A DNA stretch of 26,818 nt from a virus. The DNA is taken from the IMG/VR virus record IMGVR_UViG_3300027833_000188, positions 1 to 26,818 of that record. One strand, given 5' to 3'. The notes beneath the pieces were generated by a model. That model saw nothing but the letters and a program-made list of their open reading frames with translations. It was not told where the DNA came from and made no database searches. Position numbers and translations under genes: made by a program. Positions 1-26,818 of the stretch are shown here, in pieces. The first letter of the stretch is position 1. Every line of letters begins with the position of its first letter.

Positions 1-2067
1 CCTCGGTAAGTTCGTTGAAATGTCAGAATCAGTTACAGCTTTGAGTGCCCGTAACTGTGCCTCGGCCTCTAGCTCCTGACGTCGCATCTGCAATTCCATT
101 TGCATTTTCTCGCGCTCCATCTGGATATCTGCCTGCATCTTCTCACGCTTCAGCGCAATATCAGCCTCAGCTTTTTGCTGGGCAATCTGGATATCTGCCG
201 CCGCTTTTTGCTGTTCAAGCTGTAGCACCTGAGCCATTTGCTGTTGCTCTGGCGTTGGAGCTTGTGGCTGTTGGGCTTGCTGTGCCTGTTGCATTTTGGC
301 CTGCTGGATTTGCTGGGTATTGTTGAAGAACTGGTCAGCATCCTTGAAGCCGCCAATCTCGGCAATACTGCGGAGCGTGTTGACATATTGCTCCATCGTA
401 ACCACGGGATTGTCTGGGCCCATCTGCATTAGTATCTGCTCCTGCTTGGAAGCAATCTGCGTCAGGAAGGCAATCTTCTGCTCATCGTCAGCCGTGCCCA
501 AGCCAACCTGCACAACAACGTCATACTGGTCAGTCCATTCACGCGGGTCAATCGGGACGAACTCATTCCGCAATCTGACAATCTTCGGCTTGTTATCGTA
601 CTTGGTGACAAGGTGTAAAATACCTTTGAACAAATCCTTAACGCCGGTCTCTGCCATTGTGCGGGCATAGCTCTCTAGCTTTACCTGTGCGCCCCGTACA
701 GTCGCGCTGATAGCACTAGCTGTTGTGGATTGCAGTGCATTAGCATCGAGCCCCATAGAGGCTTTAGACATGCCTGTTCGCTGTTCCTTAATCTGGTCGA
801 TGTAGTCCATCAGCGGACGGACTTCACCGCCCACAGCATTGCCCATAATAGGCTGAATAGCACCGGCCTGACGCATGCGGATGACACCGCCAGCGGTCCC
901 GTCCAGAACGTCATCAATATTTACCATGCCCTCGACAACACCCATGCGCGGCAATGTGGAGCTATAAACGCTGTCCAGATACTGCCGGAGAAGCGTTGAT
1001 TTAATGACCTGTAAATCTTCGGTCATGTCATAGATGGACCGACCAATCAGGCGGTGCGGCATAAGGATGGGACTGACAACGGCAAACGGGATATGGTCGA
1101 ATGGCTCGTTATGCAGGATTTCTGTGCCAGCTTCGCCGATAGCGCAAATACGGCGCATTTCAGCAATGCCGTCATTGTCGTAATCGACCTTCATTATGCA
1201 TTCGTAATAGACAACCTCAGCCAGCGTCGGGTCTGACGGGTCAGTGCCGGTCACAGCTTCGAGGTCTTGGAAACGTGCCACGCGCTCTTGGTCAACATCG
1301 AGGTCTGAGTTACCGGCATGCTTTTCAACAACGTCGCGGTCATAGCCCATTGCCACGAGGTCGCTGACAGTCATTGTTGTCCGGTGGGCTACGAAGTGCG
1401 CGTCCTCTAATGAGGTGGCTCTGCGATTTACGAGGAACTCTTCTGGTGGGACGTTCTGAATCTTAATCTTGCCGCCGGTCTCTTTTACTTTGACGGTTAG
1501 GTCATAGCTGGCTGGTGGCTCCATTATCATGCCAGTGACTTCATCAATAATGGCTTCCTGCTCAAATGTCTCGATTGAGCCGACAACCTCAATATTCGGG
1601 TTTGCTAATAAAGCGGCTAGTTCCGTTTCATTAAGTCCTTCATATTCTTCTTCAGTGACAGATTCAGTTTCTTCAAAGTGATACTTAACGACACCAAGCC
1701 TAAATAGTAGCGCGTCCTTAAACCAGTTGTGTAGAACCTTATATCCGTCATTCTGGTGGTTAATAATGTAATTACAGTAGTCAGAAATTTGCTCGGCACG
1801 TTCCACATCCTCCGACGTTCTAGCATTAAAACGCACATACTTATCATTGCTCGTAAAGACCCTCATCAAATTAGGCATGATGGCTTCAACGGTATCACTT
1901 ACCTCTGTGGAAATGACCTGTGACCGGCCCTCCACTTCATTGCCCATAGGCTCGCCCAAATAGAAATCCAAAGCACGAATGCGCTCGGAGGAGTATTCAC
2001 TCTCAAAGTGGTTCAGGCTCTCTCGTATCTCGCTCGATACAATGCTATTTAGCTGATACTCGTCCAT
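1..2067 (-). CDS. Phage portal protein (C-terminus cut by window edge)
   Basis: The portal forms the dodecameric ring at the capsid vertex through which DNA is packaged and ejected. The frame is open from an ATG at 2067 to the left edge, giving 689 codons with no stop. The N-terminal half has the look of podovirus (P22-type) portals: a helical start, then SDTVEAIMPNLMRVF at about residues 57-71, and later PEEFLVNRRATSLEDAHFVA-like and MPHRLIGRSIYDMTEDLQ-like segments. The last ~100 visible residues are rich in Gln, Ala and Lys and look like a long coiled coil, as expected for the barrel or C-terminal part of a large portal. A purine-rich Shine-Dalgarno (AAAGGA) precedes the start, inside the end of the upstream gene. 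It is the distal visible gene of the minus-strand unit starting near 5540; capsid genes would be expected beyond the edge. Confidence 0.87.
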   Translation of the reverse strand, partial: MDEYQLNSIVSSEIRESLNHFESEYSSERIRALDFYLGEPMGNEVEGRSQVISTEVSDTVEAIMPNLMRVFTSNDKYVRFNARTSEDVERAEQISDYCNYIINHQNDGYKVLHNWFKDALLFRLGVVKYHFEETESVTEEEYEGLNETELAALLANPNIEVVGSIETFEQEAIIDEVTGMIMEPPASYDLTVKVKETGGKIKIQNVPPEEFLVNRRATSLEDAHFVAHRTTMTVSDLVAMGYDRDVVEKHAGNSDLDVDQERVARFQDLEAVTGTDPSDPTLAEVVYYECIMKVDYDNDGIAEMRRICAIGEAGTEILHNEPFDHIPFAVVSPILMPHRLIGRSIYDMTEDLQVIKSTLLRQYLDSVYSSTLPRMGVVEGMVNIDDVLDGTAGGVIRMRQAGAIQPIMGNAVGGEVRPLMDYIDQIKEQRTGMSKASMGLDANALQSTTASAISATVRGAQVKLESYARTMAETGVKDLFKGILHLVTKYDNKPKIVRLRNEFVPIDPREWTDQYDVVVQVGLGTADDEQKIAFLTQIASKQEQILMQMGPDNPVVTMEQYVNTLRSIAEIGGFKDADQFFNNTQQIQQAKMQQAQQAQQPQAPTPEQQQMAQVLQLEQQKAAADIQIAQQKAEADIALKREKMQADIQMEREKMQMELQMRRQELEAEAQLRALKAVTDSDISTNLPR

Positions 2068-2254
2068 TCCGCTTTTTTCCTTTTTTGGCTTTTGAGCCGT
2101 GCAAACAGGCAACAGCGTCATCGCACATCTTGCGAGAGACACAGCCCTTACAGCGTTTATAGTCTATTTTAGCGATTGGTTCCACCGCCTCGATTTTCAC
2201 CGGCTCCGCCCGCCGTATGGGACGGGGCCGCATCATCACTCTGGTGTACTGCAT
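2045..2254 (-). CDS. Small basic four-cysteine protein
   Basis: A 69-residue protein of unknown function. It is Arg/Lys-rich at both ends, with a compact cysteine cluster at C35, C38, C44 and C50 (C-x2-C-x5-C-x5-C), suggesting a bound zinc ion or iron-sulfur cluster. The start ATG overlaps the stop of the upstream gene (TAATG). The last 23 bases overlap the portal gene, whose ribosome-binding site lies inside this gene, so the two are probably translationally coupled. The gene at 2423-2623 has exactly the same cysteine spacing. No family is recognised. Its place next to the portal would suit a minor virion or assembly factor, but that is a guess. Confidence 0.6.
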   Translation of the reverse strand: MQYTRVMMRPRPIRRAEPVKIEAVEPIAKIDYKRCKGCVSRKMCDDAVACLHGSKAKKGKKRNGRVSAK

Positions 2255-2445
2255 TAGTCAGTCGAATAATTGCCGGTAAAACCGTTATAGGCTTTTGCCA
2301 GCCTTTTTGTTGGCTTCTTGATAGGCGTTGCCATGAACGCAGTTTCATCAAGACCCATGCCCTCATTGTTCATGTTCTTGTTGCCCATTTGTGGACGAGA
2401 CATAGGCATGGAGACTTTGCCCTTAGTGGATTTTTTTCCGTACAT
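2254..2445 (-). CDS. Small hypothetical protein, Met/Lys-rich
   Basis: A 63-residue protein with no cysteine, no membrane segment and no recognised domain. It is unusually rich in Met, Lys and Asn in the first 40 residues. The ATG at 2445 is preceded by an AAGG-type ribosome-binding site, and its stop codon overlaps the next start by one base. It sits between two four-cysteine small proteins, overlapping the upstream one by 23 bases. The tight packing and good start signal support it as a real gene; function unknown. Confidence 0.55.
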   Translation of the reverse strand: MYGKKSTKGKVSMPMSRPQMGNKNMNNEGMGLDETAFMATPIKKPTKRLAKAYNGFTGNYSTD

Positions 2446-2623
2446 TTTTAGATACCTTTTTCTTGATGGCTGTTTTGGCTGTAGTGCCGAGACCGGATGA
2501 AGTCATAACCGGATGGGGAACGGGTGCGGGAAGCTCATAGCCCTCGCCGCCGATTTTAAAGACGATGCAACGGTCTTGCGACGAGCAACGGTCTGGGTAT
2601 GGGCAGTGTGTACAGGTTTGCAT
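2423..2623 (-). CDS. Small four-cysteine protein, N-terminal Cys cluster
   Basis: A 66-residue protein with cysteines at 4, 7, 13 and 19 (C-x2-C-x5-C-x5-C, visible as CTHCPYPDRC then SSQDRC), followed by a short hydrophobic and glycine stretch and a Lys-rich tail. The cluster probably binds a metal or an iron-sulfur centre. AAGGA eight bases before the ATG at 2623 gives a clear start. It follows the 728-residue gene by 13 bases and overlaps the next gene. The spacing is the same as in the 2045-2254 protein although the cluster is at the other end of the chain. Family and function not recognised. Confidence 0.6.
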   Translation of the reverse strand: MQTCTHCPYPDRCSSQDRCIVFKIGGEGYELPAPVPHPVMTSSGLGTTAKTAIKKKVSKNVRKKIH

Positions 2624-2636
2624 TTTTTTCTTCCTT

Positions 2637-4823
2637 TTAGATAATTCCGGCTTGGTACATTTGTTCTGGTGACATAGCTGGTTTGTCCTCGCCTAGCAAG
2701 CTGGTCGCTGGGAGTGGCGCAACCGGAGCGTTAAACAATGGCTGTCCCCCTAAAGCCTTTTCACGCATTTTTGGAGTTATTTCTATTGTGAAGCGTGGGC
2801 CATCAACATCGCCTATGATGTCATCTAAATAAAATTCATCTGTTACAGACGCATCTTTGTCTAACCTCTTAGCAACCTTCTCAGCGGCCCTTGGAATGAT
2901 TTTGTCATAGAAAGTTTTTAGTCCTTCTTCGTTCCATCTATCAGCCTGTATGTCGCCGGTAGAAAAAGACAGATATCTTTTACCTTCCTGCGCCGCTTGA
3001 TTGATTAGCCTTTTAACGCCAAGTTCCGCGAACTTGTCAGAGTTCCCAACAAACGGGCCAACAGGAATTTCCGCAGTGAACATTTTAGATTGCTTGTAGT
3101 AAGGCAAATATTCATCATAGGATTTTTTCCTTGCGTCTTTAACCTCTCGGTATTTTTTACCCACGCCCTCTGGCGGCTTTAATATTACTTCTTCGCCTTT
3201 TGCATTGGTGGCTAATATATGTTCGCCATCCAAATACATATTTACGTTCACTCCGGACAACAGCCGCTTTCCGTCAGCGTCATACACTCTGTTTGAAGAA
3301 TGCTCATATTTTCCACCAAGAATTTTAGCTAATTTTGCGCCTTCTTCTTTCTGGAAATCATCAAAGCGTGCGCTAGCTTCATCGTGAACCTCAAAAAATT
3401 TGGCCTCTTCTTTGCGAATTTCTTCTATCTTTGCCCTGTCTTTAGGCGTATTAAACCCACGATTTCTACCGCGCTGGCCCCAATCAGATTGCAACTCCTC
3501 AACATACAAAACGTCATTAACTCCGGTGTCAGAGCTTCTGTCTTTTGTTCTGGCGTGGACCGCAATGTTAGGCTCGTCATAGTGACCTGTAGCAATAAAC
3601 TCGTCGGTCATGCCCTCGTACTTAGGAACCTGCAAAAGCATCTCGCGGTAATTCGTACCGCCGTCCTCAGTGCTATTCATAAACCGCGTGTCGCCTGCGT
3701 TTGGCATGCCAATAATTTCACGGTCCATAGCGTCAGTTTCTGCTTCGATTCTGGCTTCAGCTAAAGAGTATCTTTCGCCTCTTAATGTGTTCCCATCTTC
3801 GTTTTTAATTGTATAGCCTATATCATCGGTGCCGATTATCTCATAACCAGTGTCAGGGTCTCGTAACCTAAGAACAGGGTCATAGCTGTAACGCTCAGAA
3901 ACAAGTGTTTCCGCCGCTTTTTCAACATCTCCTATAACATCGCTTATGCGGTCGTCGTCAATAAACAAATCCGAATCTCTATAAGCAAGAGAAGTTAGAT
4001 TGCCTTCTTCTAAAGCCTTTTGAACCTTATCAACATCTTCATCTGTCGCGCCACGCGCAGTTCTGCTGAAGGCCTCAGCAACTTCTTCTGGCGAAACTTC
4101 CATGAGGTATTGCGCTTCATCGGCAACATATTCTTTACCGTAAGCGTCATAAATATCTAATTCTTCTGCAAACTCAGGAAAGCGCATACCCTCAAATTCA
4201 GAATCGACAGAGGAAAGCATTGTCTGCTCTGGCCTAATACGATTTTCTTGTAACAGACCAACAACCTCATCACGGGTTATTTTTGGCTGTGACAGCAATC
4301 CCTCAAGCTCAGGAGTGAATTTTATCTCGTCTGGCTTTACACCTGCCGATAAAAGCATCTTACGGAACTGCTCACCCGTGCCTTTTGCTTGCTGAAGGTT
4401 CTTTGCTGTTTCTAGGGCTTGGCTGTAAAACCCTAGCTCATCAACTTCAGGACCACGAACAGCACCGCCGGAAACGGTGTCTGCTCCGCCCATTCCCATT
4501 CGCAACACATTAGGGCTTTGCTTTGCTATTGCCGCTGTGCCGAGAGCAGGCAATAAACCGAAGTCCACGCCGAACTGTGTTGTCGCGTCTGTAAATGCTG
4601 GGTTGTCTACTGACGGCATGCCGAGCTCACCGCTATATGCTTGATAGGGGGCTAAATAGGATTGATAAGCGTCTAACGCCATTTGCGGGAAAGCAACAGA
4701 CCTTTGACCGCCTCGCTTGCCGACGGGCAATATCATGCCGCGTGTGCCCTCATCAACGGGAATGTCAAACAAGTTCTCTGACACATAAGGCCGAGAACGC
4801 ATATTCAATAAACCGTCAACCAT
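2637..4823 (-). CDS. Large polyvalent-type phage protein with several conserved modules
   Basis: A 728-residue protein encoded in the portal unit. Three segments resemble modules that recur in large multi-domain phage and mobile-element proteins (polyvalent proteins). Residues 132-200 form a helical block (FYSQALETAKNLQQAKGTGE onward, ending near NRIRPEQ). Residues 436-452 contain VLYVEELQSDWGQRGR. Residues 600-700 carry YLSFSTGDIQADRW, the GLKTFYDKIIPRAAEKVAKR helix, and a terminal ITPKMREKALGGQPLF. These C-terminal elements are typical of phage proteins annotated only as large polyvalent protein-associated domains. No signal peptide or clear membrane segment; residues 85-125 are Gly/Ala-rich. 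The ATG follows directly after the upstream TAA. It may be packaged and injected, or act early on the host; the activity is not known and no catalytic set was identified. Confidence 0.7.
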   Translation of the reverse strand: MVDGLLNMRSRPYVSENLFDIPVDEGTRGMILPVGKRGGQRSVAFPQMALDAYQSYLAPYQAYSGELGMPSVDNPAFTDATTQFGVDFGLLPALGTAAIAKQSPNVLRMGMGGADTVSGGAVRGPEVDELGFYSQALETAKNLQQAKGTGEQFRKMLLSAGVKPDEIKFTPELEGLLSQPKITRDEVVGLLQENRIRPEQTMLSSVDSEFEGMRFPEFAEELDIYDAYGKEYVADEAQYLMEVSPEEVAEAFSRTARGATDEDVDKVQKALEEGNLTSLAYRDSDLFIDDDRISDVIGDVEKAAETLVSERYSYDPVLRLRDPDTGYEIIGTDDIGYTIKNEDGNTLRGERYSLAEARIEAETDAMDREIIGMPNAGDTRFMNSTEDGGTNYREMLLQVPKYEGMTDEFIATGHYDEPNIAVHARTKDRSSDTGVNDVLYVEELQSDWGQRGRNRGFNTPKDRAKIEEIRKEEAKFFEVHDEASARFDDFQKEEGAKLAKILGGKYEHSSNRVYDADGKRLLSGVNVNMYLDGEHILATNAKGEEVILKPPEGVGKKYREVKDARKKSYDEYLPYYKQSKMFTAEIPVGPFVGNSDKFAELGVKRLINQAAQEGKRYLSFSTGDIQADRWNEEGLKTFYDKIIPRAAEKVAKRLDKDASVTDEFYLDDIIGDVDGPRFTIEITPKMREKALGGQPLFNAPVAPLPATSLLGEDKPAMSPEQMYQAGII

Positions 4824-4979
4824 TTACTTGCCTTTTTTCTTCTTAGCTGTTTTTGCCGCTTGCTTAAAAGCCTTTGCTGTTGGCGCACCCTTACTGCCGA
4901 CCTTCCGCATGGTCTCGCCGGAGGCCTTTGCTATGCGCTTTCTCTTTGCCGCAATGTTTGCGTATAAACCTTTAGGCAT
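4824..4979 (-). CDS. Small conserved basic phage protein (MPKGLYANI type)
   Basis: A 51-residue, strongly basic protein beginning MPKGLYANIAAKRKRIAKAS and continuing with a MRKVGSKGAPTAKAFKQAAK block and a poly-Lys end. This short sequence type is common in phage genomes, usually near virion genes, and has no assigned role. The charge would suit nucleic-acid binding. The ATG overlaps the stop of the upstream gene (TAATG), and the next gene starts directly after its stop. Strong resemblance to a recurrent phage family makes it a confident gene despite its length; the function is open. Confidence 0.78.
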   Translation of the reverse strand: MPKGLYANIAAKRKRIAKASGETMRKVGSKGAPTAKAFKQAAKTAKKKKGK

Positions 4980-5263
4980 TACCACTTTTCCCTGCTAGAC
5001 CAATAAGCCGCCGAGCATTTGCCCTTGGCAATATTTTTTGCGTGTCTTGCTTTAAACGATTTACGCCGCGCCTTTTCAGATGCGGTCTTCGGGTTCTTGC
5101 CAGCGCCGGACACACCCTGCTGACCGAACCGAATTGTTTTGATGGACCCGTCCTCGCACTTCGCAACGACCACATGAGATTTTGTCGGGTGGCTTGGGGT
5201 GCGCTTCGGCTTGTTATAGCCGGACACTCCCGCCCTGCTCAGTCTGGGGTCTTTAGATGTCAT
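4979..5263 (-). CDS. Conserved basic phage protein of unknown function
   Basis: A 94-residue protein. The conserved pattern runs KDPRLSRAGVSGYNKPKRTP near the start, then SHVVVAKCEDGSIKTIRFG, then KNPKTASEKARRKSFKARH and a closing SAAYWSSREKW. This is a recognisable family found in many phages (possibly the DUF6321-type group; that name is from memory). The body is Lys/Arg-rich, consistent with nucleic-acid contact. The start is taken as the ATG at 5263, which has GAGG six bases upstream; the frame is open to a TTG at 5275 and another ATG at 5269. It overlaps the upstream gene by 11 bases and the downstream one by one base. Confidence 0.75.
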   Translation of the reverse strand: MTSKDPRLSRAGVSGYNKPKRTPSHPTKSHVVVAKCEDGSIKTIRFGQQGVSGAGKNPKTASEKARRKSFKARHAKNIAKGKCSAAYWSSREKW

Positions 5264-5540
5264 CTTCATCCTCAACTCGAATATCAGCCAGAATGTTCTC
5301 TATCTCCTGCCTGTCAATGCCCGCCCTTAACCCAGCGCGTATCATAATTGATATCGCCGCATCCATAATGTGATGCCATTCTACATCAGAACTCATGTAA
5401 ATGCCATTGACATTCATTTCCAGCATTGTCGTGACGGCATCGACCATAGCCATATCATCTCGGCTGTCCTCTAGGTCCACCTCAATGAAGAACTCTGGGG
5501 GTAGCTTTGGCTTTGGAAACTTTACGATATTGTCTGACAT
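5253..5540 (-). CDS. Hypothetical acidic protein, first gene of portal unit
   Basis: A 95-residue acidic protein starting MSDNIVKFPKPKLPPEFFIE. No domain is recognised. The centre (DDMAMVDAVTTMLEMNVNGI) and the segment HHIMDAAISIMIRAGLRAGI look helical, and the C-terminus is Asp/Glu-rich. The ATG at 5540 has GGAAGGTG at a good distance; a GTG nine bases upstream is also in frame. It is the first gene after a strong promoter and a terminator, so it heads the transcription unit leading to the portal. Function unknown. Confidence 0.65.
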   Translation of the reverse strand: MSDNIVKFPKPKLPPEFFIEVDLEDSRDDMAMVDAVTTMLEMNVNGIYMSSDVEWHHIMDAAISIMIRAGLRAGIDRQEIENILADIRVEDEDDI

Positions 5541-5569
5541 TGCGGGCACCTTCCGGCTGGTTGTTCCTG

Positions 5570-5598
5570 ATTATACCGACAGGTTACGCGCTAGACAA
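5570..5598 (-). promoter_or_regulatory. Sigma70-like promoter of the portal unit
   Basis: On the minus strand TTGTCT (5598-5593) and a perfect TATAAT (5575-5570) are separated by exactly 17 bases. The -10 box lies about 30 bases before the ATG at 5540. It follows a terminator on the same strand, so this is a clean transcription-unit start recognised by host-type RNA polymerase. Confidence 0.72.
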
Positions 5599-5604
5599 CT
5601 GACA

Positions 5605-5630
5605 ATAAAAAAGGGGGCCGAAGCCCCCTG
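5605..5630 (-). terminator. Rho-independent terminator with UUCG loop
   Basis: On the minus strand a six-base-pair GGGGGC/GCCCCC stem closed by a TTCG tetraloop is followed by six T residues (complement of 5607-5612). It lies downstream of the 5653-5835 gene and just upstream of the portal-unit promoter. The opposite strand has a T-rich stretch a few bases after the stem, so weak action on plus-strand transcripts is possible. Confidence 0.85.
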
Positions 5631-5652
5631 TCTGTTATTTTTCCGAGCGGTA

Positions 5653-5835
5653 CTAGGCCGCGATGAACTTCATTAAAAGAACTGTCTTCAGAGCTTCGTT
5701 AGCCTTATCAAGGGCCACATAAGCATCACGCATTTCATCGTCATACATTGAATTAACGACTGTTGGCTCTTCAATAATGCGGCTCTGAGCTTCTTCGATA
5801 AGGATTGAAAGCTTTGCTACCTCTTGCTTAGTCAT
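5653..5835 (-). CDS. Small hypothetical helical protein
   Basis: A 60-residue protein starting MTKQEVAKLSILIEEAQSRI, acidic to neutral, apparently all helical and possibly a short coiled coil. No family is recognised. GGGAG sits eight bases before the ATG at 5835. It is a one-gene unit: its promoter must lie in the shared 164-base intergenic region to its right, and the UUCG terminator follows its stop. Being singly transcribed next to a divergent early-type cassette would suit a regulator or host-takeover peptide, but nothing in the sequence shows this. Confidence 0.6.
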   Translation of the reverse strand: MTKQEVAKLSILIEEAQSRIIEEPTVVNSMYDDEMRDAYVALDKANEALKTVLLMKFIAA

Positions 5836-5938
5836 AATTTTTCTCCCGAAAATCTGCGGAAAATACCGCCATACCGTATCTTAGCATACATTTATAATGA
5901 GATACAAGTAAATAATTAGCTTTTATTTATAAAATAAT

Positions 5939-5978
5939 GTTTGACACTATGTTTATCCTTAGCGTAGACTGATAATAT
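5939..5978 (+). promoter_or_regulatory. Promoter of the plus-strand small-gene cassette
   Basis: TTGACA at 5941-5946 is a perfect -35 box. A -10 candidate TAGACT (5965-5970) is 18 bases away; an extended -10 alternative TGATAATAT covers 5970-5978. The sequence GTTTGACACTA (5939-5949) is repeated exactly at the promoter of the exonuclease operon (12944-12954). The intergenic region 5836-5999 is AT-rich and must also hold the minus-strand promoter for the 5653-5835 gene; possible boxes are TTTACT and TATGCT on that strand. AAGGAG precedes the first gene of the cassette. Confidence 0.55.
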
Positions 5979-5999
5979 ATCAACTCAAGGAGAGAAAAA

Positions 6000-6167
6000 A
6001 TGAAATATCAAACAGCAGTAAAACTTCTAAAAAAACGCGCTGAAGACTTTTACGGTAAGGATTTTGATTGGCTAGTAGATTCAATTTCTGATGATTATAA
6101 AGTGGCGGGTTACTCCACGGAATCTCTGAAAGTAACAGAGGCTTATAAAGTTTATATACGGGGTTAA
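6000..6167 (+). CDS. Small hypothetical protein, first gene of cassette
   Basis: A 55-residue protein beginning MKYQTAVKLLKKRAEDFYGK and ending in a Tyr-rich KVTEAYKVYIRG. It has no cysteine and no membrane segment, and no family is recognised. AAGGAGAG lies directly upstream at normal spacing and a promoter is about 35 bases away. It is followed after seven bases by a nine-base-pair UUCG hairpin that carries the ribosome-binding site of the next gene. Function unknown; the promoter-proximal place suggests early expression. Confidence 0.6.
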   Translation: MKYQTAVKLLKKRAEDFYGKDFDWLVDSISDDYKVAGYSTESLKVTEAYKVYIRG

Positions 6168-6174
6168 TCAAACA

Positions 6175-6205
6175 GGGGCGGTCTTCGGGCCGCTCCGAAA
6201 GGAGA
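6175..6205 (+). promoter_or_regulatory. Intercistronic UUCG hairpin plus ribosome-binding site (copy 1)
   Basis: A nine-pair stem (6175-6183 with 6188-6196, two G-U pairs) encloses a TTCG loop. It is followed at once by GAAAGGAGAG, the ribosome-binding site of the gene at 6212. There is no T-tract, so it is not a terminator. The arms GGGGCGG and CCGCTCC and the GAAAGGAG after them recur in copy 2. Confidence 0.65.
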
Positions 6206-6211
6206 GAAAAA

Positions 6212-6544
6212 ATGGAATACACGCAGATGGAATTAAAGGTCCTGAACATCCTTGCTGATGAACATGGTTCAGAGTGGCAGACCGAGGATGATGAATACGC
6301 TCAACTGGATACCTTTTTGCTCACTACAGATGGCACAGGCGACTGGGGAACAATTTTCGATAAGCATCAGCTTGACCCCAAATTATATCGCGGGGTCGTT
6401 TCAAGCCTGTTGCAGAAGGGCGCTCTTGAAGAGGACGAATATACAACCGCTCCGATAGGTTCATCTTTCACGGGCCGCAAATGCAAAATGATTGCTATAG
6501 CGATTAAACAGGCACCGTTCAACGCAATTAGAGGGGCGGCTTAG
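6212..6544 (+). CDS. Hypothetical protein in hairpin-flanked cassette
   Basis: A 110-residue acidic protein starting MEYTQMELKVLNILADEHGS. The pattern of helices and a charged turn in the first 80 residues (LNILADE, then LYRGVVSSLLQKGALEEDEY) could be a winged-helix-like fold, but no family is recognised. It starts from GAAAGGAG at the foot of hairpin copy 1, and its TAG stop (6542-6544) lies in the loop of hairpin copy 2, so a terminating ribosome would open that hairpin. Function unknown. Confidence 0.62.
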   Translation: MEYTQMELKVLNILADEHGSEWQTEDDEYAQLDTFLLTTDGTGDWGTIFDKHQLDPKLYRGVVSSLLQKGALEEDEYTTAPIGSSFTGRKCKMIAIAIKQAPFNAIRGAA

Positions 6545-6562
6545 TGCCGCTCCGAAAGGAGG
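6533..6562 (+). promoter_or_regulatory. Intercistronic hairpin plus ribosome-binding site (copy 2)
   Basis: An eight-pair stem (6533-6540 with 6546-6553, one G-U pair) has the loop TTAGT, which contains the stop codon of the upstream gene. GAAAGGAG follows immediately, as in copy 1, and serves the gene at 6568. The arrangement fits stop-dependent translational coupling. Confidence 0.62.
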
Positions 6563-6567
6563 CTATA

Positions 6568-6708
6568 ATGGATAGAGTTCTCGGATATATCGGCTACGCG
6601 GTCATCATCGCGTTTGCCTTGGGCTGGATGGATACGCTGTCACTGCTCGGCGTTGAGGATAGCCGGAGCTATACTTGGTGGGCCGTAATAGCTCGAATGG
6701 GGGGTTGA
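6568..6708 (+). CDS. Tiny predicted membrane protein
   Basis: A 46-residue protein with one hydrophobic stretch near residues 4-22 (VLGYIGYAVIIAFALGWMD) and a second, weaker Trp-rich one near the end. Likely an inner-membrane microprotein. AAAGGAG seven bases upstream gives a strong start directly below hairpin copy 2. The next gene starts two bases after its stop. No family recognised. It could affect the host envelope or phage exclusion, but this is speculation from context only. Confidence 0.55.
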   Translation: MDRVLGYIGYAVIIAFALGWMDTLSLLGVEDSRSYTWWAVIARMGG

Positions 6709-6710
6709 TA

Positions 6711-7025
6711 ATGGAAACGCTAGAAAAATGGTGGAGAGATAACGCAGATTACTTTGCGGGCATTGCCGATTTAGAACTTGGCGAGGTGGACGTTAATGGG
6801 GACCCATATAACTTTGACGACGACAAAAAGCTCTACAAGCAAGTGCCAGCTTGGGAAGATTTCCAAAAAATATGCGCGGAAGACATAAAAAGTGACTTTA
6901 TGTATTGCCTAAGCACTTTGGATGATAGCTGTCAAAACAAATCGGTTGCCCTGTGCAGAATGATAGAAGAGTTTTGCGAGATAGCAGACAATCATTACGA
7001 AATATGGGAGAGGAACAACATCTAA
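6711..7025 (+). CDS. Hypothetical acidic protein, end of cassette
   Basis: A 104-residue acidic protein starting METLEKWWRDNADYFAGIAD. It has four cysteines spread over the C-terminal half and no metal-binding spacing. No family is recognised. The ATG at 6711 is preferred over upstream in-frame codons because it follows the previous stop by two bases and has a GGGG stretch upstream. It converges with terL: the two stop codons overlap within 7022-7025, with no room for a terminator between them. Confidence 0.6.
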   Translation: METLEKWWRDNADYFAGIADLELGEVDVNGDPYNFDDDKKLYKQVPAWEDFQKICAEDIKSDFMYCLSTLDDSCQNKSVALCRMIEEFCEIADNHYEIWERNNI

Positions 7026-8419
7026 ACAATCCAATTCGTATCGGGGCGTGGGCTGGAACCTGCGCCCCATTTTGTTTGCGTGTAGCCCCCAGCAATAGCG
7101 CCCTCCTGTGCAAACGATAGCACAAAGGCATCGGCAACGTCCGGCGACCTCTGGCCCCTGCGCTTCATCTCGTCCTTGCTCTCGACCTTCAGCTTGCCAT
7201 TGCTCAGATACTTATACCGGATGCCGGTTATCTCCTGTATCAGCGTATCATCATCGGGAATCTTGCAGGCTCTGTCCTCGAACCACTCGCGGGCCTTCCA
7301 GAATAATTCGTCGCGCAGGCGATTAAAGCGGTTCTTCAGGCTGGCAGTCTCAGATACCGACACAGACACCGCTGGCAGGTCCAGTTCGCGCAGTCTATCT
7401 GCCAAGCCAGCGCCCAGCCCGATAGCATCAACAAATATATGCGTGGGGCGATTGCTGTAATTGCAAGCCTCATATTCAGTCAGCACAATACCGGCGAGCT
7501 CCATCAGGTCTTTGCCCTGCCATGTCTTAATCGGCTCTAGCAATAATGGGCCTTGTCTCTTAGCAATCGCACTCCTGTCTCCGCCCATGCGGGCCACATC
7601 GAGCCCCCAGACAGTCGGCGTGGTAGGACTAGGCGTTATATCGCGCTTTACAGCCTCCTCGACGATGTAGAGCGGGACCAAAACGTCATCAGACTGCGTG
7701 GGGAACTCACCTAGCACACGAACGCGAAAAACGTTACTATCCGTACCGTATTTATCAGCCATGCCGGTGAGGAACTCCTCGGTGACATATTCGCCGTCGT
7801 GACAACTGACCGTGATGTTGTGCCAGTTGTGGCGCTGATTGTGGAAGGATTCATAAAAGAAGCCGTCAGAGCGGGTCGGGTTCCCACACATGACAGTCTT
7901 CGCACCGGCAGTTGATAGGGCCCCCTCGGCAACCTGAAAGACAACATCTGGCACACCGGAGGCCTCCTCGACCAAGAAGAGCATGTTCTCACTGTGGAAG
8001 CCCTGTAACGCCTCTGGGCTCTCCTTGCGGCTGGTACGGGCAACAGCGTAACTGTCCTTGGCACCCTTGAGGCTGATTTTATCGGATTTGAACTCAAGCA
8101 GGTCCATAAAGCCAGCGGGCAATTTACGCGCCCATTTGTCGATTTCGGTCCACAGCACATCGGATAGCTGGTGAGCAGTGTTAGCCGTAACAGCAACCTT
8201 GCAGGGGTAATGGCTCAGGAGCCACCAGAGGACGAGCCACGATTGGAACGCAGTCTTACCGACACCGTGACCGGACTTAATGCTGACACGGGGATTTTTT
8301 GCGATGGCCTGTAGTGCCTCGCGTTGCCATTGCTGGGGGGTGGCTCCTATGATGTGCTCGACGAAGAAAACGGGGTCGGCATGGATTTTGTGGAGCAAGT
8401 CGGTGGTGAGGGTGGTCAT
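7022..8419 (-). CDS. terL: Terminase large subunit
   Basis: A 465-residue packaging motor. The ATPase has Walker A SGHGVGKT (49-56), Walker B MLFLVEEAS (146-154, catalytic Glu 151/152) and a coupling motif at TVMCGNP (175-181). The RNase H-like nuclease has GLDVARMGGD (D274, D281), IFVDAIGLGAG (D331) and SPDVADAF (D427, D430). The length matches complete terminases. ATG at 8419 with GGAGA upstream. TerS is upstream on the same strand, about 200 bases away. Its 3' end overlaps the stop codon of a convergent small gene. In the particle cycle it docks on the portal and cuts the concatemer. Confidence 0.95.
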   Translation of the reverse strand: MTTLTTDLLHKIHADPVFFVEHIIGATPQQWQREALQAIAKNPRVSIKSGHGVGKTAFQSWLVLWWLLSHYPCKVAVTANTAHQLSDVLWTEIDKWARKLPAGFMDLLEFKSDKISLKGAKDSYAVARTSRKESPEALQGFHSENMLFLVEEASGVPDVVFQVAEGALSTAGAKTVMCGNPTRSDGFFYESFHNQRHNWHNITVSCHDGEYVTEEFLTGMADKYGTDSNVFRVRVLGEFPTQSDDVLVPLYIVEEAVKRDITPSPTTPTVWGLDVARMGGDRSAIAKRQGPLLLEPIKTWQGKDLMELAGIVLTEYEACNYSNRPTHIFVDAIGLGAGLADRLRELDLPAVSVSVSETASLKNRFNRLRDELFWKAREWFEDRACKIPDDDTLIQEITGIRYKYLSNGKLKVESKDEMKRRGQRSPDVADAFVLSFAQEGAIAGGYTQTKWGAGSSPRPDTNWIV

Positions 8420-8626
8420 GGGTTCTCCGTGGGGTGTGTGGAATGTGTGGAATGTGTGAGGGTATTATTTTCACAGCCGCCCCGCCCGTCAGCTCGAAGG
8501 GGGGGTATTAGCCGATTTTGGTTAAGTTTGTCGCATAACCTCCATTATGTATTTGGTATACCCTGCAATTACAATGACTTAGCGTTTCCGTAATTTACGT
8601 TATATAAACGTGTCGCGTATTGGACA
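8420..8626. other. Intergenic region between terS and terL, possible pac/cos or control site
   Basis: A 207-base gap in an otherwise packed operon. It contains tandem 9-bp repeats (separate entry), a run of C/G-rich sequence near 8473-8507, an inverted repeat GGTTA...TAACC at about 8520-8544, and ACGTT-ATATA-AACGT near 8599-8613. No convincing gene is present. Packaging recognition sites often lie in or next to terS, so this is a candidate, but no known site is recognised. Confidence 0.35.
8436..8462. repeat. Tandem 9-bp repeats upstream of terL
   Basis: GTGTGGAAT occurs at 8436-8444 and 8445-8453, followed by the degenerate third copy GTGTGAGGG at 8454-8462. The complement, ATTCCACAC, matches the bacterial DnaA box TTATCCACA at six of nine positions. 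They end about 17 bases before the terL start on the minus strand. Confidence 0.7.
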
Positions 8627-9130
8627 CTAATCGGACCTTTTGTTCTCGCTCTGTTCCGCAGGCGCGGGCGTGGTGGTGTAAGTGTTTCGCCCCTCTTCAT
8701 CGTGCTCTACTACCTCTGCGCCCTCTAACTTCGCCTGCTCTACCCTAGCCGCAACACGCTTCAATTCGTCTATGAAGCTCGTCTTATGCTCCACTTCCAG
8801 CCTCTGATTGTCGCCATATAATCGCGGGAAGAACTTCGCCATTCGCCACTTCTGCGTATCTATCTCTAGCCTGCCCGCATTGTAGTCTATCTCGCCATTA
8901 CGGACGCCTTCCAGCACCTCGTCTATCCTATCGTCAATAGCAGTCGCCCGTGCTTCAACAGCCTCGCTGTAGCGGCTCTGCAATATCGGGTCTTTCACCT
9001 TCATCTTGTAGAACGCCTCATACGACGGCATATCATCGTCCTTGCCAACAGAACGCGCTGACCTACCATCAATCGCTATGCGCCTCAGATACTCCACAAT
9101 AACCGGCTCTGTTAGCTTCTTTTTACTCAT
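8627..9130 (-). CDS. terS: Terminase small subunit
   Basis: A 167-residue protein that should recognise the packaging site and hand DNA to TerL. It begins MSKKKLTEPVIVEYLRRIAI with a helix-turn-helix-like start (DGRSARSVGKDDDMPSYEAF), then a helical AVEARATAIDDRIDEVLEGV core, and the small-terminase hallmark KWRMAKFFPRLYGD (94-107). The C-terminal 40 residues are acidic and disordered, as expected for the tail that contacts TerL. ATG at 9130 chosen because upstream in-frame sequence overlaps the neighbouring gene and does not look conserved. Overlaps the DUF6378-like gene by eight bases. Confidence 0.82.
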   Translation of the reverse strand: MSKKKLTEPVIVEYLRRIAIDGRSARSVGKDDDMPSYEAFYKMKVKDPILQSRYSEAVEARATAIDDRIDEVLEGVRNGEIDYNAGRLEIDTQKWRMAKFFPRLYGDNQRLEVEHKTSFIDELKRVAARVEQAKLEGAEVVEHDEEGRNTYTTTPAPAEQSENKRSD

Positions 9131-9401
9131 CGCTTTGTTTCCCCGCAATCTCACCTGAACACGCCATATAACCAGCCGCATCAACATAATTATCTGCGTT
9201 GCCAACTTGCCCATTCTTTATCCGAGCCAGCTTCAACAGCGTCATCATAACCCCGACATCATTAGCCGTAATGTCATGCCCACAATGCAGTGACCAATAG
9301 TCTGCTATAAGCTGGAAGTTGTCTTCCATATTGCCATGTGTTGCCGCTCTGTCCTGCGTCACACAATACAGCGCCGTCCTTAAAATATCATCCCTATTCA
9401 C
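9123..9401 (-). CDS. DUF6378-like phage protein
   Basis: A 92-residue protein. The sequence ILRTALYCVTQDRAATHGNM, then LIADYWSLHCG, then VMMTLLKLARIKNGQVGNAD and NYVDAAGYMACSGEI is the recognisable pattern of the DUF6378 family, common in phages of proteobacteria and of unknown biochemical role. Conserved Asp, His and Glu residues in these blocks resemble all-alpha NTP-pyrophosphohydrolase-like helices, but I cannot confirm a catalytic set. It starts with GTG at 9401, overlapping the upstream stop by four bases (GTGA), so it is translationally coupled. Confidence 0.8.
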   Translation of the reverse strand: MNRDDILRTALYCVTQDRAATHGNMEDNFQLIADYWSLHCGHDITANDVGVMMTLLKLARIKNGQVGNADNYVDAAGYMACSGEIAGKQSDE

Positions 9402-9547
9402 GGGTTCTTCCTTTCCGTCACAATCAGCTTACAAACCTTGCACTGATACACACTCTCAGGCTCATCAGCCAACGTCCTACCAATGGCCTGCTTATGCATG
9501 ACCGTCTGGCATTTCGGGCACTGATTATTATCCAGCAACCTCTGCAT
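9398..9547 (-). CDS. Small zinc-ribbon protein
   Basis: A 49-residue protein with two knuckles, CPKC (10-13) and CKVC (36-39), a standard zinc-ribbon arrangement. The ATG at 9547 (MQRLLDNNQ) is chosen because it lies seven bases after the upstream stop and has a purine-rich site ahead. It could bind nucleic acid or act as an adaptor. Its stop overlaps the GTG start of the next gene. No specific family is recognised. Confidence 0.65.
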   Translation of the reverse strand: MQRLLDNNQCPKCQTVMHKQAIGRTLADEPESVYQCKVCKLIVTERKNP

Positions 9548-9554
9548 TTTCCCG

Positions 9555-9734
9555 TCACCCTGAGATATCACGCTCGACCTCCAACTGGCCCGTGCCATGA
9601 CACTCCTGACAGGTTCGCCATTCATCCCTCAGATAGCCGCCATTGTCAAAATCACGAACGCCAACCTGATAGACTGCCTCGCCCTCACCATCACACTCAA
9701 AGCACTCATATAAAAACATCTCAGTGTCTCTCAT
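9555..9734 (-). CDS. DnaJ-type zinc-finger small protein
   Basis: A 59-residue protein with two CxxC-x-G-x-G-like units: CFECDGEGE (C11, C14) and CQECHGTGQ (C42, C45). These match half of a DnaJ central zinc domain; there is no J domain. The ATG at 9734 overlaps the initiator gene's stop (TAATG) and has AAGGGG at good spacing; a GTG nine bases upstream is also in frame. Such small proteins are frequent in phage replication regions. Role unknown. Confidence 0.65.
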   Translation of the reverse strand: MRDTEMFLYECFECDGEGEAVYQVGVRDFDNGGYLRDEWRTCQECHGTGQLEVERDISG

Positions 9735-10576
9735 TACATCCACCCCTTATCTCTTGGGCTTGGTAGCCCGTTTCCTAACGCCATCCAATCATCATCCGTT
9801 TGCTTGGTAAGCATAAAAGCCTCAACGTCCGGCAATATCAGCTTATATGAAAATCCCTGCGAGCCGAAAGCCTTTATATACTTCTGCGTTACATTATCCG
9901 CAAATGCCTTCTGCCCCTCCGACAACACCTTGCTCTTGCCACCAGATACCGATTGCTGGCGATTTGAGCGCCCCTGAGTGCTCTTCCCCTCTTTTCTGCA
10001 CCAAGTCTGCCAGAAAGCCTTGCACGACGCATAAGCGGCCTTATTACCGCCCTTCTCATCCCACAGCCGCATATCTGTCAGTATTTCCTGCCAATCAAGC
10101 TCCAAGCTCTCTGCATATTCCTTATCGAACTGCGTCGGCTCCCACTCAGATAATTTCTGTTTATTTTGAGCCTTCTTTCTTTTAGTTGATTTTGTATATT
10201 CTGTTCTTTGTAAGGTCTGTTCTTTGTAAGTGTCCTTGTTTTCCGTATCCGGTAAAACCGTATCCGGTTTTTCAGGACGCGGTGAATCTGAGACTATATA
10301 ACGAGTTCCGGCGAACTGACCTTCCGTTTTAACGCTTTCACGCACTAAATAACCGTACTGCTCCATCGAGCCCAAAATGCGGTAGACTTTATCCCTGCCG
10401 ATATCGAACCTGCGGCGCAGTTCAGTCACCCGAACCTGCCAGTCAGTCGGCTTGCTCAATAGGTACACCAGCACCCCCAGAGCGTCGGCAGATAGCCGCT
10501 CATCATTCATCAAATCATTTGGCAATACCGAGAAGTTCTCCCGTATGTTGCCCCTGATAATTAAACTGTCACTCAT
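9734..10576 (-). CDS. Winged-helix replication initiator-like protein
   Basis: A 280-residue protein. Residues 14-95 form a winged helix-turn-helix: NFSVLPNDLMNDERLSADAL, then LSKPTDWQVRVTELRRRFDI, GRDKVYRILGSMEQYGYLVR and a wing ending TRYIV. This type opens many phage replication proteins (lambda O-like or DnaD-like in layout). A low-complexity linker (about 100-145) encoded by repeated DNA precedes a second domain (SEWEPTQFDKEYAESLELDW onward) with an FWQTWCRKEG motif common to such initiators. It probably binds the origin and loads a host or phage helicase. The start at 10576 directly follows the stop of the HNH gene. Confidence 0.75.
   Translation of the reverse strand: MSDSLIIRGNIRENFSVLPNDLMNDERLSADALGVLVYLLSKPTDWQVRVTELRRRFDIGRDKVYRILGSMEQYGYLVRESVKTEGQFAGTRYIVSDSPRPEKPDTVLPDTENKDTYKEQTLQRTEYTKSTKRKKAQNKQKLSEWEPTQFDKEYAESLELDWQEILTDMRLWDEKGGNKAAYASCKAFWQTWCRKEGKSTQGRSNRQQSVSGGKSKVLSEGQKAFADNVTQKYIKAFGSQGFSYKLILPDVEAFMLTKQTDDDWMALGNGLPSPRDKGWM
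10150..10270. repeat. Direct repeats and AT-rich stretch in initiator gene: candidate replication origin
   Basis: A T-rich stretch (10150-10200) is followed by a 16-bp tandem repeat with core TCTGTTCTTTGTAAG at 10200-10214 and 10216-10230. Then come two copies of CCGTATCCGGT at 10243-10253 and 10258-10268. The 16-bp unit is read in two different frames, so the repeat is conserved as DNA, not as protein. The position, in the linker of an initiator gene, is like the lambda origin inside O. Confidence 0.5.
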
Positions 10577-11413
10577 TTAACCCTCCACCCTGAACTTATT
10601 AGACTTCTTTAAGTTATCCCTAGCTGGCACCACTTTAAGGTTCCACGGCACATGCAGTCCAGACACAGCATCCAAACCAGTCTTATCGCAGACGCCCTTG
10701 AGCGGTACAATATGGTCAACGTGCCAACTGTTTTTGCCGTCACGAATATTAAGGCTCTTCCTGTGAGCCATAATCTGGTTAATCTCATGGAGATGCTGAA
10801 AAGTAAGCCACCTCGGAGTTGCTCTTTCCTCCCGCTCTTTTCTGGCTTTGTTGCTAAAATATCTAGCGATGCTAACGCGCTTGGCCCTGTAAAATGTCTT
10901 GCATTTAGTAAAAATGCCGTCCATCTGGCTACGGCTGTTCAACAAAAACAACCTGTGCTGTAACAGTGGCCTACTACGCAACTTGGCAATTTTCTCAACC
11001 CTGTCGAAATACTCTCCGTCTACCTGCAATGTTAGCTGGTGAACCTTTGTATATTCCTGCTTTAAATTAGTGCGAACAAAAAGAATTTTGCAGTGCGGGT
11101 TGTGAGTTCCCTCATGCATGGCACAGGACATATTATCTGTGCCCTTAATTAACGCCTTGTAAAATATATCAGGCTCATTTCTACCCAGCTTCTCAGCCCG
11201 AACAAGAGTGCCAACCTCCGGTATATAATCCTGAACATCCTCATTGCGAGAGTGTATTTTTGACCACCTCTTATCGCCCGTGCTGTAATTAGCAAAATAT
11301 TCGTCGCCCTGAATAACATAGTTCTCAGGAAGGTTCCTAACCTTGCCCTTGCCATCCTTAAATTTAGCCACGATATCTTCATGGCCCTCAACCGCCCTGC
11401 TAGTAAATTTCAC
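10577..11413 (-). CDS. HNH endonuclease
   Basis: A 278-residue protein with a C-terminal HNH nuclease: WHVDHIVPLKG (H231, D233, H234), GLHVPWNLKVVPARDNLKK with N258, and a final KSNKF. The ~200 N-terminal residues are basic, contain a stretch resembling a zinc-free DNA-binding region, and are not assigned. The GTG start at 11413 overlaps the upstream stop (GTGA); no ATG is available before residue 95. It may be a phage replication or packaging nuclease, or a free-standing homing type. The conserved operon position and tight coupling favour an integral role, but homing cannot be excluded. Confidence 0.82.
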   Translation of the reverse strand: MKFTSRAVEGHEDIVAKFKDGKGKVRNLPENYVIQGDEYFANYSTGDKRWSKIHSRNEDVQDYIPEVGTLVRAEKLGRNEPDIFYKALIKGTDNMSCAMHEGTHNPHCKILFVRTNLKQEYTKVHQLTLQVDGEYFDRVEKIAKLRSRPLLQHRLFLLNSRSQMDGIFTKCKTFYRAKRVSIARYFSNKARKEREERATPRWLTFQHLHEINQIMAHRKSLNIRDGKNSWHVDHIVPLKGVCDKTGLDAVSGLHVPWNLKVVPARDNLKKSNKFRVEG

Positions 11414-11910
11414 TTAAACTTCCTCTCCATAATCAGTTCCCACAACCGTGGCATTGGCGTGAGGTCAGATGACCCCATAACCAGTCTCTCTCCATATCCG
11501 AAGTCCTTTGCGTATGCATCCCGAACAAACGCCGTCTTGCCTATCCAGCCCTCCAACAGCATGCATTCTGGGTCATTTGTGCCGGTCACTAGCACCGCAA
11601 GATTTGCCTTAAACTTGTCTGCGCTGTCAAATATTAGCGAGCCCGTCTTGCTGAACTTCACATCAACCGATATGTCACCCAGCCATAAATCAACTCCGCC
11701 ATCTGTCGCAATGTTAAGCCTCGGAGGTTCCGCCCCGAACAACCTGCACACTGCGAACTCTGCCATAAAGCCTAGCCGGTTAGCCTCAATCCGTGACTGC
11801 TGTTTATTTTCCAGCCGAGCGGAAACACCCATGCTTTCCAGCAATTTGACCGTATCCTGAGCCAAAAGGTCAGCCTCATGCCGGTCACGATTTGAAACCC
11901 TGATAATCAT
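11410..11910 (-). CDS. PD-(D/E)XK-type nuclease
   Basis: A 166-residue protein with a nuclease core: GFMAEFAVCRLFG (E51), then DGGVDLWLGDISVDVKFS (D74, D83-x-K85). The spacing is that of the PD-(D/E)XK fold. The N-terminal 45 residues are polar and helical, the C-terminal 70 unassigned. ATG at 11910 overlaps the upstream stop by four bases (ATGA). It lies between a small exported-type protein and the HNH gene. Activity on DNA is inferred from the motif only; substrate unknown. Confidence 0.7.
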   Translation of the reverse strand: MIIRVSNRDRHEADLLAQDTVKLLESMGVSARLENKQQSRIEANRLGFMAEFAVCRLFGAEPPRLNIATDGGVDLWLGDISVDVKFSKTGSLIFDSADKFKANLAVLVTGTNDPECMLLEGWIGKTAFVRDAYAKDFGYGERLVMGSSDLTPMPRLWELIMERKFK

Positions 11911-12140
11911 ATTGACTGCTCGCCGCAGACTATATCAGCCACAAAACTCGGACGCTCTCCAATAGGAACCTCGGCCCAAGTCTTCACATGGTTTAACCGC
12001 AAGGCATCCTCAGCCTGCTTGCCCGATTTATAGCAGGCAGATGCAGTGACAAAGTTCTTCCTACCGATGTAGTCACATCTTGCCTCAGTCGCTGTACCGG
12101 TGCCCATAACCAAGCAATACAAAATAACAAACTCATACAT
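11907..12140 (-). CDS. Small possibly exported protein
   Basis: A 77-residue protein starting MYEFVILYCLVMGTGTATEA: a short hydrophobic N-terminus followed by a polar Ala-rich region, weakly like a signal peptide. Four cysteines (C9, C22, C36, C72). The rest is soluble and charged. AGAGGGG precedes the ATG at 12140; a GTG codon just before it is also possible. Overlaps neighbours at both ends. No family recognised. If the hydrophobic part is not a signal, it may be a small cytoplasmic protein. Confidence 0.5.
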   Translation of the reverse strand: MYEFVILYCLVMGTGTATEARCDYIGRKNFVTASACYKSGKQAEDALRLNHVKTWAEVPIGERPSFVADIVCGEQSI

Positions 12141-12528
12141 CACATAACCCCTCTCTAACCAGCATGCACCACGTCGGGAAGCTGACTGTTGCTACGTTGT
12201 CTTTGCCAGCATAATCGCTGTTAATGCTCGACAGTAGGACAACGCATTTTATCGGCTGTCGGTCATATTTGTATATCAGCACCGGCTGATTATGCTCGAA
12301 GTTAGCGGCCTCAGTTACCTGCGCCCACCAGTCCGGCTTGAAGTTACCGCCCGCATTATTTGCATAGCGCTTGCACTCAATGGTCCAGCCATCTAGCCCT
12401 ATCAGGTCGCCGTGGTCTCCGGCCCTATACTGCTCCAAGTCGCGCTTGGTCTGAATGCCTAGCTCGTCAAAGATTAGCTTGGCACATTCGCGCTCAAAGT
12501 TTGCGCCCTTATTTCTGCCATTAGTCAT
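12133..12528 (-). CDS. Holliday-junction-resolvase-like PD-(D/E)XK nuclease
   Basis: A 131-residue protein with the resolvase/VRR-like pattern: NKGANFERECAKLIFDELGI (E12), LEQYRAGDHGDLIGLDGWTI (D41), ECKRY (E51-x-K53). These match archaeal-Hjc-like and phage PD-(D/E)XK resolvases and putative endonucleases. Length is normal for a single-domain enzyme. It probably resolves branched DNA during recombination and packaging. Overlaps both neighbours by about eight bases. The C-terminal part may supply dimer contacts. Confidence 0.75.
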   Translation of the reverse strand: MTNGRNKGANFERECAKLIFDELGIQTKRDLEQYRAGDHGDLIGLDGWTIECKRYANNAGGNFKPDWWAQVTEAANFEHNQPVLIYKYDRQPIKCVVLLSSINSDYAGKDNVATVSFPTWCMLVREGLCDV

Positions 12529-12736
12529 CGCACTCGTCCAAGCTGGACCCCCCGATTTTTACTGGCTGTTCTGTCCGGTATATCTTGCCCAAACTTTCGC
12601 CAGTTAATTTCTCATCAACGAAGCCATCATCAGGCAGGCTGGCTGACCACTCAGCATTCGACTTCTTCTGCCATTTCAACCAAAGCTCGTATTCCAGTTG
12701 AGAAACTTTACCTTCGAGTTCACGACGCTTAACCAC
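12521..12736 (-). CDS. Small hypothetical protein after HTH gene
   Basis: A 71-residue protein starting with GTG at 12736 (VKRRELEGKVSQLEYELWLK), with GAGG six bases upstream. The first 30 residues form a Lys/Glu-rich amphipathic helix, and the rest is acidic. No family recognised. It overlaps the HTH gene's end and the resolvase gene's start, so it is coupled in the operon. Function unknown. Confidence 0.58.
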   Translation of the reverse strand: MVKRRELEGKVSQLEYELWLKWQKKSNAEWSASLPDDGFVDEKLTGESLGKIYRTEQPVKIGGSSLDECDD

Positions 12737-12926
12737 TGAACACCTCGCACCAATCCTTCAAAGCAACCTTGCCCTTAGTGTACTTATAGATTGCCATCAT
12801 GTGCATGCCACTCGGCGGGCGCTTGCCATATATCCAGTTGTGAACCGTGGGCTGTGTGACATTCAGTTCCCGTGCGGCCTGCGCTTGTCTAAGGCCTTCA
12901 TTTACAAGGTATTCTTGGAATTTCAT
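12729..12926 (-). CDS. Cro/YdaS-like HTH regulator
   Basis: A 65-residue DNA-binding protein. MKFQEYLVNEGLRQAQAARE leads into a helix-turn-helix LRQAQAARELNVTQPTVHNW (recognition helix TQPTVHNWIYGKRPP), typical of Cro-like phage regulators. No other domain. The ATG at 12926 is chosen because the domain starts there; upstream sequence is promoter DNA. It is the first gene of the long minus-strand replication operon and faces the exonuclease operon across overlapping promoters, so it probably represses one or both of these operons and itself. Confidence 0.8.
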   Translation of the reverse strand: MKFQEYLVNEGLRQAQAARELNVTQPTVHNWIYGKRPPSGMHMMAIYKYTKGKVALKDWCEVFSG

Positions 12927-12936
12927 ATTACTGTCC

Positions 12937-12974
12937 TTTATACGTTTGACACTACTGTGTATAAACTGTATTAA
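12937..12974. promoter_or_regulatory. Overlapping face-to-face promoters and probable operator
   Basis: Plus strand: TTGACA (12946-12951), 17 bases, TATTAA (12969-12974). Minus strand: TTTATA (12965-12960), 17 bases, TATAAA (12942-12937). The two overlap, so polymerases compete. The inverted repeat TTTATAC (12937-12943) and GTATAAA (12959-12965) brackets the centre, and ACAC-TACT-GTGT (12949-12960 region) is a second, smaller symmetry suited to a dimeric HTH protein. Confidence 0.65.
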
Positions 12975-13008
12975 AGTAATTCTATAAAAAAGCAAAGGGA
13001 AAATATCA

Positions 13009-13929
13009 ATGCAGGATAAGACTGTAGAACTTCAAGACTTACTTGATTGCCCAGATATAAAAGAAAAAATGGCCGACACTAATTGGCCTCCTTACAAAAG
13101 CAATGGCGTTCCAGATTATTTTGAGACGGTTCAGCTACACCATTTTAGCCCGTCACAACTTAACAAGCCCATTGCTAATTGGATATTCGACTATGTTTAT
13201 CTGTCAAAAGATAAGCGTCGTGAAATTAAAGTCGGCGAGAATGCGGCGTATGGCACGGCAGTTCACGGCGGTATTCAGGCTGTGTTATCTGCGGGCACCT
13301 CAATAGAGGATGCATCAGAGGCCGCTATAATGGACTTTGACTTCCATCCCGCTGATGAGAGTGCAGAGAAGCGCGAGAAGTTCCGTGAGCTCATTCCTGC
13401 ATGTATTGAGAGCGGTGTTGACCTTCTGGCTGAGACCTTCGGCGGCTGTCAGGAAGAAAAGAAAGTCACCTGCGAACTGGCTGGTATATCCGTGCCGGTC
13501 ATGGGCTATGTTGATTTGTTCACAGACAAGGCATTCTGCGAAATCAAAACTAAGGCACCGCGTCAGGGTCCAGCAAGAAAAGACGGAACCCGTAATTTCG
13601 GCAAGGCTACTCTGCCTAAAAAGCCTGAGTTCAGTCACCTCTGTCAGGTTGCTATATATACGAAGGCTACAGAGCTAGTGCCTCACCTTGCATATGTATC
13701 AGCAGATGATGGCGTTCTGTTTACGCCTGAAAACTGCGAGGAGTTGCAGTCTGACATGCTAAACTATTGCTTAAATGAGATGCGTCGTCGTGCGGCTCTC
13801 AGGCAGAACCTGTTGCGTATTAGCACAGACCCGAAAGTTTTAGCCAGCCTGACTGACCCCGATTTTCAGCATCCGTTTTACTGGAACCACCAATTTAAAG
13901 ATGAAGCAAAGGAGTTATGGAAAATATGA
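13009..13929 (+). CDS. RecB/Cas4-type PD-(D/E)XK exonuclease
   Basis: A 306-residue exonuclease. Motifs in order: FSPSQLNKP (46-54), GTAVHGGIQ with H86, GYVDL with D169, CEIKTKAP with E178-x-K180, and the RecB-type QVAIY (Q213-x3-Y217). This is the arrangement of phage 5'-3' exonucleases of the RecB/Cas4 family. It is followed by an annealing protein and SSB, so it should resect ends for strand annealing recombination. AAAGGG lies ten bases before the ATG. First gene of the plus-strand operon, directly under a strong promoter. Confidence 0.85.
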   Translation: MQDKTVELQDLLDCPDIKEKMADTNWPPYKSNGVPDYFETVQLHHFSPSQLNKPIANWIFDYVYLSKDKRREIKVGENAAYGTAVHGGIQAVLSAGTSIEDASEAAIMDFDFHPADESAEKREKFRELIPACIESGVDLLAETFGGCQEEKKVTCELAGISVPVMGYVDLFTDKAFCEIKTKAPRQGPARKDGTRNFGKATLPKKPEFSHLCQVAIYTKATELVPHLAYVSADDGVLFTPENCEELQSDMLNYCLNEMRRRAALRQNLLRISTDPKVLASLTDPDFQHPFYWNHQFKDEAKELWKI

Positions 13930-14621
13930 CTGTATGGGAAACACTATCAACAATCGACGTATCTAAGCATGTCGAGAAAAAGAACGGCTTTACCTACCTG
14001 TCATGGGCGTGGGCTTGGACGGTGCTGAAACAGCACTACCCATCTGCTCAGTATGTAAAGCATAGTTACAGCGTCAACGGGCTCACAGTGCCCTATATGC
14101 TGGACCACAACGGCGATGCATATGTTTGTGTCACTGTAAAAATACCCCATAATTCGAGCGATATTACGGGACACTTGGCTGAGGCAACAGAAGTCATGCC
14201 GGTCCTAGACCATCGCAATAAACCCATCAAAAATCCAGACAGTTTTGCCGTCAACGCCAGCTTACAGCGTTGCATGGTCAAAGCTATGGCCCTGCTAGGT
14301 CTGGGTTGTTACATTTACGCTGGTGAGGATATGCCAGCGAACAGTTCAGGTGGACCGGACAGCTCCGGAAGCAAACCTGTGCCAAAGACCCCTGCGGTTG
14401 GCGTAAAAGAGACACAAGCTCACCAAAGCGCATTAGTTACTTCCGCAGGGGGCAACGGCCTAAATAAGATTAAACCTCCACTAGCCTTGGCTGATGAGGT
14501 AGCAATGGCACCAAATATAGAGAGCCTGAAAAACCTCTATAACCGTGTCTCAATGGGGCTGTCATCGGAAGATAAACAGCTATTCTCTAATCGTAAAAAG
14601 GAGTTGATGAGCAATGAATAG
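13926..14621 (+). CDS. Single-strand annealing protein, Sak3/DUF1071-like
   Basis: A 231-residue protein. The start MTVWETLSTIDVSKHVEKKN followed by GFTYLSWAWAWTVLKQHYP is the clear signature of the DUF1071 group, now regarded as phage ssDNA-annealing proteins (Sak3 type; Rad52-like recombinases). A further conserved part is SLQRCMVKAMALLGLG with a GEDM end near residue 140. The C-terminal third is Pro/Ser/Ala-rich linker plus a small helical tail. The ATG at 13926 overlaps the exonuclease stop (ATGA); an ATG three codons earlier is possible. It partners the exonuclease and SSB. Confidence 0.83.
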   Translation: MTVWETLSTIDVSKHVEKKNGFTYLSWAWAWTVLKQHYPSAQYVKHSYSVNGLTVPYMLDHNGDAYVCVTVKIPHNSSDITGHLAEATEVMPVLDHRNKPIKNPDSFAVNASLQRCMVKAMALLGLGCYIYAGEDMPANSSGGPDSSGSKPVPKTPAVGVKETQAHQSALVTSAGGNGLNKIKPPLALADEVAMAPNIESLKNLYNRVSMGLSSEDKQLFSNRKKELMSNE

Positions 14622-14988
14622 TTGCACATTTATGGGCCGCTTAGGTCGTGATTCAGAAATAAAAGAGGTTGGCGATACAAAACTTGTCAGCTTTCCTATC
14701 GGGTCTGATACAGGTTATGGCAAAAATAAATCAACCGTCTGGGTAGATTGTTCTATCTGGGGTGAAAACAGAGTTGGCCTTGCTGAGTATTTAAAGAAGG
14801 GCTCACAGGTCACAGTCATTGGCGAACTGAGCGAGCGAGAATATACCAATAAGGAAGGCGAAACAAAGAAGTCGCTTTCCTTGCGGGTAAATCAAGTTGG
14901 CTTGCCATCCAAGAATGATTCGTCTGGGCCATCCAGTAGTCCTGCGCCATCTAAGCCAGCAAACCTAGACGATGACATCCCGTTCTAA
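14614..14988 (+). CDS. ssb: Single-stranded DNA-binding protein
   Basis: A 124-residue SSB: OB fold starting MNSCTFMGRLGRDSEIKEVG, core VWVDCSIWG, then GSQVTVIGELSERE and SLSLRVNQVGL, a Ser/Pro-rich disordered linker, and the acidic C-terminal tip DDDIPF that recruits partner proteins. Length is short but complete for a phage SSB. ATG at 14614 overlaps the annealing gene by eight bases. It coats single strands during replication and recombination. Confidence 0.93.
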   Translation: MNSCTFMGRLGRDSEIKEVGDTKLVSFPIGSDTGYGKNKSTVWVDCSIWGENRVGLAEYLKKGSQVTVIGELSEREYTNKEGETKKSLSLRVNQVGLPSKNDSSGPSSSPAPSKPANLDDDIPF

Positions 14989-15196
14989 GAAACGACCACC
15001 CAAGAAGCCGAGCAAGTATCCCACCATAGATAACTTTGCTCGGTGCCACTTTTGCAATAAGCAGTTTAACTTCCGATATCAGGGTAGTGTAAACGGAAAC
15101 AAAAAGGAGTTTTGTGACGATGAGTGTCTTATCGAAAATTATAGAAAAAATCTTCAGCGGCAACAGCAAGCCAATGAGGAATTTGACGCGCTCTGA
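14972..15196 (+). CDS. Zinc-ribbon protein
   Basis: A 74-residue basic protein with CHFC (C25, C28) and CDDEC (C48, C52), a treble-clef or zinc-ribbon arrangement, followed by a Gln/Asn/Glu-rich helical tail. Its start overlaps the ssb end by 17 bases, where the SSB tip is encoded in another frame, and its last 77 bases overlap the DnaA-like gene. No specific family recognised; nucleic-acid binding is likely from the basic start. Confidence 0.62.
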   Translation: MTSRSKKRPPKKPSKYPTIDNFARCHFCNKQFNFRYQGSVNGNKKEFCDDECLIENYRKNLQRQQQANEEFDAL

Positions 15197-15479
15197 GGAG
15201 CAAATAAACAAGGTGCTGGATATCACTTCGGCAGTGACCGGCATTAACAAAATTGATATTCTGGGCAGAAGAAGGGCCGCGAAACATGTCGAAGCAAGAC
15301 ACATCAGTATGTTTATCTGTGCAGAATTGCTGGGTATGTCTTACTCTGAAATCGGCAGGGCATTTGGGCGGGACCATACCACCGTATTCTATGCCCACAA
15401 AAAGCTCAGAAAAAGAACGCAGGGCAGAACCAGCCTTAACACAAATCTCAAAAAAGTAACTGAGAGAATGGCTGGATGA
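15120..15479 (+). CDS. Stand-alone DnaA domain IV (DnaA-box-binding) protein
   Basis: A 119-residue protein. Residues 34-96 match the C-terminal domain of bacterial DnaA: ITSAVTGINKIDILGRRRAA, VEARHISMFICAELLGMSYS, and the signature EIGRAFGRDHTTVFYAHKKL (78-97) with D85-H86-T87-T88, the bases that read the DnaA box. No AAA+ ATPase or domain I is present, and no nearby fragment supplies one. One Gly of the usual FGGRDHTTV is missing. It should bind DnaA-box-like DNA as an origin-marking or competing factor. ATG at 15120 taken; a GTG at 15114 is equally close to the GGAG site. Confidence 0.85.
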   Translation: MSVLSKIIEKIFSGNSKPMRNLTRSEEQINKVLDITSAVTGINKIDILGRRRAAKHVEARHISMFICAELLGMSYSEIGRAFGRDHTTVFYAHKKLRKRTQGRTSLNTNLKKVTERMAG

Positions 15480-15784
15480 GCTTAGACAGCCGGACGGTTC
15501 GTTATGTCGTTCACGGTGATGTCGAAAAATATCAGGGAGACGGCTGGGAAGTTGTCTCTCAATTATCATTGCCTCATAGCCAGTACGCAGTGCTGATGGA
15601 GAATAAAGTGACCGAACCAGAGCTTGAATTTCCTGTGCTAATAGTGCCTCATGATGATGGTGTGCTAGTCAAAATCAAGGGCGAGACGGCTATCAAAAAG
15701 ATGACCGCCAAGCAAATGATGGACCTAGCAATAGAACTAATCATGCGGGCTAACAGAAGGCACAACAATGATGACGCTCGGTAA
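15476..15784 (+). CDS. Hypothetical protein with short beta-rich N-terminus
   Basis: A 102-residue protein. The first part (VRYVVHGDVEKYQGDGWEVV then SHSQYAVLMEN-like) has the 'variable y... gW.vv' shape of small DUF4177-like domains. The C-terminal half has a Lys/Met-rich helix (KMTAKQMMDLAIELIMRANR). The ATG overlaps the DnaA-like stop by four bases, and its end overlaps the next gene by 17 bases. No firm family; function unknown. Confidence 0.55.
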   Translation: MSLDSRTVRYVVHGDVEKYQGDGWEVVSQLSLPHSQYAVLMENKVTEPELEFPVLIVPHDDGVLVKIKGETAIKKMTAKQMMDLAIELIMRANRRHNNDDAR

Positions 15785-16223
15785 AAACTTTATTGCCGAT
15801 TTAAAAATATCTCAGACGGCCTCTGGTCTCGCTGGGGAATACATTGCCGCCGCGTCAGTTCTTGCAAGAGGCTGGCGCGTTGCTTTAGCGCAACAGGATT
15901 CAGTTGACCTGATAGCATGGCACCCCGACAGCGGGCTTACCCTACGCATTCAGGTGAAGGCTTGTCAGTCATCAAGACAGGGCGGAGGCAGAAACAGGGT
16001 CCACTTTCAGACCGGCCTCGGCGGGCAGAAAAGATTACCGACACTATCAGATTTCGATATTTTAGCCTGCGTATCGTCAGACCAACGAACAGTGTGGTAT
16101 ATTCCTGTTACATCTATCCGAGAAAAGAAACTCACTCGGAATATCACATTTTTCAGCAACCCCGAACTTGAGCGGGAAAGCTGGTCAGATGCTCTGGACA
16201 CGCTCGGCGTGAAGGAAAAATAA
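15768..16223 (+). CDS. PD-(D/E)XK endonuclease-like protein
   Basis: A 151-residue protein with the core of small PD-(D/E)XK endonucleases: GLAGEYIAAASVLARGWRVA (E24), SVDLIAWHPDSGLTLRIQVK with D47 and Q62-x-K64, then a basic SSRQGGGRNRVHF loop and VWYIPVTSI. The Gln in place of Glu before the Lys is usual in this sub-group, which includes intron-type and predicted restriction-like enzymes. Starts from ATG-ATG just inside the previous gene. It lies right before the lysis genes. Substrate unknown; resolvase or host-DNA nuclease are both possible. Confidence 0.7.
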   Translation: MMTLGKNFIADLKISQTASGLAGEYIAAASVLARGWRVALAQQDSVDLIAWHPDSGLTLRIQVKACQSSRQGGGRNRVHFQTGLGGQKRLPTLSDFDILACVSSDQRTVWYIPVTSIREKKLTRNITFFSNPELERESWSDALDTLGVKEK

Positions 16224-16224
16224 C

Positions 16225-16674
16225 ATGAATCTATCAAAGCATTTTAGCTTGGCAGAAATGACCAAGAGCCAGACAGCGGTTCGTAAGGGCATACCAAACA
16301 CGCCGACAGATGAACACATCGAGGCTATGAAGCTGGTCTGCGAACACATTCTGGAGCCTGTCAGAGAGCAGTACGGCATACCGTTCACGCCTAGTAGCGG
16401 ATACCGCTCTGGTGAGCTCTGTATAGCCATAGGAAGCTCAGTAAATAGCCAACATGCCAAGGGCGAGGCGGTAGACTTCGAGGTGCCGACGATTAGTAAT
16501 ATGGAACTGGCAGGCTACATTGCTGGCAAGCTGGATTTTGACCAGCTAATATTAGAGAATTATTCGGGCGGGAATACCGGCTGGGTACATTGTAGCTACA
16601 AGGCTAAGGACAATCGTAAAGAGGTGCTGACCTATCAGAAGGGTCTAGGCTACCGGAAGGGGCTGATAGCGTAA
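16225..16674 (+). CDS. Endolysin, M15 family peptidase
   Basis: A 149-residue zinc peptidase that cuts peptidoglycan stems. Motifs: SSGYRSGELCIAIGS, SQHAKGEAVDFE with ligands H77 and D84, then DFDQLILENYSG and GWVHCSY with H122. The HxxxxxxD...H set is complete. Length is typical of M15 endolysins without a cell-wall-binding domain. No signal peptide, so it needs a holin; two candidates follow. The start is two bases after the previous stop (the stop TAA at 16221-16223). Confidence 0.88.
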   Translation: MNLSKHFSLAEMTKSQTAVRKGIPNTPTDEHIEAMKLVCEHILEPVREQYGIPFTPSSGYRSGELCIAIGSSVNSQHAKGEAVDFEVPTISNMELAGYIAGKLDFDQLILENYSGGNTGWVHCSYKAKDNRKEVLTYQKGLGYRKGLIA

Positions 16675-16688
16675 TGGCGACCATGTAG

Positions 16689-16865
16689 ATGAGTGGAAGG
16701 TTTCTGCCACGGCTGGCCTTCCTAGCGATGATTATAATGGCCTTTAGGGTGACTGAGTGGTACATGGCTTTGTCAGTGCCCACCCTTGAGCAGTCCGGCT
16801 TCTGTAGCGTAGTCTATGGGGCTCTAACGGGCTCGTTTGCTATTTGGCTTGGAAAGGAAAAGTAA
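16689..16865 (+). CDS. Small two-segment membrane protein, candidate holin
   Basis: A 58-residue protein with two hydrophobic stretches, about 5-20 (FLPRLAFLAMIIMAF) and 41-54 (VVYGALTGSFAIWLG), separated by a Glu/Thr loop, and a short Lys end. Small proteins like this commonly accompany the GTA-type holin in alphaproteobacterial phages. Its ATG has no Shine-Dalgarno; a four-codon reading frame overlaps the endolysin stop and ends just before it, so translation by re-initiation is likely. Stop overlaps the next start (TAATG). Confidence 0.6.
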   Translation: MSGRFLPRLAFLAMIIMAFRVTEWYMALSVPTLEQSGFCSVVYGALTGSFAIWLGKEK

Positions 16866-17260
16866 TGTTACAGGCATTGATAGGTCCGGTCACAGGGCTA
16901 CTAGATAAGTTTATTGAAGATAAGGACCAGAAGAACGCTCTGGCGCATGAGATAGCCACGCTTGCTGAGAAGCAGGCTCATGAGGCTAATATGGGCCAGC
17001 TAGAGGTCAACAAGGCTGAGGCCCAGCACCGGAGTATATTCGTTGCAGGATGGCGTCCGTTTCTTGGCTGGTGTCTATCACTGGCTATGGCGTGGCATTT
17101 TATATTCGCGCCGGTCACAATGTTTGTCTGCTCATATGCTGGTGTTCAGATTCCAGAGCTTCCCGTGTTTGATATGGACAGCCTGATGACTGTGTTGCTG
17201 GGCATGCTCGGATTGGGCGGGCTGAGAACTGTAGAAAAAGTAAAGGGATTAACAAAATGA
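16865..17260 (+). CDS. Holin of GTA_holin_3TM type
   Basis: A 131-residue protein. The pattern MLQALIGPVTGLLDKFIEDK, then ATLAEKQAHEANMGQLEVNK, AEAQHRSIFVAGWRPFLGWC and a hydrophobic segment (64-92) followed by another at about 103-119 (LMTVLLGMLGLGGLRTVEK) is the known family 'holin of 3TMs, for gene-transfer release'. It should open the inner membrane to let the endolysin out. Start at the ATG overlapping the previous stop; an upstream in-frame Met is less likely. Next gene overlaps by ATGA. Confidence 0.85.
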   Translation: MLQALIGPVTGLLDKFIEDKDQKNALAHEIATLAEKQAHEANMGQLEVNKAEAQHRSIFVAGWRPFLGWCLSLAMAWHFIFAPVTMFVCSYAGVQIPELPVFDMDSLMTVLLGMLGLGGLRTVEKVKGLTK

Positions 17261-17406
17261 ACGACCACCAAAAGAGATGCCCGCGCTGTGGCGAGGCTTG
17301 GAAGACTGTCTATGTGCATGGACATGAGCAGTGCCTGACGTGCGGAAACATCGTAGACGATTGTTGTCAGGGCGAGGTGTGTCAGCCGACGGACGACACA
17401 GAGTAA
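17257..17406 (+). CDS. Small zinc-ribbon protein at end of lysis operon
   Basis: A 49-residue protein with CPRC (C8, C11), CLTC (C26, C29) and a further CC-x4-C (C36, C37, C42). The first two knuckles make a normal zinc ribbon; the extra cysteines are unusual. Start ATG overlaps the holin stop (ATGA). Family not recognised. It is the last gene of the plus-strand operon and is followed by a structured 113-base non-coding stretch. Confidence 0.62.
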   Translation: MNDHQKRCPRCGEAWKTVYVHGHEQCLTCGNIVDDCCQGEVCQPTDDTE

Positions 17407-17519
17407 AACCCCCCGCCGTTACAGCGAGGGGTCTCAGGGAGGAAACTGTCCGAGGTCAAAGGAGAGAAAGCCCCCAGACCCCTTATTGGTATATTATTTT
17501 TGCCGTTACAGCAAGGCTG
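17407..17519. other. Non-coding stretch with alternative hairpins, between convergent units
   Basis: ACCCCCC (17408-17414) can pair with AGGGGT (17427-17432), or GGGGTCT (17428-17434) can pair with AGACCCC (17476-17482); the two exclude each other. The second is followed by an AT-rich TTATT...TTATTTTT run (17483-17501). An 11-bp repeat GCCGTTACAGC occurs at 17415-17425 and 17502-17512. A role in termination between the converging operons is likely, but no standard terminator is seen. Confidence 0.4.
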
Positions 17520-17756
17520 TTAAGCGCCCGCAAATTCTGTTTTGGCCTCTTCCATCATATAGGCCATGTCTTCTTCATATCCGTCAACGCGATACTGGTC
17601 ATCACCTGTGAGGCTACGCTTTTGTGGAGGTGTCATCCAGATGCAGTGTACGTCTAGGTCTTCGCAGATGTCGCCGTCAGCGTTGCGGCGAATGCCAGCA
17701 AACTCAGCGGCTGTATATTTAACTTCGCGGTCCCAATCAATCTGTGTGTATTCCAT
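17520..17756 (-). CDS. Hypothetical acidic protein, single-gene unit
   Basis: A 78-residue acidic protein starting MEYTQIDWDREVKYTAAEFA, with CIWMTPPQKR in the middle and an acidic, Met-rich C-terminus (YEEDMAYMMEEAKTEFAGA). No family recognised. GGGAGA lies five bases before the ATG at 17756, and a good promoter is 40 bases further up. It stands alone between converging operons, a place often used for small regulatory or early genes. Function unknown. Confidence 0.6.
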   Translation of the reverse strand: MEYTQIDWDREVKYTAAEFAGIRRNADGDICEDLDVHCIWMTPPQKRSLTGDDQYRVDGYEEDMAYMMEEAKTEFAGA

Positions 17757-17798
17757 GATAATCTCCCTGTTTTTGCTATGGGCTCTCCCCATAATATA

Positions 17799-17827
17799 AA
17801 TATAGGCTAAGGGTATAGATATGTAAA
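17799..17827 (-). promoter_or_regulatory. Promoter of the 17520-17756 gene
   Basis: Minus strand TTTACA (17827-17822), 17 bases, TATATT (17804-17799), with another TATTAT just downstream. The spacer ends in CCCTTAGCC, close to a sequence in the plus-strand promoter at 5941 (TCCTTAGCG). The region 17757-17869 is AT-rich and holds no gene. Confidence 0.65.
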
Positions 17828-17869
17828 GCCCTAATATGCAATTTTATTTATATTTTTTTCGGGGGTGTT

Positions 17870-18313
17870 TTAGCGCATTATCTGGGTGAAGCCGAAGTAC
17901 AGAAAGCCGAACACGATTAGCACAAGTAAAACAATCATTACCCACATGATAATTTCCTCAGCTTTTTCTTCTCTCAGCTTGGCATCAATCAGCCGCTGTT
18001 TTCGTATCTGTCCCTGTAGGCGGATAATATCCTGCCACGCATCCGGCCCATAATGGCCTATGACGAAGAGCCTTAGCTCCTCCTCCATGCGTTTGATTTT
18101 CTTCTGGTGGGCCCATGTCTCAAGAGCCTCCTCGTCAACAGTACCGATGCGACGCGACTTGGCCTTCTGGTGCCCGTCCTTAACAGACTGCACTGCGCCC
18201 ATCCAGCGAGATAAATCGCCCGCCATAGATTCGACATCTTTCGCCGCCGCGAACCCCTTTTTAATGGCAGAGAACGCAGAGGTTGCAATAGCCATCGCGG
18301 TAATGGGGTCCAT
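17870..18313 (-). CDS. Virion-region protein with C-terminal membrane segment
   Basis: A 147-residue protein. It opens MDPITAMAIATSAFSAIKKG (helical, Ala-rich), is highly charged in the middle (GHQKAKSRRIG, KKIKRMEEELRLFVIGHYGP, LREEKAEEII), and ends in one strong transmembrane stretch, about 124-145 (WVMIVLLVLIVFGFLYFG). Proteins like this lie near tail and fibre genes in marine podoviruses. It may be membrane-associated during infection or lysis (a spanin or pore part). AAAGGC precedes the ATG. Function not certain. Confidence 0.65.
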   Translation of the reverse strand: MDPITAMAIATSAFSAIKKGFAAAKDVESMAGDLSRWMGAVQSVKDGHQKAKSRRIGTVDEEALETWAHQKKIKRMEEELRLFVIGHYGPDAWQDIIRLQGQIRKQRLIDAKLREEKAEEIIMWVMIVLLVLIVFGFLYFGFTQIMR

Positions 18314-18317
18314 TTCA

Positions 18318-18542
18318 TCAGCCTTTTGTGAGAGCCTTGTCTAGCTTGTCTTCCATTCTGTGAAGCGCCTCTGAGAGCTTGTCCACCGCGTATGTGAGGT
18401 CACTCTTGCTTGCAAAATCCTCACGGGTTCGGTTTAGCAGGATATCAATGCGCTTTATCTCACGCACCTGCAAAGACAAAAACCAGCCGACACCTGTGAG
18501 CAGAGCGCCCAACAAGAGGTCTATCAGATTGTGCATTTCCAT
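18318..18542 (-). CDS. Small membrane protein with coiled-coil tail
   Basis: A 74-residue protein with one N-terminal transmembrane segment (about 5-25, LIDLLLGALLTGVGWFLSL) and a charged helical tail (REIKRIDILLNRTRE, LTYAVDKLSEALHRMEDKLD) that looks like a coiled coil. The topology is like spanin inner-membrane subunits or class III holins. AAGG seven bases before the ATG. Adjacent to the C-tail-anchored protein at 17870. A role in lysis or membrane attachment is possible. Confidence 0.62.
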   Translation of the reverse strand: MEMHNLIDLLLGALLTGVGWFLSLQVREIKRIDILLNRTREDFASKSDLTYAVDKLSEALHRMEDKLDKALTKG

Positions 18543-18551
18543 TTTATCGCC

Positions 18552-18917
18552 TTATGCGTAAGGGCTATCGCCAAGAACGCTTGTATCCCATGCCGCTTTA
18601 AGCTCGGCAATGGTAGACGCTGATGAGATTGCTGAACCAGCCGGAGCATCGCGCAGTGCATCTTTAGCCGCCGCAATAGCTGTTGTGCTAGTGCCAGCCT
18701 CAAGTGCCTTCATAAGCTCAACGTCTTTATCTGCAAGCAACGGTGCCCGAACCTCACGGATTTTATCCTGAAAGATTTCTTTTGCGGCTGTCATGTCTTC
18801 TGAGATGACAGAACCAGAAAGCGACCAAGCTCCACGAAAGTGGCGGTCTGATGGGACGGTGGCAGTTGAAGCATCAATCTGATTGCCGTCTCTGTCTACT
18901 ATGTATGTTGTTGCCAT
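18552..18917 (-). CDS. Tail-fibre assembly-like protein (Caudo_TAP-like)
   Basis: A 121-residue protein. The block HFRGAWSLSGSVISEDMTAA, then AKEIFQDKIREVRAPLLADK, DVELMKALEAG, AAKDALRDAP and AELKAAWDTS matches the common phage 'tail fibre assembly' or tail-assembly chaperone-like pattern (R.AW, AK...iR..R.p.L..lDve...A). The N-terminal 25 residues carry a short beta strand (TYIVDRDGNQID). It follows the fibre genes, as expected for a fibre chaperone or a small fibre part. Start at 18917. Confidence 0.75.
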   Translation of the reverse strand: MATTYIVDRDGNQIDASTATVPSDRHFRGAWSLSGSVISEDMTAAKEIFQDKIREVRAPLLADKDVELMKALEAGTSTTAIAAAKDALRDAPAGSAISSASTIAELKAAWDTSVLGDSPYA

Positions 18918-18928
18918 TGGTAAAACTC

Positions 18929-19405
18929 CTACGCGGCTAAATCAGTGACTGTTAATTCTTCTGAAATCTTCCAAGCATTGCGCCACTCTCTTGTCGCTGG
19001 AAGCTGTTCCTTACGGCATATTACCATCTTAGGCTTGTTGCCGCTATCATAGTCCCGCCACACAGATTGCGGGCAGTCCTTCATAATGAGATACTCGATA
19101 GCCTGTTCTTCTGTCATTGCATCAATAGGCTTAGTCTCATGCAATAGATAGCCCCTAGTATGCTTTGTAAAGCCTTCTGAAGCCTCATCCTTTGCTAACT
19201 CATGGTATACCTCTACTGGTGGTAAGATACCGCCCTGTAGCGCACACGCCATCCAGTTAGGGTCAGGCACAAGTATCTTGGCACACTCATCAAGGCTGTC
19301 CTCATACACTACACGATAGTCAGACTGATGACCTTCTAGGTTTTCCTTTGCCCAGCATAGTCTGTCCCAGAGGTGGGTGCCTTGAAACTCTGGGGTCACT
19401 GTCAT
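18929..19405 (-). CDS. Fibre-cluster protein of unknown function
   Basis: A 158-residue protein: FQGTHLWDRLCWAKENLEGH, YEDSLDECAKILVPDPNWMA, LQGGILPPVEVYHELAKDEA, then EQAIEYLIMKDCPQSVWRDY and RREWRNAWKISEEL-like end. The last part resembles the 'R.FR.AW' start of the next protein, and both may act together in fibre assembly. Seven residues of Trp and five Cys are notable. Overlaps the previous fibre gene by four bases. Type known from marine phage fibre regions; no assigned role. Confidence 0.62.
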   Translation of the reverse strand: MTVTPEFQGTHLWDRLCWAKENLEGHQSDYRVVYEDSLDECAKILVPDPNWMACALQGGILPPVEVYHELAKDEASEGFTKHTRGYLLHETKPIDAMTEEQAIEYLIMKDCPQSVWRDYDSGNKPKMVICRKEQLPATREWRNAWKISEELTVTDLAA

Positions 19406-19800
19406 GCTAGGTCTCCGAAAGTGTTAGAGTAGAAGTATCCATCTTCCAACGAATTAGCAGTGATAATCCAACGTGATATTCTGTATAGACCAGCGGTAGA
19501 AGTTGTGCCGCTAGTTCCAGTAAACACGCCGCATGTTCTGTTTATTCCACCGTTATCTGCGTTGGTGCTAACACTAATATTATATGTTGCGTTGCCCATA
19601 CTGCTGGCAATGTTTACCGTCCCATTTCCAGTTCCATTGTCCGACCAACTTGTCGTGTTGAATGAGTCAATAATAGCACTTGTCCCTGTGTCGTTTACAT
19701 AAGACCATTGCTTCGCACTACCATTCACAACGTACTGCGTATCAAGTGAGCCAGCGGTGCTGTGTTCTAGCGTATCTGCTTTGATTTTTCCAAGAGCCAT
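19402..19800 (-). CDS. Short tail-fibre paralog 1, ends GDLA
   Basis: A 132-residue Ser/Thr/Asn/Gly-rich protein. It begins MALGKIKADTLEHSTAGSLD (a fibre-type opening), has AKQWSYVN near 30, the block SFNTTSWSDNGTG (46-58), and ends in GDLA. The same layout, S-[FL]-N-x-[ST]-S-x-x-D-x-x-T-G and terminal GDLA, occurs in the two genes upstream. Composition fits extended beta structure of a fibre tip or collar fibre. One-base overlap with its upstream neighbour (stop/start TAATG). Confidence 0.7.
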   Translation of the reverse strand: MALGKIKADTLEHSTAGSLDTQYVVNGSAKQWSYVNDTGTSAIIDSFNTTSWSDNGTGNGTVNIASSMGNATYNISVSTNADNGGINRTCGVFTGTSGTTSTAGLYRISRWIITANSLEDGYFYSNTFGDLA

Positions 19801-20225
19801 TATGCTAAATCTCCCGTTGCGTGATACTGCGATATATTAACATCTGTCAAAGTCGTCCCATTACTCATTAAGATAGAATTCAAAAATATTTCTGACGCAC
19901 TATCTCCCCGTATAGCGACACTAACTCTGTTGGTATTTCCTGAACCGTTATTAGTTGAAGTATTCAGACCACAAGCAGTGCATGAAATTGTAGTTGTTGA
20001 CGCAAAAGCATTGGTTATAGCAACTTTTTGCCTTCCAGTTGCCGTATCTGCTGTTGAACTTACGTTAAGACTGTCGCTTATACTCGTTCCATTATCAACG
20101 CTTGTTATCCAAGACTTACACAGCCCCTGCTGAAGATTAGTAGTCGTGCTATTACCTTCGCCTGTAACGAGGATAGACCCAGCGGTGGTGGTGCCAGTGA
20201 GTTTGTTTGTTTTTACTTCACTCAT
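19800..20225 (-). CDS. Short tail-fibre paralog 2, ends GDLA
   Basis: A 141-residue protein. It opens MSEVKTNKLTGTTTAGSILV, followed by TTNLQQGLCKSW, a common start for marine-phage fibre and neck proteins. The shared block SLNVSSTADTATG covers 52-64, and the chain ends ATGDLA. Two Cys pairs occur at 77 and 80 region (SCTACGL). Its start overlaps the preceding stop by four bases. Very likely a structural fibre-type protein; which surface it binds cannot be said. Confidence 0.7.
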   Translation of the reverse strand: MSEVKTNKLTGTTTAGSILVTGEGNSTTTNLQQGLCKSWITSVDNGTSISDSLNVSSTADTATGRQKVAITNAFASTTTISCTACGLNTSTNNGSGNTNRVSVAIRGDSASEIFLNSILMSNGTTLTDVNISQYHATGDLA

Positions 20226-20614
20226 GCTAGGTCTCCTGTGATTACAACAGAGCTGGGAGTTGAATCATGTTGTCCAGAGGGGAAAGACGTTGCAGAACCA
20301 ATAGCATAACAGCCACGAAATCCACTAGTTGTACTGGCGTTAGATGCATTATTGTCGTTGCTTCTATAAGTTAAAACAATTCTTGCGTAACTACCTACTC
20401 CTGCAGGAGCGTAGCCAATACTAGAAAAATTATTAGTAAAAGCCGTTGTAAAGTCTCCTGTAGTATGGTCCGTAAATGAACTTTGATTAAAACTTCCGTG
20501 AGTCGTATCAGATGGAAAATCGTAATTCAAAAAATGTTTTGGTGCATTTTGCTTTGTCAGCGTGACCGCACCGCCGGAGCTAGTCTCAACTGTATTTGTG
20601 TGTAACGTACTCAT
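20222..20614 (-). CDS. Short tail-fibre paralog 3, ends GDLA
   Basis: A 130-residue protein. It opens MSTLHTNTVETSSGGAVTLT with the APKHFLNY segment near 25-31, has the shared block SFNQSSFTDHTTG (41-53), an aromatic SYARIVLTYRSNDN strand, and ends ITGDLA. Overall similarity to paralogs 1 and 2 is only in the block and the last residues; the rest has diverged, as expected for receptor-binding proteins under selection. One-base overlap with the 20614-21123 gene. Confidence 0.68.
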   Translation of the reverse strand: MSTLHTNTVETSSGGAVTLTKQNAPKHFLNYDFPSDTTHGSFNQSSFTDHTTGDFTTAFTNNFSSIGYAPAGVGSYARIVLTYRSNDNNASNASTTSGFRGCYAIGSATSFPSGQHDSTPSSVVITGDLA

Positions 20615-21123
20615 TATGCCACCACCAATGTTGCGCCAGAACTGACCGTCACTGTAACGCCGGACGCAATCGCCAGCGGGCCAGCCGCCAAGCCGTTTGT
20701 GTCGGTTGCAACAGTCACATCTGTGTCTAGCTGTTTTTCGTGAACGCGGATAATATCACCCAGCCCGCCGCCTGCTTCGCCCAAGAACGAACCGCCGCCA
20801 CCGGACCCCCATGATAGTGTGCCAGAGCCGTTTGTGAGCAGTGTCTGCCCGTTAGAGCCATCACCGTCAGGCAACGTAAAGGTCACAGTTGTTGTGACCG
20901 CTGAGGGGGCTTGGAACTTGATAGACGCGCTGTTGTCATCGTCCTGTAGGTTTAGGACATCAACGCCTGTGGTGCCCGCTGAGAAGTCAGCTAGGTGGCT
21001 CATTAGCTCACGAATAGCGTCGTTCACCTTTGACGGCAACATGCCCTCAGCAGTGTTGACACCGCCGACATCCGAATTGTTGGACGCAGTGGCATCGTAA
21101 TCGGTAAGTTTATCTTTTGCCAT
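20614..21123 (-). CDS. Tail-fibre protein, N-terminal module plus Gly-rich repeat part
   Basis: A 169-residue protein. Residues 1-45 (MAKDKLTDYDATASNNSDVG, VNTAEGMLPSKVNDAIRELM) repeat almost exactly the opening of the 447-residue fibre at 21302. Such a module attaches fibres to the tail in many phages. A middle part (DGDGSNGQTLLTNGSGTLSW) is the common fibre 'G.vL.s.G.g.l.W' motif, then a Gly-rich stretch and a Thr/Val beta end. Starts at the TAATG overlap with the small gene upstream. Structural role in the fibre is well supported. Confidence 0.78.
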   Translation of the reverse strand: MAKDKLTDYDATASNNSDVGGVNTAEGMLPSKVNDAIRELMSHLADFSAGTTGVDVLNLQDDDNSASIKFQAPSAVTTTVTFTLPDGDGSNGQTLLTNGSGTLSWGSGGGGSFLGEAGGGLGDIIRVHEKQLDTDVTVATDTNGLAAGPLAIASGVTVTVSSGATLVVA

Positions 21124-21299
21124 TAGTCAGCATCCTCTATTGTTAGTGTGCCAGCGGCTACCTGACGCATGATTTCTGCGTAGTCTGAGTTAGCAGGGTC
21201 TAGTGGTACTAAAAACTCTTTTCCGTCCACAGTTATGCGGATGTGAGAGTTTTCTGTGCCTTCTAAATTCAAAGTGTATTGTGCTTGTGTAATGTTCAT
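21123..21299 (-). CDS. Small conserved tail-region protein
   Basis: A 58-residue protein: MNITQAQYTLNLEGTENSHI, RITVDGKEFLVPLDPANSDY, AEIMRQVAAGTLTIEDAD. The 'VPLDPANSDYAEI' phrase is frequent in small phage tail-region proteins; it has no known function. The stop overlaps the next ATG by one base, and it begins two bases after the end of the 447-residue fibre gene. Well-formed and conserved-looking, so considered real. Confidence 0.72.
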   Translation of the reverse strand: MNITQAQYTLNLEGTENSHIRITVDGKEFLVPLDPANSDYAEIMRQVAAGTLTIEDAD

Positions 21300-21301
21300 T
21301 C

Positions 21302-22645
21302 CTATAACTCCGAACTAAATGTAAGTCTAAAGTTAATATCGTTATTAACCCGTAGTGTGGTAGAGTAACCACTCGTTCCACCGCCGCCACCGCTAAACCC
21401 AAGCTGAAGAGTTTTAGGACCATTTTGGTCGGCAGATACTGTTTGACCTACACTAGTATTTCCTCCTAACGCCGCCCAGTTTCCAGACTTACTGATAGTC
21501 GGGGCCGCCCTCATTTCAACTGGATGCTGATACAAACCAAGTGCTTGTCCCGTAGTGAAGTTTGTAACCGTAGCTATGGTTTGATAAGTAGTGTCGCCAC
21601 CTACAAAGTGAAAATACCTGTAACACTTCTGCAAAGTTACTGAGAATGGCTCATGCTCAAAAGGCGTGGCACTTCCAACCTCAAGCTGACAGCCTGTAAT
21701 AAAGAATGTCGCTGAGGCTGAACCTATCCAAGCGGCTTGATTAGTTGTTTCCCATTTTTCGCCAGCAGTCCACGCACCAGCCGTGCCTTGATAGTTTGAC
21801 CCAGAACCAAAGCCCCAATATATCCGCAAGCCATTTCCGTTAGTCTTGTTCCAAGAGCCTGTCGTATCACCAGATGAAACTGTAATGGTTTTCTTTTCCC
21901 AAGTGTTTGCAGATGAAATTGTGTATTCGTATATGTAATGCCTAGAAGCTGTTGTTGAGTAAAGCGCACCACAATATGTGCCAGCCAAGCTAGACTTTAC
22001 CCAGAAAGATAGAGTGACTGCTTTAGCGTCACTATGACCATATCCAAGCTGTGAAACATTGTACCCCTCAATGTCCGTTGCCCAGCGGTAATTGTCACCA
22101 GCCGCAACAGAACTATCAACACCTGTGTTAGTCAGTTTTGCGCTATGCTCAAATTCATTGTTTGGAACGTCTGTGGATTGTTCAACAGTGTATGTCCCGC
22201 CACCGTTTGCCCAACCCTTAAAACGGTCAGCGGCAAACACATCATTACCATTGACCGTTGTTGCACCAGCTCCGCGTTGGAATATAGAAAACTTTCCGTT
22301 GATGATAAGATTTCTCGCACCGCCAATCTGCCCGCCGTTGATGCTGGTCAGGTGTGCCGCTACAGCATTCGCAATCGAGCCGATAGCGCCGTCCTTTAGC
22401 AAAACGCCGTCAATGGTCACGCCAGTGGCAGATGTCTTTTCGCTGATGGTGTCCGTGCTGAAGCTGTCAGCCACAGGTGTCTCAAGAGCAACAGTGCCGG
22501 TGCTGACGTTCTTGAGGTCGGTCATAACTTCGCGGATAGCGTTGTTTAATCCGCTGGGCGCACAGCCCTCAGATATGTCAACTGACTGGATGTCCGAGTT
22601 GTTGGAACTTGTCGCGCTATAATCGCGGATACTGTCTTTAGCCAT
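21302..22645 (-). CDS. Main tail-fibre protein
   Basis: A 447-residue fibre. The N-terminal attachment module is MAKDSIRDYSATSSNNSDIQ, then EGCAPSGLNNAIREVMTDLK. A helical and repeat stretch leads to NLIINGKFSIFQRGAGATTV (about 111-130), the usual opening of a carbohydrate-binding-like fibre domain, with FWVKSSLAGTYCGALYST, a FFITGCQLEVGSATPFEHEP element and a CYRYFHFVGG block near 345-355, all hallmarks of phage fibres of this kind. A Gly-rich C-terminus (GFSGGGGGTSGY) may be the trimer or tip. Likely the principal receptor-binding protein of the virion. Confidence 0.82.
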   Translation of the reverse strand: MAKDSIRDYSATSSNNSDIQSVDISEGCAPSGLNNAIREVMTDLKNVSTGTVALETPVADSFSTDTISEKTSATGVTIDGVLLKDGAIGSIANAVAAHLTSINGGQIGGARNLIINGKFSIFQRGAGATTVNGNDVFAADRFKGWANGGGTYTVEQSTDVPNNEFEHSAKLTNTGVDSSVAAGDNYRWATDIEGYNVSQLGYGHSDAKAVTLSFWVKSSLAGTYCGALYSTTASRHYIYEYTISSANTWEKKTITVSSGDTTGSWNKTNGNGLRIYWGFGSGSNYQGTAGAWTAGEKWETTNQAAWIGSASATFFITGCQLEVGSATPFEHEPFSVTLQKCYRYFHFVGGDTTYQTIATVTNFTTGQALGLYQHPVEMRAAPTISKSGNWAALGGNTSVGQTVSADQNGPKTLQLGFSGGGGGTSGYSTTLRVNNDINFRLTFSSEL

Positions 22646-22654
22646 TACTCGCTC

Positions 22655-24214
22655 CTAATCCAGCAGATTTCTATCTGATGGTCTGATTGTTACTCTAGGT
22701 ATACCACTATAAGGGTCTGATTGCATCTCGCTTGCTTGGGCCTCCGGTAATAGCAACCCTCCAATACGCGGTCCAAACTCAGATACTGTAGGCGCAAGAG
22801 ACTTCATAAGGTTAGACGGTCCCCTAGCGGCGGCTCTGCCCAAAAGAGGATATTCATACAAAGAAGAGCCCACTATGTTTGCGCCAAGGCCAAGCATTTT
22901 TCTTGGTGTTGTTGCTGTCATTATGTCGCCAACAGCTAACCGACCAGCCGTGCCACTATCAGGCACAGTGCCGCCCAAGACATCTCTAGCCTCTCTAGCC
23001 CGAACAACTTCTGGTGAAGTTCTTGCCCTTCCTTTAGTTTCAGCCTTTACAAGTGCCGCTGGGGTAAATTCTCCGCCCATCCCTGCTCTTGCGTCTGACA
23101 GCTTAACAATAGGCCGCATATTTCGGAACGCTTTGTTTGCTTTTTGTAGGTCCGGCAGAAACGGGTTCTGGCTGGCAAAGTCATCTCTTATTGTGCTCTG
23201 TATCTCCCGCAAGACGCGAACTTCTGTATTGTCCCCCTTCAGAACAGCAGACCTTATCTGGGCAGACAACTTGCTTTCAGCTTCCTTAAAAGCCTTCCCG
23301 CCAGCATCAGGGTTTCTCATAAACCTAAAATAGCTCTCGTTAAGTTTTTTGGTAAATTTAGCTAGGTCATCAGCGTCAAAAACTTTATCAGAAAGCGCTG
23401 TCTGCAATATTTTTTCAATTTTTGCATTAGGAACTGTCGCGTCAAATTTGGCCTTAGGGACCACAGATTCATACGCATCCTGAATAGCATCTTCTGCAAA
23501 ATCAACAGCGTCCTCTCCCGTCATTCCCTTCGGAACTTTTTTGCCTAATGGAGACAACGCCTCATCAATAGTCTCAGCTACAAACATTTGCTGGGGTCTG
23601 CGCCGCGCCTCTTGAATTGATTCCTGTAAAAACGGGGTAGATATTTTCTGTTCGATGGAACCAATCTTGCCACCGAATGCCTGCCCCATAGTTAAGGGAT
23701 AACCACGCTCTAGCATAGACTTAGCGCCCGCCTGTAAGGTCGGCATAATCTTCTGACCGAGACCGGCAGTTACAGCGCCTATTGGACCTTGTATAGCCGC
23801 GCCAGTAAGCCGCTCTTCAGGTGTCTCGCCTGTTCCTGCGCCGTATATTGCCGCGTCTGCACCGCCGAACTTCGCCGCTCGCTTTACAGCCTCTTTGCCG
23901 ACTGCTGTTCCTATAGTCCTTGTCGCGCCATAGCCGCCGGTAATTAAGCCACCTAATATCTCTGCGCCGTATGCTTTGTATGGGTCTGTTTCTTGGAATG
24001 TCTTTATGTCAGTCCTGATTTCTTTAATTATCTCAGGATAAGACTTATCACCAAAAGCAGACCGAACAGCCGCTTCCATTTCATCGCCAAAGCCCAGAGT
24101 TAGACCTTGGCCTGCGGCCCTAGCAATGTCCGTATAAATGTCAAGAGTGGTCCGTTTAGCCTTAGCAGGACCGCCTTGATTTGGGTCTATTTTTACCTTT
24201 TTAGTCACAGCCAT
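22655..24214 (-). CDS. Internal virion/ejection-type protein
   Basis: A 519-residue protein. ARAAGQGLTLGFGDEMEAAV near residue 32 is typical of phage ejection or internal virion proteins. A glycine and alanine-rich hydrophobic region (about 85-170: ILGGLITGGYGATRTIGTAV, AAIYGAGTGETPEERLTGAA) could insert into a membrane, followed by long helical segments. A short Pro-rich C-terminus ends PRVTIRPSDRNLLD. Such proteins leave the particle with the DNA and help it cross the envelope. Overlaps the next gene by one base. Not certain; a scaffold-like role is an alternative. Confidence 0.65.
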   Translation of the reverse strand: MAVTKKVKIDPNQGGPAKAKRTTLDIYTDIARAAGQGLTLGFGDEMEAAVRSAFGDKSYPEIIKEIRTDIKTFQETDPYKAYGAEILGGLITGGYGATRTIGTAVGKEAVKRAAKFGGADAAIYGAGTGETPEERLTGAAIQGPIGAVTAGLGQKIMPTLQAGAKSMLERGYPLTMGQAFGGKIGSIEQKISTPFLQESIQEARRRPQQMFVAETIDEALSPLGKKVPKGMTGEDAVDFAEDAIQDAYESVVPKAKFDATVPNAKIEKILQTALSDKVFDADDLAKFTKKLNESYFRFMRNPDAGGKAFKEAESKLSAQIRSAVLKGDNTEVRVLREIQSTIRDDFASQNPFLPDLQKANKAFRNMRPIVKLSDARAGMGGEFTPAALVKAETKGRARTSPEVVRAREARDVLGGTVPDSGTAGRLAVGDIMTATTPRKMLGLGANIVGSSLYEYPLLGRAAARGPSNLMKSLAPTVSEFGPRIGGLLLPEAQASEMQSDPYSGIPRVTIRPSDRNLLD

Positions 24215-25452
24215 TACTCAAACTCCACAAACATAAACTTATTAAATTCGTTGCTGTAGTAAGTATCCCCGTCAAGGATATCACCCGCATCGTAAAGTTT
24301 TTGCAACTCGTCCACATTGCCAACCCTATGAAAAATGCGTGGTAGCTTGGCGTCTGCGTAATCCCCAAAACCAAGTGTAGTCCCGTTTTCCTTAATATAG
24401 TCGTCTAACAGACTAAGTCTCAGCTTGTTATGCCTGTTAATTTGCTTCATGGTTTTTGCAATAATTAGGTTAGCGTAAGGTGTTTTGTCCAAGCCAAAAA
24501 CTGTATCTTTGTACAAATTCATGTCTGCGTCTGATGTTGCGCCTGACCCAGCCACTCTCTGCATAGGAACAAGCTGGCTTGCAAAGGCGTTTAGAGCTTC
24601 TTGCTCGCTTAGCTCCTCAAGCTCTTCATCACCCAAGAGGCCCATGCCCGACAAGATTTTCTTAAAAGGTAAAATTGTACCTTCTAGCCCCCCCGTAGCA
24701 ACCCCGTCCTCAAGCATCGCAATAGCTTGGTCCAACCTCACTTCAACTTTTGGGTCAACCTGTGTGTCAGTCCGAATTTTTGCTCTATCTTCAAGAGCTG
24801 ACTTCAAAAACATTTCCTGCTTTTTGCCTTCGCCAAGATTTATTGCCGTAGCGGGCTTTGTTAGCATTTCCCGTATAAAGTTCTGCCCCTCTGGGGAGCT
24901 AGGGTCAATACCGGCTAGGCGTAGCTTTTCCATAAGGGCTGATTCCTTGCCCAGATTTGCCATAGCAATTCTATCCTGCAATGCGGCCCGCTTCTCAGCA
25001 GTCTCAGCCGCCTTAGCCGCTTGGAATGACTTCATGCCGGACTGCATCATCGCGCCCAAACCCTGAGCCGTGGATATCGGTGTCGGGCTGTAGCCTGACA
25101 TCTGCAAACCTGTTGCCGCCGCCGCACCTAAGCCAGCCGATGCAGGTGTGCCAAATTCAGGAGACAGACGCTCCATAAGGCTCATTGGCTTCTTTGGTGG
25201 CAGAGACGGAACTGTTCCCATTGTTGGCTGTGTGCCAGCAAGACGGTCCATAACGCCCTTGCGGAGACCAAAGGGAGGTAATGGAGATGGCTGTGGGCCA
25301 GCACTAGGCAAGCGCGGGCCAGCGGCAGAAATTCTGCCCAGAGCGTCTCTGGCAATCACTTGGCTTTGTGGCCTTGGTGTTTGTGGCTGTTGTAGCTGTA
25401 GGAACCGACCCGCTGGGGTCATGCTCAAATCAAAGCGTGAAGGTATTGCCAT
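24214..25452 (-). CDS. Hypothetical virion protein, helical
   Basis: A 412-residue protein. The first 120 residues are Pro/Gln/Ser-rich and look disordered, then Gly/Ala-rich (about 102-115). From 135 on it is helical (FQAAKAAETAEKRAALQDRI and later). The C-terminal part (LDDYIKENGTTLGFGDYADA, IFHRVGNVDELQKLYDAGDI) is compact and ends YSNEFNKFMFVEFE. No family recognised. It sits between the ejection-type protein and the 253-residue protein with one-base overlaps, so a virion or ejection role is likely. Confidence 0.6.
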   Translation of the reverse strand: MAIPSRFDLSMTPAGRFLQLQQPQTPRPQSQVIARDALGRISAAGPRLPSAGPQPSPLPPFGLRKGVMDRLAGTQPTMGTVPSLPPKKPMSLMERLSPEFGTPASAGLGAAAATGLQMSGYSPTPISTAQGLGAMMQSGMKSFQAAKAAETAEKRAALQDRIAMANLGKESALMEKLRLAGIDPSSPEGQNFIREMLTKPATAINLGEGKKQEMFLKSALEDRAKIRTDTQVDPKVEVRLDQAIAMLEDGVATGGLEGTILPFKKILSGMGLLGDEELEELSEQEALNAFASQLVPMQRVAGSGATSDADMNLYKDTVFGLDKTPYANLIIAKTMKQINRHNKLRLSLLDDYIKENGTTLGFGDYADAKLPRIFHRVGNVDELQKLYDAGDILDGDTYYSNEFNKFMFVEFE

Positions 25453-26213
25453 TATGCGAATGCTCCTAACAATGCGCCACCTGCGGCAAGACCCTGTGCG
25501 CCGCCGCCTGTCATGCTCAGCATTTTAGCGGCCTGTGCGCCAGCTAGACCGCCGGAGAGGAACCCTAGTGCTGGATTGCGTGTGACCGGAGTTATTTGCT
25601 GACCACCAAGTGCGCCTGAGCCACCCTGAACAAACTGCATATAGTCTGCCAGCTTTTGCGTGGGCCGTGCCTGCTCATACTGGAACCTTTGCATATCAGC
25701 TTGCAGTTCTGCCTGCGACTGAGCCTCTCTAGCACCGCCAACCTGTGCAAGTGTCTCTAAGTCAGCAAAGCCGAACTGACGGGCCGCTGGTGCCTGTGCA
25801 ATCGCCGCCTGCTGTGCTTGGTAGGCCATAGGTGCCAATGCCTGAGCAATCGCCGCGTCACCATAGCCTGAGCCATATCTGCCAGACTGAGAGAGTTGAC
25901 CCTGCATTTTCTCCAGAACGGGTTGCATTGCCGCTGACATCAGCGGGTTAGTGCCCATCAGGTTCTGCATCACAACGTCCTGCGTCGCGCCGATAAAAGG
26001 GCTACCCTGAAGAGCTTGTGAACGGTATCCGCTCAGTGCCTGCTCCGTTTCAGGTGCAAAGCCTACAACTGTGCTCTGAGGGTAATACTGAGGTGTTGGG
26101 CTCTCATATAGACGCTTGGCCTCTTCCAGCCCCGTCTTGAGAAACGGCTGTGCATATGCCGGTGCCTGTGTGGACTGTGTGATAGTCCGTGAACTTCCGC
26201 CGCCCTTGCTCAT
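25452..26213 (-). CDS. Gln/Ala-rich virion protein, ejection-type
   Basis: A 253-residue protein. It opens MSKGGGSSRTITQSTQAPAY, continues with a helical part YAQPFLKTGLEEAKRLYESP and the FAPETEQALSGYRSQAL block, then a long Gln/Ala helix, and ends in a Gly/Ala-rich hydrophobic tail (about 219-253). This composition, with a Gly-Ser-rich RYGSGYGDAA segment in the middle, is common for phage head or ejection proteins of podoviruses. Start at ATG 26213. Adjacent to the GNAT-like gene by two bases. Function inferred from context. Confidence 0.65.
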   Translation of the reverse strand: MSKGGGSSRTITQSTQAPAYAQPFLKTGLEEAKRLYESPTPQYYPQSTVVGFAPETEQALSGYRSQALQGSPFIGATQDVVMQNLMGTNPLMSAAMQPVLEKMQGQLSQSGRYGSGYGDAAIAQALAPMAYQAQQAAIAQAPAARQFGFADLETLAQVGGAREAQSQAELQADMQRFQYEQARPTQKLADYMQFVQGGSGALGGQQITPVTRNPALGFLSGGLAGAQAAKMLSMTGGGAQGLAAGGALLGAFA

Positions 26214-26214
26214 T

Positions 26215-26574
26215 TTACAAATTCCTTGTCAATAATGTGGCTGTCGCCTGATACTCGTTTAGCTGGCGCTCCCAGCCCTTACGTCCGATAATTTCCATTG
26301 AATCGCATCCGTGGCCCTTGGCCCATTCAGCAACTTCTTTTTCAGCTCCCATCAGTTCGTCCATATCACCGCCAGCTAACCAGATTCGGCAGGACGTTCT
26401 CTGTGGGTAGTCAACTATCTCAGTCACTATAACAGAATTTTCATACGGAAAAAACTGCGCTTTCCCAGAGCGTATAGCGTCCAGCACATCCAGAGCCGTG
26501 TGACTGTTTCCAGCGTATTCTAGCGCGGCCTCTACATGGTGCATCAATCTTTCATATTCATCCAATAATGACAT
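26215..26574 (-). CDS. Conserved GNAT-like phage protein
   Basis: A 119-residue protein. HVEAALEYAGNSHTALDVLD, IRSGKAQFFPYENSVIVTEI, DYPQRTSCRIWLAGGDMDEL, WAKGHGCDSMEIIGRKGWER form a pattern that recurs in many phages next to virion genes. The order of strands and the 'GC....GR.GW' end resembles the GNAT acetyltransferase fold, but the acetyl-CoA loop is not evident. It may be a structural relative of the T7 assembly protein gp13 (a loose comparison). ATG at 26574 overlaps the upstream gene by 17 bases. Confidence 0.7.
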   Translation of the reverse strand: MSLLDEYERLMHHVEAALEYAGNSHTALDVLDAIRSGKAQFFPYENSVIVTEIVDYPQRTSCRIWLAGGDMDELMGAEKEVAEWAKGHGCDSMEIIGRKGWERQLNEYQATATLLTRNL

Positions 26575-26818
26575 ATGCTACCGCCGTTGCGTGCCCGTGA
26601 CTTTTGCTCTCCACGACGAAACTTCCGTTGTTTAGCGTATTAACGACCGGCTCCACGCTGTAGAAATGTGCATCCAATGGGCTGAACAATATAACGCTTT
26701 CCTTGCCCACACGCGGGTCCGTCACCGTTGTTGATATTGTGCTGTGCGGTATGGTGAACTCACCCACACTATTTAGCTTGCCATCAACTGTGCGGTTCAG
26801 CACTTCTGCAACTTCTCG
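26558..26818 (-). CDS. Small virion-type protein, N-terminus cut by window edge
   Basis: At least 86 codons are open to the right edge. The visible sequence begins REVAEVLNRTVDGKLNSVGE, then FTIPHSTISTTVTDPRVGKE, ILFSPLDAHFYSVEPVVNTL and NNGSFVVESKSHGHATAVAYV. It is a compact all-beta small protein known from phage tail or head regions (neck or decoration type); a GTG at 26803 is in frame, but the conserved text runs through it, so the true start is outside the window. Stop TGA at 26558-26560. Confidence 0.62.
   Translation of the reverse strand, partial: REVAEVLNRTVDGKLNSVGEFTIPHSTISTTVTDPRVGKESVILFSPLDAHFYSVEPVVNTLNNGSFVVESKSHGHATAVAYVIIG

Follow-up and report, generated by a model that had tools for sequence, protein, structure and literature searches.

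Detached copies of DnaA domain IV recur in phages and GTAs, where they are often annotated as replication initiation, and the question raised by such a gene is what it does for a phage once separated from the rest of the initiator. We addressed this question with a viral sequence, IMG/VR record IMGVR_UViG_3300027833_000188 (positions 1 to 26,818, hereafter “the window”), in which a first-pass annotation had pointed to a DnaA domain IV protein without an AAA+ part (hereafter “DnaA-IV”; Table 1). In this protein family the box-reading residues are kept, every initiator part is absent, and the gene is tied into an overlapping and sometimes fused cassette. It thus provides a compact, testable case of the DnaA box code being used by phages, either against the host or as a gene switch of their own, and DnaA-IV most likely acts as such a switch and not in starting replication.

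Table 1. Features of the window discussed in the text.
Feature	Coordinates	Strand	Basis or remark
O/DnaD-like replication initiation protein, internal repeats 10191-10268	9734-10576	-	phrog_4707, phrog_186, phrog_1456
HTH repressor-like gene, divergent from operon	12729-12995	-	PF01381 E=1e-6; phrog_35 transcriptional repressor E=3e-8
Early promoter region TTGACACTACTGTGTATAAACTGTATTAAAG	12946-12980	+	Holds the window's only exact DnaA box, 12956-12964 (-)
Probable recombination nuclease, first gene of operon	13009-13929	+	phrog_1706 E=5e-8; synteny
Sak-type single-strand annealing protein	13917-14621	+	PF06378 E=1e-43
SSB	14614-14988	+	PF00436 E=9e-18
FCS/MYM-type C4 zinc-finger ORF, 74 aa	14972-15196	+	PF06467 E=1e-6; alignment of relatives
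Stand-alone DnaA domain IV protein (DnaA-IV)	15120-15479	+	PF08299 E=6e-21; AlphaFold2; Foldseek 3pvp and 1j1v
Recognition HTH, DnaA-IV residues 77-96 EIGRAFGRDHTTVFYAHKKL	15348-15407	+	Residue mapping and conservation
Partner gene, 102 aa, no known family	15476-15784	+	C-terminal half fused to DnaA-IV in distant relatives

From its ATG start, the DnaA-IV ORF encodes 119 aa plus a stop, or 121 aa if an alternative GTG at 15114 is used. A Pfam search placed Bac_DnaA_C (PF08299) on residues 29-95, covering profile positions 1-68 of 69 (E=6.2e-21, 74.6 bits for a cut-off of 31.5), while no Pfam match to the AAA+ domain III was found in the 119-aa protein. NCBIfam models of full-length DnaA aligned to it through their C-terminal part only, and this ORF is the one Bac_DnaA_C match in the entire 26.8 kb record, with no second DnaA piece. 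An AlphaFold2 model built from 38 sequences (window and relatives) reached a mean pLDDT of 86.6, with residues 31-90 at 94-97, and Foldseek matched it best, among PDB entries, to two DnaA domain IV structures solved with box DNA, those of M. tuberculosis (3pvp, rmsd 1.8) and E. coli (1j1v, rmsd 1.7). The profile search and structure prediction proposed in the first-pass annotation hence both returned domain IV, rather than another fold, and the original claim of a domain IV without AAA+ is borne out. Based on profile match and predicted fold, we consider the product to be a stand-alone DnaA domain IV, i.e. a DnaA-box-type reader without the ATPase.

The recognition HTH of DnaA-IV matches that of E. 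coli DnaA, including R432, D433, H434, T435, and T436, and the window protein additionally retains R399 and R407 (all E. coli numbering), which correspond to R52 and R60, upstream of the HTH but within the same domain. R399 reads the TTA part of the box in the minor groove and the 434-451 helix reads the rest, with R399A and T435M among the binding-defective DnaA mutants (PMC5742627). The equivalents of R399, R407, and D433 are invariant across our alignment (38/38 sequences) and that of H434 is found in 37/38, which argues that DNA reading by DnaA-IV is under selection; the positions of T435 and T436 hold T or S throughout the 38 rows. One Gly of the usual FGGRDHTT had been reported as missing, which is correct relative to E. 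coli (FGGRDHTTV) but not odd, as the single-Gly FGRDHTTV is also found in M. tuberculosis DnaA (3PVP), the top match by both sequence and fold, and in the actinobacterial DnaA proteins aligned here. Since M. tuberculosis DnaA binds the box, and was solved with box DNA, an effect of the missing Gly on specificity was ruled out. The M. tuberculosis domain differs in being embedded within a full ATPase initiator.

The first-pass annotation omitted two neighboring features, the overlapping zinc-finger gene and a fusion to the downstream gene, as well as the GafY/HdaB precedent. The zinc-finger ORF runs 77 nt into the start of DnaA-IV in a different frame. A scan of relatives recovered this overlapping ORF in 70/70 usable loci. 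The overlap with DnaA-IV spans 67-100 nt and is usually 70-76 nt long, most copies of the ORF end in FDAL or FDSL, and its cysteines are invariant in the alignment of relatives. It is present without annotation in the record of phage C72C1, and was not found in the two pelagiphages scanned. The conserved N-terminal stretch of DnaA-IV (MSVLxKII) double-codes with this ORF, and we do not claim it as an interaction motif.

On the other side, the partner gene overlaps the DnaA-IV stop by 4 nt, and its product matched nothing in Pfam, PHROGs, or PDB. Seven distant loci (L223, L226, L289, L292, L332, L333, and L334) encode DnaA-IV and the C-terminal half of the partner product as a one-frame fusion, and the overlapping zinc finger is also kept in 4 of these 7. 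Together, fusion and adjacency suggest that DnaA-IV and its partner work as one unit, and this names the partner product as the one to include in functional work. The recognition-helix His is changed in the fused relatives, as expected if specificity drifts.

These genes belong to a plus-strand operon ordered as nuclease, Sak, SSB, zinc finger, DnaA-IV, partner gene, PDDEXK, M15 peptidase, and holin. Of the exonuclease-annealing-SSB operon proposed earlier, SSB and Sak were recovered by Pfam and the upstream nuclease weakly by PHROGs, its match to the exonuclease family phrog_69 being weak (E=0.013) and the gene being syntenic in relatives. The order nuclease-Sak-zinc finger-DnaA-IV-partner-PDDEXK is retained down to about 35% DnaA-IV identity, with the partner gene too diverged for detection in the most distant syntenic members.

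Copies of DnaA-IV were identified at 91-100% identity on ten close IMG/VR contigs, at 51-52% in phage C72C1 (WJE88129.1), and at about 35-38% in more distant phages and contigs sharing the gene order, a range across which selection is evident; the viral records are mostly fragments. WJE88129.1 shares both the synteny and the zinc-finger overlap, and differs in being annotated as hypothetical only and in a partner gene split into two ORFs, as throughout the C72C1 group. Bacterial-genome homologues were rejected, as a single-sequence query found no relative in GTDB genomes and the top 80 hits of a profile query were mostly actinobacterial contigs resembling ordinary DnaA. The top BFVD hits were “DnaA C-terminal” proteins from uncultured Caudovirales, and stand-alone domain IV also occurs in pelagiphages and in plasmid or prophage-like copies. 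A “DnaA” protein has been reported in all HTVC010P-related genomes (PMC6811365), and those of pelagiphages HTVC010P and HTVC035P are likewise stand-alone domain IV proteins of marine phages, encoded in an operon after a nuclease and an annealing protein. They differ by a longer N-terminal region (177 and 173 aa), by FGQDHTT or FNQDHTT, and by only 22-25% identity to DnaA-IV over the whole alignment. Stand-alone domain IV proteins are thus already known as a class from pelagiphages, uncultured Caudovirales, and alphaproteobacteria (GafY/HdaB), and the novelty lies in the conserved cassette of overlapping zinc finger, DnaA-IV, and fusable partner.

The viruses carrying this cassette are apparently marine and bacteria-infecting, with SAR116-like alphaproteobacteria as the likely host, the sole basis for the latter being tail-gene similarity to phage HMO-2011. 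These tail genes (18544-21214) share about 80% DNA identity with the SAR116 phage while the rest of the phage differs, which suggests that the host-recognition module has been exchanged.

We then considered where DnaA-IV might bind, and in particular DnaA boxes (TTATNCACA). Neither the window nor ten related or pelagiphage records showed an enrichment of exact or near DnaA boxes, and a mild shortfall in those phage genomes was not significant compared to permuted motifs. No DnaA-box cluster was detected in the window or the relatives examined, and the single exact box, in the early promoter, is not kept beyond close relatives, so that a box cluster serving as phage origin was rejected. The spacer of this promoter also includes an ACAC-N4-GTGT palindrome, which is likely a repressor operator. 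Both DNA stretches proposed earlier for binding assays turned out to be poor choices. Positions 10200-10268 fall within the phage's own initiator gene, whose internal repeats are not DnaA boxes, and positions 8436-8462 fall within the terL leader (8430-8462), where the copy number of a 9-bp ACACATTCC repeat varies among close relatives, with L006 carrying a shortened form and L012 lacking the repeat. Among the candidates examined, no DnaA-IV binding site was identified.

The closest functional precedent is GafY (also named HdaB, CCNA_01111, and PRK06030), a DnaA domain IV homologue which binds RpoD and activates phage-like GTA genes (PMC9632790; PMC11150451), and which acts with IHF and with a partner encoded beside it (GafY+GafZ) or fused to it (GafA) (PMC9632790, PMC11150451, PMC6363796). 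Like GafY and the N-terminus of GafA in the phage-derived gene sets of alphaproteobacteria, DnaA-IV is a small domain IV without ATPase whose partner is adjacent or fused, and the fused form, with its HTH-plus-partner layout, resembles GafA, as opposed to the split GafY+GafZ. Because of this layout, and of a phage initiator encoded elsewhere, we tentatively favor DnaA-IV being a GafA/GafY-like phage regulator that binds DNA and works together with the partner fused to it or encoded next to it, a reading to which we give slightly less than an even chance. Within the infected cell, DnaA-IV would recognize a single promoter-proximal DnaA-box-like site, or a few such sites, and act through the partner product, possibly along with the overlapping zinc-finger protein, and transcription would change as phage expression moves from recombination and replication genes to later genes. 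While domain identity, conserved contact residues, conserved cassette, and partner fusion are observed, we infer the regulation of transcription, its timing, and its target. In addition to the missing initiator parts and the separate O/DnaD-like initiator, we counted in favor of this regulator the conservation of the cassette and a Bradyrhizobium plasmid (L022:2956-3895) in which the gene for a GcrA-type cell-cycle regulator comes immediately after an orphan domain IV gene. Counted against it were scores below the PRK06030 cut-offs, the lack of a visible GafZ-like partner or an identified site, a partner domain without assigned function, and the retention of R399 and H434, which would favor a role at host boxes. 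More broadly, the out-of-frame zinc finger, DnaA-box reader, and fusable partner could form an undescribed phage cassette acting as a joint control switch in widespread, apparently marine phages, and built on the same recycled DnaA domain as GTA activators, a proposal that we regard as possible but rather doubtful.

Could DnaA-IV simply be a phage-borne member of the GafY/HdaB family, with the same targets and partners? The domain is the same, tail similarity to a SAR116 phage points to the same likely host class, and DnaA-IV is 49% identical over 49 residues to a GafY-like protein from Shinella, the one sequence used for this comparison, which was picked for its domain and DUF6456-like neighbor and is not the Caulobacter GafY. 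However, DnaA-IV scored 26-33 bits against the PRK06030 models (NCBIfam NF004686-NF004688), far below cut-offs of 136-181, with NF004688 itself matching 4/14 control genomes, including Caulobacter, and exceeding its cut-off in one. No DUF6456 (GafZ) match was found among ten window proteins scanned, both DnaA-IV neighbors included, and at the Shinella locus we noted no zinc-finger gene overlapping the GafY-like gene. The contact residues also differ, and a 97-column tree resolved a link to neither GafY nor host DnaA, which led us to discard phylogenetic placement. By score and partner tests, true PRK06030 membership is largely refuted, and we consider it very improbable. Since R399 and H434 are both lost in the Shinella protein, their retention means that the window family may still read true DnaA boxes.

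This retention is also the main point for a different role, in which DnaA-IV, made early, would occupy boxes at the host oriC and at DnaA-controlled promoters and block DnaA assembly, so that initiation stops or the DnaA regulon shifts. The window family has kept every key box-contact residue, a protein without AAA+ and N-terminal parts could bind yet not initiate, and the operon is shared with early-type recombination genes. The lack of box enrichment in the phage genomes may further mean that the boxes targeted are those of the host, although the accompanying box scarcity was not significant, box reading is itself predicted from conserved residues, and the fused or adjacent partner is left unexplained. 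In addition, the replication control attributed to HdaB upon over-expression has been reinterpreted as a secondary consequence of GTA activation (PMC9632790). Titration of host DnaA boxes, as had been suggested from the outset, is possible, yet we rate this competitor role as somewhat unlikely. Less probable still is an auxiliary replication protein which, together with the phage's initiator, would bind the phage origin and assist in its melting or in helicase loading. GenBank labels the pelagiphage homologues “DNA replication initiation”, DnaA-IV shares its operon with SSB and Sak, and some orphan domain IV genes of alphaproteobacterial phages have a DUF1376 gene next to them or close by (Rhizobium phage RHph_N28_2 and a Bradyrhizobium phage). 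Domain IV nevertheless lacks the parts of DnaA that melt DNA or contact DnaB, and the recruitment of DnaB proposed earlier is unlikely in the absence of domains I and III. Similarly, the suggestion that DnaA-IV marks the phage origin finds little backing, given that the phage brings an O/DnaD-like initiator of its own, whose gene contains repeats other than DnaA boxes, and that neither enrichment nor a conserved cluster of boxes was seen.

One further conserved element, a palindrome located between terS and terL (8527-8549, TTGTCGCATAA-N6-TTATG), had been the strongest candidate for a DnaA-IV operator but was rejected, as it is dif/XerCD-like and also turns up in contigs where no domain IV was detected. 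The palindrome was found in at least 119 viral contigs, beside terminase genes in most of those tested and as two tandem copies in some, and domain IV was not detected in 6 of 16 large related or palindrome-bearing records. The dif/XerCD reading is based on a conserved 11-6-11 layout and on near-canonical copies in contigs L198 and L205; over the whole 28 bp, the window's palindrome matched what we take to be the E. coli dif sequence no better than shuffled sequence did. No integrase is annotated in C72C1, and in tailed marine phages the dif-like site may serve for Xer-dependent attachment or for the resolution of dimers.
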